A DNA stretch of 64,000 nt from Bacillus nitratireducens. GTDB taxonomy: Bacteria > Bacillota > Bacilli > Bacillales > Bacillaceae_G. The translations under genes and the position numbers were made by a program. A model generated the notes under the pieces. That model was given only the letters and a program-made list of their open reading frames with translations. It was not told the DNA's origin and made no database searches. The DNA is taken from contig NZ_MAOC01000007.1 in the NCBI RefSeq assembly GCF_001884135.1, positions 248,001-312,000 of the forward strand, written 5' to 3'. Each line of letters starts with the position of its first letter. The stretch's first letter is position 1. Positions 1 through 64,000 of the stretch are shown here, piece after piece.

Positions 1-50
1 TTCCGATAAACAAGATCAACTTTAGGATTATTCGTTTGCTTTACGGCCAT
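1..50 (-). CDS. ctaF: Cytochrome caa3 oxidase subunit IV (partial, N-terminus only)
   Basis: Only the first 16 codons are inside the window; the gene continues past the left edge on the minus strand. The visible start reads MAVKQTNNPKVDLVYR, which resembles the hydrophilic N-terminus of Bacillus CtaF. It begins 3 bases after the ctaE stop codon, as expected for the last gene of the ctaCDEF operon. The product would be the small membrane subunit IV of the caa3-type cytochrome c oxidase. The assignment rests mainly on position, because the membrane segments are not visible. Confidence 0.75.
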   Translation of the reverse strand, partial: MAVKQTNNPKVDLVYR

Positions 51-53
51 TGT

Positions 54-677
54 TTATCCCACCATTCCCATTAAATATACTACAGTGAAAATAAACACCC
101 AAACTACGTCAATAAAGTGCCAATAAATTGATGCAACATAAAACTTTGGTGCGTTGTATAAATTTAAGCCTCTCTTCGCATTTCTAAAGATTAATGTTAA
201 AATCCAACATAATCCAAACAACACGTGGAGCCCGTGTGTACCAACAAGAGCATAGAATGCAGAACCAAATGCACTACTTCTCATAGTATGCTTAAATTCA
301 TGCGTATAATGATAAAACTCATATATTTCAAACCCCAAAAATCCTAATCCCAGCAACACTGTTACAAGTAACCAAAGTTGCATTTTCTTAAAGTTGAAAT
401 TTTTCATATGATACATTGCATATACACTCGTTAAACTACTTGTTAACAAAAGCATCGTCATGATGAAAACGAGTGGCATTTGAAACATCTCTTGAGATGT
501 TGGTCCGCCATTTGTAGAGTTCTTTAATGCTAAATATGTGCCGAATAAGGAAGCGAACAACACCGTTTCGCCTCCAAGAAATAACCAAAAACCGACAAAC
601 TTATTTTTTCCCTCAAGGGTTGCTTTTTCAGGCTCTGCTGGAAATGTTTCATTCGTTAATTTTTCATCTACATGCAT
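54..677 (-). CDS. ctaE: Cytochrome caa3 oxidase subunit III
   Basis: A 207-residue polytopic membrane protein of the COX3 family, with about five hydrophobic segments. The motif GTHGLHVLFG near residue 146 and the final TVVYLMGMVG are typical of bacterial subunit III. In the aa3/caa3 oxidases this subunit holds no redox centre but stabilises the complex and its proton-pumping core. It starts where ctaD ends (the genes share one base) and is followed by ctaF, so translational coupling in a ctaCDEF operon is likely. Length matches the B. subtilis protein. Function is by family and context; confidence is high. Confidence 0.95.
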   Translation of the reverse strand: MHVDEKLTNETFPAEPEKATLEGKNKFVGFWLFLGGETVLFASLFGTYLALKNSTNGGPTSQEMFQMPLVFIMTMLLLTSSLTSVYAMYHMKNFNFKKMQLWLLVTVLLGLGFLGFEIYEFYHYTHEFKHTMRSSAFGSAFYALVGTHGLHVLFGLCWILTLIFRNAKRGLNLYNAPKFYVASIYWHFIDVVWVFIFTVVYLMGMVG

Positions 678-2539
678 TATGCCTTGCCCCCCTTATCCTC
701 TAAATCTTCTTTATGAATATGATATCCATGATCATCGACTACTGAGCGAAGGAACATTGTACCAAATGTAATGATTAAACCAATAATTGCTACTAACAAC
801 CAAAACTTATCTTTTCCACCCTGCATATACATCGCACCAAACGCGGCTATAAATAAACCTAAAGAAATGATAAACGGTGAAAACGAAGGGTTTGGCATAT
901 GAATATCACCAACTGGTTCCGCAGCTGTCATCTCTTTATTACCTTCACGTTTTTCAATCCAAAACGGATCTAATCCGCGAACAAATGGTAATTGTTTGAA
1001 ATTATATTCCGGTGTAGGTGCTGGCATTGTCCACTCTAATGTACGTGCATCCCATGGGTCACGACCAGCCTTCTCTTTTGACACTGTTGTTTTAATTACA
1101 TTGAATAAAAGAACGATTGTGCCAAGAGCCATAAATACTGCTCCAATAGAACTAATCATATTCCCCATTTCTAATCCTTGTCCCTCTAGGTATGTGTAAT
1201 AACGACGTGGCATACCAATTAATCCAAGGAAATGCTGAATAAAGAACGTTAAATGGAAACCGATAAAGAATAACCAAAATGTTATCTTTCCTAGCGTTTC
1301 ATTTAATACCTTATTAAACATAAGCGGCCAATAATAATGTGCACCTGCAAGTAAACCAAATACAACACCGCCGACAATTACATAATGAAAATGTGCTACC
1401 ACAAAATAATTATCATGAAATTGATAATCAGCTGGTGCAGATGCAAGCATAACGCCTGTAACTCCACCCATAACGAATGATGGAATAAAAGCTACCGCCC
1501 ACATCATTGGTGTTGTAAACCTAATACTTCCACCCCACATTGTAAAGAGCCAGTTAAATATTTTAATACCTGTGGGAACTGCAATCGCCATTGTTGCAAC
1601 TGAGAAGATAGCGTTCGCAACAGGACCAAGACCAACTGTAAACATATGATGCGCCCATACCATAAATCCTAAAAATCCGATTAATACAGTCGCGAACACC
1701 ATCGATGAATAACCAAATAATCTTTTTTTCGAAAATGTGGCGAAGATTTCTGAGAATATTCCGAAAGCTGGGAGTATAAGAATGTATACTTCTGGGTGAC
1801 CGAAGATCCAGAATAAATGCTCCCATATAATTGTGTTCCCACCTAATGCCGGATTAAAGAAACTTGTGCCAAATAAGCGATCTAGCATTAAAAGACCTAA
1901 TCCTACAGTTAATGGAGGAAATGCGAATAATATAAGTGACGATGTTACAAATGTTGTCCATGTAAACATCGGCATGCGCATATAGGTCATTCCTGGCGCT
2001 CGCATATTAATAATTGTAACAAGGAAGTTAATACCTCCAATTAATGTACCAATACCTGATATTTGCAAGCCGAGTACATAAAAGTCAACACCATGCCCTT
2101 TTGAGGCTAAAGCTAAAGATGCATACGATGTCCAACCTGCATCAGGTGCTCCTCCTAAAAACCAACTTAAATTTAAAAATACTCCACCAAAGAAAAACAA
2201 CCAGAATCCGAGTGAATTCAAAAACGGGAACGCCACATCACGTGCTCCAATTTGAAGTGGTACTGCGGCGTTCATAAATGCAAACACGAGTGGCATAGCT
2301 GCGAGGAAAATCATTGTTGTACCGTGCATCGTTAATACTTGATTATAAGCATCCCCAACAAGAAAAGCATTGTTAGGAATCGCTAACTGAAGGCGAATAA
2401 ATAGCGCTTCTATTCCGCCTATTATAAAAAATACTCCACCTGCAATTAAATAGAGAATGGCAATCTTTTTATGGTCTACTGTCGTTAAATAATCCCATAT
2501 GACAGCACCCATCCCCTGTTTTTTTGCTACAGAACTCAC
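677..2539 (-). CDS. ctaD: Cytochrome caa3 oxidase subunit I
   Basis: The 620-residue catalytic core of the caa3 terminal oxidase, which reduces O2 to water and pumps protons across the membrane. The haem-copper signatures are all visible: HGTTMIFL near residue 71 (a low-spin haem ligand), WIFGHPEVYILILP (CuB histidine with the cross-linked tyrosine), AHHMFTVGLG (the two adjacent CuB histidines) and HFHYVIVGG (haem ligands). Twelve or more membrane segments are followed by a C-terminal extension with further hydrophobic stretches, as usual for Bacillus caa3 subunit I. It lies between ctaC and ctaE in one operon. Length and motifs are intact. Confidence 0.97.
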   Translation of the reverse strand: MSSVAKKQGMGAVIWDYLTTVDHKKIAILYLIAGGVFFIIGGIEALFIRLQLAIPNNAFLVGDAYNQVLTMHGTTMIFLAAMPLVFAFMNAAVPLQIGARDVAFPFLNSLGFWLFFFGGVFLNLSWFLGGAPDAGWTSYASLALASKGHGVDFYVLGLQISGIGTLIGGINFLVTIINMRAPGMTYMRMPMFTWTTFVTSSLILFAFPPLTVGLGLLMLDRLFGTSFFNPALGGNTIIWEHLFWIFGHPEVYILILPAFGIFSEIFATFSKKRLFGYSSMVFATVLIGFLGFMVWAHHMFTVGLGPVANAIFSVATMAIAVPTGIKIFNWLFTMWGGSIRFTTPMMWAVAFIPSFVMGGVTGVMLASAPADYQFHDNYFVVAHFHYVIVGGVVFGLLAGAHYYWPLMFNKVLNETLGKITFWLFFIGFHLTFFIQHFLGLIGMPRRYYTYLEGQGLEMGNMISSIGAVFMALGTIVLLFNVIKTTVSKEKAGRDPWDARTLEWTMPAPTPEYNFKQLPFVRGLDPFWIEKREGNKEMTAAEPVGDIHMPNPSFSPFIISLGLFIAAFGAMYMQGGKDKFWLLVAIIGLIITFGTMFLRSVVDDHGYHIHKEDLEDKGGKA

Positions 2540-2572
2540 GTTTTCAACCTCCCCTTCGCAAATGATCCCTCT

Positions 2573-3622
2573 TTACTTTTCAATCTTTAACGTTTGTAAA
2601 TATGCATTTAATGCATTAATTTGATCATCCGTTAAGTTGCCATATTTACCAGTCATTTTATTACCTGGCTTCATATTTTCAGGATCTTTCAGCCATTTTT
2701 TTAAGTTCTCTTCATTATTTTCGGCAATACCAGCAACTGTATCGCGATCTGCAAAGTTTGCTAAGTTTGGTGCGATACGAGCGGAAGGTGGTCTACTATC
2801 ATTAGATCCAACTGCATGACAACCAATACAGCTTTTATTAAATATTTCTTGGCCTTCTTGCGCCTTTGTTGAAGCTACTTCTTTTTTCCCATCAATCTTC
2901 TTCATATCAGCAAGCCATTTTTTGTACTCGCTTTCATCTAAAGCTTTCACTTTAAATTGCATTAAAGAATGTGACGGGCCGCAAAACTCTGTACAAAAAC
3001 CATTATAAGTGCCCGATTTATCTGCCTTTAACCACATTTTGTTTACATTATCTGTATTTGTATCCATTTTCCCAGCTAAAGATGGAACCCAAAACGAATG
3101 TTTAATATCGGCACCCTTCAAATTCAAATACACTTTCTTACCTGTGGGGATGACTAAATCTTGAGAAGTTACTATTTTTTCTGATTTATAAGAAAATTCC
3201 CACCAATAAAGATTCGCTGTTACATCAACAACGATAGTATCTTTATCAATATTCTTTTTCTCCATCGCACTTACATCAGCAAGCTTGAATGTATATGTAA
3301 CAGTCGGAACAGCCAAGATTAACAAAAGAATAATCGGAATAACTGTCCATATAATTTCTAGTTTGTGATTTCCTTCAACTTGCTCTGGAATGAAATCTTC
3401 CTCACCCTTCTTTTGTCGGAAACGCACAATTACATATAAGAAAATAATAGTAACTACAAGTACTACTCCAATCATGATTGCACTCGCTAGTAAGAGCAAA
3501 TCATATTGCATTTTTGCTACTTCTCCTTGCGGAATTAAAGTAGATTGAAAGGCTTTACCGCACCCCCCTAACAGTAAAGCCAGCAGTGAAACGAACGAAA
3601 GCAGTCGCCACTGTTTCTTCAT
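2573..3622 (-). CDS. ctaC: Cytochrome caa3 oxidase subunit II (lipoprotein with fused cytochrome c)
   Basis: Membrane-bound subunit II that accepts electrons and passes them to subunit I. I place the start at the ATG at 3622 (349 residues), behind a GGGGG ribosome-binding site, rather than at the GTG 15 bases upstream. Residues 1-21 form a lipoprotein signal ending in LLGGC, so Cys21 is the predicted lipid anchor. Two membrane helices follow, then a cupredoxin domain with the CuA motif CTEFCGPSHSLM. A C-terminal cytochrome c domain carries the haem attachment site CIGCH and a distal methionine region (MKPGNKM). The fused cytochrome defines the caa3 rather than the quinol-oxidase type. Confidence 0.96.
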   Translation of the reverse strand: MKKQWRLLSFVSLLALLLGGCGKAFQSTLIPQGEVAKMQYDLLLLASAIMIGVVLVVTIIFLYVIVRFRQKKGEEDFIPEQVEGNHKLEIIWTVIPIILLLILAVPTVTYTFKLADVSAMEKKNIDKDTIVVDVTANLYWWEFSYKSEKIVTSQDLVIPTGKKVYLNLKGADIKHSFWVPSLAGKMDTNTDNVNKMWLKADKSGTYNGFCTEFCGPSHSLMQFKVKALDESEYKKWLADMKKIDGKKEVASTKAQEGQEIFNKSCIGCHAVGSNDSRPPSARIAPNLANFADRDTVAGIAENNEENLKKWLKDPENMKPGNKMTGKYGNLTDDQINALNAYLQTLKIEK

Positions 3623-3715
3623 ACAAACAACCCCCACTTTCTTTGTGAATTAGATTGTACTTTATAGTTAAGTAAAGTAAATCTCAACGTAAAGAAATCC
3701 AATCATGTCGTTGTC

Positions 3716-4639
3716 TTAGAAGAATGTAACTACAATCATTGACACAAATAAGATTGTTAAGTAATTCAGGGAATAAACAAACATTTTTACGGACCATTTG
3801 ATGTCATCTTGCTTACGGAAGCCATAAAACCCTAGTACGATCCATCCGATGTTTAGCAATGTTGCGATTACCATGAATGTTATTCCAAGCCCACTCATAT
3901 AAAATGGTAGTGGTAATAAACATACTGTCCAAATCATAATCTGACGTTTCGTAATATCAAATCCCTGTACAACAGGAAGCATTGGGATTCCTGCATTTCG
4001 ATATTCATCAACACGTTTCATCGCTAATGCGAGGAAATGTGGGATTTGCCAAATAAACATAATTAAAAATAACATCCAAGCAATTGGATGGCCTAAAGAT
4101 GGATCGATTGCTGCCCATCCAATTAAAGGTGGAACTGCTCCAGATATACTACCTACAACAGTATTTAGTGTATACTTTCTCTTTGTCCATAACGTATATA
4201 AGACAACATATGTGAAAGCACCAATAAATCCCATTAATACTGCCATTGGTGTTGTTAATAATAAAAATACAAATCCAAGAAGTAATATAACTAGTCCAAA
4301 TGTAAGTGCAAATCCCGGTTTATACTTCCCAGTAACCGTTGGACGGTTTTTTGTTCTTTCCATTAACGGGTCGATGTCTCGATCAATGTAATTATTTAAA
4401 CAACATACCCCCGCCATAATTAATCCAGAACCAACGATTGTAAAGAATAACTTATCCAGATTGTCCATCACACTTAATCCATTAAAGTGTAATGCCAACC
4501 AAAATCCTGTAAATACAGTAAGTGTATTTGAGTTTACAATCCCCATTTTAACGAGCGCTTTTAAATCTTGTAACCGAGTTGTTTCCGGCACACTTGTAAC
4601 AGCAGACTCATCATGCAGCTCACTTGTTGCATGGTTCAT
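3716..4639 (-). CDS. ctaB: Protoheme IX farnesyltransferase (haem O synthase)
   Basis: Transfers a farnesyl group to protohaem to make haem O, the first step toward the haem A used by the caa3 oxidase. It is a UbiA-family membrane protein of about 307 residues. The first aspartate-rich prenyl-binding motif is [15 protein letters not shown]; a second conserved stretch is [17 protein letters not shown]. Multiple membrane helices are evident. GTG (4642) and ATG (4639) are adjacent possible starts; the GAGGGGG site is better spaced for the ATG. It lies 93 bases upstream of ctaC in the same direction, and divergent ctaA performs the next step. Confidence 0.95.
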
Positions 4640-5137
4640 CACTTTAACCCCCTCTTAAAACTTTCATCTTTCTTTTTGCGCCTATTTCGAATGAAATATT
4701 TCGCTTCTATATAGCAATATTATTACAGTAGAAACATTGTTAACCCATTCTACTACTAATCTACGCCCATACTCCAATATATTAAATCATATTTCCCGAA
4801 CATTTTGTGAAGAAAACATGAACTTTTTGTGTCGAACATAAAAAACTTAATTCTTACTTGTCCTTATCATAACATGATGTTACCTTCTATCATAAACTTT
4901 TTTTGTCATATTTAACACGTATTCTCCCCATTTCTTTTCAAAATAGCCTATTTTCCACCTAAAATTTTCCTTATATATCCTATTTCTACACCCATTTTCT
5001 CTCCCCTGTCTGCGCCCACCATTTCTTTGCTATTTTATTATTTTTTATATATCATAGGAACTAGCGCGTTTTATTCTATACATAATGGAATGAAAATATT
5101 TCGCAATAACTTCATAGCAGAAAGATGGTGAAATAGA
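4640..5137. other. ctaB-ctaA divergent intergenic region
   Basis: About 500 bases of AT-rich non-coding DNA between the two haem A biosynthesis genes, so it must hold both promoters. A plausible minus-10 for ctaA is the TACATAAT-like stretch near 5089. In B. subtilis this region is bound by ResD; I could not identify a convincing site by eye. No open reading frame with a ribosome-binding site is seen here. Confidence 0.5.
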
Positions 5138-6073
5138 TTGCAACGCTTTATTAAATGGTTAGCAGTCATTACGAGTCTTGATTTATTAATAGTTTTACTA
5201 GGAGGCGCCTTAGTTACAAAAACAGGTTCTGGCCAAGGGTGCGGTAAATCATGGCCACTTTGTAACGGTGAATTTGTTCCATCTAATTTATCAATGGAAA
5301 CTATTATTGAACTAAGTCACCGACTTACATCAGGATCAGCAGGAATTCTTGTCACACTCCTTTGTATTTTGTCCTGGAAATATTATAAACATGTGCGCGA
5401 AACAAAAACGTTAGCAATTTTATCCTTCGTATTTTTAGTTGCACAAGCATTAATGGGAGCTGCTGCTGTTGTTTGGGGACAAATGCCAGCTGTACTTGCT
5501 ATCCATTTCGGTATTTCCTTAATTTCATTTGCTTCTGTCATTTTATTAACGTGTCTTATCTTTGAAATCGACCAGAAATTTGATGCACGTTCACTTATTA
5601 TGGACAAAAAAATGAAATTTCATATTTATGGTGTAACAATTTACAGTTATATTGTCGTCTACACAGGCGCTTTAGTACGTCACGAACGAGCTAGCTTAGC
5701 CTGCCCAGACTTTCCTTTATGTAGCAAAAATAGACCTATGCCAACTCAACTACATGAATGGGTTCAAATGGGACATAGAGTTGCAGCGATGTTAATTTTC
5801 GCTTGGATACTATACGCGATGATTCTCGCTATTCGCCATTACAAACAGCAGCCTGTCGTATACTGGGGATGGATCATTTCATTTATCCTTGTTACACTTC
5901 AAGCTATCGTGGGAATTTTAGTCGTATTTACAAATGCTAATTTAGTAATGGCATTATTACATTCACTATTCATTTCTTGCTTGTTTGCTGTACTATGCTA
6001 TTTAGTTATGTTAGGTACAAGAAGTAAAGCGAATGCAAAAGAAGCTGAATCAACTTCTAAACAAACAAAATAA
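5138..6073 (+). CDS. ctaA: Haem A synthase
   Basis: Oxidises the C8 methyl of haem O to the formyl group of haem A for the caa3 oxidase. The 311-residue product has eight predicted membrane helices arranged as two homologous four-helix bundles. Haem-binding histidines are visible in [25 protein letters not shown] and LLHSLFIS. The cysteine pair expected in type-A CtaA extracellular loops is present in each half (CGKSWPLC and CPDFPLC). Translation starts at TTG (5138) after a GGTG-containing site. It is divergent from ctaB. The sequence appears complete. Confidence 0.95.
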
Positions 6074-6082
6074 ATTTAAATT

Positions 6083-6115
6083 AAAATACCTTGCCGAATT
6101 GGCAAGGTATTTTTT
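6083..6115 (+). terminator. ctaA rho-independent terminator
   Basis: ATACCTTGCC and GGCAAGGTAT pair around a GAATT loop and are followed by TTTTT, 10-40 bases after the ctaA stop. Confidence 0.9.
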
Positions 6116-6122
6116 GCGATAA

Positions 6123-6152
6123 AAAAAGAGCTGTATTTACACAGCTCTTTTT
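6123..6152 (-). terminator. pycA rho-independent terminator
   Basis: A 12-bp stem AAAAAGAGCTGT / ACAGCTCTTTTT with a 6-base loop lies just beyond the pycA stop. The T-run is on the minus strand side, and the element may also work for ctaA read-through. Confidence 0.9.
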
Positions 6153-6157
6153 CTATT

Positions 6158-9100
6158 TTAGTAATCTAATTCAATGAGTAAGTCACCCGTTTGAATTGCA
6201 TCTCCATCGTTAACATATACTTTTTTCACTTTACCATTGAACGGCGCTTGAACTGTCGTTTCCATTTTCATCGCTTCTGTAATTGCCATAGAATCGCCTT
6301 TTTTCACTTCATCGCCTTCTTTTACAACTACTTTAATAACTGTCCCTGGCATTGTTGCACTAATGTGGTTTGGATTTTCACGGTTTCCTTTCACACGTTG
6401 TGCCACTGTTGCTTTTACACTTTCGTCTTTCACAACAATCTCACGTGGTTGACCGTTAAACTCCAAGTAAAGTACACGGTTTCCATCTGGCTGAGGCTCT
6501 CCGATTGATACTAGTTTAACCATCAATGTTTTACCTTGTTCGATTTCCACATCGATTTCTTCACCTAATCTCATTCCATAGAAGAATGTCGTTGTATCAA
6601 GCACAGATACGTTTCCATAAAGATCAGCAACTTTTTCGTAGTCCATAAACACTTTTGGATATAACGCATATGCGACTACATCAAAAATCGTCACTTCGCG
6701 TCCAAGTTTATGGAATAACTCTTTTTGTAAAGCATCGAAATCTACCGGCTCTAATAATTCACCTGGTCTTACTGTTAATGGCTCTTTCCCTTTTAAAATT
6801 ATTTCTTGTAATTTTTTCGGGAAACCACCATATGGTTGTCCTAAATCTCCCGAGAACATTTCAACAACAGATCCTGGGAAGTCCATAGAATGTCCACGCT
6901 CTAAAATATCTTGTTCTGTTAAGTGATTTTGAACCATAAATAATGCCATATCACCGACAACTTTAGATGATGGTGTTACTTTTACAATATCACCAAACAT
7001 ATCATTAACACGGCGATACATCACTTTAACTTCATCGAAGCGATCTCCTAAACCAACCGCTTTCGCTTGTTGTTGTAAATTACTATACTGTCCGCCTGGC
7101 ATTTCGTGCATATATACCTCTGTGTGAGGTGCATTCATACCACTTTCAAACGGTGCGTAGTATTTACGTACATCTTCCCAGTAATGAGATAGTTTTTCTA
7201 ATGAATCTATATTAACGTCTGGCTGTCTTTCGTTTCCGCCTAACGCATAGTATAGCGTGTTCGCACTTGGTTGTGACGTTTGACCAGCCATAGAACTTAC
7301 TGCTACATCGACAATGTCAACACCTGCTTCAATTGCCTTCGTATACGTTAATATACCATTTCCACTTGTATCGTGTGTGTGCAGATGAATCGGAATCGAT
7401 ACCGTCTCTTTTAATGCTGAAACTAGATCATATGCTGCATTTGGTTTTAGTAAGCCCGCCATATCTTTAATACCTAAAATGTGAGCTCCTGATGCTTCTA
7501 ACTCTTTTGCTAAGTTTTTATAGTAATTTAAATCATATTTACTACGTAACGGATCATGAATATCTCCTGTGTAACACATTGTCGCTTCTGCAATTTTACC
7601 AGTATCTCGTACAGCATCAATCGCAACTCTCATACCTTCTACCCAGTTTAAGCTATCAAAAATACGGAAGACATCAATTCCAGCTTGAGCAGAACATTCC
7701 ACAAATTTTTGAATTAAATTATCTGGATAGTTTTTGTAACCTACTGCGTTTGAAGAGCGAAGTAACATTTGGAATAAAACGTTTGGCATTTTTTCACGAA
7801 GATCTAGTAATCGTTCCCATGGATCTTCTTTCAAGAAACGATATGCAACATCAAACGTTGCACCGCCCCACATTTCCGCTGAGAATAAGTTTGGTAACAT
7901 TCTCGCTGTCGGCTCTGCAATGTGATGTAAATCTTTTGTACGAACACGAGTTGCAAGTAATGACTGATGTGCATCACGGAATGTTGTATCAGTTAAAAGT
8001 ACACGCTTTTGATCTTGTACCCACTTTACTAATCCATCCGCCCCACGCTCATCCAAAATTTGTTTCGTTCCATTTTGGATTGGCTCTGAGTGTATCACAT
8101 TTGGTATACGAGCATCTGAGAAAATTGGTTTCTCTTTTTTCCCTACTCCTGGGAAGCCATTTACTGTTACTGTACCAATATAATTTAACATTTTTGTTCC
8201 GCGGTCTTTACGTTTCGGGAACAAGAATAGTTCAGGTGAAGCGTCAATAAATGAAGTGTCATATTCTCCTGATAAGAAGTTTTTATGTTTTACTACATTC
8301 TCTAGGAATGGAATATTTGTTTTAATACCACGAATACGGAATTCTTTTAAGTTACGTTCCATTTTTGCAGCGGCTTGTTCAAAAGTAAGTGCCCAAGTAG
8401 TAACTTTTACAAGTAAAGAGTCGTAGTATGGTGTAATAACTGCACCTTGGAAACTATTACCTGTATCAAGACGAACACCAAAACCACCGCCTGATCGGTA
8501 CGCCATAATTTTCCCTGTATCTGGCATGAAATTATTTAGTGGGTCTTCAGTCGTTACACGAGATTGGATTGCAAATCCATGCACAACCACTTCCTCTTGC
8601 TTAGGAACACCTACCATTTTACTATGTAATGCATGTCCATCAGCTATTAATATTTGTGATTGAACGATATCCACTCCTGTAATCATTTCTGTAATTGTAT
8701 GTTCAACTTGAACACGTGGGTTTACTTCAATGAAGTAAAACTCATCACCTTTTACAAGGAATTCTACCGTTCCTGCGTTTAAATAGTTTACATTTTTCGT
8801 TAACTTAACAGCAGCATCACAAATACGTTGACGCAAATCATCTGAAAGCGATACACTCGGTGCGATTTCGACAACTTTTTGATGGCGACGTTGTACAGAA
8901 CAGTCACGCTCGAATAAGTGAACAACATTGCCTTCTTCATCTGCTAAAATTTGTACTTCTATATGTTTAGGTTTTTCAACGAATTTTTCAACGTATACTT
9001 CATCATTACCAAAGGCTGCTTTTGCTTCTGATTTCGCGCGATTATACGATTCTCTTAATTCTTCACTAGCTCGTACTATACGCATACCTCGGCCGCCACC

Positions 9101-9604
9101 ACCAAGGGACGCTTTAATAATAATCGGGTAATCATACTTTTCAGCAAATTCTGCGACTTCTTCTAATGAATTTACTGGACCATCACTACCAGGAATAACT
9201 GGAATTTGTGCTAACTGCGCTTGTGTTCTTGCTTTAACTTTATCTCCAAACATATCTAAATGCTTACTTTTTGGACCAATAAAGATAATTTCTTCTTCTT
9301 CACAACGTTTTGCGAATTGAATATTTTCTGACAAGAAACCATATCCAGGGTGGATTGCATCTACATGATTACTTTTCGCAATCTCAATAATGCCTTCAAT
9401 ATCTAGATAAGCATCAATTGGTTTTTTTCCTTCCCCAACTAAATAGGACTCATCGGCTTTATAGCGATGATAAGAACCGCTATCCTCTTTCGAATAAATT
9501 GCAACTGTGTTTAATCCAAGTTCTGAACATGCTCGAAATACACGAATTGCAATCTCTCCACGGTTAGCTACCAATACTTTTTGAATACGTTGCAGCTTTG
9601 TCAT
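6158..9604 (-). CDS. pycA: Pyruvate carboxylase
   Basis: ATP-dependent carboxylation of pyruvate to oxaloacetate, the main anaplerotic reaction and the entry to gluconeogenesis. The 1148-residue chain has the full multidomain order. An N-terminal biotin carboxylase/ATP-grasp region comes first (ASLGGGGRGMR near 166; FIEVNPRVQVEH). The carboxyltransferase barrel begins near 530 (DTTFRDAHQSLLATR). The C-terminal biotinyl domain carries the lysine in EAMKMETT near 1112. Length is normal. Its promoter region contains three CcpN-like operator sequences, so glucose-dependent repression is possible. DarB, encoded at 39159-39602, is known in B. subtilis to stimulate this enzyme when not bound to c-di-AMP. 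Confidence 0.98.
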   Translation of the reverse strand: MTKLQRIQKVLVANRGEIAIRVFRACSELGLNTVAIYSKEDSGSYHRYKADESYLVGEGKKPIDAYLDIEGIIEIAKSNHVDAIHPGYGFLSENIQFAKRCEEEEIIFIGPKSKHLDMFGDKVKARTQAQLAQIPVIPGSDGPVNSLEEVAEFAEKYDYPIIIKASLGGGGRGMRIVRASEELRESYNRAKSEAKAAFGNDEVYVEKFVEKPKHIEVQILADEEGNVVHLFERDCSVQRRHQKVVEIAPSVSLSDDLRQRICDAAVKLTKNVNYLNAGTVEFLVKGDEFYFIEVNPRVQVEHTITEMITGVDIVQSQILIADGHALHSKMVGVPKQEEVVVHGFAIQSRVTTEDPLNNFMPDTGKIMAYRSGGGFGVRLDTGNSFQGAVITPYYDSLLVKVTTWALTFEQAAAKMERNLKEFRIRGIKTNIPFLENVVKHKNFLSGEYDTSFIDASPELFLFPKRKDRGTKMLNYIGTVTVNGFPGVGKKEKPIFSDARIPNVIHSEPIQNGTKQILDERGADGLVKWVQDQKRVLLTDTTFRDAHQSLLATRVRTKDLHHIAEPTARMLPNLFSAEMWGGATFDVAYRFLKEDPWERLLDLREKMPNVLFQMLLRSSNAVGYKNYPDNLIQKFVECSAQAGIDVFRIFDSLNWVEGMRVAIDAVRDTGKIAEATMCYTGDIHDPLRSKYDLNYYKNLAKELEASGAHILGIKDMAGLLKPNAAYDLVSALKETVSIPIHLHTHDTSGNGILTYTKAIEAGVDIVDVAVSSMAGQTSQPSANTLYYALGGNERQPDVNIDSLEKLSHYWEDVRKYYAPFESGMNAPHTEVYMHEMPGGQYSNLQQQAKAVGLGDRFDEVKVMYRRVNDMFGDIVKVTPSSKVVGDMALFMVQNHLTEQDILERGHSMDFPGSVVEMFSGDLGQPYGGFPKKLQEIILKGKEPLTVRPGELLEPVDFDALQKELFHKLGREVTIFDVVAYALYPKVFMDYEKVADLYGNVSVLDTTTFFYGMRLGEEIDVEIEQGKTLMVKLVSIGEPQPDGNRVLYLEFNGQPREIVVKDESVKATVAQRVKGNRENPNHISATMPGTVIKVVVKEGDEVKKGDSMAITEAMKMETTVQAPFNGKVKKVYVNDGDAIQTGDLLIELDY

Positions 9605-9782
9605 GATTTTCCCCCTCTACTTTCTACCACTCTAGAGATAAAATACATACACACTCTAAAGAGCGTGAAGTTCTTCACTTTCCACATTATATTATACTTA
9701 GAAAGCTTCACTTTATTTTTATCCATCATACCTTATTTTTCAACAAATGATAAGTTTTCTGATCAATTTGTTTCACAAAAAC

Positions 9783-9812
9783 AGTATAGCATACCTCTTC
9801 CTTTTCTAACAA
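9783..9812 (-). promoter_or_regulatory. Predicted pycA promoter (SigA type)
   Basis: On the minus strand, TTGTTA (9807-9812) is followed after 18 bases by TATACT (9783-9788), preceded by TGC, an extended minus-10. It lies about 180 bases upstream of the pycA start. The CcpN-like boxes abut it on the upstream side. Confidence 0.6.
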
Positions 9813-9818
9813 CATTAT

Positions 9819-9881
9819 TGTATATCACATTAATTTTAATGTGATATATTTTTAATCAATATAACAAAATAGTATATCACA
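9819..9881. promoter_or_regulatory. Three CcpN-like operators including a perfect palindrome upstream of pycA
   Basis: Three 11-mers fit the consensus TRTGHYATAYW. They are TGTGATATACA (minus strand, 9819-9829), TGTGATATATT (plus strand, 9840-9850) and TGTGATATACT (minus strand, 9871-9881). The first two form a perfect inverted repeat of 13-base arms (TATATCACATTAA) around TT at 9821-9848. The region lies between the ftsW terminator and the predicted pycA promoter, and nothing else there explains the symmetry. Identity as CcpN sites is inferred from the consensus, which resembles an extended minus-10; clustering and symmetry strengthen it. Confidence 0.6.
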
Positions 9882-9898
9882 TTAAAAATAAACGAAAT

Positions 9899-9936
9899 AA
9901 AAAGCACACTGAGCTCTTCGTCCCAGTGTGCTTTTT
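9899..9936 (-). terminator. ftsW terminator
   Basis: A 13-bp stem AAAAAGCACACTG / CAGTGTGCTTTTT overlaps the ftsW stop codon and separates ftsW from pycA transcription. Confidence 0.88.
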
Positions 9937-11113
9937 ATTTTACAACAACAAGATGTGGTCCACCTTGCCCTATTTCTGTATTCGTTTCATTCTGTAGTTT
10001 CTCTTGTCGTTTTACATGACTAGCAATATTTAACAGTATACCCATTGCAAGTAAATTAGCCAATAAAGAACTTCCACCATAACTTACAAACGGTAATGGT
10101 ACCCCTGTAAGCGGTATTAACCCAGACATCCCACCGACATTAACAAAAGTTTGAACTCCAAATAAACCTGCAATCCCTATTACTATTAAACTGCCAAACG
10201 GATCTTTACATTTTTGTGCAACCCTGAGCGACCGAATAATAATTAATAATAAACAGATTAAAATGACTGCTACACCTATAAAACCGAGCTCTTCAGATAT
10301 AATTGCCATAATAAAATCTGTTTGCGGCTCTGGTAAGTAGCCATATTTTTGTACACTGTTTCCTAATCCTCGACCATGTAGCCCACCTGAAGCAATTCCA
10401 ATAAAAGAATTTATTAATTGGAATCCATCATTTTGAGGATCGTTAAATGGGTCAAGAAAAACTGAAAAACGCGCTTTTTGGTATGGATTCAACTTATAAT
10501 TCCCAATTAAATACAACGCCGGAATCCATATTATAGACGTTAAAAGAAATCGTTTTATACTTAAATTAACATTAACTCCCGAACAAAAGAACATAATTAG
10601 TACAGTTCCACCTATTAGTATATCGGTCCCTAAGTCATTTTGAAGTAAAATTAATCCCATCGCTCCACCGACAACAGCTAAAGGCGGAATTATCCCTTGT
10701 ACAAAAGCTGTTTGCGTCTCTTGTTTCTTGGCAAAAAAGTTTGCTAGCGTAATAATAACCGTTATTTTCACAAACTCAGCTGGTTGTATACCTAATATCC
10801 ATCCTTTTGCACCATTCACTTCCTTACCGAAAAGGAAGGCTGCAAGTAATAAAACAATACTCCCTGTTCCCATTGCAATCAAAACTATTCGCTTTCTCCA
10901 AATCTTATAGGGAATAGCAACGATAATCGCTAACATTATCGTTCCAATTGCTAGAGCAACTAATTGTTTTTTAAAAAAGTAATTTGCTGGCCAGTTATGC
11001 TTTGAAATCGCAACAATGGAACTAGAACTATATACCATTATTACTCCCAACACACATAAAATAATAAGAGGAAGTAATAATGAATAATCCATCGATTTCC
11101 ATACTTTTTTCAT
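9935..11113 (-). CDS. ftsW: Septal peptidoglycan glycosyltransferase FtsW
   Basis: A SEDS-family protein of 392 residues with about ten membrane helices. It polymerises lipid II into glycan strands at the division septum together with a class B penicillin-binding protein. Typical motifs are visible: MVYSSSSIVA at the first helix, LQNDLGTD in the middle, PEPQTDFIMAIISEELGFIG and the final GVPLPFVSYGGSS. RodA and SpoVE belong to the same family; the position next to pycA and ylaN is that of B. subtilis ftsW, which decides the name. It starts at ATG behind GAGG. Complete. Confidence 0.92.
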   Translation of the reverse strand: MKKVWKSMDYSLLLPLIILCVLGVIMVYSSSSIVAISKHNWPANYFFKKQLVALAIGTIMLAIIVAIPYKIWRKRIVLIAMGTGSIVLLLAAFLFGKEVNGAKGWILGIQPAEFVKITVIITLANFFAKKQETQTAFVQGIIPPLAVVGGAMGLILLQNDLGTDILIGGTVLIMFFCSGVNVNLSIKRFLLTSIIWIPALYLIGNYKLNPYQKARFSVFLDPFNDPQNDGFQLINSFIGIASGGLHGRGLGNSVQKYGYLPEPQTDFIMAIISEELGFIGVAVILICLLLIIIRSLRVAQKCKDPFGSLIVIGIAGLFGVQTFVNVGGMSGLIPLTGVPLPFVSYGGSSLLANLLAMGILLNIASHVKRQEKLQNETNTEIGQGGPHLVVVK

Positions 11114-11190
11114 TTCATTTCCTCTTTCTGTTTCAATTTAATTATTGTTGTATTCCATATGTATACAGATTCTTCCTGCTTTATCATACA

Positions 11191-11223
11191 AATAAAAAGC
11201 CCAAACTATTTCAGTTTGAGCCC
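11191..11223 (-). terminator. ylaN terminator
   Basis: On the minus strand, GGCTCAAACT and AGTTTGGGC pair (one G-T pair) around GAAAT, followed by TTTTTATT, 20-50 bases after the ylaN stop. Confidence 0.8.
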
Positions 11224-11238
11224 TCCTATTTGAACCCG

Positions 11239-11526
11239 TTATTGTTGTTTGTTTGTAAATGCTTCATGAAGTGCAGATAACTCACGTTCGAGCTCTCCTA
11301 GCATCGCTTTCCCTTGTTCTTCTGCAATAAGACCAAGGCGAACTGCAAAATCGACCTCGCGGGATAGTCCAAACATTTGTGTGTCTAACACTTCTTCATA
11401 TAATGGACATTGCGGCATTGTAAGATTGTCCATTTGCACCTTAATGAGTCTTAAGATCTTCTCCGCATCCGCTTGTAGAAGGGCTAGTGCCTTTTCCTGA
11501 TGATTTGATACTGTCTCAGACGCCAA
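11239..11526 (-). CDS. ylaN: YlaN (UPF0358) small protein
   Basis: A 95-residue soluble helical protein of the YlaN/UPF0358 family, conserved in Bacillales. In B. subtilis and Staphylococcus aureus, YlaN is reported to be linked to iron homeostasis through the Fur regulator and is important for growth under low iron. No catalytic motif is visible. The N-terminal half is rich in charged heptad-like residues, and the sequence contains [19 protein letters not shown], a conserved family stretch. Translation starts at TTG (11526) behind GGAGGG. It lies just upstream of ftsW, as in B. subtilis, with its own terminator between. Confidence 0.92.
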
Positions 11527-11676
11527 ATTGATTCCCTCCGTTTCCGTCCTACTCTCTCCTATCTATTAATATTAGCGATAGTTTTAATAAATTGCAATAG
11601 AAACATTTTTTGTGACAACAGTGTCTAATACTATTATACTGAAAAGTGGGAGTATAACACAAATGGGGGAACAACA

Positions 11677-12174
11677 ATGAGCGAAATTTTATTTATTAAT
11701 GGAAAAGTACGTTTTCCAATCACTATCGATCCAACTGTTTGGATTTTTGATGATCGAAAATTAGATTTGACAACTTACTTTGATGAAACAAGAGAAGAAT
11801 CATCCGAATTAGAAACATACTTAAAACATACTTCAGAGCATTGGGATCGCGAAATCCGTGATGGCGCTGCCTTCCCGCCAATCCAACAAAGCGTAAAGAA
11901 ATATAAAAAAGAACAGCTTATTAACGGAACATTTGGCATACCACTTCAGCCATTTCTTAAAAATGCTGAAATTTTAGAAGGTGCTACTCAAATCGAAATT
12001 GAAACCACAGACAATTCGATTACACTTCCGTTAGAAACAGCTAATCAAGCAATTCTCGGTTTTTCAAAAGAAGGTAAACCATTAAGAGAAGACGGACCTG
12101 TTCATCTATATTTCCACGATGGATCTAATAGACAAAATCCGATTCGTAACATCCGTAAATTCACAATCATTTAA
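11677..12174 (+). CDS. ylaL: YlaL-like protein of unknown function
   Basis: A 165-residue protein, soluble by composition, with no signal peptide or membrane segment. I assign it to YlaL mainly from position (between ylaN and ylaK, opposite strand) and from the N-terminal pattern ILFINGKVRFPITIDPTVWIF. The function of YlaL is not established. The sequence contains a possible beta-sandwich-like C-terminal half (VHLYFHDGSNRQNP). It starts at ATG behind GGGGGAAC and converges on ylaK, sharing a terminator with it. The name is moderately secure; the role is unknown. Confidence 0.7.
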   Translation: MSEILFINGKVRFPITIDPTVWIFDDRKLDLTTYFDETREESSELETYLKHTSEHWDREIRDGAAFPPIQQSVKKYKKEQLINGTFGIPLQPFLKNAEILEGATQIEIETTDNSITLPLETANQAILGFSKEGKPLREDGPVHLYFHDGSNRQNPIRNIRKFTII

Positions 12175-12193
12175 ATTGTATAATTAAAAGACA

Positions 12194-12225
12194 AAAAAGG
12201 AGTGAGCTGAAGCTCACTCCTTTTT
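12194..12225. terminator. Bidirectional ylaL/ylaK terminator
   Basis: A perfect 15-bp stem AAAAAGGAGTGAGCT / AGCTCACTCCTTTTT with a 2-base loop lies between the convergent genes. It has a T-run on each strand and touches the ylaK stop. Confidence 0.9.
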
Positions 12226-13552
12226 ATAATAAATCCGCTGCTAGTTGAGCTAAATTAGACCGCTCCCCTTTAACAAACTTTACATGACCACTAATACGTT
12301 GCTCTTTAAACTTCTCTACAACATATGTTAAACCGTTATTATATTCATCCAAATACGGGTGATCAATTTGCTGAGGATCTCCCATTAATACAATTTTACT
12401 TTTTTCCCCTACCCTTGTTAATATCGTTTTCACTTCATGTTTTGTTAAATTTTGTGCTTCGTCAATTATAATGAACTGATCTGGAATACTTCTCCCACGT
12501 ATATAGGTAAGGGCCTCTACTTCGATCGAACCCATTCCAGCTAAAATAGCATCTAACTCTCCTGGCTTTTTCGTATTAAATAAATACTCTAGATTATCAA
12601 AGATCGGTTGCATCCACGGTCTTAATTTTTCTTCTTTTTCTCCTGGTAAATAACCGATATCTTTTCCGACTGGAACAATTGGCCTTGCAACGAGTAGTTT
12701 TTTATATAACCCTAAATCTTCCGTTTGCATGAGTCCCGAAGCCAACGCTAGTAATGTTTTTCCTGTACCAGCTTTCCCCGTTAACGTTACTAGCGGAATA
12801 TCTTCCCGAAGCAACAATTCTAATCCCATAATTTGCTGCACGTTTCGTGGGCGTATTCCCCATACTTGTTCATTGTGAAAAATAAGTTTCTTTACCTTCT
12901 TACCTAAATGATCCACAATCCCAAGTGCTGAACTAGAGCCCCCTAGTGCATCTTTCATTACAACAAACTGATTTGGATAAAAAGGATGATTTGCTATTTC
13001 AGATAAAGGTAGTTCACCTTTTTCATAAAAATAATCCAATTGTTCTTTTGATATATATCCTTCTAAAAATCCTGAATATATATTGTCTACTTCAATTACG
13101 CGGTCACTTAAATAATCTTCAGCCTTCAAACCAATTGCATCAGCTTTTACCCTTACGAGCACGTCTTTACTTACTAAAATAACAGACTTCCCGTCCTCTT
13201 TTTCTTGTTCTTCTAAAGATAGGTTTTTCGCTACCGCTAAAATTCGATTATCATTTGTTTTTTCTACAAAAATATCTTGCAGTTGAACAAATGAGCGATG
13301 ATTTAATTCAATACGAAATGTACCGCCGTTTTCTAGCGGAATACTTTCATGCAGCTTTCCTATTTCGCGAAATTTATCTATTAACTTAGACACATAACGA
13401 GCATTTCGTCCTACTTCATCCATATAACGTTTTTTCGAATCAACCTCTTCTAATACAACTGCTGGAATCACTACTTCATTTGTTGCAAATGAAAAAATAG
13501 ATAAAGGATCCTGCAAAAGTACATTCGTATCTAACACATAAATTTTATCCAA
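12224..13552 (-). CDS. ylaK: PhoH-family ATPase with N-terminal PIN domain
   Basis: A 442-residue PIN-PhoH (PhoH2-type) protein. The N-terminal PIN domain begins IYVLDTNVLL and carries the acidic residues of the nuclease fold (VLEEVD; TNDNRILAVA). The PhoH P-loop ATPase follows from about residue 245 with Walker A GKAGTGKTLLA and Walker B FIIIDEAQN, then MGDPQQID. PhoH2 proteins in mycobacteria unwind and cut RNA using ATP, so an RNA-processing role is plausible but not shown here. I choose the TTG at 13552, well placed behind AGGGGGT, over the GTG 21 bases earlier. Corresponds to B. subtilis YlaK. Confidence 0.9.
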   Translation of the reverse strand: MDKIYVLDTNVLLQDPLSIFSFATNEVVIPAVVLEEVDSKKRYMDEVGRNARYVSKLIDKFREIGKLHESIPLENGGTFRIELNHRSFVQLQDIFVEKTNDNRILAVAKNLSLEEQEKEDGKSVILVSKDVLVRVKADAIGLKAEDYLSDRVIEVDNIYSGFLEGYISKEQLDYFYEKGELPLSEIANHPFYPNQFVVMKDALGGSSSALGIVDHLGKKVKKLIFHNEQVWGIRPRNVQQIMGLELLLREDIPLVTLTGKAGTGKTLLALASGLMQTEDLGLYKKLLVARPIVPVGKDIGYLPGEKEEKLRPWMQPIFDNLEYLFNTKKPGELDAILAGMGSIEVEALTYIRGRSIPDQFIIIDEAQNLTKHEVKTILTRVGEKSKIVLMGDPQQIDHPYLDEYNNGLTYVVEKFKEQRISGHVKFVKGERSNLAQLAADLL

Positions 13553-13798
13553 CCTGTTACCCCCTGACTCCACTTTTAAATTTGTAGAACAAGGGTTTCA
13601 TCCATAAAATATGGACGAACCATTGTTATAATTATATGTAACGTATAAACGAGGTAGAATCGAAATTCATAGAAATTAAACCTTTTCTTTATTTTTTATT
13701 CATTTCTATTCAATATATTACTTTTAATTATTATTTTTCACATTAAATCACAATACTCAATTACAAAATTTAATGAACGACTTTCCTATTCATCCCAT

Positions 13799-14254
13799 TT
13801 ATAATTCTTTCATTCCTACCAACACTTGATTATCCAGCTTTTTCGCAGCTCGAAGATCATATGTTTTTTCATATACTGGTTCTGTAGCAAGTTTAGCTCC
13901 ATAAAACATAACATCACGAACTTCTTGCACATTCACTTCTATTACAGCTAATTTTAGTGGAATCCCTTCCATTCTATCTGTTAAAATTTGACCTTCACCA
14001 CATATGGAAAATACGGATTCATTCGCCATTATAGTCAATACTACCCCTGCACTATGCCGTATATTTTCCACAATACGTGAGCGTTGATCTACCGCAAATC
14101 GAATACTAGTTTCACTCACTGCATATACCCAAGAAATAGCACTTACGTTAGGAATTTGTTTTTCGAAATCTGTCGTTGCTACCAGAACGATACTCTCTTT
14201 ACGTAACGATTGTACTAAATCATCTGTCAATGTAGGCTCTACTACATTCGCCAT
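13799..14254 (-). CDS. Pyridoxamine 5'-phosphate oxidase-like (split-barrel) protein
   Basis: A 151-residue protein resembling the FMN-binding split-barrel family (PNPOx-like). The pattern is an N-terminal helix, then SIVLVATTDFEKQIPNVSAISWVYAV and a strand with IRFAVDQRSRIVENIR, typical of these small beta barrels. The specific substrate cannot be told; many members are not true PNP oxidases. It has a good ribosome-binding site (GGAGGTGG) before ATG. It stands alone between ylaK and ylaI, where B. subtilis does not obviously have an equivalent, so it may be a B. cereus group addition. Confidence 0.7.
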   Translation of the reverse strand: MANVVEPTLTDDLVQSLRKESIVLVATTDFEKQIPNVSAISWVYAVSETSIRFAVDQRSRIVENIRHSAGVVLTIMANESVFSICGEGQILTDRMEGIPLKLAVIEVNVQEVRDVMFYGAKLATEPVYEKTYDLRAAKKLDNQVLVGMKEL

Positions 14255-14399
14255 ATCTCCACCTCCAAATAATCTTTCTATACCCCTATCATAACTTATT
14301 TTTCGAATTGCGAAAATATTATTTTTTCCCGCTATTATTCAAAAACATTATGCTTCCATGATATACTTATACTGATAGAATTCGTATTGAGGTGACGAA

Positions 14400-14600
14400 A
14401 TGAGAGTCAGATGTATGATTTGTGATAAAAAAGATATGTTAGATGACGAAAATCCTATGGCAAAAAAATTGCGTAATCGCCCTATTCATACATATATGTG
14501 CATGGAATGTACGGAACGCATTGCAGAGCGTACTATGGAACGCCATGCAAGTGGTAATTTCCGATTATATCGTGATAAAAAAGTAGAAGACGATTGGTAA
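14400..14600 (+). CDS. ylaI: YlaI small zinc-finger-like protein
   Basis: A 66-residue protein with two CxxC pairs, CMICDKK (from residue 5) and CMEC (from residue 34), which should bind one zinc ion. The remainder is rich in Arg and Lys (ERHASGNFRLYRDKK). This matches the YlaI family of Bacillus (DUF2197), of unknown function. It is transcribed alone, opposite to its neighbours, and shares a strong terminator with the convergent gene at 14636. Start at ATG behind GAGGTGACG. Confidence 0.88.
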   Translation: MRVRCMICDKKDMLDDENPMAKKLRNRPIHTYMCMECTERIAERTMERHASGNFRLYRDKKVEDDW

Positions 14601-14605
14601 ACCGT

Positions 14606-14641
14606 AAATAAGTCCTTAATCATATAGATAAGGACTTATTT
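14606..14641. terminator. Bidirectional terminator after ylaI
   Basis: A 13-bp stem AAATAAGTCCTTA / TAAGGACTTATTT with a 10-base loop lies between convergent genes; its right end overlaps the stop of the minus-strand gene. Confidence 0.8.
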
Positions 14642-14911
14642 GTATTTTTCTGGTTCACGATTCATCTGATCCAAAAAACAATCAATTGCTTCTACTGGAA
14701 ATCTTGCACTCCTTATTTCTCCATCAATTTCATATGTAATTAAATACATTTCCTCGTTCTTTTCCACTTCTACATTTCGTAATTTATGCTCTTCATATAT
14801 CATATTTCGAAATAATACATACGTTTCTTGTGCAGCGCTATCATCTGGACGCGCTTCCGCAACAGTTTTAATTGTTAACCAATTATATAGTGCATCTTGT
14901 ACCGAGCGCAT
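14636..14911 (-). CDS. Hypothetical small protein downstream of ylaH
   Basis: A 91-residue soluble, acidic protein that I do not recognise. It starts RSVQDALYNWLTIKTVAEAR and has a helical front half, then a strand-rich segment (EEMYLITYEIDGEIRSARFP). The ATG at 14911 follows AAAGGGGGAG at good spacing; an in-frame GTG 18 bases earlier overlaps the ylaH stop and is less likely. Its close spacing after ylaH suggests co-transcription and translational coupling. No motif allows a functional guess. Confidence 0.7.
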   Translation of the reverse strand: MRSVQDALYNWLTIKTVAEARPDDSAAQETYVLFRNMIYEEHKLRNVEVEKNEEMYLITYEIDGEIRSARFPVEAIDCFLDQMNREPEKYK

Positions 14912-14925
14912 GAAACTCCCCCTTT

Positions 14926-15228
14926 TCACCCTACTTTTTGTTGTTTCGCTTGACGTAAACGTAATCTATAAATTCCAAGTACAATCGCCGCTACAACGAG
15001 CCCCTCTCCAACTGGTAAAAAAACTGCAAAGAAAGTTAATACCGTGCATCCGATTGCTAAAGATATGTATATTACTATATTTTTTAGCACTGATAGCTTC
15101 CTTGCAAATCCTAAATTATATACAAGTGCACTCAGTATAATAATTGTCCCATAAAGTAACCACATCCCTAGTTCTGGATTTTCATCAACTTTGCACAATT
15201 TCGCGAAAAATGACATTCTTTCTAACAC
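14926..15228 (-). CDS. ylaH: YlaH small membrane protein
   Basis: A 100-residue membrane protein with three hydrophobic segments: [40 protein letters not shown] and [14 protein letters not shown]. The start [21 protein letters not shown] matches the YlaH family in Bacillus. I choose the GTG at 15228, preceded by GGGAGG, since it gives the same N-terminal length as the B. subtilis protein. The function is unknown. It lies between typA and a small cytoplasmic protein in the same direction. Confidence 0.85.
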
Positions 15229-15345
15229 TATCTTTCCTCCCTTCTCATAAAAACAAATTTTCTTTATGTACTTAATACAAGAGTAACTCGCAAAAAAAAT
15301 ACTGTCCACAAAAAAGAGTAAATATTCTAAAAAATAAACAAAATA

Positions 15346-15380
15346 AAAAAACAGCTACCTTTATAAAAGGTAGCTGTTTT
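15346..15380 (-). terminator. typA terminator
   Basis: AAAACAGCTACCTTT pairs with AAAGGTAGCTGTTTT around a short loop, immediately after the typA stop. Confidence 0.88.
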
Positions 15381-15387
15381 TACTGTT

Positions 15388-17232
15388 TTACGCTTCAACA
15401 GATTTCTTTTTCTTAGCAGCTCTTTCGCGCTCGCTCTTATCAAGAATCTTTTTACGTAGACGAATTGATTCTGGAGTTACTTCACAGAACTCATCATCAT
15501 TTAAGTACTCTAATGACTCTTCTAAAGTCATTAAGCGTGGTTTTTTCATTGTTGAAGTTTGATCTTTCGTCGCAGAACGAATGTTAGTTTGTTGTTTCAT
15601 TTTCACAACGTTAACTGTTAAATCATTCTCACGAGTGTGTTCTCCGACAATCATACCAGCATATACTTCTGTACCTGGTTCAACGAAGATTACACCACGG
15701 TCTTCAACTTGCATAATACCGTATTGTGATGCTTTTCCTGCTTCAAGTGAAACTAGAACACCTTGACGACGTCCACCCACTTGTCCAGCATGTACTGGTT
15801 GGTAGCAATCGAATGTGTGGTTTAAAATACCGTAACCACGAGTTAATGTTAAGAATTCTGTTGTGTAACCAATTAAACCACGTGCTGGAACCATGAAAGT
15901 AAGGCGAACTTGACCGTTTCCGTTATTCACCATATCTAACATTTCACCTTTACGTGCACCCATAGATTCCATAATAGAACCTGTGTATTCTTCAGGTACA
16001 TCGATTTGCACGCGCTCTACAGGCTCACATCTTACGCCATCAACTTCTTTAATAATTACTTCAGGCTTAGATACTTGTAGTTCATAACCTTCACGACGCA
16101 TGTTTTCAATTAAGATAGATAAATGTAATTCTCCGCGTCCAGATACGATCCATGCATCAGGAGAATCTGTATTATCTACACGTAAACTTACATCTGTTTC
16201 TAATTGTGAACGAAGACGCTCTTCAATTTTACGAGATGTAATGAATTTACCTTCACGACCTGCAAATGGGCTGTTATTTACAAGGAATGTCATTTGTAAT
16301 GTTGGCTCATCGATACGTAATAATGGTAAAGCCTCTTCATGCTCAACCGGACATACCGTTTCACCTACGTTAATGTCTTCCATACCTGAAACAGCTACTA
16401 AATCTCCAGCTTTTGCTTCTTCAATTTCTTGACGTTTTAATCCAATATAACCAAATAATTTAGTTACACGGAATTGTTTTACACTTCCATCAACCTTCAT
16501 TAATGCAACTTGTTGTCCTACTTTCATTGTACCACGGAATATACGTCCAACCCCGATACGACCAACATAGTCATTGTAATCAAGAAGTGCTACTTGGAAT
16601 TGAAGTGGCTCTTCGCTGTTATCAACTGGTGCTGGAATATGTTCAATGATTGTGTCAAACAATGATTTCATATTCTCTTCTTGGTTTGCTGGATTTGAAT
16701 CTAAGCTTGCTGTTCCGTTCATTGCTGATGCAAATACAACCGGGAACTCTAATTGATCTTCGTTTGCACCAAGTTCGATGAATAAGTCAACTACTTCATC
16801 AACTACTTCATCAGGGCGAGCGAAGTCACGGTCAATTTTGTTTACAACAACGATTGGCGTTAAGTTTTGCTCAAGAGCTTTCTTTAAAACAAATCGTGTT
16901 TGTGGCATACAACCTTCATATGCATCAACAACAAGTAGAACACCATCAACCATTTTCATGATACGTTCTACTTCTCCACCGAAGTCAGCGTGACCAGGTG
17001 TATCTAAAATGTTAATTCGTTTATCTTCATAGTGAATCGCAGTATTTTTTGCTAAAATTGTAATACCGCGTTCTCTTTCTAGATCATTCGAATCCATTGC
17101 ACGTTCTTCAACGTGTTCGTTTGCACGGAAAGTCCCCGCTTGACGTAATAACTGGTCAACAAGTGTTGTTTTACCATGGTCAACGTGGGCAATAATTGCT
17201 ATATTTCGTAAATCTTGTCGTTTTTTCAACAT
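15388..17232 (-). CDS. typA: Ribosome-associated GTPase TypA/BipA
   Basis: A 614-residue translational GTPase of the EF-G/LepA superfamily, needed for ribosome assembly or stress growth in several bacteria. The G motifs are clear: AHVDHGKTTLVDQLL near 16 (P-loop), RGITILAK (switch I), DTPGHADFGGEVER and NKIDRD. Elongation-factor-like domains II, III and V and the TypA-specific C-terminal domain follow; the tail is lysine-rich (AAKKKKS). I take the ATG at 17232, correctly spaced from TAGGAG, rather than the TTG two codons upstream. Corresponds to B. subtilis YlaG. Confidence 0.95.
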   Translation of the reverse strand: MLKKRQDLRNIAIIAHVDHGKTTLVDQLLRQAGTFRANEHVEERAMDSNDLERERGITILAKNTAIHYEDKRINILDTPGHADFGGEVERIMKMVDGVLLVVDAYEGCMPQTRFVLKKALEQNLTPIVVVNKIDRDFARPDEVVDEVVDLFIELGANEDQLEFPVVFASAMNGTASLDSNPANQEENMKSLFDTIIEHIPAPVDNSEEPLQFQVALLDYNDYVGRIGVGRIFRGTMKVGQQVALMKVDGSVKQFRVTKLFGYIGLKRQEIEEAKAGDLVAVSGMEDINVGETVCPVEHEEALPLLRIDEPTLQMTFLVNNSPFAGREGKFITSRKIEERLRSQLETDVSLRVDNTDSPDAWIVSGRGELHLSILIENMRREGYELQVSKPEVIIKEVDGVRCEPVERVQIDVPEEYTGSIMESMGARKGEMLDMVNNGNGQVRLTFMVPARGLIGYTTEFLTLTRGYGILNHTFDCYQPVHAGQVGGRRQGVLVSLEAGKASQYGIMQVEDRGVIFVEPGTEVYAGMIVGEHTRENDLTVNVVKMKQQTNIRSATKDQTSTMKKPRLMTLEESLEYLNDDEFCEVTPESIRLRKKILDKSERERAAKKKKSVEA

Positions 17233-17372
17233 GTCCAACTCCTAATGTCTTTTTAATCCTTCTCTATTATAAGAGCGAAGGGGATACTATGGCAATCAAA
17301 ATAAAATCAAGAATGAAAATATAGTTGTATTCTTACTTTTGTGAAAGTAAAATGAGATTGGAGGGTGAAGAA

Positions 17373-17552
17373 ATGGAACACATTCAATATCGCTTTTTAT
17401 TAACTGCAATTATCGGTGTTATTTTCTTAATCGGTATCGGCATTATGGTTGCTGAAAATAGTCCCATTGGTATTATTATTTGCATTATCGGCACATTTGT
17501 TACAGTTGGATACGGTTTTGTAACAAAAAGAAAAATGCGTAAATCGCAATAA
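17373..17552 (+). CDS. ylaF: YlaF small membrane protein
   Basis: A 59-residue protein with two membrane segments (FLLTAIIGVIFLIGIGIMVA and IGIIICIIGTFVTVGYGFV) and a basic C-terminus (TKRKMRKSQ). It corresponds to YlaF of B. subtilis (DUF5325-type), which lies beside typA in the same divergent layout. The ATG at 17373 follows GGAGG at 8 bases; upstream in-frame codons lack a ribosome-binding site. Function unknown. Confidence 0.85.
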   Translation: MEHIQYRFLLTAIIGVIFLIGIGIMVAENSPIGIIICIIGTFVTVGYGFVTKRKMRKSQ

Positions 17553-17556
17553 CGTT

Positions 17557-17596
17557 AAAAAGTAAGAAGCTTCTTTTATAGCCTCTTACTTTTTTT
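17557..17596. terminator. Bidirectional terminator after ylaF and yktC
   Basis: AAAAAGTAAGA pairs with TCTTACTTTTT, with a loop partly closed by GC pairs; T-runs on both strands serve the convergent ylaF and the phosphatase gene. Confidence 0.75.
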
Positions 17597-17597
17597 G

Positions 17598-18389
17598 TTA
17601 CTGCGATACAAATAATAATACCTCTTCGTATACTCCTGGTTTTGCAACTAACACACTGCTCTTCTCTATGATAGAAAGAGGAGTTCCAGAGAAGGTTGTC
17701 ACTCTCCCGCCAACTTCTTCTACAATAATCTGTCCCCCGCCAAAGTCCCATGGCGATAAACGCGGTGTTACATACGCATCTAATCTTCCCGTTGCAACAT
17801 ATACCATTTCTAGCGCAGCACAACCATAAGACCTTGTTCCTCTCGCTTTCTTAACAAGCCTCATCATTTTTTTCGTATTCAGCAATGGATTATCAGTAAG
17901 CCATATCGCATTTAAAGCTATAATTCCCTGTTCTATTGTTCCTTCTTCTAGCATGGGAATAGGTAAATCATTACAAAAGGCCCCTTCTCCCTTTATCGCA
18001 TGATATAATTCATCATGAACTGGATCATAAATAAGGCCAATTTTTCCGATACCGTTCTCATAAATTCCAATTGAGATTGCGAAATTTCTTTTTTGGTGAA
18101 CAAAGTTCATCGTGCCGTCAATTGGATCAATTAACCAAACAACCCCATTAGAAGAAGTGATTTCATCTCCATATCCTTCTTCTCCTAAAATATTATGGGC
18201 TGGGAATGTTTCTTTAATTCTCCCAATTAAAAACCGCTCCGTCTCTCGATCCATGTTTGTTACTAAATCCGCTGCATTAGATTTTGTTTCTATAATAAGT
18301 GCTTTTTTCAGCGATCCCATTAAACGTTCTCCCGCTTCTCGAATCCACTGTTTTGCGTGTGTATCAATATCTTTCCATATCTCGTGCAT
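17598..18389 (-). CDS. yktC: Inositol monophosphatase family protein
   Basis: A 263-residue metal-dependent phosphatase of the IMPase/SuhB family. The metal-binding motifs are present: GEEGYGD near 69, WLIDPIDGTMNFVH near 86, and the C-terminal signature SPWDFGGGQIIVEEVGG. The last motif has GGG where many family members have AAG. The physiological substrate in Bacillus is unsettled: inositol phosphates, NADP or related compounds. It matches B. subtilis YktC by position beside yktB and ylaF. It starts at ATG behind GGAGTG. Confidence 0.92.
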   Translation of the reverse strand: MHEIWKDIDTHAKQWIREAGERLMGSLKKALIIETKSNAADLVTNMDRETERFLIGRIKETFPAHNILGEEGYGDEITSSNGVVWLIDPIDGTMNFVHQKRNFAISIGIYENGIGKIGLIYDPVHDELYHAIKGEGAFCNDLPIPMLEEGTIEQGIIALNAIWLTDNPLLNTKKMMRLVKKARGTRSYGCAALEMVYVATGRLDAYVTPRLSPWDFGGGQIIVEEVGGRVTTFSGTPLSIIEKSSVLVAKPGVYEEVLLFVSQ

Positions 18390-18420
18390 GTTTAAACACT
18401 CCGATCTATACTGTTCACAG

Positions 18421-18446
18421 AAAAAACGAACCCTTTATAAGGTTCG
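18421..18446 (-). terminator. Terminator for the 62-residue gene at 18478
   Basis: On the minus strand CGAACC and GGTTCG pair around TTATAAAG and are followed by TTTTTT. Confidence 0.8.
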
Positions 18447-18477
18447 CACCAACTAATTTTTTATTCATATACTATTA

Positions 18478-18666
18478 TTACGCTTCTAAACGAATCATTT
18501 CAAGTCTTAACACTTCTAATTTTTCTACGCACTCTTCTTTTTTCTGTTTGTCATTCTCCATCATTGCATCATATAAAGTTGCTAATTCATAATCTAGCTC
18601 CAAACGTAGCACCGGAATTCTTTTTTCAGCATCTGTTCTCTTTAACGCATTAATCACCTGTCTCAT
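18478..18666 (-). CDS. Small helical protein (YkzI-like)
   Basis: A 62-residue, strongly charged, helical protein with a heptad-like pattern (RIPVLRLELDYELATLYDAMM and EECVEKLEVLRLEMIRLEA), so it may form a coiled coil. It is preceded by a very good ribosome-binding site (GGAGGAGG) and followed by its own terminator. Its place between yktB and yktC is where B. subtilis carries the small gene ykzI; I cannot confirm the relation by sequence alone. Function unknown. Confidence 0.7.
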   Translation of the reverse strand: MRQVINALKRTDAEKRIPVLRLELDYELATLYDAMMENDKQKKEECVEKLEVLRLEMIRLEA

Positions 18667-18871
18667 ATTATTTGCCTCCTCCCAATATTCGTTTGCCCTC
18701 GGACTAGAATTGATTCAATTTTCTGATTTTTTGTTTTATACTATACTATGTTGGATAAATCATCTATGCAACAAAATTATATTTTTTTATTAAAATTTTT
18801 TTGTGCTGTTTTTTTTATGAATAGTACAAGCTATGCTAAAATAAAACAAAATAGGAGTTGGAGGAACAATC

Positions 18872-19498
18872 ATGCCACTACAAACATTCACATCAACTGA
18901 TTTTGAAGTTTTTACTGTTGATGGTCTTGAAGAACGAATGAGCGCAATTAAAACGAATATTCATCCTAAGCTAGAAGCTTTAGGGGAACAGTTTGCAGAA
19001 TACTTATCAAAACAAACCGATGAAAACTTTTTCTACCATGTAGCCAAACACGCACGCCGCAAAGTCAATCCACCAAACGATACTTGGGTTGCTTTTTCAA
19101 CAAATAAACGTGGATATAAAATGTTACCACATTTTCAAATTGGTTTATGGGGTACTCACGCTTTCATATACTTTGGTTTAATCTATGAGTGTCCACAAAA
19201 AGTGGAGACGGCTCACGCCTTCTTAGAACATTTAAATGATTTAAAAACGAATATTCCAAATGACTTCGTTTGGTCCATTGACCATACTAAACCAGGTGTA
19301 AAATTGCATGAAACGCTTGAAACGGAAGACTTACAAAAGATGATTGAACGTTTAGCTACTGTGAAAAAAGCAGAATTATTAGTCGGTATTCATATATCAC
19401 CAGAGGAGTTTTCAGCAATGACCAACGAACAATTCCTTGCTAAGATTGAATCTACGATGCAATCACTCCTTCCTTTATATGCGGTTTCTAATCGATAA
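18872..19498 (+). CDS. yktB: YktB (UPF0637) protein
   Basis: A 208-residue soluble protein of the UPF0637/YktB family. The conserved stretches are [18 protein letters not shown] at the N-terminus and [19 protein letters not shown] in the middle. Structures exist for this family but its role is not known. A good ribosome-binding site (GGAGTTGGAGG) precedes the ATG. It is monocistronic with a strong terminator, beside yktA on the opposite strand, as in B. subtilis. Confidence 0.9.
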
Positions 19499-19509
19499 AT
19501 CGATAGTAG

Positions 19510-19538
19510 AAAACGGACAATTTATATTGTCCGTTTTT
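19510..19538 (+). terminator. yktB terminator
   Basis: AAAACGGACAAT and ATTGTCCGTTTT pair around a 4-base loop and end in a T-run, 12 bases after the yktB stop. Confidence 0.88.
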
Positions 19539-19586
19539 AGTTGTTATCACATTATAGCACTTTGTATTTTATTTTTCAAAATATTT

Positions 19587-19856
19587 TTACATTTTTACAA
19601 TCTTTTTTTCTGCTACTTCTTTTGCCTTTTGAATCGCACGATATATAGAATATCCACTTACTTCTTGAAATTCTTTATCAATTTTTTTCTCCGCTGCCTT
19701 CGATGGGACAATCTCTTTAAAACGACGATATAATTCCATCAAGTCTTCTCTCAAAACTCCTTTTTCATATACCTTTTCAATCGCTTCATAAAACTTTACA
19801 ATTGCTACCATTTCTTCATTTGACCAATCGTAATCAAGTGGATATTGATATTCCAT
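19587..19856 (-). CDS. yktA: YktA (UPF0223) protein
   Basis: An 89-residue cytoplasmic protein of the UPF0223 family. The signature [27 protein letters not shown] at the N-terminus and a basic helical C-terminus ([15 protein letters not shown]) are visible. The ATG at 19856 lies behind TGAGGTG; a slightly earlier in-frame ATG has no proper ribosome-binding site. The function is unknown. It is convergent with yktB and divergent from speA. Confidence 0.9.
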
Positions 19857-20238
19857 TTTGCACCTCATTCAGTATTCTTTCTTTTTCCATTATGCTACCT
19901 TTAAAAGAATCTTTTATTCTTCACTATAGCCACTCTGCATTATACACCATTTATCCATTTCAATGGAATTGTCTTCCTCTTTGCGGTATTTAAAATCTAA
20001 CTATTAAACATACTCACCTTGAAAATGAGATTTTTCTATACATCTATAATTATTGGTGATATAATGCTTTTGTTTTATAGAAAGTAAAGTGAGACTACCA
20101 TCCCCAAAAAAGCTTTTGTGAATGGCAGGAAAACAAGTCATGTTCTAAAAGTTAGTCATCTTAAATTCCTTTTAGAATGAGATGAAATCATATAAAACAA
20201 ATTCTAATAAATATTACGAAGAAGAAGGGGTGTATAGA
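19857..20238. other. yktA-speA divergent intergenic region with a long speA leader
   Basis: 382 bases without a gene. A strong extended minus-10 (TG-A-TATAAT, TATAAT at 20060-20065) would start the speA transcript near 20072, giving a leader of about 165 bases. The leader holds a 9-bp inverted repeat: TTCTAAAAG (20143-20151) and CTTTTAGAA (20169-20177). It also has a short ACCAT/ATGG pairing around 20096-20125. I do not recognise a known riboswitch class. Confidence 0.5.
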
Positions 20239-21711
20239 TTGTCCCAATACGAAACACCATTGTTTACCGCTTTAGTTGAGCACAGTAAGCGAAATCCAGT
20301 TCAATTCCATATTCCAGGTCATAAAAAAGGACAGGGCATGGATCCAACATTTCGCGAATTTATTGGGCATAATGCATTAGCAATTGATTTAATTAACATT
20401 GCGCCGCTCGATGATTTACATCATCCAAAAGGTATGATTAAAGAAGCTCAGGATTTAGCCGCCGCTGCTTTCGGTGCAGATCATACTTTCTTTTCTATTC
20501 AAGGTACAAGTGGTGCAATTATGACAATGGTGATGAGCGTTTGCGGCCCTGGTGATAAAATCCTCGTGCCACGAAACGTGCATAAATCTGTAATGTCAGC
20601 TATTATTTTCTCAGGTGCAAAACCGATTTTCATGCATCCTGAGATTGATCCGAAGCTTGGTATTTCACACGGGATCACAATGCAGTCTGTCAAAAAAGCT
20701 CTCGAAGAGCACTCAGATGCGAAAGGCTTACTTGTTATTAATCCAACATACTTTGGGTTTGCTGCAGATTTAGAGCAGATTGTAAAATTAGCTCATTCTT
20801 ATGATATTCCTGTACTTGTTGATGAGGCTCACGGTGTTCATATCCATTTTCATGATGAACTACCAATCTCGGCTATGCAAGCAGGTGCAGATATGGCAGC
20901 AACAAGTGTTCACAAGTTAGGAGGGTCTTTAACCCAAAGCTCTATTCTTAATGTAAAAGAAGGTCTTGTGAATGTAAAGCATGTCCAATCCATTATTAGC
21001 ATGCTTACGACAACATCAACTTCTTACATTTTGTTAGCATCCCTTGATGTTGCTAGAAAACGTCTTGCTACCGAAGGAAAAGTTCTCATAGAACAAACAA
21101 TACAATTAGCTGAACATGTTCGTGATGCTATTAATGCTATTGAGCATCTTTATTGTCCTGGAAAAGAAATGCTAGGAACAGATGCTACTTTTAACTATGA
21201 TCCTACAAAGATAATTGTATCTGTAAAAGATTTAGGTATTACTGGCCATGAGGCTGAAGTATGGCTTAGAGAACATTACAACATTGAAGTAGAACTCTCT
21301 GATCTATATAACATACTTTGTCTTATCACTTTTGGAGATACCGAAAGTGAAACTGATACACTTATCACAGCATTACAAGATTTAGCAACAACATACAGAA
21401 ATAGAGTAGATACAGGTGTTCAAGTACAAGTAGACATTCCAGAAATACCTGTGCTAGCACTTTCTCCTAGAGATGCTTTTTATTCAGAGACGGAAGTCAT
21501 TCCATTTGAAAACGCAGCGGGTCGCATAATAGCTGATTTTGTTATGGTTTATCCGCCAGGGATTCCAATCTTTACTCCGGGGGAAATTATTACACAAGAA
21601 AACTTAGAGTATATTCGTAAAAATTTAGAAGCAGGGTTACCTGTACAAGGACCCGAAGATATGACGTTACAAACATTACGTGTTATTAAAGAGTACAAGC
21701 CTATCAGTTGA
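20239..21711 (+). CDS. speA: Biosynthetic arginine decarboxylase (group III PLP enzyme)
   Basis: A 490-residue member of the Orn/Lys/Arg decarboxylase family, corresponding to B. subtilis SpeA, which makes agmatine from arginine as the first step of polyamine synthesis. It shows FHIPGHKKGQGMDP near 24, the PLP region VDEAHGVHIHF, and the PLP lysine in SVHKLGGSLTQSS. The C-terminal domain ends PGEIITQENLEYI. I start it at TTG (20239) behind GGGGTG. This gives the B. subtilis-like SQYETPLFTAL terminus; an upstream in-frame ATG (20182) lies inside the leader hairpin region and lacks a ribosome-binding site. Confidence 0.93.
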   Translation: MSQYETPLFTALVEHSKRNPVQFHIPGHKKGQGMDPTFREFIGHNALAIDLINIAPLDDLHHPKGMIKEAQDLAAAAFGADHTFFSIQGTSGAIMTMVMSVCGPGDKILVPRNVHKSVMSAIIFSGAKPIFMHPEIDPKLGISHGITMQSVKKALEEHSDAKGLLVINPTYFGFAADLEQIVKLAHSYDIPVLVDEAHGVHIHFHDELPISAMQAGADMAATSVHKLGGSLTQSSILNVKEGLVNVKHVQSIISMLTTTSTSYILLASLDVARKRLATEGKVLIEQTIQLAEHVRDAINAIEHLYCPGKEMLGTDATFNYDPTKIIVSVKDLGITGHEAEVWLREHYNIEVELSDLYNILCLITFGDTESETDTLITALQDLATTYRNRVDTGVQVQVDIPEIPVLALSPRDAFYSETEVIPFENAAGRIIADFVMVYPPGIPIFTPGEIITQENLEYIRKNLEAGLPVQGPEDMTLQTLRVIKEYKPIS

Positions 21712-21720
21712 TAGGCTTTT
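21697..21720 (+). terminator. speA terminator overlapping the stop codon
   Basis: AAGCCTATCA pairs with TGATAGGCTT around GT and runs into TTTTC. The TGA stop codon lies within the right arm. Confidence 0.85.
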
Positions 21721-21724
21721 CTTT

Positions 21725-21752
21725 CACCTTTTTTTCCTTTTCTCATACGATA
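21725..21752 (+). promoter_or_regulatory. Candidate SigK promoter of tgl
   Basis: CATACGATA (21744-21752) fits the SigK minus-10 CATANNNTA, with ACC 16 bases upstream as a minimal minus-35. tgl is a late mother-cell gene in B. subtilis, which supports it. Confidence 0.5.
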
Positions 21753-21786
21753 TTAAAGAATGTAACGTATAGGTGGGGATACTATT

Positions 21787-22617
21787 ATGATTGTAATAGG
21801 CCGTTCTATTGTACATCCTTATATCACAAATGAATATGAGCCATTTGCAGCTGAGAAACAACAAATTTTATCCATTATGGCAGGAAATCAAGAAGTTTAT
21901 TCCTTCCGAACAGCTGATGAACTCAGCTTTGATCTTAATTTACGAGTTAATATTATTACTTCCGCGCTAGAACTTTTTCAAAGCGGATTTCAGTTTCGTA
22001 CATTTCAACAATCTTTTTGCAACCCTCAGTTTTGGGAAAGAACATCACTTGGCGGATTTAAACTACTTCCAAACATACCGCCTTCCATTGCCATCCAAGA
22101 TATTTTCAAAAACGGAAAACTATATGGAACTGAATGCGCAACCGCTATGATAATTATTTTTTACAAAGCATTACTATCATTGTATGAGGAAAAAACTTTC
22201 AACCGGCTATTTGCAAACCTTTTACTTTATACATGGGACTATGATCATGATTTAAAGCTCATAACAAAAACAGGTGGCGATCTTGTTCCAGGCGATCTCG
22301 TTTACTTTAAAAACCCACAAGTGAATCCAGCTACAATCGAGTGGCAAGGAGAAAACACAATCTATTTAGGAAATTTCTTTTTTTACGGACATGGCGTAGG
22401 TGTAAAAACAAAAGAAGAAATTATATACGCGTTAAATGAACGACGAGTCCCTTATGCATTTATTTCGGCTTTCTTGACTGATACTATTACTCGTATCGAT
22501 AGTCGTATTATGAGCCAATACAGTTCGCCTAGCACACCACAAACCTCAATAGGATTTATTCCAATTAGAGATGATGCAATCGTTGCAACAGTCGGACATA
22601 CAACTACAATCTACTAA
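21787..22617 (+). CDS. tgl: Protein-glutamine gamma-glutamyltransferase (spore coat transglutaminase)
   Basis: A 276-residue enzyme that cross-links spore coat proteins by epsilon-(gamma-glutamyl)lysine bonds. The catalytic cysteine is in YGTECATAM near residue 116, with the conserved stretch [10 protein letters not shown] downstream. The length equals that of typical Bacillus Tgl, and the bacterial family is unrelated to eukaryotic transglutaminases in size. It has a GGTGGGG ribosome-binding site and a SigK-like promoter just upstream, consistent with late sporulation expression. Convergent with the sr1p cluster, sharing its terminator. Confidence 0.94.
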
Positions 22618-22620
22618 AAA

Positions 22621-22650
22621 AAAAAACGCCTACATGTGTAGGCGTTTTTT
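22621..22650. terminator. Bidirectional tgl / sr1p-cluster terminator
   Basis: A perfect 14-bp stem AAAAAACGCCTACA / TGTAGGCGTTTTTT with a 2-base loop. It lies 3 bases after the tgl stop and 9 bases after the last sr1p-like stop, with T-runs on both strands. Confidence 0.92.
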
Positions 22651-22658
22651 CTTCATTA

Positions 22659-22787
22659 TTAAGCTTTTGAGTGTTCCTTTTGGTCACATTCGCAATGAGA
22701 TCCACATTTCCCGTAAAGTACTGTTGATTTTTCATCTTCAAAATGTCCGATTGTTCCTTCACATACTTGGCATACGATTGTTCCCAT
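22659..22787 (-). CDS. sr1p: SR1P-like GapA-binding peptide, copy 1
   Basis: A 42-residue peptide starting MGTIVCQVCEGTIGHFEDEK and ending YGKCGSHCECDQKEHSKA. It matches SR1P, the peptide encoded by the dual-function sRNA SR1 of B. subtilis, which binds GapA and promotes its RNase J1 interaction. Four of its five cysteines lie in CQVC and CGSHCEC, suggesting a zinc site. It is the last of three tandem paralogues and has the shared AGGGGGAAATG leader. Position between speA and pdhD is that of SR1 in B. subtilis. Whether it also acts as an RNA is not visible. Confidence 0.85.
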   Translation of the reverse strand: MGTIVCQVCEGTIGHFEDEKSTVLYGKCGSHCECDQKEHSKA

Positions 22788-22832
22788 TTTTCATTTCCCC
22801 CTGAGTTTTAATAATAATCTACTTATTTATAA

Positions 22833-22961
22833 TTAAGCTTTCGCATTATCTCTATTAGCACATTCACAATTTGTACCACATTTCCCGTAAAGCACTGTCG
22901 TTTTTTCATCTTCAAAATGTCCGATTGTTCCTTCACATACTTGGCATACGATTGTTCCCAT
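22833..22961 (-). CDS. sr1p: SR1P-like GapA-binding peptide, copy 2
   Basis: A 42-residue paralogue of the copies on either side. The first 20 residues are identical to copy 1, and the tail reads KCGTNCECANRDNAKA. The cysteine pattern is conserved (CQVC, then KCG..CEC). The leader is nearly the same as that of copy 3 over more than 20 bases upstream of AGGGGGAAATG, indicating a duplication that included regulatory sequence. No terminator separates it from copies 1 and 3, so a tricistronic transcript is expected. Function by homology to B. subtilis SR1P. Confidence 0.85.
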   Translation of the reverse strand: MGTIVCQVCEGTIGHFEDEKTTVLYGKCGTNCECANRDNAKA

Positions 22962-23020
22962 TTTTCATTTCCCCCTAAGTTTATGGTCCTAAAAACTTTT
23001 AGCTGTCCATTTCCTATCAA

Positions 23021-23149
23021 TTATTGGGCTTTTGTATGCTCTGTGTGATCACATCCGCAAGATCCACATTTCCCGTAAAGTACCGTTACTTTCTCATCTT
23101 CGAAGTGTGCAATTGTACCTTCACAATCTTGACATACGATTGTTCCCAT
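23021..23149 (-). CDS. sr1p: SR1P-like GapA-binding peptide, copy 3 (promoter-proximal)
   Basis: A 42-residue peptide with CQDC at residues 6-9, HFEDEKVTVLYGKCGSCGCD in the middle and tail HTEHTKAQ. It is the copy nearest the promoter and carries CQDC where the other two have CQVC. The ribosome-binding site AGGGGG is conserved. By homology it would bind GapA (glycolytic glyceraldehyde-3-phosphate dehydrogenase). The promoter about 60 bases upstream contains two CcpN-like boxes, so expression should be low with glucose and high in gluconeogenic conditions, as for SR1 in B. subtilis. Confidence 0.87.
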   Translation of the reverse strand: MGTIVCQDCEGTIAHFEDEKVTVLYGKCGSCGCDHTEHTKAQ

Positions 23150-23213
23150 TTTTCATTTCCCCCTAAGTTTATAATCCCAAAAACTTTTTGTAACCGCTTA
23201 ACTTTCTGTCTTT

Positions 23214-23262
23214 ATTTTAATATGTTATACTTTTTACGTCAATAGGTTTTTAGTATAACACA
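23214..23262 (-). promoter_or_regulatory. sr1p-cluster promoter with two CcpN-like operators
   Basis: On the minus strand TTGACG (23237-23242) and TAAAAT (23214-23219) are separated by 17 bases. One CcpN-like box lies within the spacer (TATGTTATACT on the plus strand, 23221-23231). A second lies just upstream of the minus-35 (TGTGTTATACT on the minus strand, 23252-23262). Both fit TRTGHYATAYW exactly. The arrangement agrees with known CcpN control of SR1 in B. subtilis. Confidence 0.72.
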
Positions 23263-23300
23263 TTAAATATTTTAAAAATAAATTAGTATGCGATATTAAC

Positions 23301-23337
23301 ACAAAAAAACAGTCATATATCATACGTACGACTGTTT
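23301..23337 (-). terminator. Terminator of the DUF3055 gene
   Basis: On the minus strand AAACAGTC and GACTGTTT pair around a 15-base loop, followed by a T-run. It insulates the sr1p promoter from upstream transcription. Confidence 0.75.
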
Positions 23338-23345
23338 CTTGTTAA

Positions 23346-23642
23346 TTATTCTTCATACTCCGCATGCAAAGAAGTAGACGGAACAAGAAATTTAAAAAAC
23401 TGAGCTAACTCCTCTGCCTCCTCTTCCGACCCTAACTTAAAAGTTTCTTGTATATAAGGAACATTTTCCACATCATCTCTTCCAAGTAAAGTAGATCTCC
23501 CTGTTTGCATACAAACAATAAGTGGCTTTCCAAAAAACATATTTGTATAAATAACTCCAAAATCATAACGTGTATCATGCGTCATAAATCCTAAAAATCG
23601 TACCTTCACACTTTCATGCTCATCATACAATTTTTCAAACAT
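23346..23642 (-). CDS. DUF3055-family protein
   Basis: A 98-residue soluble acidic protein. The central segment DTRYDFGVIYTNMFFGKPLIVCMQTGRSTLLGRDD is characteristic of the DUF3055 family of Bacillales, whose role is unknown. The C-terminal third is highly acidic (GSEEEAEELAQFF). There is a good ribosome-binding site (AAAGGTGG) and a terminator follows. It lies in the interval between pdhD and speA. No catalytic residues can be named. Confidence 0.75.
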   Translation of the reverse strand: MFEKLYDEHESVKVRFLGFMTHDTRYDFGVIYTNMFFGKPLIVCMQTGRSTLLGRDDVENVPYIQETFKLGSEEEAEELAQFFKFLVPSTSLHAEYEE

Positions 23643-23777
23643 CAGTTTCCACCTTTCTCAATAACACTTCCTACTCAATAATATATTAAACAAAAAAAGT
23701 AATACTCCTTTTAATTGTCAAAAAATTCAGTAGGATGTAGAATGATATTATTCTACTAAACTAGGGGGGGAATTTGT

Positions 23778-24170
23778 ATGCAACACGCCTTTATCACACT
23801 TGTACCTAAATCCAATCAACAATCTGTTTCAATAGAGGATGTCAAACACCTTTTTCATAACTATAAAACCGTTACTTCCAAGACTGGTGATCAAATTAAT
23901 TACGCCTATACAAATACAGCTTTTCCTTATGAAATATTAGATACATCAGCAACAACATTAAAACTCCAATCGAGTCACGACCGATATAATTCTATTTATG
24001 TGGGGATTGGAATAGAAAAGGATCAATCTTTCATACAGATTTCTTTACCCACCACAGCAACATTCGGCGATAAAGGAAAAGCAAATGAATTTAGCCGTTT
24101 TCTAGCGAAGAAATTGGAAGGAGAGTTACGATTATTTAATGGAAGAACAATGTATTTCTATAAACGTTAA
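23778..24170 (+). CDS. DUF1885-family protein
   Basis: A 130-residue soluble protein. The composition and pattern (N-terminal QHAFITLVPKSNQQSVS; RYNSIYVGIGIE; C-terminal FNGRTMYFYKR) resemble the DUF1885 family found only in Bacillus relatives, with a known structure but no known function. It starts at ATG behind a strong GGGGGGG sequence. The gene stands alone, convergent with a small membrane-protein gene whose stop is one base away. Family assignment is moderately certain. Confidence 0.65.
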   Translation: MQHAFITLVPKSNQQSVSIEDVKHLFHNYKTVTSKTGDQINYAYTNTAFPYEILDTSATTLKLQSSHDRYNSIYVGIGIEKDQSFIQISLPTTATFGDKGKANEFSRFLAKKLEGELRLFNGRTMYFYKR

Positions 24171-24171
24171 T

Positions 24172-24399
24172 TTAAAAAATTGAGAATATGATTAAAAAAA
24201 GTATGCAATTTGAACACGTAAGGAATAATGCCTGCTTCCTTGCGTGTAATACAAAACATGCAATTACATATGCCAAATAAAGAAATACGAAAAAGAGAAT
24301 TACTTTATAATGAAACTTATCACCATTCGATAATGTTAATACAATGGAAAAACCACTCCATAATAGAAAATGATAAAATATAACATGTAATATTCTCAT
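24172..24399 (-). CDS. Small membrane protein, hypothetical
   Basis: A 75-residue protein with three hydrophobic stretches (VIFYHFLLWSGFSIVLTL, VILFFVFLYLAYVIACFVL and LTCSNCILFLIIFSIF) and short charged loops. I recognise no family. The start ATG has a good ribosome-binding site (AAAGGAG, 8 bases). It abuts the convergent DUF1885 gene and no clear terminator lies between them. It is probably a real gene because of the start context, but small hydrophobic frames in AT-rich DNA can be spurious. Confidence 0.5.
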   Translation of the reverse strand: MRILHVIFYHFLLWSGFSIVLTLSNGDKFHYKVILFFVFLYLAYVIACFVLHARKQALFLTCSNCILFLIIFSIF

Positions 24400-24588
24400 G
24401 GAACCTTCTCCTTTGACATGCTCTATTTTATTAATATATGGGATTAAGTTTGAATCAATTACATATTATATGAAAGTATATATGCTGCTTTTGGATTAAC
24501 CTATGTTCTAACGATTCATTTAAAGTATTATATATATTCATTCGACAAGTACATATAAAGACCTTGCACGCCATTATATTAAAATAAA

Positions 24589-24623
24589 AATAACCCATCT
24601 CTTTAAATAAGAGATGGGTTATT
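24589..24623 (-). terminator. pdhABCD operon terminator
   Basis: A perfect 15-bp stem AATAACCCATCTCTT / AAGAGATGGGTTATT with a 5-base loop and a T-rich tail, 13 bases beyond the pdhD stop. Confidence 0.92.
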
Positions 24624-24636
24624 TACATTACTTAAA

Positions 24637-26049
24637 TTATTTTACAATGTGAATTGGCATTCCAAGAGCAACTTCAGCTGCTTCCATTGTGATTTCACCT
24701 AATGTTGGGTGAGCATGGATTGTTTGAGCGATATCTTCTGCTGTCATTCCAGCTTCGATAGCTAAACCAATCTCAGAGATAATATCAGAAGCGCCTGCAC
24801 CTGCAACTTGTGCACCTACAAGAAGACCATCTTCTTTACGTGTTACAAGTTGTAAGAAACCATCAGTGCTGTTTAATGATAACGCACGACCGTTTGCAGC
24901 GAATGGGAACTTAGATACAGCTACTGTCATTCCTGCTTCTTCAGCTTGTTTCTTAGTGTAACCAACAGATGCTAATTCTGGATCAGTGAAGCATACTGCA
25001 GGAATTCCGATGTAATCGATTGCTGATGCATGGCCACTAATTGCTTCAACAGCTACTTTACCTTCGTAAGAAGCTTTGTGAGCTAATGGAGGTCCAGGAA
25101 CGATATCACCGATTGCATAGATGTTTGATACGTTTGTACGACATTGCTCATCGATTTCGATGATGCCGCGGTCAGTCATTTTAACTCCAACTTGCTCAAG
25201 ACCAATTTCTTGAGTGTTTGGACGACGACCTACAGTTACTAATACGTAATCTGCTTCTACAGTTTGGATTTCACCTTTAACTTCAAAGCTAACTTTTACG
25301 CCAGTTTCTGTTTCTTCAACGCCTTTAGCCATAGCTTTTGTATGGATATTTACGTTACCTTTCTTTTGAAGAGCACGTTTAACAACAGAGCTCATAGCTT
25401 TTTCGAAACCAGCTAAGATTTCGTCGCCAGCTTCTACTACAGTAACTTCTGTACCGAAGTTAGCATATGCAGTTCCTAATTCCATACCGATGTAACCGCC
25501 GCCGATTACAACAAGTTTTTTAGGAATTTCAGGTAAGCTTAAAGCGCCTGTAGAGTTGATAACACGTTTAGAGTATTTGAATCCTGGAATTTCGATTGGT
25601 GTAGAACCAGTTGCAAGAACAGCATTTTTAAACGTATAAGTTTGTGCTGCATCTTCAGTCATTACGCGTAATGTGTTAGCATCTACGAAGTAAGCTTCAC
25701 CGCGAATGATTTCAACTTTGTTACCTTTAAGAAGGCCTTCAACACCGCCAGTTAATTTCTTAACTACGCCGTTTTTCCATTCTTGAACTTTTGTAAAGTC
25801 AACTTTTACGTTCTCTGCAGTGATACCCATGTCATCAGAATGCATTGCATTCTCATAACGGTGACCTGCATTGATTAACGCTTTTGAAGGAATACATCCA
25901 ACGTTTAAGCATACGCCACCAAGGTTAGCTTTTTCAATGATTGCTACCTTTTGACCTAATTGTGCTGCACGAATTGCCGCAACGTATCCACCAGGACCTG
26001 CACCAACAACGACTGTATCTAATTCAATTGGGAAATCTCCTACTACCAT
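24637..26049 (-). CDS. pdhD: Dihydrolipoyl dehydrogenase (E3)
   Basis: The FAD flavoprotein that reoxidises dihydrolipoamide in the pyruvate (and other 2-oxoacid) dehydrogenase complexes, reducing NAD. The 470-residue chain has the N-terminal FAD site [10 protein letters not shown] and the redox disulphide [13 protein letters not shown]. The NAD site is [10 protein letters not shown] and the C-terminal active-site base is in HAHPTLGE. It is the last gene of pdhABCD, 5 bases after pdhC, so coupled translation is likely. Complete and canonical. Confidence 0.97.
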
Positions 26050-26054
26050 TGTTA

Positions 26055-27344
26055 TTACGCCTCCATTACTAATAATTGTGGGTCATTCAATAGACGTTTA
26101 ATTTGGTTTAATGCTTTTTGAGCAGTTGCGCCGTCAATTAAACGATGGTCAAAGCTTAGAGATAATGCTAATACTGGAGCTGCAACGATCTCACCATTTT
26201 TCACAACTGGTTTCTCAGCGATACGGCCGATACCAAGGATTGCTACTTCTGGGTGATTGATAACTGGAGTGAACCATTGTCCACCTGCAGAACCAATGTT
26301 TGTAATTGTGCAAGAAGCACCTTTCATTTCAGCTGGAGCTAAACGACCGTCACGTGCTTTACCAGCAAGTTCATTGATCTCGTTAGAGATAGTAAAGATA
26401 GATTTACGATCTGTATCTTTAACAACTGGTACTAATAGACCTTTGTCTGTATCAGCTGCGATACCGATGTTGAAGTAATGTTTATGAACGATTTCTTGAG
26501 AAGCATCGTCTAAAGCAGTATTCAACATTGGGAATTCACGTAATGCAGATGTTAAAGCTTTTACAACGTATGGAAGGTAAGTTAATTTAATACCTTTGTC
26601 AGCTGCAACAGCTTTGAACTTCTTACGGTGAGCAACAAGTTCTGTTACATCTACTTCGTCCATTAATGTTACGTGAGGAGCTGTATGCTTAGAGTTAACC
26701 ATTGCTTTCGCAATCGCTTTACGGATACCACTCATTTTCTCACGAGTTTCTGGATATTCACCAGCTGGGATTGGTTGTGCTTTTGGTGCTTCTTCTTTCG
26801 CTGCTGCTGGAGTAGCTTCTACTGCTGCTGGAGCCTCAGTTGCTGCTACAGTTTGTCCACCATTTGCAAATGCATCGATGTCAGTTTTCACAACGCGGCC
26901 GTTCTTACCAGAACCAGCTACTTTATGAATATCTACACCTTTTTCACGAGCATATTTACGAACAGATGGCATAGCGATTACACGCTCATTTACTACTTCC
27001 GCAGTTGCTGCTGGAGTAGCTTCCGCTGCTGGAGCTTCTACTGCTGCTTCTTCAGCTTTTGGAGCTTCATCATGATCGTCACCTTTAAATTTAAGGTTTT
27101 CGTATCCAGGAGCATCAAATTTAATTAATGTATCTCCTACAATTGCAACTGTTCCTTCTTCTACAAGTACTTCAAGTACTTTACCTTTAACAGGAGAAGG
27201 GATTTCTACTACTGCTTTATCATTTTGTACTTCAAGAAGTACATCGTCTTCGTTTACTTCGTCACCTGGTTTAATAAACCATTTTACGATTTCACCTTCG
27301 TGGATACCTTCACCGATATCTGGTAGTTTAAATTCAAATGCCAC
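26055..27344 (-). CDS. pdhC: Dihydrolipoamide acetyltransferase (E2)
   Basis: The core of the pyruvate dehydrogenase complex, moving the acetyl group to CoA. The 429-residue chain has one N-terminal lipoyl domain with the lipoylated lysine in [13 protein letters not shown] near 43. An Ala/Pro/Glu-rich linker follows, then a peripheral-subunit-binding domain ([14 protein letters not shown]). A second Ala-rich linker leads to the catalytic domain with the motif DHRLIDG near the C-terminus. The linkers are flexible arms typical of E2. It follows pdhB after a 93-base gap containing a strong hairpin (27385-27422). Confidence 0.97.
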
Positions 27345-27384
27345 GGAATTCAGCCCCCTGATTCATTTCATTATTATGGAATAT

Positions 27385-27422
27385 GTACAAAAGAAACCAG
27401 CATGTGCTGATTTCTTTTGCAC
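27385..27422 (-). terminator. Intercistronic hairpin between pdhB and pdhC
   Basis: Arms GTACAAAAGAAACCAGCA and TGCTGATTTCTTTTGCAC (18 bases each, two non-Watson-Crick positions) enclose only TG. There is no separate U-tract; the U-rich part is inside the stem. It may be a partial terminator, a processing or stabilising element, or an attenuator that sets the E1/E2 ratio. Confidence 0.6.
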
Positions 27423-27437
27423 ATGAAAAACTAAAAA

Positions 27438-28415
27438 TTAGAAGTTCATTACTTTGTTAACAGCTTCAACAATATCTTTATGGTTTGGTAACCATACGCT
27501 CTCAGCTTGAGAGAATGGGAATACTGTATCAGCAGCTGCAACACGTACAACTGGAGCTTCTAAGTTTAAGATTGCACGGTCGTTAATTTCCGCTACAACG
27601 TTAGCTGCAATACCAGCTTGTTTTTGAGCTTCTTGAACTACAACTACGCGGCCTGTTTTTTCAACAGAAGCGATGATTGTTTCGATATCTAATGGTTGAA
27701 CTGTACGTAAGTCAACAACCTCTAAAGAGATACCTTCTTTTTCAAGTTCTTCAGCAGCTTTTAATGCAGCATGAACCATAGCACCGTAAGCGATAACAGA
27801 TACATCTGTACCTTCACGTTTGATATCAGCTTTACCTAAATCAATTGTGTAATCGCCTTCTGGTACATCTTGACGGAATGAACGGTACAATTTCATATGC
27901 TCTAAGTAGATAACTGGATCGTTGTCACGAATCGCAGAGATTAAAAGACCTTTTGCATCGTATGGAGTAGATGGAATAACAACTTTTAGACCAGGTTGTT
28001 GAGCCACTAATCCTTCTAAGCTATCAGCATGTAGTTCAGGAGTATGAACGCCACCACCGAATGGAGAACGAATTGTTACTGGAGCAGTCCAACGTCCACC
28101 AGAACGGTAACGCATACGAGCTAATTGACCAGAAACTGAATCCATTACTTCATAAATGAAACCGAAGAATTGGATTTCTGGAACTGGACGGAAACCTTCT
28201 AATGCAAGTCCAACTGCAAGTCCACCAATACCAGACTCTGCAAGTGGAGTATCCATTACACGATCTTCACCGAATTCAGCTTGTAAACCTTCAGTAGCAC
28301 GGAATACACCGCCGTTTACACCAACGTCTTCACCAAACACAAGTACGTTAGGGTCATTTTTCATTTCAACGCGTAAAGCATCAGTGATTGCTTGAATCAT
28401 TGTCATTTGAGCCAT
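27438..28415 (-). CDS. pdhB: Pyruvate dehydrogenase E1 beta subunit
   Basis: Together with PdhA it forms the thiamine-diphosphate enzyme that decarboxylates pyruvate and acetylates lipoamide. The 325-residue chain has the transketolase-like beta fold. It shows [16 protein letters not shown] near 25, [36 protein letters not shown] and the C-terminal domain beginning [10 protein letters not shown]. It begins 3 bases after pdhA ends. Complete. Confidence 0.97.
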
Positions 28416-28418
28416 GGC

Positions 28419-29591
<1,173 letters not shown>

Positions 29592-29718
29592 CTAGACTGA
29601 AAACGCAACAATGTAAACCAACAAATTTGTCTGTCGGTTGAGAATAATTTTGTGTACCTAACAATCTGTACTAATGTTTTTTCAAAAACATATTAATACA
29701 ATCTTGATCACGTTTTTT

Positions 29719-29748
29719 AGTTTACAACTATTCTAATTACGATGTCAA
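29719..29748 (-). promoter_or_regulatory. Predicted pdhA promoter
   Basis: On the minus strand TTGACA (29743-29748), an 18-base spacer and TAAACT (29719-29724). This gives a leader of about 178 bases containing a small ATGTTTTT/AAAAACAT hairpin. The rest of the 500-base gap between pdhA and the small gene at 30048 shows no other gene. Confidence 0.6.
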
Positions 29749-29975
29749 TTACTTTGAATACGTTTTTTTATAAATAATATGCAGGTTTCCTCCACACAAA
29801 CGTGTTTTTATTTTTCACATCTGTATTAGTAGGCATTAACCTACTGTTATATTATTCCCTTTTTAACTTATTTTTTCTCTTAGAATAATATGTAAACGAT
29901 TTAATTCTCTTTAGTTTTTCTCTCTTCTCAATAAAATTATACAAACACTTCTTCCTTTTATAGGTAAATACCTAT

Positions 29976-30003
29976 ACATTTCTGACCATTCTTCCATACA
30001 TTA
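29976..30003 (+). promoter_or_regulatory. Candidate SigK promoter for the YjcZ-like gene
   Basis: CATACATTA (29995-30003) fits CATANNNTA, with AC 17 bases upstream. It would start transcription about 35 bases before the coding sequence. Weak motif; supported by the sporulation-type product. Confidence 0.4.
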
Positions 30004-30047
30004 TTGTAACCGCAGTATTAGCGGGAAATGATAAAGGAGGTCATCTC

Positions 30048-30197
30048 ATGTACGGATACTCATATTGCTATCCAACAACTTGCTCATATCCTTCCTACGG
30101 TTATGGCGGTTCTTGTGGCGGATCTGGACGCGGATTTGCATTAATCGTTGTGTTGTTTATCCTTTTAATTATTGTTGGTGCTGCTTGCATTCGCTAA
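30048..30197 (+). CDS. YjcZ-family sporulation micro-protein
   Basis: A 49-residue protein with a Tyr/Gly/Ser/Cys-rich N-terminal half ([17 protein letters not shown]) and a C-terminal hydrophobic helix [20 protein letters not shown]. This is the plan of the YjcZ-type small sporulation proteins of Bacillus. The start has an excellent ribosome-binding site (AAAGGAGGTCATCTC). A terminator follows at about 30228. Likely made in the mother cell or spore surface; that is inference from family and the candidate SigK promoter. Confidence 0.75.
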
Positions 30198-30227
30198 TGT
30201 AAAATGAAACAACTATGGAAAGAAACG

Positions 30228-30250
30228 GACGGCTTTGCCGTCTTTTCTTT
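30228..30250 (+). terminator. Terminator of the YjcZ-like gene
   Basis: GACGGC TTT GCCGTC followed by TTTTCTTTTT. Confidence 0.85.
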
Positions 30251-30360
30251 TTATTATATAACTTATCTATAGAAGATTTGTTTCCACGTAGCTCTTCCTT
30301 ACTTGCCGATGACTTTTTTTATCTCCTTTGGTAGACTAAAGAAGAAAGGAGAGATTACAT

Positions 30361-30915
30361 ATGCTTACAATGAATGAGGTAATTCGTGAAGGAAATCCGA
30401 TTTTGCGTGACGTCGCAGAAGAGGTCTCCTTACCTGCTAGCGAGGAAGATACAAATACCCTTAAAGAAATGATTGAGTTTGTAATAAATAGCCAGGACCC
30501 TGAAATGGCTGAAAAATATAATTTACGCCCCGGAATCGGATTAGCAGCTCCGCAAATTGGTATTTCAAAGAAAATGATTGCGGTTCATGTAACTGATACG
30601 AACGGTACGTTATATAGCTACGCATTATTTAATCCAAAAATCATTAGTCATTCTGTTGAACGTACATATTTACAAAATGGTGAAGGTTGTCTATCTGTAG
30701 ACCGTGAAGTACCTGGTTATGTCCCTCGTTACACAAGAATTACAGTAAAAGCAACAACTATTAACGGTGAAGACGTAAAACTACGATTAAAAGGTTTACC
30801 AGCAATTGTATTCCAACATGAAATAGACCATTTAAACGGTGTTATGTTCTATGATCATATTAATAAAGACAATCCATTTGCGGCTCCCGATGATTCAAAA
30901 CCTCTAGAGCGATAA
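30361..30915 (+). CDS. def: Peptide deformylase
   Basis: Removes the N-formyl group from nascent proteins; a metal hydrolase of 184 residues. The three deformylase motifs are intact: [10 protein letters not shown] near 58, EGCLSV near 109 (Cys metal ligand) and QHEIDHLNG near 154 (two His ligands and catalytic Glu). The insertion after the first motif and the C-terminal extension are those of the type 2 Gram-positive enzyme, corresponding to B. subtilis YkrB (DefB). It stands alone between pdh and ykrA, with a shared terminator. Confidence 0.95.
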
Positions 30916-30917
30916 TA

Positions 30918-30953
30918 ATAAAAAGGCGGAAGTTAACCTTCCGCCTTTTTATT
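30918..30953. terminator. Bidirectional def terminator
   Basis: AAAAAGGCGGAAG / CTTCCGCCTTTTT around TTAAC, with T-runs on both sides; the minus-strand HAD gene ends 25 bases later. Confidence 0.9.
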
Positions 30954-30977
30954 ATCTGAAATGGGTTCCATATTCAC

Positions 30978-31751
30978 TTATAACAATCCAGCCCATTTTA
31001 ATCCATGATATATACCGTCTTCACTTACATCGTTTGTCACATAATTTGCAAGCTTTTTCAAGTCATCATGACCATTTCCCATCACAATACCTGTGCCTAC
31101 TGCTTCAATCATTTCTAAATCGTTTAAGCCATCCCCAAATGCATACACTTGTTCACGGTTAAATCCTAATTTTTCAATGAACTTCTCAATTCCTTTTGCC
31201 TTAGAACCACCATTTGGAATGATGTCCATTGAATACGCATGCCAACGAATAAAATGAAAATCCGGATACTGATTAATAAACTTTTCCTCTTCATTTACTT
31301 CACAGAAAAGAAGCGTTTGATAAATATCACGTTTCTCATAAAAATCAGGTTCATATGCCGGATGATCAAATTGTAAGCTTCCAAAACCTTCTTTTACATA
31401 ATCATGATATTCCACTGACGCTCTCATCTCTTGATGGTCAAGATATACAAGTGGATATCCTTCTTGTTTTGCAAACTGGGTAAACTTATGTAGAGCCGCT
31501 GGATGTAACGGATTATTAAATATTGTCTCACCTTCAAATACAACGTACTGTCCATTAAAACTAACATAATTATGTATATTGAGTTCCTTACGAATATCTT
31601 CAAACATAAATGGCGCACGCCCTGTCGCAATCGCTACGTGCACACCTTTTTCTTGTAAATCTTTTACTGCATCACGTGTAGATTGCGGAATTTTTTTATC
31701 ATGATCTAATAATGTTCCATCAATATCAAAAAAGACAATTTTATCATTCAT
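30978..31751 (-). CDS. ykrA: Cof-type HAD phosphatase (YkrA)
   Basis: A 257-residue haloacid-dehalogenase phosphatase of the Cof (C2B cap) type. Motif I is FFDIDGTLLD (nucleophile Asp), motif II IATGRAP, a lysine in GGSKAKGIEKF, and motif IV AFGDGLNDLEMIE. Such enzymes hydrolyse small phosphorylated metabolites; the substrate here is unknown. Position beside def matches B. subtilis ykrA. Its upstream region holds a CcpN-like/extended minus-10 box (31818-31828) and a cre-like sequence, so carbon regulation is possible. Confidence 0.9.
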   Translation of the reverse strand: MNDKIVFFDIDGTLLDHDKKIPQSTRDAVKDLQEKGVHVAIATGRAPFMFEDIRKELNIHNYVSFNGQYVVFEGETIFNNPLHPAALHKFTQFAKQEGYPLVYLDHQEMRASVEYHDYVKEGFGSLQFDHPAYEPDFYEKRDIYQTLLFCEVNEEEKFINQYPDFHFIRWHAYSMDIIPNGGSKAKGIEKFIEKLGFNREQVYAFGDGLNDLEMIEAVGTGIVMGNGHDDLKKLANYVTNDVSEDGIYHGLKWAGLL

Positions 31752-32109
31752 TTGTCAAAATCCTTTCTGGCACTCTATATTCCTATTTTGATTATCACTT
31801 TTCAAATTTCAAAAAAAAGTATAACATATTAAACATCTGTGAAGAAAGCGTTCACTTTCTGACCTTATTTATGAAATGTGCATATAATATTAGTAAAAAA
31901 ATGTGGATACTTGTTCGGATGAATTTTCTTTTCTATTCTTCCTCATACTATATCTATAACTAACGGCTACTAATCGTTACTACAGGATAACTTACACTAT
32001 ACTAAAAAGAACAAGATTCACTATTCACTTCTAATCTTCTTTCTTGTACGGGAGACGGAGTTATCATTAGTAACATGCATGTTTAAAATAAGGAAAGGAA
32101 GGAGTAATC
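31752..32109. other. Divergent intergenic region upstream of ykrA
   Basis: 358 bases without a recognised gene. On the minus strand TATGTTATACT (31818-31828) matches the CcpN consensus but equally an extended minus-10 (TG-T-TATACT) for ykrA. About 20 bases further upstream, AGTGAACGCTTTCT resembles a cre site with mismatches at its ends. On the plus side TATACT near 31999 may drive the small peptide gene that follows. Confidence 0.4.
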
Positions 32110-32181
32110 ATGCTGAAGAAGCTGAAGAAAAAGCTCAAGCGTTATTTAAACGATTTAGTCCGCAAGAAGACAATCGCTTAA
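32110..32181 (+). CDS. Possible 23-residue basic peptide
   Basis: A short frame starting MLKKLKKKLKRYLNDLVRKK and ending TIA, with about half of its residues Lys or Arg and leucines at helical spacing, so it would be a cationic amphipathic helix. It is preceded by a very good ribosome-binding site (GGAAGGAG, 6 bases) and followed within 6 bases by a short GC-rich hairpin with a T-run. This makes it look like a true mini-gene rather than chance. It lies ahead of rpoY. I recognise no family; alternatives are a leader peptide or a membrane-active or RNA-binding peptide. Confidence 0.5.
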   Translation: MLKKLKKKLKRYLNDLVRKKTIA

Positions 32182-32186
32182 ATTGT

Positions 32187-32206
32187 GCCCATTTCGGGCT
32201 TTTTCT
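32187..32206 (+). terminator. Weak terminator after the 23-residue peptide
   Basis: GCCC ATTTC GGGC followed by TTTTTCTT. The stem is only 4-5 bp, so partial read-through into rpoY is possible. Confidence 0.5.
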
Positions 32207-32299
32207 TCATTCTCGTTCGAAAAAACATGAAAATCATGACTGTTTGCTTTATAATAAGTAACAGATAATGCAAAACATAGACAAGGAGAGGTTTTCCCA

Positions 32300-32512
32300 A
32301 TGATTTTTAAAGTATTTTATCAAGAAAAATTAACTGAGGTCCCAGTACGTGAAAATACAAAAGTTTTATATTTAGAGGCTACGTCTCAAAAGGATGTTCG
32401 TAAAAAATTAAATAAGTTCGCATATAATATCGAGTTCGTTCAGTCTGTTACTGGTGCTCATCTTGAATATGAAAAACAAAACGCTGATTTAATATTAGCG
32501 GAGATCGTATAG
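32300..32512 (+). CDS. rpoY: RNA polymerase epsilon subunit
   Basis: A 70-residue accessory subunit of Firmicutes RNA polymerase (formerly YkzG). The N-terminus [19 protein letters not shown] and the middle [23 protein letters not shown] are the family signature; the fold resembles the phage protein Gp2. It may protect or modulate the polymerase; loss has mild effects in B. subtilis. It precedes rnjA by 4 bases, the same operon as in B. subtilis. Good ribosome-binding site (AAGGAGAGG). Confidence 0.95.
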
Positions 32513-32516
32513 TCAT

Positions 32517-34184
32517 ATGAAATTCCTAAAAAATGATCAAGCTGCCGTTTTTGCCCTTGGTGGTCTTGGTGAAATCGGTAAAAATACATATGCTGTTCAA
32601 TTTCAAGATGAAATTATTATAATTGACGCTGGAATTAAATTTCCAGAAGACGAACTCCTCGGGATCGATTATGTAATACCAGATTACACTTATTTTGTGC
32701 GAAACGAAGATAAAATTAAAGGGTTATTCATTACACATGGTCACGAAGATCATATTGGTGGAATTCCTTATCTATTACGTCAAGTAAACATTCCAATTTA
32801 CGGCGGAAAATTAGCAATTGCCCTAATAAAAAACAAATTAGAAGAGCACGGATTACTTCGTAAAGCAAAACTTTATGAAATTCAAGAAGATGATGTTATT
32901 AAATTTAAAAAGACATCTGTTTCCTTCTTCCGTACAACTCACAGTATTCCAGATTCATACGGAGTTGTTGTGAAAACACCTCAAGGACAAGTCGTTCATA
33001 CAGGTGATTTCAAATTCGATTTCACACCAGTCGGTGAGCCAGCAGATTTAACAAAAATGGCTGAAATTGGAAAAGACGGTGTACTTTGTCTCTTATCTGA
33101 TAGTACAAACAGTGAAGTACCAAACTTTACGATGTCTGAGCGCCGTGTTGGTGATAGTATTCAAGATATATTCCGCAAAGTAGAAGGTCGTATTATATTC
33201 GCAACCTTTGCATCGAATATCCATCGCTTACAACAAGTTGTTGAGGCCGCTGTTGAAAATAATCGTAAAGTAGCTGTATTTGGTCGAAGTATGGAAGCAG
33301 CTATTGAAATCGGGCAAAACCTTGGTTATATCCGATGTCCAAAGGATACATTCATAGACACATCTCAGCTAAACCGCCTACCAGCTAATAAAGTTGTTAT
33401 TTTATGTACAGGTAGTCAAGGGGAGCCTATGGCAGCACTTTCACGTATTGCCAATGGTACACATCGTCAAATTCAAATTATCCCTGGCGATACAGTCGTT
33501 TTCTCTTCTTCACCAATCCCAGGCAATACAATTAGTGTAAGTCGTACAATTAACATGTTGTACCGTGCTGGCGCTGATGTAATCCATGGTAAACTCTCAA
33601 ATATTCATACGAGTGGACACGGTGGACAAGAAGAACAAAAGTTAATGTTACGTCTTATTAAGCCGAAATATTTCATGCCAATTCATGGTGAGTATCGTAT
33701 GCAGCGTATGCATATGAAATTAGCTAATGATTGTGGTATTCCAGAAGAAAATTGTTTCATTATGGATAATGGAGATGTTCTTGCTTTACGTTCTGATGAA
33801 GCAAGCGTAGCTGGGAAAATCCCATCTGGCTCTGTCTATATCGATGGAAATGGTATTGGAGATATCGGGAATATCGTATTACGTGATCGTCGCATTCTTT
33901 CTGAAGAAGGACTTGTTATTGTAGTTGTAAGCATTGATATGAAAGAATTTAAAGTTGCAGCAGGACCTGATATCATCTCGCGTGGTTTCGTTTATATGCG
34001 TGAAAGCAGCGATTTAATCAACGATGCTCAAACATTAATTACAACACATTTAGAAAAAGTAATGGAGCGAAAAACAACACAATGGTCTGAAATTAAAAAT
34101 GAGATTACAGACACATTAGCACCATTCCTATACGAAAAAACGAAACGCCGTCCAATGATTTTACCAATCATTATGGAAATATAA
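32517..34184 (+). CDS. rnjA: Ribonuclease J1
   Basis: A 555-residue beta-CASP metallo-beta-lactamase ribonuclease with 5'-3' exonuclease and endonuclease activity, a main enzyme of RNA turnover in Bacillus. The metal-binding motif is [10 protein letters not shown] near 75. Further motifs are [16 protein letters not shown], and SGHGGQEE near 370, with [12 protein letters not shown] in the third core histidine region; the C-terminal domain follows. It is translationally linked to rpoY. In B. subtilis the SR1P peptide promotes the GapA-RNase J1 interaction, and sr1p-like genes lie in this same window. Confidence 0.97.
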
Positions 34185-34185
34185 G

Positions 34186-34218
34186 AAAAGGACAATGCCT
34201 CCTCGGCATTGTCCTTTT
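34186..34218. terminator. Bidirectional rnjA/ktrC terminator
   Basis: A perfect 14-bp stem AAAAGGACAATGCC / GGCATTGTCCTTTT with loop TCCTC between convergent genes. Confidence 0.92.
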
Positions 34219-34221
34219 CTC

Positions 34222-34887
34222 TTATCTTAAAAAATGCTTAAAACGATCTACTTCATCGTCATGACCAATTACAATTAATATATCTCCCGCTTGAATGTTT
34301 TCTGTAGCTCGAGGAGATACGATAACTTCTTTTCCACGTTTAATTGCTACAATGTTCAAACCAAACTTCGCACGAATGTCTAATTCAATTAAAGAGTGTC
34401 CATCGATTTTTTTATTTGCAATAATCTCTACAATACTATGCTCATCTGAAAGCTCTAGGTAATCTAACACATTACTTGATGCAATATTATTTGCAATCCT
34501 TTTTCCCATATCTCGTTCTGGATGCACAATATGATCGGCCCCTATTTTACTTAACACTTTTTCATGGTAGTCATTTTGGGCTTTCACAGTAATATTTTTC
34601 ACACCTAATTCTTTCAAAATTAACGTTGTTAAAATACTTGAATTTAAATTATCTCCAATAGCAACGACTACATGATCAAAATTGCGAATACCAAGACTTT
34701 TTAATACCATCTCATCTGTTGAATCTGCAATTACGGCATGCGAAGCTATATTTGCAAACTCATTAATTTTATCTTCGTCTGAATCAATTGCCATTACTTC
34801 CATACCTAATTGAGCGAGTTCACGGCAAATACTTCCACCGAAACGCCCAAGCCCAATGACAGCAAATTCTTTCTCTTTTTCGCCCAC
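34222..34887 (-). CDS. ktrC: Potassium channel regulatory subunit KtrC
   Basis: A 221-residue cytosolic regulator that gates a KtrD-type potassium channel. It has an N-terminal RCK domain with the nucleotide-binding loop VIGLGRFGGS and DSDEDK at the end of the second strand. The C-terminal RCK_C domain shows IDGHSLIELDIRAKFG and ends ILIVIGHDDEVDRF. In B. subtilis KtrC binds ATP/ADP and c-di-AMP; the latter binds RCK_C. The start is GTG behind GGAGG. The channel partner gene is not in this window. Confidence 0.92.
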   Translation of the reverse strand: MGEKEKEFAVIGLGRFGGSICRELAQLGMEVMAIDSDEDKINEFANIASHAVIADSTDEMVLKSLGIRNFDHVVVAIGDNLNSSILTTLILKELGVKNITVKAQNDYHEKVLSKIGADHIVHPERDMGKRIANNIASSNVLDYLELSDEHSIVEIIANKKIDGHSLIELDIRAKFGLNIVAIKRGKEVIVSPRATENIQAGDILIVIGHDDEVDRFKHFLR

Positions 34888-34970
34888 AGGAATTCCTCCA
34901 ATAATATCAAATACTATGTACTTTTATTGTAACATACTTTAGTTTTGCTACAAAAACCTGTATAAAACTC

Positions 34971-35837
34971 TTATTTTTGTTTTTGCATATAAAAATACTG
35001 TTGTAAATAAAATGCGATACTGAAAATTAACATACCGAATACAAATATATTTCCAAATGAACTAAATGTTTCAAAAACGAACAATAACGTTTCTTGTCCG
35101 AAAAAAGCAAATAACAGTTGTGTAAATGCGAATAACAATGCCAATATATAATGATGTTGATGGAATAAATAATGTGTTGCGCCTAAAAAAGCTATAAACG
35201 AAACTATAAAAATCCACCAAGTTTCTAAAAACAGTTGCCAATTAGTAAATTGATATCCATTTACTAATATCGCAATAATTCCTATAACTGCCATCGTCGG
35301 CACACTCCATAATAATGCACGCCCTCTAAAGAATCGCGTACCTTTTGCATCGCCTTTTTCGTTTGCAATGTATGTTAGCACGACAGTACTTATATACAAA
35401 ACAGAAAGGATTGTTAAAACAATGATAAGCCAAAAATGTAATTCATAATATTCATGTTCTATATTCGTCACGATTGCAGCTAACATACATGGAATTAGCA
35501 TTCCCGTCCAACCATCTACTTTTCTTTCATTCCAAAATACCGTATTACCAATCCGAATTCCTAATAGCATAAAAATAATGATACCTAGCACAAATAATGC
35601 AGTCTTATTCCCTACTAAGCTCGTTGAGAAAGCAATTAATCCAATAAATAAAAAAAGAACAAATCCATTCATAATTTCTAGTACAGGTGACAAATATCTT
35701 TTCACCCATTTGTATGTTTCTTCATATTCACTATTATTCGCTAAACGATAGGCGTAAAAACTTATCCCAAAATAAACCGCCGCAATAATAACATATGCAT
35801 ATAAGACGAAACATAAAATCGCACTGCTAATTTGCAC
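34971..35837 (-). CDS. Polytopic membrane protein of unknown function
   Basis: A 288-residue protein with eight or nine hydrophobic segments and few conserved polar residues. Some features, such as the N-terminal YVIIAAVYFGISFYAYRLA and an Asn-Thr-Val-Phe-Trp motif, are faintly like CydB, subunit II of cytochrome bd oxidase. But I see no convincing signature and would not assign that role. I choose GTG at 35837, well spaced from GGTGGGG, rather than the GTG four codons earlier. It is the only gene between ktrC and the dap genes, transcribed toward ktrC. Confidence 0.7.
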   Translation of the reverse strand: MQISSAILCFVLYAYVIIAAVYFGISFYAYRLANNSEYEETYKWVKRYLSPVLEIMNGFVLFLFIGLIAFSTSLVGNKTALFVLGIIIFMLLGIRIGNTVFWNERKVDGWTGMLIPCMLAAIVTNIEHEYYELHFWLIIVLTILSVLYISTVVLTYIANEKGDAKGTRFFRGRALLWSVPTMAVIGIIAILVNGYQFTNWQLFLETWWIFIVSFIAFLGATHYLFHQHHYILALLFAFTQLLFAFFGQETLLFVFETFSSFGNIFVFGMLIFSIAFYLQQYFYMQKQK

Positions 35838-35945
35838 GTAATTCCCCACCCTTTTTTCTATGTATCACATTGATTTTACACACTTTTCATACTAAAAGTA
35901 AACATATATAGGTAGTTAAATAATTATCTTTTCTATTAGCAATAA

Positions 35946-35987
35946 TTAATAATGAGCAGTGGCTAAAAAACCCCTGCTCATTATTAA
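35946..35987. repeat. 14-bp perfect inverted repeat, unassigned
   Basis: TTAATAATGAGCAG (35946-35959) and CTGCTCATTATTAA (35974-35987) enclose 14 bases whose GG/CC ends could extend the stem. No T-run follows on either strand, so it is not a standard terminator. It lies between the ykuR stop and the membrane-protein gene. Confidence 0.6.
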
Positions 35988-36109
35988 AACGCCAAATGTA
36001 ACTTTACTCATTTGTATGAAAATGTCTAACACTAACAAATACGAAAGATATTTTCGTCTCGGAACTAAGAAGTTCCCACTCTAAACTGTTGCACAATTAG
36101 CGTGGAAGT

Positions 36110-37296
<1,187 letters not shown>

Positions 37297-37302
37297 GTTT
37301 TT

Positions 37303-38025
37303 TTATTTCCCTGGGTTTAATTGACGAAGCTCTTGTTTAATTTCAGTTTTTGCCTTTGTCTTCTCATCAATTTCTTTAATTACACGTGCTGGAGTTCCCG
37401 CAACAACTGTATATGGAGGCACATCTTCTGTTACAACAGCACCCGCTGCTACAACTGCACCTTTACCTACTGTAACACCTTCTAGAACAACTACATTTGC
37501 ACCAATTACAACATCGTCTTCAACGATAACTGGTTTTGCAGAAGGTGGCTCAATAACACCCGCAAGTACAGCACCTGCACCTACGTGACAGTTTTTACCA
37601 ACTGTTGCACGTCCACCAAGCACTGCGTTCATGTCGATCATAGTACCTTCGCCAATTACAGCACCGATATTAATTGTTGCATTCATCATGATAACAGCGT
37701 TGTCACCAATTTCAACATTGTCACGAATAATTGCGCCTGGCTCAATACGAGCTGTAATACCTTTTAAATCAAGCATTGGAATTGCAGAATTACGACGATC
37801 GTTCTCAACTACATAGTCAACAATGTTCTTGCTATTTTCATCAAGAATTGTCTTAATTTCAGACCATTCTCCGAATAATACACCAGATTTTTTATTTACA
37901 AATGCTTGTACTGTTTCAGGGAATGTTACTTCTTTTAAATCCCCTTTTATGTATACCTTTACAGGAGTTTTCTTTTCACTCTTTTGAATAAACGAAATAA
38001 TTTCGTTAGCGTCCATCATTTTCAT
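37303..38025 (-). CDS. dapH: Tetrahydrodipicolinate N-acetyltransferase
   Basis: Uses acetyl-CoA to acetylate tetrahydrodipicolinate in the acetylase branch of DAP/lysine biosynthesis. The 240-residue chain has an N-terminal helical domain, then a left-handed beta-helix built from hexapeptide repeats (for example [40 protein letters not shown]). A short helical C-terminus follows. The start has GGAGG at good spacing. It precedes ykuR on the same strand with a strong terminator in between. Confidence 0.95.
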
Positions 38026-38096
38026 TCTTGTTGCCTCCTAAATCCATTTATAATGTTACTCTACCAAACGATAGGGCGAGTAGCAAGACAATAATC

Positions 38097-38954
38097 TTAT
38101 TTTTCCATTTGAATTTCTTCTATAATTTCTAAAAATGCTTGCACTTGCTTCAACTGCCTTGCCGAGTCACTCGTCAATAACCATGTTTCTCTCGTTAATT
38201 GAACAGGTGTTTTATACATGTTTTCCTGCACTTCTTTTAAAACAGTCGAAGGTAAAAGAGCATAGCCTATACCATTTAAAACAAGCTGTTTGCACGTTTC
38301 AATTTGGTCAACTACAATCGTTCGCTTAGGTGGATTGGAAAATAATCCATACCACCAATTTTGTATTTGTCCATAGTAGGTCGAATCACTTTTAAATTGA
38401 ATAAAAGGTCTATTTGTTTCTTTTAACATTGAAATATCTTTTATTTCTTTATCAACTAAGTATAATTCATCTTCAAATAATTGTTGCTTCTGACCTTTAT
38501 ATTCTTGTGTCCCTCTTAATATGGCGACGTGAACGTCTCCTTCATAAAATTGCTTTTGCACTTCACTACTCCAGCCAGTAAACAGAGATATCTTCACAGA
38601 AGGATACTTATGCACAAATTTTTTCAAAACAGGTGGAAGCCAATATTGACCAATGACTGACGCAACGGCTATTTTTAGCGTACCATATGTTTCCGTTCTA
38701 AAAAGAGCCAGTTCACTTTTAATATCCTCTTCTTTTTGTAACATTTCTTTTGCATAATTTGCAACTTTTTCCCCTTCAGGTGTAATTGTCAATCCTTTTT
38801 GTGAACGAATAAAAAATTTCATTCCCCATTGTTTCTCCATAGATTGTAATCGTTGACTAAGCGCAGGTTGGGAAACAAATAAACGTTCCGCCGCTTTTCT
38901 CATATTTGATTCCTGAGCTAACACAACCATCATTTGAAAATCATCGATTTGCAA
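38097..38954 (-). CDS. ccpC: LysR-type regulator CcpC
   Basis: A 285-residue LysR-family regulator. The N-terminal winged helix has NMRKAAERLFVSQPALSQRLQSMEKQWG, and the effector domain begins GTLKIAVASVIGQYWLP. High resemblance to B. subtilis CcpC (YkuM), including IQFKSDSTYYGQIQNWW and VDQIETCKQLVLNGIGYALLPS, supports the name. CcpC responds to citrate and represses citB and citZ in minimal glucose-glutamine conditions. The start is TTG (38954) behind AGAGGGAG; earlier in-frame starts give an unusual N-terminal extension. Confidence 0.9.
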   Translation of the reverse strand: MQIDDFQMMVVLAQESNMRKAAERLFVSQPALSQRLQSMEKQWGMKFFIRSQKGLTITPEGEKVANYAKEMLQKEEDIKSELALFRTETYGTLKIAVASVIGQYWLPPVLKKFVHKYPSVKISLFTGWSSEVQKQFYEGDVHVAILRGTQEYKGQKQQLFEDELYLVDKEIKDISMLKETNRPFIQFKSDSTYYGQIQNWWYGLFSNPPKRTIVVDQIETCKQLVLNGIGYALLPSTVLKEVQENMYKTPVQLTRETWLLTSDSARQLKQVQAFLEIIEEIQMEK

Positions 38955-39158
38955 CTTTCTCCCTCTTTCCTTAGCTTCCATACACCTAATTTTAATAAGC
39001 ATTTCATCTTTAATTTAATTGAATAATTTTATACATTAGAACGGTTTGTTAGTTCAAACTTTTCTTATGTTTTATGTCTTTTTAAATATAATACATACAC
39101 AACTGATATGCACGAAAAAAAGTGACTTCTCCTTTTCTATGAAGTCACTTTTCCTATA

Positions 39159-39602
39159 TTATCGATTATGCTGTCTCACTTTTTTATTCAACAATTTTAA
39201 AATAGCTCGACGTGTCAAAATACCCTCGAAGTAACCTTCTTCATTGACAGCGCAAATAAAAGGATGATCAATTGTCATTTCTAAAGCTTTTGCAAAGGAA
39301 TCTTCTAACATAAGAACTGGAATCTCTTCCTTCATCACTTGTTCCACTTTCATATTCTCAAGTCTTTCAAACTCAATGCGCTCTAATCCTAAAATACCAT
39401 CTAAAATCATAGCAGTACTAATCAACCCATGTAATTTATACGTAGGGTCTAAAACAGGAATCGCCGAATATCCAGATTTCACAAGAACGAGTAAAGCATG
39501 TTCTAAACCATTCCCTATCTGGACATGTGCTACTTTTTCTGATGAAATCATTAAATCCTTCACAAGAATTTGTTGAAACTCATCTTTCGGAATACTAATC
39601 AT
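39159..39602 (-). CDS. darB: c-di-AMP-binding CBS protein DarB (CbpB)
   Basis: A 147-residue protein of two CBS domains (DLMISSEKVAHVQIGNGLEHALLVLVKSGYSAIPVLD and KVEQVMKEEIPVLM) with C-terminal ILTRRAILKLLNK. It corresponds to B. subtilis YkuL/DarB. In its apo form that protein activates the (p)ppGpp synthetase Rel and also pyruvate carboxylase; binding c-di-AMP prevents this. PycA and KtrC, another c-di-AMP target, are in this window. The start is ATG (39602) behind GGGGGG. Confidence 0.9.
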   Translation of the reverse strand: MISIPKDEFQQILVKDLMISSEKVAHVQIGNGLEHALLVLVKSGYSAIPVLDPTYKLHGLISTAMILDGILGLERIEFERLENMKVEQVMKEEIPVLMLEDSFAKALEMTIDHPFICAVNEEGYFEGILTRRAILKLLNKKVRQHNR

Positions 39603-39769
39603 GTTACATCCCCCCATTTTCCCTTTTTCCTGCTTATATTCTCTGATCCTATTCACATTTTATGATAGCGTTTTCATATTATTATTTTGTCCTGACATTC
39701 TTCTAATAAAAAAGATACACAGCTATTTTAGCATACAACATAAAAAAAAGACTACCATTCCGGTAGCGC

Positions 39770-39961
39770 TTAATACCCTTTATTTTTTAATCGGTAAAAC
39801 AATCTTGTGATTTTTTTATATTTTGTCACATCTGTCTGTTTTAAACCATTCTCAATGTCTGTGAGCTCCACCGCTAAAATTTCGCTCGCATAATTTTGCT
39901 GAAACAGAATATCCAACAATAAATCTTCTTCTTCTCTCGTTAAAACAAATTCCTTTTCCAT
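39770..39961 (-). CDS. abbA: Antirepressor AbbA homologue
   Basis: A 63-residue helical protein: TREEEDLLLDILFQQNYASEILAVELTDIENG then YKKITRLFYRLKNK. The pattern EEE-x-LLL-x-IL, YA-x-E-x-L, DIE-x-G and YKK-x-x-LYxR agrees with AbbA of B. subtilis (formerly ykzF). AbbA binds the transition-state repressor AbrB and blocks its DNA binding, under Spo0A control. The gene position near ykuK/ykuJ is also that of B. subtilis. I saw no obvious Spo0A box upstream. Confidence 0.78.
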   Translation of the reverse strand: MEKEFVLTREEEDLLLDILFQQNYASEILAVELTDIENGLKQTDVTKYKKITRLFYRLKNKGY

Positions 39962-40088
39962 ATGTCCCTCTCCTTGCCCTCACATCATCACTATTATTAT
40001 ATAAAATTTTCAACTTATTTAATAGATGTAATATTCAGTTTTTAATAAAGGTATTTAATAACTGCGAATATATAGAAACCATTTTACA

Positions 40089-40607
40089 TTATTTCGTATA
40101 CCTGTTCGCATAACTAAACGCCGCATAAGCATCCGGTTTAATTTTTGCTGTTAATCCCATCGCTTGAATTTTCTTCGTCATATCTAAAATAAATTCTTTT
40201 GTTAAACCATCATTCCCAATATCTAAATGAATTTCCATTATGAATCCCGCTCCATCTTGAGCGTATGGGTGCAATAAATCCCAGATTGTTTGTATATGAT
40301 TTGGAGTAAATAGACAGGCAACTTCTTGACTAAACTGCGTTTCTAAATATATTTTCTCTCGCAAAGTTGCTGGCTTATTTTTTACTGATTTGTGATGCAA
40401 ACATCCCCATGCTCCTTTTCCAACCCGATGAATATGTATCGCTGTAATAAACCTCGTATCCTTTTGATGCGCTTGTGAGTCTGTCCCAATAGATAAGCGA
40501 TATAAATTTCGCGGATCCTTTTCAATGAAACTACAAATGCGGTTAAATACCATATCAAAATTCAAATGTCTCTCAGAAACATTATAAAATGTATGTTCAC
40601 CGTCCAC
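40089..40607 (-). CDS. ykuK: YkuK, RNase H-like (DUF458) protein
   Basis: A 172-residue protein of the DUF458 family, with a predicted RNase H-like fold. The visible features are LSIGTDSQAHQKDTRFITAIHIHRVGKGAWG, with the acidic/polar GTDSQ at the first strand, and the conserved end KPDAYAAFSYANRYTK. Catalytic activity has not been shown in this family to my knowledge. I choose GTG at 40607, behind AAAGGA, in line with the B. subtilis N-terminus; a TTG six codons earlier overlaps that site. Function unknown, perhaps linked to sporulation. Confidence 0.85.
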   Translation of the reverse strand: MDGEHTFYNVSERHLNFDMVFNRICSFIEKDPRNLYRLSIGTDSQAHQKDTRFITAIHIHRVGKGAWGCLHHKSVKNKPATLREKIYLETQFSQEVACLFTPNHIQTIWDLLHPYAQDGAGFIMEIHLDIGNDGLTKEFILDMTKKIQAMGLTAKIKPDAYAAFSYANRYTK

Positions 40608-40681
40608 ATAGTCACGTCCTTTCAATTAGACAGACTTTTCGTATTCTCATTGTATGGGACAAAAACAAAAATTATAACTCA

Positions 40682-40831
40682 CTACCCTTTATTCGTTTCA
40701 ATATTTCGGATTACATACTGACAAAACCTACACGTATAAATTACATTTTGATTAGACTGAGCAGTTAATACATGATTCATTTCAGCATGACTATGACAAT
40801 TAGGGCAAATAACAATCGGTAAGCGTTCCAT
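40682..40831 (-). CDS. Small zinc-ribbon protein
   Basis: A 49-residue protein with two cysteine knuckles, CPNC (residues 9-12) and CRFC (34-37), spaced like a zinc ribbon; the rest is MERLPIVI at the start and IRNIETNKG at the end. Excellent ribosome-binding site (AGGAGGTGAAAAGG). It lies between ykuJ and ykuK on the same strand. No function is known to me; such proteins often bind nucleic acid or a partner protein. Confidence 0.7.
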   Translation of the reverse strand: MERLPIVICPNCHSHAEMNHVLTAQSNQNVIYTCRFCQYVIRNIETNKG

Positions 40832-41004
40832 CCTTTTCACCTCCTATTACTATTTACTATCATTGTAGGAAAAATAAAAAATTCCTATACATATACATTT
40901 GTGGAAATTCTTTTATTTGATTGCGACTTCCACTACCTGTATAGCCTATTAATTAATATAACTAAAAAAGGTACTGCCAAATGGCAGTACCTTTTTTATA
41001 TGTA

Positions 41005-41241
41005 TCAAGAAATGATGTCGTAAATCTCAATTGCAACCATGTCGATGTTGTCGAATTGATACACTTGAGGTTTTTCACCTTGTTGATACACTTCTAACTC
41101 ATACATTTCACTTTTATCGAAAAATTTCACGCTACATTTGCGCTCACCGTTCACTTCAAAATAGCGTTGTGCTACTTCACCGCTTTCAGCTTGTTCTTGT
41201 AGACTAACAAGTCGAGTTAAAATTCCTTGGAGTAGAGACAT
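41005..41241 (-). CDS. ykuJ: YkuJ protein
   Basis: A 78-residue protein of the YkuJ family. Signature: QRYFEVNGERKCSVKFFDK in the middle and QFDNIDMVAIEIYDII at the end. A crystal structure of the B. subtilis protein exists, but its role is unknown. The ATG at 41241 lies behind GGAGAG; the longer upstream frame has no ribosome-binding site. Start and length agree with B. subtilis. Neighbours ykuK and ykuI are conserved in B. subtilis as well. Confidence 0.9.
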   Translation of the reverse strand: MSLLQGILTRLVSLQEQAESGEVAQRYFEVNGERKCSVKFFDKSEMYELEVYQQGEKPQVYQFDNIDMVAIEIYDIIS

Positions 41242-41473
41242 GAAATCTCTCCTTTCTCTGATCTTCCTACCAATAGGTTTTACAGCTATACTCATTCTAT
41301 CCGTCATAACAGAAAAAATGTTCCACAGTCTAGGATAAAGGTTCTTGGACAGAAACTCAACTAAAATTTGTCGAAATACGAAGGAAAAAGAAGAAAGAAT
41401 ATCTTTTTCCTTCTTTATTGCTCTTTTTATACTGACAGAATATAATAAAACACAGAAAAAGGGAGGAATTACA

Positions 41474-41710
41474 ATGAAAAAAATTGAGGTTTATACACAG
41501 CCTGATTGTCCGCCTTGTACCATTGTGAAAGAATTTTTAAAACATAATGACGTTGTGTATGAAGAATTTGACGTAAAAAAAGACGCCGCTGCACGCAATC
41601 GTCTTTTATATGACTATGACTCCTATTCAACTCCAACAGTTGTAATTGACGGAGAAGTTGTCGCAGGTTTTCAAATTGAAAAATTACAACAGCTACTTGG
41701 TATAGAATAG
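41474..41710 (+). CDS. Glutaredoxin-like protein
   Basis: A 78-residue thioredoxin-fold protein with the redox site CPPC (QPDCPPCTIV, residues 11-14), the cis-proline in YSTPTVVIDGEVV and the expected beta-alpha-beta arrangement. It would reduce disulphides or mixed bacillithiol disulphides; the specific partner is unknown. Starts at ATG (41474) with GGGAGG ribosome-binding site. It is divergent from ykuJ and convergent with the exported-protein gene at 41737. Confidence 0.88.
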   Translation: MKKIEVYTQPDCPPCTIVKEFLKHNDVVYEEFDVKKDAAARNRLLYDYDSYSTPTVVIDGEVVAGFQIEKLQQLLGIE

Positions 41711-41737
41711 GAATAGGGAGAAACCTATTCCTATTCT
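41704..41737. terminator. Hairpin joining the two convergent gene ends
   Basis: A perfect 14-bp stem AGAATAGGAATAGG / CCTATTCCTATTCT covers the glutaredoxin stop codon and touches the opposite gene's stop. There is no T-run, so it may act weakly or as a transcript-end protector. Confidence 0.6.
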
Positions 41738-42225
41738 CATAATTGTTGTAACCTTTTTATTTCAGCCAAAAGTTCCTGACTTTCATGATACCCTGCTAAT
41801 TTCCATTTCCCATTATCCTTTTGTAATGTCACAATTTGATATTGTCCACTTTTTGCCCGTTCATAGACGTATAAATTTTTATGTTCCTCATCATATGACA
41901 TTTTTGTTTCTGAATTAAAGGAAAACGGAGCTTCTTTTGCTGGAAGTAAATACTCACCACTTTGTTTTTCATTTCTACTGTTTTCATCCGTAAAAACTTG
42001 AAGGAAATTATTTGTAAAATATGGTGATAACGTCTCTATCATCTTATTCATTGGTATTTGTTTCCCTCGAATTGAAAATTGCGTCTCATAACCTTTTTGT
42101 ATCGTTGTAAACACTTCTTTCCGATCCACTTTCACTTCTTCTTTCCCTAAAACAGTTGTGACACTATAGCCAACTAGAAAGGCAACACATATAAATAGAA
42201 CAAACCATATTCCATATTTCCTCAT
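41737..42225 (-). CDS. Membrane-anchored or exported protein (possibly DUF3993)
   Basis: A 162-residue protein with an N-terminal uncleaved-type signal anchor (YGIWFVLFICVAFLVGYSVTTVL) and a soluble extracellular domain of about 130 residues. That domain is rich in Lys, Glu and aromatic residues (TDENSRNEKQSGEYLLPAKEAPFSFNSETKM). It resembles the Bacillus DUF3993 group, but I am not certain. No catalytic motif is seen. It lies just downstream of ykuI on the same strand, though ykuI has its own terminator between. Confidence 0.65.
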   Translation of the reverse strand: MRKYGIWFVLFICVAFLVGYSVTTVLGKEEVKVDRKEVFTTIQKGYETQFSIRGKQIPMNKMIETLSPYFTNNFLQVFTDENSRNEKQSGEYLLPAKEAPFSFNSETKMSYDEEHKNLYVYERAKSGQYQIVTLQKDNGKWKLAGYHESQELLAEIKRLQQL

Positions 42226-42381
42226 TTTTTCACCTTCCTTTTAAAAGAGCTTGTCTTTGTAGTATTCATTGTAACAATGATTATGCAAAAACAGGGATGA
42301 TTTCGTTCGTAAAATCTTTACAATGATAGACAGCATTTTCATTATTATTTTCACTATTACCAATTTATGATAAAAACAAAC

Positions 42382-42410
42382 AAAAAAATGCACGAATCAC
42401 TTCGTGCATT
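42382..42410 (-). terminator. ykuI terminator
   Basis: AATGCACGAA / TTCGTGCATT with a 4-base loop and T-run on the minus strand; overlaps the ykuI stop codon. Confidence 0.88.
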
Positions 42411-43626
42411 AAAATAAAACATCTTCTTCATATAAATATTCATAAGATAAATCTATAAATAAAAAGTTTTCATCATCAATCGGGAAAGAAAATGTTCGTA
42501 CCATTTCACCAGTTTCAATATCGGCATATAAATCTGAAAGTCGCGCCTTATTTTCAAAACGCATTTTCATGATATTCTCGAGAAAATACGGACGCCAACT
42601 CCAGTTTTTCATATAATACTCTGGCATCACAATCCATTCCCCATCTTTTTTCATAACATTACCTGATTGCTGGAAACCATCTTCATTACAAATAAATATC
42701 CGAAAACTACATTGTGATACACTTTGGCTAAATTGTAATAACCAGTCATTTATATCTTCATTCTTTTTTTGTTTTGACAGAACATCACCAATTCGATCAC
42801 GTAACATCTCTGTTAAATTATAAATTTTTTGCAACTTTTTCTTCTCATGCAGAATAAATTGATGACATTCATTACCAAGTCGCTCTTTTAAAACATTCGT
42901 TTCAATAAAATCAGGTAAACATTCTTTCAAATAATTACCTTGATAATATCTACCACCGTTTTTCCAAGCATATTGTAGTTGATAAAAAGCATCAATCTCT
43001 TCATATAACAATGTCGCACCAATTCTTCTAGCAAGTAAAGATAAGGAATATAAAATATCTTGATAAGATTGTAAAAGTGCAGTTTGCCTTAGGTTTGTTA
43101 AATCTACTTTTAAAATATCCGGTGCTAACACGCTAATACGTTCTAAATTACTTGTACCCGTTCCAACTTTATTAATCGAAATTTGAATACCATATGTACG
43201 ATAATACATCAGCAAATGATTAAATTGCTCGATATCTTCTTTACATTCATGTTCTGTAATCTCTAAAACAATGTGGTTCAAATTTAAACCTTGTTTTTCA
43301 TACATCAATAAAAGTTGAAGTAAACTTTCATCTTCATCATTCATTAATACATTGGCATTCCGATGTATAAATAATAATAATTTTTGATCTGTTTCTAAAT
43401 ACCTATTTAACGCTTTTTCTACTATGATATTATCCGCTTCCAGTTGGAACTCACTCGGAATAGAATCATCATGGAAGAAAGATGCTAAACTTTGTATGCC
43501 CTCTTCTGTTTGAATACGTCCTACAACTTCATATCCAATTACTGTATGCTCATCAGCACTAAAAATAGCTTGATAATAAGGAAGGACTTTATCCAAGTTA
43601 CTCATTACATCTAATGCATCTATCAA
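42409..43626 (-). CDS. ykuI: YkuI, degenerate EAL-domain c-di-GMP protein
   Basis: A 405-residue protein with an N-terminal EAL domain and a C-terminal PAS/Cache-like domain. The EAL signature reads GYEVVGR at residue 33, and the loop that is DDFGTG in active enzymes reads NKVGTGTSNL here. The metal-binding aspartates are thus replaced. In B. subtilis, YkuI binds c-di-GMP without detectable hydrolysis, and these substitutions fit a receptor role. LEITEHE and KVDL (in ILKVDLTNL) are retained. TTG start behind GGGAGGG. A degenerate GGDEF protein lies 9 kb away. Confidence 0.92.
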   Translation of the reverse strand: MIDALDVMSNLDKVLPYYQAIFSADEHTVIGYEVVGRIQTEEGIQSLASFFHDDSIPSEFQLEADNIIVEKALNRYLETDQKLLLFIHRNANVLMNDEDESLLQLLLMYEKQGLNLNHIVLEITEHECKEDIEQFNHLLMYYRTYGIQISINKVGTGTSNLERISVLAPDILKVDLTNLRQTALLQSYQDILYSLSLLARRIGATLLYEEIDAFYQLQYAWKNGGRYYQGNYLKECLPDFIETNVLKERLGNECHQFILHEKKKLQKIYNLTEMLRDRIGDVLSKQKKNEDINDWLLQFSQSVSQCSFRIFICNEDGFQQSGNVMKKDGEWIVMPEYYMKNWSWRPYFLENIMKMRFENKARLSDLYADIETGEMVRTFSFPIDDENFLFIDLSYEYLYEEDVLF

Positions 43627-43848
43627 CGTGCTTCCCTCCCTTTACTTTTCAAAAATTATAACACGATATTTACGGAAAAATAATAAAAAATCCCTTCAGT
43701 TTTCCTGAAGGGATTAGAGGGGTAAAATGCTAAGGGGAATTAGCAATTCTACTATGAAGAAAAAAGAGGTCTTAAATATACCGTATATATTCCCCTTTGT
43801 AAACACCTTTCTCTCACGTGTCACAATTCTGTCACATTTTTCATCCTT

Positions 43849-44613
43849 TTAAAATGGATATTGGTGCAAATGTTGGCCACCATCCATTGTCATACAAGTT
43901 CCATTTATGTATGCAGCTTCATCTGAACATAAATAATAAGCTAGACCCGCGATTTCTTCTGGTGTCCCCAACCTACCAAGTGGGACACTCTGTATTGTAC
44001 GCTTAGCCATTTCTTCTGAAATCCATAATTTATCGGCACCGCCCGTACGTTCAATCGGCCCTGGTGCGATAGCATTAACTCGTATCCCATATTTACGTCC
44101 CCACTCAACAGCAAGCGTTTTAGTCATTGCTAATACACCCGCTTTAGCTGCTGCTGAATGAATAACTCCTGGCCCTGCATCCCATGCATATGTTGCCACC
44201 ATGTTAATGATATTTCCTTTTATACCTTTTTCAATCCAATATTTTCCGACAGCCTGGCTACAATAAAATGTACCATTTAATACAATATTAATGACCGAAT
44301 TCCAGCCATTCACAGATAGGTCCTCTGCTGGACAAATAAAGTTTCCAGCTGCATTATTTATTAAAATATCAATTCGTCCAAACTTCTCATCAATATGCTC
44401 AATCATCTTTTGAATATCATCAGTATTTCGTACATCCATTTGTACAGGTAATACTTGCCCCGGAAACTGTTCAATCTCGATCTTTGCTTCTTCTAATTTT
44501 TCTTTTGTACGTCCTGTAATAACTACTCGTGCCCCTTCTTTCGCAAAACGAGTCGCCATTCCTTTTCCCATTCCACTTGATCCACCTGTTATAATAACTA
44601 CCTTCTCTTTCAC
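43849..44613 (-). CDS. fadH: 2,4-dienoyl-CoA reductase FadH (SDR family)
   Basis: A 254-residue short-chain dehydrogenase for degradation of unsaturated fatty acids. Visible are the NADPH loop TGGSSGMGKGMA, NNAAGNF, and the family stretch YAWDAGPGVIHSAAAKAGV, where SDR enzymes usually have YxxxK; also RVNAIAPGPIERTGGADKL. It matches B. subtilis YkuF (FadH). I take GTG at 44613, which is spaced correctly from GGAGG; the nearer ATG is only 2 bases from it. An ATGAAT...ATTCAT palindrome lies just upstream. Confidence 0.9.
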   Translation of the reverse strand: MKEKVVIITGGSSGMGKGMATRFAKEGARVVITGRTKEKLEEAKIEIEQFPGQVLPVQMDVRNTDDIQKMIEHIDEKFGRIDILINNAAGNFICPAEDLSVNGWNSVINIVLNGTFYCSQAVGKYWIEKGIKGNIINMVATYAWDAGPGVIHSAAAKAGVLAMTKTLAVEWGRKYGIRVNAIAPGPIERTGGADKLWISEEMAKRTIQSVPLGRLGTPEEIAGLAYYLCSDEAAYINGTCMTMDGGQHLHQYPF

Positions 44614-44628
44614 ATACATCCCCTCCAA

Positions 44629-44650
44629 AAAATGAATACACATTCATTTT
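44629..44650. promoter_or_regulatory. FadR-like palindrome upstream of fadH
   Basis: AAAATGAAT ACAC ATTCATTTT, 9-bp arms with a 4-base centre, within 40 bases of the fadH start. It resembles the half sites TGAAT/ATTCA of Bacillus FadR operators but with a shorter centre than the published consensus. Confidence 0.5.
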
Positions 44651-44807
44651 ATCATTTTATTTAACAGAAATCTTTATATTTTTAATATTTTCTGATATTT
44701 TAACGTGAAGAGACTTCTTTTTGTTCCTTTTTTCGTAATCTATACTATTTTTTTTATATTTAAAATATATTTTTAAAAAACTGAAAGGAGATTCAAGTAA
44801 CCTGTAT

Positions 44808-45665
44808 ATGAAAAAAATTACAAGAAGAAATTTTTTAAAAGCTGGAATACGCACTTGTCTATATTCATTTATAACCGCTAGCATCGGCTATTATTATGCT
44901 AAATATATAGAACCCTATTTGCTTTCTTTTACCCAACACACACTTACATCACAACTCATACCAGAAAGTTTTCATGGTATGAAAATTCTTCAATTTAGCG
45001 ATTTACATCTAGGATACTATCTCTCTCTCCAACATTTATCTCAAATTGTTTCCAAAATCAATGCTGCAAAGCCAGATATTGTCCTTTTTACTGGTGACCT
45101 CATTGATGATTATCAAACATATACCGAGGCTCCTTTTGTGGCATCCATTTTAAAGAATATACAAGCACCTTTCGGTAAATTTTCTATTTATGGCAACCAC
45201 GACCATGGAGGATATGGAACTGAATACTATGATCACATCATGCGTGAATCGGGATTTGAAATTTTACAAAATAGTGAAAAGCGAATTCGTTTACTGGATA
45301 ATAGTGAAATTTCCATTTTCGGGCTCGATGATGTACTACTAGGTAAACCAAAAATAGCGGAAACTTTACAGCACGCAAATCAAAATATTTATACAATTGT
45401 TCTCGTTCACGAACCAGATATCGCGCCACAAATCGCTACATATCCAATCAACCTTCAACTTTCTGGTCATAGCCATGGCGGACAAGTACAAATCCCTTTT
45501 TTAGGTGCTATTATTACTCCGTCGCTTGCAAAACAATATATTGAAGGTTTCTATAACATTCAGGATTTGACTCTCTATGTCAATCGAGGTATTGGAAGAA
45601 CACGTGTCCCATTCCGCTTTATGTCAAAACCCGAAATTACACTCTTTACCCTACAACATTCGTAA
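44808..45665 (+). CDS. ykuE: Tat-exported metallophosphoesterase YkuE
   Basis: A 285-residue calcineurin-type phosphoesterase. Its N-terminus is a twin-arginine signal (KKITRRNFLKAG followed by a hydrophobic helix), as in B. subtilis YkuE, exported by TatAyCy. Metal motifs: FSDLHLG near 65, FTGDLIDD, YGNHDHGG and, at the C-terminal side, LSGHSHGGQ. The upstream GGAG lies about 17 bases from the ATG, unusually far. A short in-frame CTG lies nearer, so translation may be weak or the start uncertain. Divergent from fadH. Confidence 0.88.
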   Translation: MKKITRRNFLKAGIRTCLYSFITASIGYYYAKYIEPYLLSFTQHTLTSQLIPESFHGMKILQFSDLHLGYYLSLQHLSQIVSKINAAKPDIVLFTGDLIDDYQTYTEAPFVASILKNIQAPFGKFSIYGNHDHGGYGTEYYDHIMRESGFEILQNSEKRIRLLDNSEISIFGLDDVLLGKPKIAETLQHANQNIYTIVLVHEPDIAPQIATYPINLQLSGHSHGGQVQIPFLGAIITPSLAKQYIEGFYNIQDLTLYVNRGIGRTRVPFRFMSKPEITLFTLQHS

Positions 45666-45762
45666 CAATTCGCCTATTTTCTTACTTATCCTTTCTTGTA
45701 CTCGCTCATCCACGCTTGGTCTACCATATGATAAAAATGAGTCCAATAAAGGAGGTTTGTTC

Positions 45763-45999
45763 ATGTATCCATATTATCAACCAATCCCAGTTCGTTCAGC
45801 ACCTATTGGCCCAGCAGGCGACTCACGCTTCTTTCCATTTTTCGGTGTTCCATTTCTAGCCGGAATTGCTGGAGGATTACTCGGCGGAGCATTAGCTTTC
45901 GGCCCTAGACCGTTTTATCCGCCTTATCCACCACCTTTCCCACCACCAGCACCCTTTCCTTGCTACGGAGGGCCTTGTCAGCAACCATACTATTACTAA
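45763..45999 (+). CDS. Tyr/Pro/Gly-rich small protein, spore-coat-like
   Basis: A 78-residue protein: MYPYYQPIPVRSAPIGPAG at the N-terminus, then a glycine-rich hydrophobic stretch (FLAGIAGGLLGGALAFG). The tail consists almost entirely of Pro, Tyr, Phe and Gly, with two cysteines in CYGGPC. This is a composition often seen in Bacillus spore coat or exosporium proteins. A CATATGATA sequence (45725-45733) fits the SigK minus-10, but without a clear AC at the right distance. GGAGG ribosome-binding site. Identity unknown. Confidence 0.7.
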   Translation: MYPYYQPIPVRSAPIGPAGDSRFFPFFGVPFLAGIAGGLLGGALAFGPRPFYPPYPPPFPPPAPFPCYGGPCQQPYYY

Positions 46000-46121
46000 T
46001 TAAAAAAAGCGATTCTTTCAAATCTTATTCTCTCAAGGAACCGACTCATCACACGCTTATAATAAAAACTATTCTCTCTACTCATTCTTCCATTTTAGGA
46101 ACATATGAGTAGAGAAAAAAA

Positions 46122-46156
46122 GTAAAAACCTCTTAATTGCACTAAGAGGTTTTTAC
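46122..46156. terminator. ppk terminator
   Basis: GTAAAAACCTCTTA / TAAGAGGTTTTTAC with loop ATTGCAC, immediately after the ppk stop; it can serve both strands. Confidence 0.88.
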
Positions 46157-46166
46157 TATATTCCCA

Positions 46167-48275
46167 CTATTCAGCATCTGTATTTTGATAAGCCATTTTA
46201 AATAAACTCACTTGGCTATCAATTTCTTCTGCACCACTATCAATAATATAATAATAGTCACCATCTTTATTTTGTTCACGTGTTTTCACATTATCAGCTA
46301 AAGTAAGCTGTAAAATTGCCTTTATTCTCGCTTTCATTTCAATATCTAAAATTGGGAAAGATATTTCTACTCGTTTTTCCATATTTCGTGTCATCAAATC
46401 AGCTGAAGATAAGTATATTTTCTCATCTCCATTATGATGGAAATAATAAATACGACTATGTTCTAAATATCTTCCCACAACACTAACTACACGAATATTT
46501 TCACTTACATTTGGAATCCCAGGTCTTAAACAACATGTCCCTCTAACGATGAGCTCTACCCTTACCCCAGCTTGCGATGCTTCATACATTTTTTTTATTA
46601 ACGGCTTATCTGTGAACGAATTCATCTTAGCGATAATATATCCATTTCCATATTGTCTATGGTAACGGATTTCCTCATCTATTAAATCCATAAATTGCTC
46701 TCTTATATCAAATGGTGCAACAGATAAATGATGAAAATGCGGTTTCGTTGTATAGCCACTCAAATAATTAAAGAAATTTGTTGCATCTATACCAAAGTCT
46801 TTTCGCGATGTAATATATCCAAAATCGGTATATAACTTCGCCGTTGCATCATTATAATTTCCGGTTCCAAGATGTACAAACCTTTCAATTTTTCCGTTTC
46901 TTCTTCTTACAACTAACGTAATTTTACTATGCGTTTTCAAGTGACTTACTCCGTAAATAACGTGACATCCGGCCTGTTCCAATTCTTTAGCCCAATGAAC
47001 ATTATTCTCTTCATCAAACCTCGCCTTTAACTCAACCAATACCGTCACTTGTTTCCCTTTTTCAGCTGCTATCTTCAACGCCTGAATTATTGGAGAATCT
47101 CCACTTACACGATATAATGTTTGTTTGATTGCAAGTACATTCGAGTCATCTGCCGCATCACGGACAAAATCAACGACTGGCTGAAACGACTCAAAGGGAT
47201 GGTGTAATAAAATATCATGTTCTATCGCTTTTTCAAATACATCTTCCTCATCACCTAAATCTTGAGGAGGTTGGGGAATAAGAGCCGGATATACTAGATG
47301 TTCATATAAAGGCGCTAATTTTTTATATAAGGAGAATAAACATGTTAAATCTAACGGTCCATCCATCATGTACACATCTTCATCTTTTACTTCCAACACC
47401 TCATACAATAACGCTAACACTCTTTCATCAATGTGTTCTTTACCAACTTCTAAACGAACGGCAGCTCCCCACTTACGCTTTTTCAGTTCTTTTTCAATTA
47501 CTTTTAATAAATCGCGTGCACCTTCTTCATGGATTGTTAAATCCGCATTACGTGTAATACGGAAACGAGTAACGGGTGATACGTTATATCCTGTGAATAA
47601 TTTATGAGTAAAACCACTAATTACATCTTCTAATAAAATAAATTTATGTTTTTGCCCTTCACTCGGTAAAAATATGAAACGCTCCAGTAAAGAAGGCACT
47701 TGGACAATTCCTAACTTCGTACGATTTTCTTCCTCTGCTTGCTTCTCATCATATAAAATAGTAGCTAAATTCAAGCTTTTATTTAATAACATTGGAAATG
47801 GACGATACGCATCAATAGCTACAGGAGTTAATACCGGAAAGATTTGTTCATCAAAATATTCTTCTATAAATTCTCTCTGCTCTTTCGTCAAATCATGGAA
47901 TGTTAGACGCTCAATCCCCTCTAGTTCAAGCGCTGGCAATACATAACCTTTAAACGTGTCATACTGTACAGTCATTAACTCATGAGCTTTTATCGCAATC
48001 TTATTTAACTGTTTCTTCGGTGTTAAACCCGCTTTATTTTCTGGCTGATTAAATCCGGCACTTACTTGATCTTTCAAACCTGCTACGCGCACCATAAAAA
48101 ATTCATCTAAATTTGAACTAAAAATACTAATAAACTTTAATCTTTCTAAAAGTGGATTATTTTCATCTTGCGCCTCTTGTAGTACACGTTCATTAAAAGC
48201 TAGCCAGCTCAACTCACGGTTATTATAATAAGCTGTATCATTTAAATTTACTAAATTCCCCTTTAGCAATTCCAT
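46167..48275 (-). CDS. ppk: Polyphosphate kinase 1
   Basis: Makes inorganic polyphosphate from ATP. The 702-residue chain shows the PPK1 layout: an N-terminal helical domain (NRELSWLAFNERVL), a head domain (VRVAGLKDQVSAG region onward) and two phospholipase D-like domains. The first PLD-like motif is KTHSKITLVVRR with the autophosphorylated histidine, followed by HLGTGNYND. The second is HSRIYYFHHNGDEKIYLSSAD. ATG at 48275 fits AAGGGAAG; a GTG three codons earlier is an alternative. It lies downstream of ppx in one operon, pairing synthesis and degradation of polyphosphate. Confidence 0.95.
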   Translation of the reverse strand: MELLKGNLVNLNDTAYYNNRELSWLAFNERVLQEAQDENNPLLERLKFISIFSSNLDEFFMVRVAGLKDQVSAGFNQPENKAGLTPKKQLNKIAIKAHELMTVQYDTFKGYVLPALELEGIERLTFHDLTKEQREFIEEYFDEQIFPVLTPVAIDAYRPFPMLLNKSLNLATILYDEKQAEEENRTKLGIVQVPSLLERFIFLPSEGQKHKFILLEDVISGFTHKLFTGYNVSPVTRFRITRNADLTIHEEGARDLLKVIEKELKKRKWGAAVRLEVGKEHIDERVLALLYEVLEVKDEDVYMMDGPLDLTCLFSLYKKLAPLYEHLVYPALIPQPPQDLGDEEDVFEKAIEHDILLHHPFESFQPVVDFVRDAADDSNVLAIKQTLYRVSGDSPIIQALKIAAEKGKQVTVLVELKARFDEENNVHWAKELEQAGCHVIYGVSHLKTHSKITLVVRRRNGKIERFVHLGTGNYNDATAKLYTDFGYITSRKDFGIDATNFFNYLSGYTTKPHFHHLSVAPFDIREQFMDLIDEEIRYHRQYGNGYIIAKMNSFTDKPLIKKMYEASQAGVRVELIVRGTCCLRPGIPNVSENIRVVSVVGRYLEHSRIYYFHHNGDEKIYLSSADLMTRNMEKRVEISFPILDIEMKARIKAILQLTLADNVKTREQNKDGDYYYIIDSGAEEIDSQVSLFKMAYQNTDAE

Positions 48276-48383
48276 TCTCTTCACACTTCCCTTTGAAACT
48301 TTTTTACTATAATTTAGTTACTTTTATTTTATCAAATTACAATATTCCAAAGTGTTAATTTTTTGTAAAGACATCCGTACAAC

Positions 48384-49922
48384 TTAACGTTTTGATTCAA
48401 ATGATAAGTTAATATTCGTTTTCAATACTCTTTCCAGCTGCTTTTTTTGCTTTTCAGCTTGCACTTTTTCTGCTAACGCCGATTGCTCACATACAATTCT
48501 AAATGTTAATCCTTCATTACTTTCTGTTATAGATATCGTTTCAACAAGCGATCTTTGTCTCACATTTAAAGCAGCTGAAAATTGCAAAACAGCTCCTAAT
48601 AACCGAATTTTTTTTTGTTCACTTTTCTCAAACCAACCTTCAAATGGAGCTAAATGTTGTTTAAATAACATTTTTGATTTGTACGAGGCAATAAGCGCTA
48701 ATCTAACTCGGTCTTTATGCATCATGCCGTCAATTGTTTTATTCGCCAATAAATAAAACGTGTGTAAACGACTCGCTTCTTCGTCTATATATTTTCCGAT
48801 GTTAAATACTTTCGCTGCTTGATGGAATGCTTCCCAGTCTTTTATTGAAACAGAAATAAGTCCTATTTCTTCAAGCTGTTGACAAATCACCCTTCCATGT
48901 TTGATAAGTTGAATAACAAATTCCATATCCATTTCATATTCGTGTGATAATAAATGCAAGCTTTCTTCAACTACATTCGGATAATATGAAATCCCTAAAT
49001 CTTTCGTTAACTCTTCATAGAAAATACCTTCTCTTAATCCTTTTCTGCTTAATACAAATGCCGTTGCTTCTATAATATTCACAAGCTTATGAAATACTTC
49101 AACCGCTGGAACAATTGTATCAGCTCGATCTTTTGCCAATCCTTCCATTTTCTGAAGTTCGATAAATGATAGTTTTTCCAATTCACCTTTTACATTTTCA
49201 ATATCTTCTTCTTTCATTTTGTATAAATGTACTCCTGCTATAGGATAGCTTATTAAATTTTGGTGGATTTTCGCTAAGTTCCTCGCACTACCACCAATTG
49301 CGATAAGAGGCAATTTTTTATCAATCAACCATGGTAACGTTCGAAATTGACATTCTAAATACTCTTGAATTCCCTCTAATTCATCTTTAGTAGGAATATC
49401 ACCTTTAATAAATTGTTGTTTTAAAGAAAGCGCACCAAAAGGAAAACTATGGTACTCTAAAATCTCTCTATTTTTAATATATGTAACTTCCGTACTTCCG
49501 CCACCAATATCAACTGTAACTCCTTCTGAAAATGAAGTAGAATTCATAACTGCTAAATAACCGTAACGCGCTTCTTCATATTCTGATAAAACTCTAAGAG
49601 TAAAATCTGTTTGTCCTTCAACAAGTTTTTTAATTTCATCTTGATTCTCTGCCTGTCTAATTGTTGCCGTTGCGACACAAAGCACATGATGCAACTTATG
49701 AAATCGTGTACTTTCTTGAAATTGAAATAATGTTTGTAACAATACTTCTATTCCTTCTTCACTTAATACACCATCTACTAAGTAATTTCTTAACCTAGCG
49801 ACCACTTTCGTATTTTCAATCTCTTTATAAAAACCTCCGTTTTGCTTTTCATAAATAACTAAGCGCATTGTATTAGAACCAATGTCTATAATGGCATATT
49901 GTTGTTTTAATATTTCTTTCAA
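48384..49922 (-). CDS. ppx: Exopolyphosphatase (Ppx/GppA family)
   Basis: Removes terminal phosphate from polyphosphate (or from pppGpp, in the same family). Sugar-kinase/Hsp70-like fold: phosphate loop IDIGSNTMRLVIYE and VDIGGGSTEVTY; catalytic Glu region in SEYEEARYG. A long C-terminal HD-like domain follows (residues about 310-510). The promoter (49970-49999) is so close to the ATG at 49958 that this would be almost leaderless. The TTG at 49922 behind GAGTGAGAAGG is a better start, and I use it; the alternative adds 12 residues. Operon with ppk, about 110 bases apart. Confidence 0.88.
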   Translation of the reverse strand: MKEILKQQYAIIDIGSNTMRLVIYEKQNGGFYKEIENTKVVARLRNYLVDGVLSEEGIEVLLQTLFQFQESTRFHKLHHVLCVATATIRQAENQDEIKKLVEGQTDFTLRVLSEYEEARYGYLAVMNSTSFSEGVTVDIGGGSTEVTYIKNREILEYHSFPFGALSLKQQFIKGDIPTKDELEGIQEYLECQFRTLPWLIDKKLPLIAIGGSARNLAKIHQNLISYPIAGVHLYKMKEEDIENVKGELEKLSFIELQKMEGLAKDRADTIVPAVEVFHKLVNIIEATAFVLSRKGLREGIFYEELTKDLGISYYPNVVEESLHLLSHEYEMDMEFVIQLIKHGRVICQQLEEIGLISVSIKDWEAFHQAAKVFNIGKYIDEEASRLHTFYLLANKTIDGMMHKDRVRLALIASYKSKMLFKQHLAPFEGWFEKSEQKKIRLLGAVLQFSAALNVRQRSLVETISITESNEGLTFRIVCEQSALAEKVQAEKQKKQLERVLKTNINLSFESKR

Positions 49923-49969
49923 CCTTCTCACTCTTTCATTATCAAATTTCTGAAACATATTCTATTACT

Positions 49970-49999
49970 ATTATACAAAATAGTTGTTTTTTGTAACAA
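49970..49999 (-). promoter_or_regulatory. Predicted ppx-ppk promoter
   Basis: On the minus strand TTGTTA (49994-49999), an 18-base spacer and a perfect TATAAT (49970-49975). Confidence 0.65.
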
Positions 50000-50099
50000 T
50001 ATTGCTTTAATATTGAAAATATATACAATTACTTTTTGCATATAATAAAAACCCATTTTATTTATGCTATAATAAGGAAAACTTGAAAGGAGATTCAAT

Positions 50100-50558
50100 A
50101 TGAAACCTTCACAACCACAATCTCAATTACATAACCAACATTCTATTAATAGACTAGCTCAATCTATTTTCGTTGTGAATCGTCATGCTAAAGCTGCAAC
50201 TAATCCTAAGTACTTATACTGGTTAAAAAAGACTGCTTTAGAACGCTTAATTACTGAAAAGAAGGCTATCAAAGAAGGATTACATTTTTCTAGAAATCCA
50301 CGTTTTAGTCAACAACAATCCGATGTTCTTATACGTTTAGGTGATTATTTTTTCCATATCCCTCCTACGAAAGATGATTTTCGCACCCTACCGCATCTTG
50401 GTCACCTTGAATCCTCCTACCGAAATCCGAAAACAACCTTATCTTTAACAATAGCAAAAAAAACACTGCAAGATTATATTGGTCCTGAAGCATTAAAACA
50501 AGAAAAAAAATTAAGCGAACCAGTTCCATGGTATAGCCGTACCTATACAAAAAAATAA
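50100..50558 (+). CDS. ykyB: YkyB protein
   Basis: A 152-residue basic soluble protein of the YkyB family. Signatures are INRLAQSIFVVNRHAKAATNPKYLYWLK and the ending VPWYSRTY. The function is unknown; the high Lys/Arg content and His motifs give no specific clue. It has an AAAGGAG ribosome-binding site. It lies between divergent ppx and the convergent lipoprotein gene ykyA, sharing a strong terminator with the latter. Confidence 0.85.
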   Translation: MKPSQPQSQLHNQHSINRLAQSIFVVNRHAKAATNPKYLYWLKKTALERLITEKKAIKEGLHFSRNPRFSQQQSDVLIRLGDYFFHIPPTKDDFRTLPHLGHLESSYRNPKTTLSLTIAKKTLQDYIGPEALKQEKKLSEPVPWYSRTYTKK

Positions 50559-50595
50559 AACAGTTTGGCCTATATTAGGCCAAACTGTTTTATTT
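50557..50595. terminator. Bidirectional ykyB/ykyA terminator
   Basis: A perfect 16-bp stem AAAACAGTTTGGCCTA / TAGGCCAAACTGTTTT with loop TAT, T-rich on both sides. Confidence 0.92.
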
Positions 50596-51252
50596 TTTCT
50601 CTTCTTTAATTTTAATATTTGCTTGTTTATAAAAAGCTATTTTTTCTGTATTATAAGATTTCGTAAATTCATTAAACTTGTCTTTTTCTGATTCAATATC
50701 CTTATAAGATTGATTTACTACTTTTACTTTTTCACTAATATCTTTTAATTTCGTACCTTTATCTTGTAACATTGTATATAATTCTTTTTCTTGTTTTAAC
50801 GATTTATTATAGCTATCATACATCTTGTTAAATGAATCATGTCGTTTCTCATATGTACTTTTCACTTTATCCGCTTGATCTTTCAATTTCTTATCTTCAA
50901 TTTTACTCACATATTTATCTGCTGATTTCACTTCTTCTTGTGCTTTATTTAAAGATTCTTTTTCTTTTTTAAGCACTTTTTCTCGTTCATCTGTATTTTT
51001 CGCTGCTTGATTCAGTTTTTCCTTAACAGCTTGATTATTATCTTTTCCTTCTTGAACAATCTGGTTATATAATTCTTGTCCCTCTTTCTCTAAAGTTTCA
51101 AGTTTCTTCGCATCTTCAAACATTGTTTTTTCTTGCTTTGCAGCATTTTCAAATGCAACATATAATTCCTCTTCTGGTTTCGGTCCGAAACAACCGGCTA
51201 GTAAAGTCAGTGATAATGCAGTTACAATTGCTAATTTACTATATTTCAACAT
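50590..51252 (-). CDS. ykyA: YkyA-family lipoprotein
   Basis: A 220-residue lipoprotein. The signal peptide ends LTLLAGC, so Cys21 is the predicted lipid anchor. The remainder is almost wholly charged coiled coil (EKEGQELYNQIVQEG; KVLKKEKESLNKAQEEVKSAD), similar to the YkyA putative cell-wall-binding lipoprotein of B. subtilis, there encoded near pdhA. The repetitive helices suggest a spacer or wall/membrane contact function, unproven. Very Lys/Glu-rich composition. Confidence 0.85.
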   Translation of the reverse strand: MLKYSKLAIVTALSLTLLAGCFGPKPEEELYVAFENAAKQEKTMFEDAKKLETLEKEGQELYNQIVQEGKDNNQAVKEKLNQAAKNTDEREKVLKKEKESLNKAQEEVKSADKYVSKIEDKKLKDQADKVKSTYEKRHDSFNKMYDSYNKSLKQEKELYTMLQDKGTKLKDISEKVKVVNQSYKDIESEKDKFNEFTKSYNTEKIAFYKQANIKIKEEKK

Positions 51253-51803
51253 CTTTTTCCTCCTATTAGTAAACGATCATCGTGCCAAAAATCCCATGAA
51301 AACATGTAACTTCTTTATCTATTTCACGCTCGCATCTTTTTTACGACGATCATCAATAATTATTTATACTGCTTGTACAATTTTAGCACTTGAAATTATG
51401 TAATTTCTTAAAACATAAAGGTATTTACTGTAATCTTACCTACTGCAAGAAACACTATAATGTTTCACCTGATAAAAGATAATCTATAACCTCTCACGTC
51501 TACCATTCCCTTTCTCACTTTTTACCAAATAACCTCTTTGTCCATTTTACATAGTGCGAAGGTGACCTCGCAACTCTTATAAAGATTCTTTTAATTTCTT
51601 AAAAAGGAAAAGTGTAGAGAATGTTTTCCTCTACACTTTTCAACTGAAAACATTGTGCAAAATGCATTGATACATCCACACACAATTATATGCTGATTCC
51701 ATATGTTTTTAAAGACTTTTGTTACAAAAAAAGTTTTTCTTGTAACAAAAGTCAAAAAAATGTTACAAAAAAGCTTTATATCATACTTCTTCAAATCAAA
51801 ATT
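51253..51803. other. 550-base non-coding region with inverted repeats
   Basis: No convincing gene. On the minus strand, hairpin 51607-51641 with a T-rich tail looks like a terminator. A second perfect inverted repeat, GACTTTTGTTACAA (51714-51727) and TTGTAACAAAAGTC (51740-51753), is followed by a third half-site TGTTACAAAAAAGC at 51761. The remaining left part has no recognisable signal except the expected ykyA promoter. Confidence 0.5.
51607..51641 (-). terminator. Terminator downstream of the GGDEF-like gene
   Basis: GAAAAGTGTAGAG / CTCTACACTTTTC, 13 bp perfect, 9-base loop. The minus-strand continuation CTTTTTAAG is moderately T-rich. Confidence 0.65.
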
Positions 51804-52457
51804 TCATTCATGACTTTGCAAATTTCTATAATTATACAATTGATTTTGTGCTTTTCTAAGCAAATCTTCAAAAGTTTTCCCTTCTATCGGATAACTTGCA
51901 GCCCCAAATAATAGTGTGACATTTAATAAATCATTCGCTATTTCATTTTGAATATTTTTGATTAATCGATTTGTTATTGTTGACTTTTCATAGCCATTAT
52001 CAACAGCTACGATAACATATTTATTTTCATCCCACCTCGTCACTACATCACCCTTTCGAACTGTCTTTACAATTGTACGTTCTACTCTTTGGACTAACTC
52101 ATCTAATTTTTTTCCTTGCACTGTGTCTTTTAATACATCCCATTCTTTTACAGAAAGGATATACACTGTAATATTACGAGAATCTCTTTCTGATAAAGCA
52201 GCTACTTTCCCGAAAAAATCAACGACAAAATCGTTGTTCGTCATTCCTCCTGCTTCAATATTTTCATGCGTATTCGCTCTTTTATCGTACCAATGTCCAA
52301 AATAACAACTTAGTATCATTTGCAATATATAAATAATAAAGACGGTAAAAAATGATCGCGAATCTAGCTTAGCGATTACATCCTGAAGTGCGATCCATTC
52401 TGTAATCGCAACTGTGTTCCCAAGTAATAACCCACTAATTTTCCCTTTATATTTCAT
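51804..52457 (-). CDS. Membrane protein with degenerate GGDEF domain
   Basis: A 217-residue protein with two N-terminal hydrophobic segments (around 8-30 and 35-55) and a cytosolic domain resembling GGDEF. The domain shows VERTIVKTVRKGDVVTRWDENKYVIVAVD where active cyclases have R-x-GGDEF, and LLFGAASYPIEGKTFEDLLRKAQNQLYNYR, typical of the C-terminal GGDEF helix. The signature RWDENK lacks the two glycines and the final phenylalanine, so c-di-GMP synthesis is unlikely. A regulatory or receptor role (compare B. subtilis YdaK) is plausible. Confidence 0.7.
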   Translation of the reverse strand: MKYKGKISGLLLGNTVAITEWIALQDVIAKLDSRSFFTVFIIYILQMILSCYFGHWYDKRANTHENIEAGGMTNNDFVVDFFGKVAALSERDSRNITVYILSVKEWDVLKDTVQGKKLDELVQRVERTIVKTVRKGDVVTRWDENKYVIVAVDNGYEKSTITNRLIKNIQNEIANDLLNVTLLFGAASYPIEGKTFEDLLRKAQNQLYNYRNLQSHE

Positions 52458-52621
52458 ACTCTCCCCCCTTTTTATACCAATATATGTTTCTATAACGATA
52501 ATGTTTTTCTACAAAATAAAAAATGTACATATTTAATGTACATTTCTACTTAAGCTTGTATACCTTTTCTAATTCATTTCATATATATAATATATATCGT
52601 TTTTAGAAAGGAGTGATATAT

Positions 52622-52855
52622 ATGCTTCAAAAAGAAAATCTATCAGATATTATGCGCTTACTAGCTGGCTTTTTATTATCATTAAAATTACTATTTAACT
52701 CTTTCGGAATAAACTTCATTACAAACGATCAAATTGACGCTATAGTAAATGTTATTTCATTTCTATTCATTCTATATTTTGGATACAAAAATAACTATGT
52801 TGGAAAAAAAGGAGTGGAACAAAAAAAATTACTCAAGAAGCATAATCTTCATTAA
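52622..52855 (+). CDS. Orphan holin-like protein (SPP1/XhlB type)
   Basis: A 77-residue membrane protein with two hydrophobic stretches (IMRLLAGFLLSLKLLFNSFG and AIVNVISFLFILYFGY) and a basic tail YKNNYVGKKGVEQKKLLKKHNLH. The tail closely follows that of XhlB/SPP1-type phage holins. The ATG at 52622 is behind AAAGGAGTG. No endolysin or other phage gene is nearby. It is followed by a strong terminator. It could be a co-opted holin, for example for protein release or cell death, or a phage remnant. Confidence 0.75.
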   Translation: MLQKENLSDIMRLLAGFLLSLKLLFNSFGINFITNDQIDAIVNVISFLFILYFGYKNNYVGKKGVEQKKLLKKHNLH

Positions 52856-52857
52856 AG

Positions 52858-52887
52858 AAGGAACCTTTCGCGTAGGTTCCTTTTTCT
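52858..52887. terminator. Terminator after the holin-like gene
   Basis: AAGGAACCT / AGGTTCCTT around TTCGCGT and then TTTCTC. Also near the opposite gene's stop (52887). Confidence 0.82.
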
Positions 52888-53387
52888 CATTTTCTGACAA
52901 CCACTTCATTTGTTTGTAGCGGTCCATATGATACTCCTTTATATTGAAATGTATATGTAGCCTGAAATAACGAATTTGGAGGAGCTTTATCTTTATTTGC
53001 TTTTATTTGACAAATTAATTCTACCTTTTCACCCGGCGATAAATTATCGATTCGCCACCTTACGAGCTGAAATAAAAACTCACTTATTCCCTTATCTGCT
53101 TTTAAAGAGTTTGGAATATACGCGAAATAATCCCGAATCATATGACTTACAACTACTCGCGAAATCATTTCAACGCCTTTATTTTCAACTTCAAGTCGAA
53201 TAATTAGTATGTCATTAACATCATAGATCATCTCATATGAAAAATTTTCTTTATACATACTTCGGATTTGTAATGCGACTGCTACATTTGGTGCTTCCGT
53301 GTCCTTTTTAGAACCATCAATCCACAAAACCGGCTGTAACGGTATAGAATACCTTCCTTGATCCGAAATTCGTTTCCATATTTTCAT
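52887..53387 (-). CDS. Hypothetical protein with DUF11-like beta-sandwich domain
   Basis: A 166-residue soluble protein without a signal peptide. The core IIRLEVENKGVEMISRVVVSHMIRDYFAYIPNSLKADKG...LSPGEKVELICQIKA follows the pattern of DUF11 domains: a strand, NKG, then a variable loop and an LxPGExxEL strand. DUF11 domains are common in surface proteins, but here export is not evident. A coat or exosporium role, or a structural domain partnering others, is possible but unproven. AGGTGAATATATT precedes the ATG. Confidence 0.6.
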   Translation of the reverse strand: MKIWKRISDQGRYSIPLQPVLWIDGSKKDTEAPNVAVALQIRSMYKENFSYEMIYDVNDILIIRLEVENKGVEMISRVVVSHMIRDYFAYIPNSLKADKGISEFLFQLVRWRIDNLSPGEKVELICQIKANKDKAPPNSLFQATYTFQYKGVSYGPLQTNEVVVRK

Positions 53388-53660
53388 AATATATTCACCT
53401 CATTCCAGATGTATCCTCTATACAACTTTATTCTGCCTCCCGACGCAATAAACTACACTTAGAAAAAATATTGAGCTTATTACAAACCACCTTTAATTTT
53501 TCTTTTCCTTTTATCCTATTCGACAATATAAAGAAAAAACCATTTTTAATAGGTTGGCACAGGTTATTCTTTATTAAATATTTTTTTACAATTTCCTTCC
53601 TTGACTACATAACAAAATCAACTCTTGCTCTCTCTTTTTGTCAATATAATAAAGTGAAAC

Positions 53661-53765
53661 TTTAATCAGTGGGGGTTTTACGGACGGCCCGACTCCCGCC
53701 TAACTTCCTCGCATTCGCCGAATTTTGGGGTTGGAAGTCTTACTGCCCGTTAAAGCGGGATAAAA
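53661..53765. repeat. bcr-like repeat element (candidate)
   Basis: A GC-rich, structured island of about 100 bases in an otherwise AT-rich gap. It starts TTTAATCAGTGGGGG, contains GGACGGCCCGACTCCCGCC and ends CCCGTTAAAGCGGGATAAA. Internal stems are visible (AACTTCC/GGAAGT; ATTC/GAAT; CCCG/CGGG). From memory this resembles the bcr repeats specific to the B. cereus group; I could not check it. It has no coding potential. Confidence 0.6.
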
Positions 53766-53786
53766 TAATTTGGCGATAGAAAACAT

Positions 53787-53814
53787 TTGCCTTTTAGTCA
53801 AATTTGACTATAAT
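53787..53814 (+). promoter_or_regulatory. MFS gene promoter with palindromic operator
   Basis: TTGCCT (53787-53792), 16-base spacer and TATAAT (53809-53814). The perfect palindrome TAGTCAAATTTGACTA (53795-53810) fills the spacer, a standard place for a repressor site. The regulator could be the PadR protein at 55593 or another. Confidence 0.6.
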
Positions 53815-53959
53815 ATAATCTATGATTTCCATTCTTTATATCATGTAGGCTCAATTTTTATAAATAAAGAGGAAATGAAACAAACTACACACAAAGATTT
53901 TTCATGCACTGCATCTAAAAACTTAAGTTAGTGTAATTTTTATTAAAGGAGGGCTACTT

Positions 53960-55501
53960 TTGGAAGCACAACTATCAAAAAACGAAGCAAGTAAAACAAA
54001 ATTTGTTGTTGCTGGTTTACTACTTGGTATTCTAATGGCAGCAATGGATAACACAATAGTCGCGACTGCGATGGCAACAATCGTTGGAGACTTAGGAGGG
54101 TTCGACAAATTCGTTTGGGTCACATCTGCATATATGGTAGCAACAATGGCTGGTATGCCTATTTTCGGTAAGCTTTCTGATATGTACGGACGGAAACGCT
54201 TTTATATTGGTGGACTAATTCTTTTCTTATTCGGTTCTGCACTTTGCGGGACAGCAACAAGTATTGAACAACTAAGTATTTATAGAGCCATTCAAGGAAT
54301 TGGCGGTGGCGCTCTGATGCCTATCGCATTTACAATTATGTATGATATATTCCCACCTGAAAAACGAGGGAAAATGACAGGTCTATTTGGTGCCGTTTTC
54401 GGAACATCCAGTGTTTTCGGGCCTCTATTAGGTGCTTATATTACAGATTATATAAGTTGGCACTGGGTCTTCTATATTAATATTCCATTAGGACTTATTT
54501 CCTTCTTCTTCATTACTAAATACTACAACGAGTCTCTAGAATATCGAAAACAAAAAATCGACTGGGCTGGTGCTATTACACTTGTCGTTAGTATCGTTTG
54601 CTTAATGTTTGCCCTGGAACTTGGCGGTAAAGAATATGCATGGGACTCTAATGTGATTATTGGTTTATTTTCAACTGTTGTTATTACGCTTATTATCTTC
54701 TTCTTCGTAGAAAGAAACGCAACAGAACCTATTATTTCTTTCCATTTATTTAAAAAACCTTTATTTGCAGCTAGCCAAGGTGTTGCCTTTTTCTATGGCG
54801 CAGCTTTTATCATCTGTACAGTTTATATTCCAATCTTCGTTCAAGGTGTTCTCGGTGGTTCAGCCTCAAATGCTGGATTAATTTTGACACCCATGATGGT
54901 AGGGTCTGTAATTGGAAGTCAAACTGGCGGACAGTTAGCTTCACGAACAAGTTATCGTAACATCATGATAGCATCCGGAGTGTTCTTCGTTCTTGGTATT
55001 TATTTACTAAGTACTTTAACAATGGAAACACCTCGTACACTTGTAACAATGTTTATGGTGCTTGCTGGACTTGGAGTTGGATTCTCCTTCTCAGTTTTAA
55101 GTATGGCATCTATTCATAAACTAGAAATGAGAGATCGCGGTTCTGCTACATCAACGAACTCATTCTTCCGTTCACTTGGAATGACCCTTGGTGTAACGAT
55201 TTTCGGTACAATTCAAAATCATATTTTTACTGATAAATTAAGCACTGTATTCCCACCTGAACTAGCAAAAATGGCTCCAAAAGGTGGAGACACTAGCTTT
55301 TTATTATCACCAAATGCCGCTGACAAACTACCTCCTGAAGTACTGAGTGGTATTAAGGATGCTCTTGCAACATCTATTGCCAATACATTTTTCTGGGCAC
55401 TTATCCCAGCTGTACTAAGTATAGTTTGTATTTTACTTATGGGAAATGAACGTCTTTTAACAGGTCCGAAAACGAAGCAAAAACAAAAACAAGTAAGCTA
55501 A
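53960..55501 (+). CDS. MFS multidrug efflux transporter (DHA2, 14-TM)
   Basis: A 513-residue transporter of the EmrB/QacA (DHA2) branch of the major facilitator superfamily. It has about 14 membrane segments. Motifs: LDNTIV-like MAAMDNTIVATAMATIVGDL near 32, GKLSDMYGRKRFY near 70 (motif A) and RAIQGIGGGALMP. Such proteins export drugs or lipophilic compounds by proton antiport. Start TTG (53960) behind AAAGGAGG. It is followed by a PadR gene, as in many Bacillus drug-pump loci. The substrate is unknown. Confidence 0.93.
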   Translation: MEAQLSKNEASKTKFVVAGLLLGILMAAMDNTIVATAMATIVGDLGGFDKFVWVTSAYMVATMAGMPIFGKLSDMYGRKRFYIGGLILFLFGSALCGTATSIEQLSIYRAIQGIGGGALMPIAFTIMYDIFPPEKRGKMTGLFGAVFGTSSVFGPLLGAYITDYISWHWVFYINIPLGLISFFFITKYYNESLEYRKQKIDWAGAITLVVSIVCLMFALELGGKEYAWDSNVIIGLFSTVVITLIIFFFVERNATEPIISFHLFKKPLFAASQGVAFFYGAAFIICTVYIPIFVQGVLGGSASNAGLILTPMMVGSVIGSQTGGQLASRTSYRNIMIASGVFFVLGIYLLSTLTMETPRTLVTMFMVLAGLGVGFSFSVLSMASIHKLEMRDRGSATSTNSFFRSLGMTLGVTIFGTIQNHIFTDKLSTVFPPELAKMAPKGGDTSFLLSPNAADKLPPEVLSGIKDALATSIANTFFWALIPAVLSIVCILLMGNERLLTGPKTKQKQKQVS

Positions 55502-55516
55502 TATAGAAAAACGAAG

Positions 55517-55553
55517 CGGTATATCCCTTTATGAAAGAGGATATACCGTTTAT
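55517..55553 (+). terminator. Hairpin between MFS gene and padR
   Basis: CGGTATATCC / GGATATACCG with further CTTT/AAAG pairing inside. Only a TTTATAAT tail follows, so termination may be partial. Confidence 0.6.
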
Positions 55554-55592
55554 AATATATATAAAGTTTCTATATACAGGAGTTGAGACAGC

Positions 55593-56150
55593 ATGAGCAT
55601 GAAGTTAGTCATTCTCGGCTTGTTACTCGAAGGAGATAAACATCCATATGAAGTTCAACATATAATGAAAGAACGACAAATGGATTGTTATATTAAATAT
55701 GCCAAAGGATCGCTATACTATGCCTTCGAGCAATTAGAAAAACAAGGTGCGATTAGCGTTACCCATATTGTTCGAGATACGAATAGACCAGATAAAACAA
55801 TCTTCCATATAACAGAAGAAGGAAAAGCCCTTTTCCACACTTTATTATTAAAACAATTTGAAGCGAAAAACCAAATATATAAACCTATTTATTCTGCGCT
55901 CTCTTTCGCTCACTTTAGCGACGAACAAGAACTAGTTCCTATTTTGGAAAAAAAGAGAGATGATACAATGCTATATTTACATACAATGCAAACGATATAC
56001 GATCACAATAAACAACTAGTTCCTCGTGCTCAACTATATATTTTACAAAGCGTCATTGAGCATATTAACGTTGAGTTACGTTGGCTAAACACACTCTTAC
56101 AAGATGCTTCTGTAGGTCGTCTTTCAGAAATAGGTGTAGATAATGATTAG
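55593..56150 (+). CDS. PadR-family transcriptional regulator
   Basis: A 185-residue PadR regulator. The N-terminal winged helix begins MKLVILGLLLEGDKHPYEVQHIMKER, with the wing at YAKGSLYYAFEQLEKQGAISV. The C-terminal half (PILEKKRDDTMLYLHTMQ ...) is the dimerisation helix set of the Vir-type PadR. It lies just after the efflux gene and probably controls it. Its own upstream region does not contain the TAGTCAAATTTGACTA palindrome. The effector is unknown. Confidence 0.9.
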   Translation: MSMKLVILGLLLEGDKHPYEVQHIMKERQMDCYIKYAKGSLYYAFEQLEKQGAISVTHIVRDTNRPDKTIFHITEEGKALFHTLLLKQFEAKNQIYKPIYSALSFAHFSDEQELVPILEKKRDDTMLYLHTMQTIYDHNKQLVPRAQLYILQSVIEHINVELRWLNTLLQDASVGRLSEIGVDND

Positions 56151-56191
56151 GTTTTTCTAAAAGAGGTGCCCCTCTTTTAGAAAAACCTAAT
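56146..56191. terminator. 21-bp perfect hairpin at the end of padR
   Basis: The left arm (56146-56166) and right arm (56171-56191) match perfectly over 21 bases around TGCC, and the left arm includes the padR stop codon. The tail is not U-rich, but the AT-rich outer stem may terminate on either strand. Confidence 0.7.
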
Positions 56192-56383
56192 ACTATAATT
56201 ATTCCCCTCAACTCAAAATACCCTCATTTTAATAATAAATCCCTATTATAAATTCTTAATTTTCTGAATAAAATAAATAAAAAACTTTAGAATTTTCTTA
56301 TTTTAAAACAGTGGACAAAATTCCGAAAATTGTGTTAGAATTTGTTTCAATATCATATTGCTTGTTACATTCCTTTCAAAAGG

Positions 56384-56548
56384 AAAATAGGTACACGAAC
56401 ATTTCATTTCGTGTTTAAAAGGGAAGTTTGGTGAAACTCCAACACGGTCCCGCCACTGTAAATGCTAAGATTTCTTTTTTGTGCCACTGTGAAAACGGGA
56501 AGGTGAAAGAAATTATATGAAGCATAAGTCAGGAGACCTGCCTATTTT
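56384..56548 (+). ncRNA. Cobalamin riboswitch aptamer upstream of metE
   Basis: The conserved cobalamin-riboswitch core is present: GGGAAGTTTGGTGAAACTCC, AACACGGTCCCGCCACTGTAA and, 80 bases on, AAGTCAGGAGACCTGCC. AAAATAGG (56384-56391) and CCTATTTT (56541-56548) close the outer stem. The position just before metE implies that B12 represses the B12-independent methionine synthase. Confidence 0.95.
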
Positions 56549-56589
56549 AACAACACTGGTAGACTCACGGATGATGATGAGGTGTTAAG

Positions 56590-56644
56590 AACAAAAAGGA
56601 AGGCTTATTTTTCTATGCCTTTATGCTTTTTGTTACAGGTATTT
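56590..56644 (+). promoter_or_regulatory. Candidate expression platform of the metE riboswitch
   Basis: AACAAAAAG with AAGGC pair with GCCTT and CTTTTTGTT, forming an interrupted stem between the aptamer and metE. It could be the terminator or anti-terminator. 56551-56589 also has an AACAC/GTGTT pairing. Confidence 0.5.
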
Positions 56645-56689
56645 CCTAGTAAACGGAAATGCTTACTTTCAATTAGGGAGGAATTTAAA

Positions 56690-58978
56690 ATGGCAATTCA
56701 AACAAGTAACTTAGGTTATCCACGTATCGGACTACAACGAGAGTGGAAAAAAACATTGGAAGCTTTTTGGTCCAATAAAATTGATGAAGAACAATTTTTA
56801 ACGACAATGAAAGAAATTCGCCTTCAACACGTCAAAGTACAGCAAGAAAAAGGAATTGAATTAATTCCAGTTGGCGATTTTACATATTATGACCACGTTC
56901 TGGATACAGCCTACATGTTAGGGTTCATCCCGTCACGTTTTTCAGAGTTTACATCTTACCTTGATGTATATTTTGCGATGGCACGTGGTTCTAAAGATCA
57001 CGTTGCTTCTGAAATGACAAAATGGTTTAACACAAACTACCATTATATTGTTCCTGAATATGAAGAAGGATTACAAATCTCATTAAAAGACAATCGTCCT
57101 CTTCGTTTATATGAAGAAGCGAAAAAAGAGTTAGGCGTTGATGGAAAACCAGTTATTTTAGGACCTTATACATTCCTAAAACTAGCAAAAGGTTATAACG
57201 AAGATCAATTTGCCACTATTTTAAAAGAGCTAGTTGCACCTTATGTTCAATTATTCTCTGAATTACACGCAGCTGGAGCAAAAGTTATTCAAGTTGACGA
57301 ACCAATCTTCGCATCTTTAACAAAAGATGAAATTAATCAAGCGAAAGAACTTTACGAAGCTATTCATAAAGAAGTTCCGAATGCTAACCTACTTCTACAA
57401 ACATATTTTGATAGTGTAGAAGAGAACTATGAAGAAATTATTACATTCCCTGTTTCCGGTATTGGATTAGACTTTGTTCATGGCAAAGAAGGTAATATAA
57501 ATGCTATTTCAAAATATGGATTCCCAGCTGATAAAATTTTAGCTATCGGTTGTATAGATGGCCGTAACATTTGGAGAGCTGATCTTGATGATGTACTTTC
57601 TTTATTTACAACATTACAAAATCAAATTGCAGCAAAAGGTTTAATTGTTCAGCCTTCTTGTAGCTTATTGCATACTCCAATTGATAAAACAGAAGAAGCA
57701 CACTTATCAACTGAATTATTTGATGCACTTGCATTTGCTAATCAAAAATTAGAAGAACTAGTCCTTATCCATTCTGCTCTTACTAAAGGTGTAGAAAGTA
57801 TCAGTAGCGAGCTGACAACATATCGTAACGCACATAATGCCATCCGCTCATCAGCTGCACGTAATCGTGAAGATGTAAAACTTGCAAGTACATCACTTAA
57901 AGAAGATGATTTCTCACGTCCTCTTCCATTTGAAAAACGATATGAACTACAGCAAGTGGCTTTACAATTACCGTTGTTACCAACAACAACTATCGGTAGC
58001 TTCCCGCAAACATCCGAAGTTCGTCAAACTCGTAAACAGTGGCGTAACGGTGATATTACAAATGAACAATATAATCAGTTCATTGAAAAGGAAACTTCGA
58101 AGTGGATTCGTTACCAAGAAGATATTGGTCTTGATGTACTAGTGCATGGTGAATTCGAAAGAACTGACATGGTCGAATATTTTGGTGAGCGCCTTGCTGG
58201 TTTCTCATTCACTAAAAACGGTTGGGTACAATCATACGGTTCCCGCTGCGTAAAACCACCTGTTATTTATGGTGATGTAGCCTTTATTAACGGAATGACT
58301 ATTAAGGAAACTGTTTATGCACAAAGCTTAACAGAGAAAGTTGTAAAAGGAATGTTAACTGGACCTGTCACTATTTTAAATTGGTCATTCGTTCGAAATG
58401 ATATTTCACGAAAAGAAGTTTCATATCAAATTGCACTAGCACTTCGTCATGAAATTGAATTACTTGAATCTTCTGGAATAAGAGTAATCCAAGTCGATGA
58501 GCCCGCACTTCGTGAAGGTATGCCGTTAAAAGAGAAAGATTGGGATGCATACATTACATGGGCAGTTCAATCATTCCTTTTAGCAACATCTTCTGTAGCA
58601 AACGAAACACAAATTCACACCCATATGTGTTACAGTAACTTCGAAGATATTGTAGATGCAATTCGTGCGTTAGATGCAGATGTTATTTCTATCGAAACAT
58701 CAAGAAGTCATGGAGAATTTATTGATACATTAAAACATACAACATATGAAAAAGGAATTGGTCTAGGTGTATATGACATTCATAGTCCACGTGTCCCAAG
58801 TAAAGATGAGATGTTTGCAATCGTAGAACAATCTTTACAAGTATGTGATCCTAAATATTTCTGGATTAATCCAGACTGTGGTTTAAAAACTAGAAGAACG
58901 GAAGAAGTCATTCCGGCTTTAGAACACATGGTGCAAGCAGCAAAAGATGCTCGTTCCCTTTTAAAAACAAACGCATAA
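56690..58978 (+). CDS. metE: Cobalamin-independent methionine synthase
   Basis: Transfers a methyl group from 5-methyltetrahydropteroyltri-L-glutamate to homocysteine. The 762-residue chain has the two-barrel plan: N-terminal [17 protein letters not shown]-terminal barrel from about 430 with [16 protein letters not shown]. Zinc ligands are in THMCYSNF (His/Cys), IETSRSHGE (Glu) and NPDCGLKTR (Cys). ATG at 56690 is behind AGGGAGG; the upstream in-frame extension covers the riboswitch platform and is not coding. Under cobalamin riboswitch control. Complete. Confidence 0.97.
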
Positions 58979-58980
58979 CA

Positions 58981-59017
58981 AAAATGGGTTATCCTCCAAA
59001 AGGATAACCCATTTTTT
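58981..59017. terminator. Bidirectional metE/comJ terminator
   Basis: AAAATGGGTTATCC / GGATAACCCATTTT, 14 bp perfect, loop TCCAAAA, T-run on both strands. Confidence 0.92.
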
Positions 59018-59405
59018 ATTCTTTACTTTCAAAAAAGAATTCATATTGTATTTTATATAATTCATCATCCGTTGGCTCTTCAAGAGGAATTGCCTGTAAT
59101 ACAACGGTATACTCACCATTTGGAATAGGGATCTGAAATCTATTTGAAAGAATACTCGTTACAACGATACATTCATTTTCAACTGTAAAAGGAACCGCAA
59201 CCGTTCTAAGCACTTCTTCTTTCTCAATATGTTTTCCACAAGTCACTTTTACTTCACAAGTATAATCAGAGAGTGCTTCAAAAATAACAGTTCCATCCGC
59301 CTTAGCATAACCTCTTTCAAAATCTTCATCTGTCCAATCTACGTAAGGCTGTTCACCATCATAGTTCATCAACATTAATTGTGAATAAGAAATTGTTAAC
59401 TCCAT
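59016..59405 (-). CDS. comJ: Competence protein ComJ (nuclease inhibitor)
   Basis: A 129-residue acidic protein resembling ComJ (Nin) of B. subtilis, which inhibits the DNA-entry nuclease NucA. Conserved features: LTISYSQ at the start, DWTDEDFERGYAKADGTVIFEA near 25 and the end of the central strand PNGEYTV. The acidic character suits a nuclease inhibitor. It follows nucA by about 35 bases on the same strand. I start at ATG 59405, behind GGAGAAGGG. Competence in the B. cereus group is limited, so a role in DNA uptake here is uncertain. Confidence 0.85.
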   Translation of the reverse strand: MELTISYSQLMLMNYDGEQPYVDWTDEDFERGYAKADGTVIFEALSDYTCEVKVTCGKHIEKEEVLRTVAVPFTVENECIVVTSILSNRFQIPIPNGEYTVVLQAIPLEEPTDDELYKIQYEFFFESKE

Positions 59406-59440
59406 AGTTCCCTTCTCCTTCATTATGAAATGTGCAACTA

Positions 59441-59875
59441 CTATTTCACTTCAAATTTCACACGCGTACCATCTGGATATTTGTCTAGCTTATTCCCTAC
59501 CCAAGAACCTGCACCGCGGTTATCTGCTGGACTTATATATTCAATATGAGCTCCTTTTCCGCCTTCCTTACACATCGCCATCGGCCATTCATCGCGATCA
59601 TAACCTTTCTTCGTCGGATATGGCGCTAACGATAATTTCCTTCTATCCGCTGCACCATTACGATCAATTGTACACATTTCTGAATGCCCTTCTTTTATAG
59701 CATCCGCTATATGTTTCCCGGTCTCTGGATATCGTTCTTTCGGGAACTCTAAAATTTGATCATACGTAGTTGTTTTTTTAGTACTTGTCTCCTCTGGCAC
59801 AAGTACTTCATATACCGCTACCAAAAGAGAAAGAATTGCAATAATTGAAATGATAATACCTTTTAATTGCTTCAT
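59441..59875 (-). CDS. nucA: NucA/NucB-type membrane-anchored DNase
   Basis: A 144-residue exported nuclease with an N-terminal signal-anchor ([20 protein letters not shown]). The DNase domain carries the NucA/NucB signature [17 protein letters not shown] and [16 protein letters not shown]. In B. subtilis NucA cleaves bound DNA at the cell surface for uptake; NucB is a sporulation paralogue that is secreted. Linkage to comJ supports NucA. A GGAGG site precedes the ATG. The upstream region has an extended minus-10 (TGTTATAAT) near 59920. Confidence 0.88.
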
Positions 59876-60111
59876 GTGTACCTCCGTGTTCCTACCAATT
59901 TCTTTTCCTCAGCTATTATAACAAACTTCTTCTATGTATGTTTTCAGACATTATTTTAGCTCTTCCTCTCCATTCCGCCAAAAACATTCATTTTTCCCCA
60001 TCTTTTCACTAATGCTGTAGAAAACTAATAACCTTCCGACATTCTTTTTCAAAGGAAGTCCTCATAAAAGATTGAAATGATATATACGATACTTTTTGGG
60101 GAGGAACTATC

Positions 60112-60861
60112 ATGGAAGCTATTTATAAAACGAAAGATGTTACAAATAAAACAGGTATCCCAAAACATATAGTCCGAAAATATAGCCAACTCTTAGAGGA
60201 ACACGGTTATATCATTTCAAAAACAGCTGATGCTCGTATTTATAAATTGGATGATTTAAAACTATTGAAATCTATACATGAAAGAGCTGCTACATTACAA
60301 GAAGATATTTCAGAAACAATACCTATTATTTTAAAAGAGAAAGAGGCCCCACCTGTACCTGTTATTCAAGATAAGCAAGAAATACAACCAAAAGAAAAAG
60401 AAGATGGGCGTAACTTTGAGGAGTTCATGTTAAAACTTGAAATGCTTGCTCAATTAAATGAAGCAATTATTCATCAAAACTCTACTCTCATTACACAAAA
60501 TCGTTTAAAAGACGAGAAATTAGATGAACTTATGCAACAAGTTTATGTAAAGGAAGGATCTCAAGAAAAAATGTTACAAGATCTAGTTGATCACGCCGCT
60601 CAAACAGATGCACTCCAGAAAGAAAAGATGGACTTATTAATGAATCATATGTATAAGCGAGAATCTAAACAAGAAGAAAAAATGAATAAACTTGTCCATC
60701 AAATTTACAATAAAGACAGCAGCCGTGATGCACAACTCATGCAAGTTATTCGCGAAATTCAAGAAACAAAAAGATTGGTCGCCGCCTCAAAAGAGCAAAG
60801 CTTCTTTCAATCATTTAGAAGTTTATTCATTCGAACAAAACAAGAAAAAACAAATGAATAA
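60112..60861 (+). CDS. MerR-like HTH protein with long coiled coil (DUF3967-like)
   Basis: A 249-residue protein with an N-terminal MerR-type DNA-binding domain (IYKTKDVTNKTGIPKHIVRKYSQLLEEHGYI ... ARIYKLDDLKLLKSI). A proline/lysine-rich linker follows (around 75-100), then a helical region with repeated units (DEKLDELMQQVYVKEGSQEKM, KEKMDLLMNHMYKRESKQEEKM, EEKMNKLVHQIYNKDSSRDAQL). It ends in a basic tail. This is the plan of DUF3967-type proteins on Bacillus plasmids and phages and of chromosome-anchoring RacA. The function is not established. Good ribosome-binding site GGGGAGG. Confidence 0.72.
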   Translation: MEAIYKTKDVTNKTGIPKHIVRKYSQLLEEHGYIISKTADARIYKLDDLKLLKSIHERAATLQEDISETIPIILKEKEAPPVPVIQDKQEIQPKEKEDGRNFEEFMLKLEMLAQLNEAIIHQNSTLITQNRLKDEKLDELMQQVYVKEGSQEKMLQDLVDHAAQTDALQKEKMDLLMNHMYKRESKQEEKMNKLVHQIYNKDSSRDAQLMQVIREIQETKRLVAASKEQSFFQSFRSLFIRTKQEKTNE

Positions 60862-60893
60862 ACTTCTGTATATTTTCTAATGCACAATAAAAT

Positions 60894-60923
60894 AAAAAGT
60901 TACCTTCTACCGGTAACTTTTAT
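60894..60923. terminator. Terminator between the MerR-like and kinase genes
   Basis: AAAAAGTTACC / GGTAACTTTT with a 7-base loop; T-run on both strands between convergent genes. Confidence 0.85.
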
Positions 60924-62194
60924 TCCTTATATCGTACAGCTGGCAATATAATAATAGCTTCAGTTCCTTTTCCACTTTCACTTTTATATTCCAATGTACC
61001 ATTATGCGCTTGTAAAATACTAAATGTTACCATAAGACCTAATCCTGTTCCTTTTTCTTTTAAAGAATAATACGGTTGTCCAAGCCTTGTTAACTGTTCT
61101 TTTGTCATTCCAACGCCACTATCTTTAACTCTTATTACAATCGTTTCATCTTTTTGAATAGCCGTTACTTTTAAATACCCTTTGTTTCCTTGAATTGCTT
61201 CAATACCATTTTTAACAACATTCATAATAGCTTGCTTCAATTTCGTTTTATCACCGATAGTATAAAGGCTCTCAGAAATCTCAACTTGCAAATAAACACC
61301 CTGCATTGCTGCAAATGATGACATAAGCGTTGTCATTTCAATTAATTGTGCTGATAAACAAATATGTTCTTTTTTTTCAATTTGTGGCCTTGCTAAATTT
61401 AAATAATCTGAAATAATCTGTTCAGCACGATCCAGTTCAGCTAATACGAGACGCATATAATCTTTGTTTTTTACGTCTTCCGTACTCTCTAGCAATTGAA
61501 TAAACCCACGTACCACAGTGAGCGGATTTCGAACTTCATGTGCAACACTTGCAGCTAACTCACTTACAATATTAAGTTTTTCTGATTTTTGCATTTCTGT
61601 ACGCAATAATGCATTTTCGTTTAAATACTCAGTCAAATACACTTGAAACACCATTGTCATAACCATAATAAGTGATGCAAATATATACCCACTATATAGA
61701 TTAGATATGTACGGTGTAAAACCTGTTTCTAAAAGGACATTCAACATCCCAAATACTAATGAAACAAGAACATAAAATGATGCAATCATAAAAGCTAATA
61801 TTAGCTTCTTATCTCTTGAAAAAAGAGACCATTTCTTTGACAAAAACAATGGAATTATTGAAAGAAATATAACTTCTACGACAGGCAACCAACTGAGTCC
61901 CTTAACAATCCATTCATATGCAACAAAAATAATGGCAGGGATGAGCCCAACAATCCCCCCATATAAAAAACCACTAACAATTGGGATTGGATGAAAATTG
62001 TATCCACAAACGGTACCAAAACAAATAGAGTATGTCATGGAGAGAACGAGTGTAACGCTAGATAAAAACATAATAAAGTAGCGATTAGGCTTCGGAAGCA
62101 TTTCTTGATAACGATTTAAACGAATCGCTTCATATAAAAATAGTGGTAAAATAATGATGGCAATTTGGATCATTAAATCACGAATCAGCTCCAT
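60920..62194 (-). CDS. kinB: KinB-type sporulation sensor histidine kinase
   Basis: A 424-residue membrane histidine kinase. Residues 1-190 contain about six transmembrane helices of the LytS/5TM-type sensor. The catalytic part starts ELAASVAHEVRNPLTVVRGF (H-box near 217), then the N-box KNGIEAIQ, DSGVGM (G1) and GTGLGLMVT (G2). It aligns well by eye with B. subtilis KinB, including NPLTVVRGFxQLL and YSLKxxGTGLGL, so it probably feeds the Spo0F/Spo0B/Spo0A phosphorelay. The B. cereus group has several such kinases, so orthology is not certain. Confidence 0.85.
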   Translation of the reverse strand: MELIRDLMIQIAIIILPLFLYEAIRLNRYQEMLPKPNRYFIMFLSSVTLVLSMTYSICFGTVCGYNFHPIPIVSGFLYGGIVGLIPAIIFVAYEWIVKGLSWLPVVEVIFLSIIPLFLSKKWSLFSRDKKLILAFMIASFYVLVSLVFGMLNVLLETGFTPYISNLYSGYIFASLIMVMTMVFQVYLTEYLNENALLRTEMQKSEKLNIVSELAASVAHEVRNPLTVVRGFIQLLESTEDVKNKDYMRLVLAELDRAEQIISDYLNLARPQIEKKEHICLSAQLIEMTTLMSSFAAMQGVYLQVEISESLYTIGDKTKLKQAIMNVVKNGIEAIQGNKGYLKVTAIQKDETIVIRVKDSGVGMTKEQLTRLGQPYYSLKEKGTGLGLMVTFSILQAHNGTLEYKSESGKGTEAIIILPAVRYKE

Positions 62195-62503
62195 AGCCTC
62201 TCATCCCCTATATGTATTTTGATATGATTATATCATTTTATAAGTTGATTTGTTTTAAAATTTTGATTTTTCTTAACGTATTTGTTAATTATTTGTTAAC
62301 AACTAATAATAAATGTTACAGATTTCCGAAATGATTGTAAACCCTGTACCAAATTTCCTTCATGCAGTATACAATGAATACGGATTACAAAGAAATTAAA
62401 AAACACTTCACTAGACGGACAACTATCGCAAAATACAGCATATAATCCATACTATCTATGTTTACAAATAAGTGATCATTACTTTAGTAGGAGGAAGATA
62501 AAA
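62195..62503. other. Divergent intergenic region kinB / small gene
   Basis: About 310 AT-rich bases with the kinase promoter on one side. GTTAAC-type stretches occur near 62285-62300, but no clear SigA, SigH or Spo0A-box sequence stands out. No gene is seen. Confidence 0.4.
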
Positions 62504-62704
62504 ATGGCGGGTACTACGCTTGTTTTAAAAGAAGAAAATTTGGTTGTGCTAGAAAACGTTGAAAAATCAGTATACGAAGAACTGCAACATAAAGCAGGGG
62601 AAGATAACTGTACATGTGCTGTAAATGAATCCGTTGTCCATCTCGGCAAAGTATCTTCCGTACTTTGGAACGAAGATGAAATAGATTGGGAATACGGTTA
62701 TTAA
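62504..62704 (+). CDS. Small acidic protein, hypothetical
   Basis: A 66-residue acidic protein (MAGTTLVLKEENLVVLENVEKSVYEE..., two cysteines in CTCAV, end DEIDWEYGY). Excellent ribosome-binding site (AGGAGGAAG) and a terminator right after, so it is very probably expressed. I do not recognise a family; the lack of hydrophobic segments makes it cytosolic. Its position between kinB and patA gives no functional clue. Confidence 0.65.
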   Translation: MAGTTLVLKEENLVVLENVEKSVYEELQHKAGEDNCTCAVNESVVHLGKVSSVLWNEDEIDWEYGY

Positions 62705-62731
62705 AAAGTCGCTTTCAGCGGCTTTTTTCTT
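62703..62731 (+). terminator. Terminator of the small acidic protein gene
   Basis: GTCGCT / AGCGGC (one G-T pair) around TTC with flanking A and T runs. Confidence 0.82.
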
Positions 62732-62821
62732 TTCTCTCTTTCTAAATGACATATGCAAAGCGGAATCATAGAAAATATGTTAAAATGGACTTAATTTTCA
62801 AACGGAAGAAAGGGAGATACA

Positions 62822-63985
62822 ATGGAACAATTCATTAATCCTAGAGTGAAGGACATCCAAATTTCTGGAATTCGTCAATTCTCTAACATGATTCAAAACT
62901 ATGATAATCTTATCTCTTTAACAATTGGACAACCCGATTTCCCTACACCTTCTCTCGTAAAAGAAGCGGCAAAACGGGCTATTACAGAAAATTATACAAG
63001 CTATACACATAACGCCGGTTTACTAGAATTACGTAAGGCAGCTTGTAACTTTGTAAAAGATAACTACGATTTACATTATTCACCTGAAAACGAAACCATC
63101 GTTACAATCGGTGCCAGTGAAGCAATTGATGTTGCATTCCGAACTATTTTAGAACCAGGAACGGAAGTAATTTTACCTGCTCCTATTTATCCTGGTTACG
63201 AGCCGATTATTCGACTATGTGGTGCAACTCCTATTTTTATAGATGTTCGTGAAACTGGATTTCGTTTAACAGCTGAAGCATTGCAACATGCAATTACAGA
63301 ACGAACAAGATGCGTCGTTTTACCGTATCCTTCTAATCCAACTGGCGTTACCTTATCAAAAGAAGAATTAGAAGATATTGTATCTGTCTTAAAAGATAAA
63401 AATATTTTCGTTCTTTCTGATGAAATTTATAGTGAACTTGTATATGAAGAAAAACACACATCTATCGCTCATTTCCCAGAAATGCGTGATAAGACGATTG
63501 TCATTAACGGCTTATCAAAATCACATTCTATGACCGGCTGGCGTATCGGACTTTTATTTGCTCCAGAATATTTAGCAAAACACATATTAAAAGTTCATCA
63601 ATACAATGTTACATGTGCTACTTCAATCGCTCAATATGCTGCAATCGAAGCTTTAACAGCTGCTAAAGATGCCCCGAAGATGATGCGCTATCAATACAAA
63701 AAACGCCGTGATTACGTATATAATAGACTCATTCAAATGGGTTTAACGGTCGAGAAACCAACAGGCGCATTTTATTTATTCCCATATGTTGGACATTTAA
63801 CATCTTCATCATTTGATTTTGCACTTGATCTTGTAAAAGAAGCCGGGCTAGCCGTTGTTCCTGGAACAGCATTTTCGGAATACGGTGAAGGCTACCTTCG
63901 CCTTTCCTATGCTTATAGCATCGAAACTTTAAAAGAAGGCTGTGACCGTTTAGAAGCTTTTCTAAAGCAAAAAGCTAAGAGTTAA
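62822..63985 (+). CDS. patA: Aminotransferase PatA (N-acetyl-L,L-diaminopimelate aminotransferase)
   Basis: A 387-residue class I/II PLP aminotransferase. PLP features: SNPTGV near 172, SDEIYSELVY near 199 and the PLP-lysine in NGLSKSHSMTGWRIG near 234. B. subtilis PatA is assigned to the acetylase branch of diaminopimelate synthesis, acting between DapH and the N-acetyl-DAP deacetylase, both encoded near 36-38 kb of this window. GGGAGATACA precedes the ATG. Complete, followed by a strong terminator at the window edge. Confidence 0.92.
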   Translation: MEQFINPRVKDIQISGIRQFSNMIQNYDNLISLTIGQPDFPTPSLVKEAAKRAITENYTSYTHNAGLLELRKAACNFVKDNYDLHYSPENETIVTIGASEAIDVAFRTILEPGTEVILPAPIYPGYEPIIRLCGATPIFIDVRETGFRLTAEALQHAITERTRCVVLPYPSNPTGVTLSKEELEDIVSVLKDKNIFVLSDEIYSELVYEEKHTSIAHFPEMRDKTIVINGLSKSHSMTGWRIGLLFAPEYLAKHILKVHQYNVTCATSIAQYAAIEALTAAKDAPKMMRYQYKKRRDYVYNRLIQMGLTVEKPTGAFYLFPYVGHLTSSSFDFALDLVKEAGLAVVPGTAFSEYGEGYLRLSYAYSIETLKEGCDRLEAFLKQKAKS

Positions 63986-64000
63986 ACTCTTAGCTTTTTT
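63969..64000 (+). terminator. patA terminator
   Basis: AGCTAAGAGT / ACTCTTAGCT with a TAA loop and T-run ending at the window edge; the stop codon is within the left arm region. Confidence 0.88.

What the first reader, a model, noticed from the sequence alone, without database searches (positions are those of the whole stretch)
22659..23262. Triplicated sr1p cluster replaces the single SR1 gene
Three tandem 42-residue paralogues of the SR1P peptide lie between speA and pdhD, the SR1 position of B. subtilis. They share an AGGGGGAAATG leader and the terminal hairpin and have one promoter with two exact CcpN boxes, one inside the spacer and one upstream. In B. subtilis SR1P binds GapA and helps it interact with RNase J1. 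Triplication with diverged tails (CQDC versus CQVC; CGSCGC versus CG..CEC) suggests dosage increase or sub-functionalisation. Whether the RNA keeps an antisense role toward ahrC is open.
Basis: partly seen in the sequence, partly recalled or inferred. Interest (0 to 1): 0.78.

Follow-up and report, generated by a model that had tools for sequence, protein, structure and literature searches.

The report
Known triple SR1P peptide gene cluster
Three side-by-side copies of a short peptide gene that links sugar metabolism to RNA breakdown sit where the model Bacillus has one; the copies are real and look functional, but this triplication appears to be known already.

Summary
Three tandem 42-codon ORFs on the minus strand (23149-23021, 22961-22833, 22787-22659) pass the Pfam SR1P cut-off, and Rfam's SR1 RNA model hits three times above its gathering score. 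They lie between speA and pdhD, behind one sigma-A-like promoter with two exact CcpN-like boxes, and end at one strong terminator. The three cores differ mainly by synonymous changes, so they look selected, not decaying. Most likely this is one three-cistron SR1 transcript that raises SR1P dosage during gluconeogenesis. It is not new: a Bacillus anthracis RNA-seq paper (PMC8938561, section 12 read) lists three SR1P-encoding RNAs falling together with pckA and gapB, and I recall (text not held) that Gimpel et al. 2012 report sr1p in duplicate or triplicate in the B. cereus group. I add: tandem SR1P copies in other Bacillales, once at this same locus and once fused in one frame; a CcpN box pair conserved in most relatives examined; a recurrent cre-like site in the sr1 leader; CcpN-like boxes before pycA in the window and its nearest held kin; and a recurrent four-cysteine pattern in SR1P.

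The parts
23021..23149 (-). sr1p copy 1 (promoter-proximal), 42 aa, CQDC...CGSCGC
   Evidence: ORF, PF13790 72.7 bits, RF02376 53.2 bits
22833..22961 (-). sr1p copy 2, 42 aa, CQVC...CGTNCEC
   Evidence: ORF, PF13790 64.1 bits, RF02376 46.1 bits
22659..22787 (-). sr1p copy 3, 42 aa, CQVC...CGSHCEC
   Evidence: ORF, PF13790 63.5 bits, RF02376 64.6 bits
23214..23242 (-). sigma-A-type promoter TTGACG-17-TAAAAT
   Evidence: 10 of 12 consensus positions
23221..23231 (+). CcpN-like box TATGTTATACT inside the promoter spacer
   Evidence: exact match; same pair of boxes at -113/-82 in L018
23252..23262 (-). CcpN-like box TGTGTTATACT just upstream of -35
   Evidence: exact match; box pairs spaced 28-36 nt in 52 of 76 relatives
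23189..23202 (-). weak cre-like (CcpA) site GTTAAGCGGTTACA in the leader, 53 nt before the ATG of copy 1
   Evidence: 3 mismatches here; better versions at a like position in most of 76 relatives
22619..22652 (-). terminator hairpin behind copy 3, convergent with the plus-strand transglutaminase gene
   Evidence: fold -19 kcal/mol, z -7.5

Best explanation
This is the SR1 locus with the sr1p unit in triplicate. One CcpN-repressed promoter makes one long SR1 RNA of about 590 nt, with three Shine-Dalgarno/ATG units and a single terminator. When glucose is short, CcpN lets go and the three units together make more SR1P. By analogy with B. subtilis, SR1P binds GapA and strengthens its partnership with RNase J1. 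Shown here by sequence: three intact SR1P reading frames, one convincing promoter with a CcpN-like box pair, one terminator, and low dN/dS in each core. Shown in print: three SR1P RNAs falling together with pckA and gapB in B. anthracis. Inferred: a single transcript, translation of every unit, GapA binding by each, and dosage as the benefit.
For: Family hits for all three copies. Locus order speA-tgl-sr1p-SAV0927-DUF1885-pdhD also in L009 and L018, and in L087 as far as its 3.1 kb reach, pdhD not included. One promoter and one terminator. CcpN-like boxes conserved: at least one exact place in 66 of 76 relatives against 12 of 1267 other windows of the same loci; a pair spaced 28-36 nt (up to 1 mismatch) in 52 of 76 against 1 of 1267, and 23 of 3800 mononucleotide shuffles. 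Core codons 1-30: dN/dS about 0.07-0.12 between copies, dS 0.24-1.14. Co-regulation of three SR1P RNAs with pckA and gapB; putative CcpN sites before gapB and pckA of B. cereus are noted in print (PMC2358912, passages seen). A separate tandem pair between speA and pdhD in genome G332.
Against: I examined no expression data. The dN/dS values rest on about 19 synonymous sites in 30 codons; over the whole ORF, synonymous and non-synonymous differences are about equal in number (15.3/12.7, 12.5/8.5, 9/10). The single-transcript claim rests on consensus scans. Whether all three bind GapA is unknown. No tool identified the source species. The 397 sampled Bacillales genomes held no close match to the window's start block, so I could not count copies in its own group.
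Confidence: 0.8

Rival explanations
1. Sub-functionalisation: the shared core keeps one partner (GapA), while the diverged C-terminal tails give each peptide a different second partner or stability.
For: Tails differ more than cores in amino-acid-changing sites (dN 0.16-0.33 against 0.03-0.09); two forms of the second cysteine pair, CxxC and CxxxC.
Against: Tails vary freely across the 64 distinct peptides of the named relatives, also in length (33-43 aa), which looks like relaxed constraint rather than new function; position-by-position orthology could not be tested.
Confidence: 0.12
2. The amplified thing is the RNA: repeated units give more base-pairing sites for targets such as ahrC, and the peptides come along.
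For: Each unit scores as SR1 RNA; a 32-nt block is identical in the three units; a passage reports B. thuringiensis SR1 interacting with ahrC in vitro.
Against: In the core codons differences fall mostly on synonymous sites (11.3 v 5.7, 7.5 v 4.5, 4 v 2), as expected if the peptide is what is kept. The whole RNA folds only slightly better than shuffles (z -1.45, 9 of 100 shuffles as good). The identical block is the ribosome-binding and start region, while the ahrC contact in B. subtilis is reported to start in the terminator arm, which occurs once here.
Confidence: 0.06
3. Selectively neutral tandem duplication on its way to loss.
For: Copy number varies across Bacillales.
Against: All three frames are intact with low dN/dS in the core; three SR1P RNAs reported expressed in B. 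anthracis.
Confidence: 0.02

Closest known systems
SR1/SR1P of Bacillus subtilis
   Same: Locus, peptide family, RNA family, CcpN sites upstream of -35 and in the spacer
   Different: Three coding units instead of one; peptides of 42 aa instead of 39; the leader cre-like site is weak here
SR1 of the Bacillus cereus group (Gimpel et al. 2012, recalled; three SR1P RNAs of B. anthracis in PMC8938561)
   Same: Triplicated or duplicated sr1p region giving a longer SR1 (recalled); three SR1P-encoding RNAs
   Different: None known to me; a sequence comparison was not possible because no genome titled as that group appeared
Tandem sr1p pair of unnamed Bacillales genome G332 (L124)
   Same: Two SR1P units in tandem between speA and pdhD; two CcpN-like boxes before the first unit, read by eye in the printed sequence
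   Different: Two units, near-identical tails, and different peptide residues, so probably an independent duplication (inferred)

Membership tests
SR1P peptide family (PF13790) | Profile score over the curated cut-off | tested here: met
   63.5, 64.1 and 72.7 bits against 26; NCBIfam gave no hit for the three
SR1P peptide family (PF13790) | Binding to GapA and stimulation of RNase J1 | not testable with these tools
   Known for B. subtilis; not measured for these copies
SR1 RNA family (RF02376) | Covariance model score over the gathering score | tested here: met
   64.6, 53.2 and 46.1 bits against 45
SR1 RNA family (RF02376) | Place beside speA in Bacillales | tested here: met
   Window between speA/tgl and pdhD; speA, pdhC/D or tgl found beside 63 of 76 relatives within up to 3 kb
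SR1 RNA family (RF02376) | Base-pairing with ahrC mRNA | not tested
   No genome held for the window; B. thuringiensis case only seen as a cited passage
CcpN regulon | Two operator boxes, one upstream of -35 and one in the spacer | tested here: met
   layout as described for B. subtilis; box consensus recalled
CcpN regulon | Repression by CcpN in the cell | not testable with these tools
   Only inferred; co-regulation with pckA and gapB in print
Zinc ribbon proteins | Two cysteine pairs (CxxC plus C-x2/3-C) | tested here: met
   All three window copies; first pair in 64 of 64 distinct peptides, but selected for MGTIVCQ, so its first cysteine is there by construction; second pair in 60 of 64
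Zinc ribbon proteins | Zinc ribbon fold | tested here: inconclusive

The most novel reading that the evidence does not exclude
SR1P is a minimal zinc-binding (zinc-ribbon-like) GapA cofactor whose gene has been amplified repeatedly in Bacillales, and in this group the three copies have become specialised by their tails, so that a gluconeogenic signal releases a set of related metalloproteins that tune GapA-RNase J1 rather than one.
Probability: 0.1. Interest if true: 0.5.

Novelty: already known. Interest (0 to 1): 0.2.

Why it matters
It confirms that a small dual-function RNA locus can grow by tandem units while keeping one promoter and one terminator, and it gives natural variants for asking which part of SR1P binds GapA. 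Tandem and fused SR1P copies in other Bacillales suggest that dosage of this peptide may be under selection. The side findings (leader cre, pycA boxes, four-cysteine pattern) can be tested in harmless laboratory strains.

Tried and rejected
A very recent duplication was rejected because synonymous divergence is substantial (core dS 0.24-1.14). A promoter before copy 2 was set aside because promoter-like matches are near chance. Plasmid or phage carriage found little support: one SR1P in 72,556 plasmid records (a B. velezensis record of 806,695 bases), no match in 50,697 phage records, 38 pattern matches but none confirmed in viral contigs, and no close DNA in plasmids. The 32-nt identical block as a general constraint of SR1 was rejected: third positions of codons 2-5 vary among 68 distinct relatives, and the block with up to 3 mismatches occurs in 1 of 397 sampled Bacillales genomes; local conversion or a lineage-specific constraint is left. 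A zinc-ribbon fold could not be shown. No solved relative was found; the best PDB sequence match had E 0.19. My first motif filter missed many relatives and was replaced. Counting both strands of near-palindromic CcpN boxes put the number of loci with two exact boxes at 37 of 76; counted by place it is 34 of 76, and the figures are used. One search failed (new loci lay in another file) and was repeated. In PMC3831629 'SR1' proved to be a strain name. Other papers of which I saw passages only: PMC10989752, PMC8501984, PMC7430163, PMC10898510, PMC6079084, PMC7936320.

Full report
What is there. On the minus strand at 23149-22659 lie three intact ORFs of 42 codons that all belong to the SR1P family (PF13790, 72.7, 64.1 and 63.5 bits in the order of transcription, cut-off 26). 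Rfam's SR1 RNA model hits each unit over its gathering score, best on the last unit with the terminator. The neighbours are speA, a transglutaminase gene, a SAV0927-like gene, DUF1885 and pdhD (gene names by recall from the domains). The ATG-to-ATG periods are 188 and 174 nt, with 59 and 45 nt between genes.

Control region. A sigma-A-type promoter TTGACG-17-TAAAAT lies at 23242-23214. Exact CcpN-like boxes lie in its spacer (23231-23221) and just upstream of -35 (23262-23252) (the consensus is recalled). A review passage gives the same layout for B. subtilis (PMC8464778, passages seen). In 76 relatives from named genomes, 66 have at least one exact box in the 300 nt before sr1p and 34 have two, against 12 and 0 of 1267 other windows of the same loci; 52 of 76 have a pair spaced 28-36 nt with up to one mismatch, against 1 of 1267 windows and 23 of 3800 mononucleotide shuffles. 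So 24 of 76 lack such a pair by this measure. Ectobacillus panaciterrae (L018) has the identical pair at the identical positions, -113 and -82. The only terminator found is behind the third unit (-19 kcal/mol, z -7.5).

Selection. Core codons 1-30 differ with dS 1.14, 0.55 and 0.24 and dN 0.085, 0.067 and 0.029 (copies 1-2, 1-3, 2-3). The copies are therefore not very recent, copies 2 and 3 being closest, and each core looks held by purifying selection, although the numbers rest on about 19 synonymous sites. Over the whole ORF the counts of synonymous and non-synonymous differences are about equal (15.3/12.7, 12.5/8.5, 9/10), because the tails vary. A 32-nt block from the Shine-Dalgarno sequence into the sixth codon is identical in all three; third codon positions in this stretch vary among relatives, so the identity is either local conversion or a constraint of this lineage.

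How common is this. Around the match in 76 named relatives (up to 3 kb each side; four loci with a shortened flank), 75 have one SR1P, one (L009, Ectobacillus funiculus) has two on opposite strands, none has three. In 397 Bacillales genomes drawn from a larger group, 325 have an SR1P match (324 over the cut-off), and by my reading of that table 22 of 397 have two or more matches; these counts are lower bounds, since in many genomes not every candidate was scored, and a few extra matches are under the cut-off. The positions for all 22 were seen. Copies less than 300 bp apart occur in three of the 22 (G332, G391, G073). G332 carries a tandem pair between speA and pdhD, each member over the SR1P cut-off. 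Ectobacillus funiculus (G001, not among the rows with a match) carries one 166-aa frame with three SR1P modules; it begins 14 nt from the end of its contig, so the frame could be longer. In none of these did I see three separate copies side by side. None of the 76 named relatives is titled as a B. cereus group species, and the window's start block was met in 1 of 397 genomes, with 3 mismatches; so copy number in the window's own group could not be counted here.

What it most likely does. The parts point to one longer SR1 RNA with three translated units, released from CcpN when glucose is short. In B. [quoted passage not shown] In B. anthracis three SR1P-encoding RNAs are among the nine most reduced genes after a compound treatment, together with pckA and gapB (PMC8938561, section 12 read), which fits joint CcpN control. 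More peptide per transcript is the simplest benefit; specialised tails are possible but unproven.

Novelty. I recall that the abstract of Gimpel et al. 2012 (Nucleic Acids Res. 40:11659) says that the sr1p region is in triplicate or duplicate in the B. cereus group, giving longer SR1 species; the paper is not held, so this rests on recall. The B. anthracis statement supports three SR1P genes independently. The finding is therefore already known in kind and very probably in this very form. No tool named the window's species; 'B. cereus group' is my judgement from recall.

Side results. A cre-like site recurs in the sr1 leader: in the last 150 nt before sr1p, 66 of 76 relatives have a match with up to 2 mismatches (the best one 31-55 nt before the ATG in 64 of them, farther upstream in L003 and L029) and 50 of 76 with up to 1, against 201 and 15 of 2760 other windows (consensus recalled). 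A review places the B. subtilis cre about 260 bp upstream of the promoter. The window has only a weak version (3 mismatches). CcpN-like boxes also precede pycA: four exact ones in the window, and exact ones in 7 of 30 pycA loci fetched (30 of 32 matches, from 29 of 30 genomes searched). These 7 include L147-L151, the five most similar PycA loci, and none is the B. spizizenii locus L158. Two or more boxes occur in 5 of 30, against 0 of 1500 shuffles; one or more in 53 of 1500 shuffles. Against the idea: one of the window's four boxes (9793-9783) overlaps an extended -10, and the single box of L150 and one box each of L147 and L151 have that same shape. SR1P shows a first CxxC in 64 of 64 distinct peptides, partly by construction because selected for MGTIVCQ, and a second pair in 60 of 64; the fold prediction is too weak to prove a zinc ribbon.

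Noticed in passing
9783-9881 (between ftsW and pycA; names by recall): Four exact CcpN-like boxes upstream of pyruvate carboxylase, one pair with the same orientation and 31-nt spacing as at sr1; exact boxes also before pycA in the five most similar held loci (L147-L151) but not in B. spizizenii. Suggests pycA is in the CcpN regulon in this lineage; one box here, and similar ones in L147, L150 and L151, look like an extended -10.
   Followed up: partly
L001-L076, mostly 31-55 nt before sr1p; window 23189-23202: A cre-like (CcpA) site recurs in the sr1 leader, 66 of 76 with up to 2 mismatches in the last 150 nt, while the published B. subtilis cre lies about 260 bp upstream of the promoter.
   Followed up: partly
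L084:1306-1803 (-): Ectobacillus funiculus has a 166-aa frame with three SR1P modules in line, near a contig end, plus three single SR1P genes elsewhere.
   Followed up: partly
L124, L133, L137: Tandem SR1P pairs in three other Bacillales genomes; the one in L124 lies between speA and pdhD.
   Followed up: partly
SR1P family, L001-L076: Recurrent four-cysteine pattern CxxC...C-x2/3-C (second pair in 60 of 64 distinct peptides), suggesting that SR1P binds a metal; four papers hold both 'SR1P' and 'zinc', and I read none of them for it.
   Followed up: partly
11651-11661 (-) and 31818-31828 (-): Single exact CcpN-like boxes, the first upstream of the ORF 11526-11239 (-), the second upstream of the HAD-like gene 31751-30978 (-) (HAD by recall).
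   Followed up: no
56372-56559 (+): Cobalamin riboswitch, 109.7 bits.
   Followed up: no
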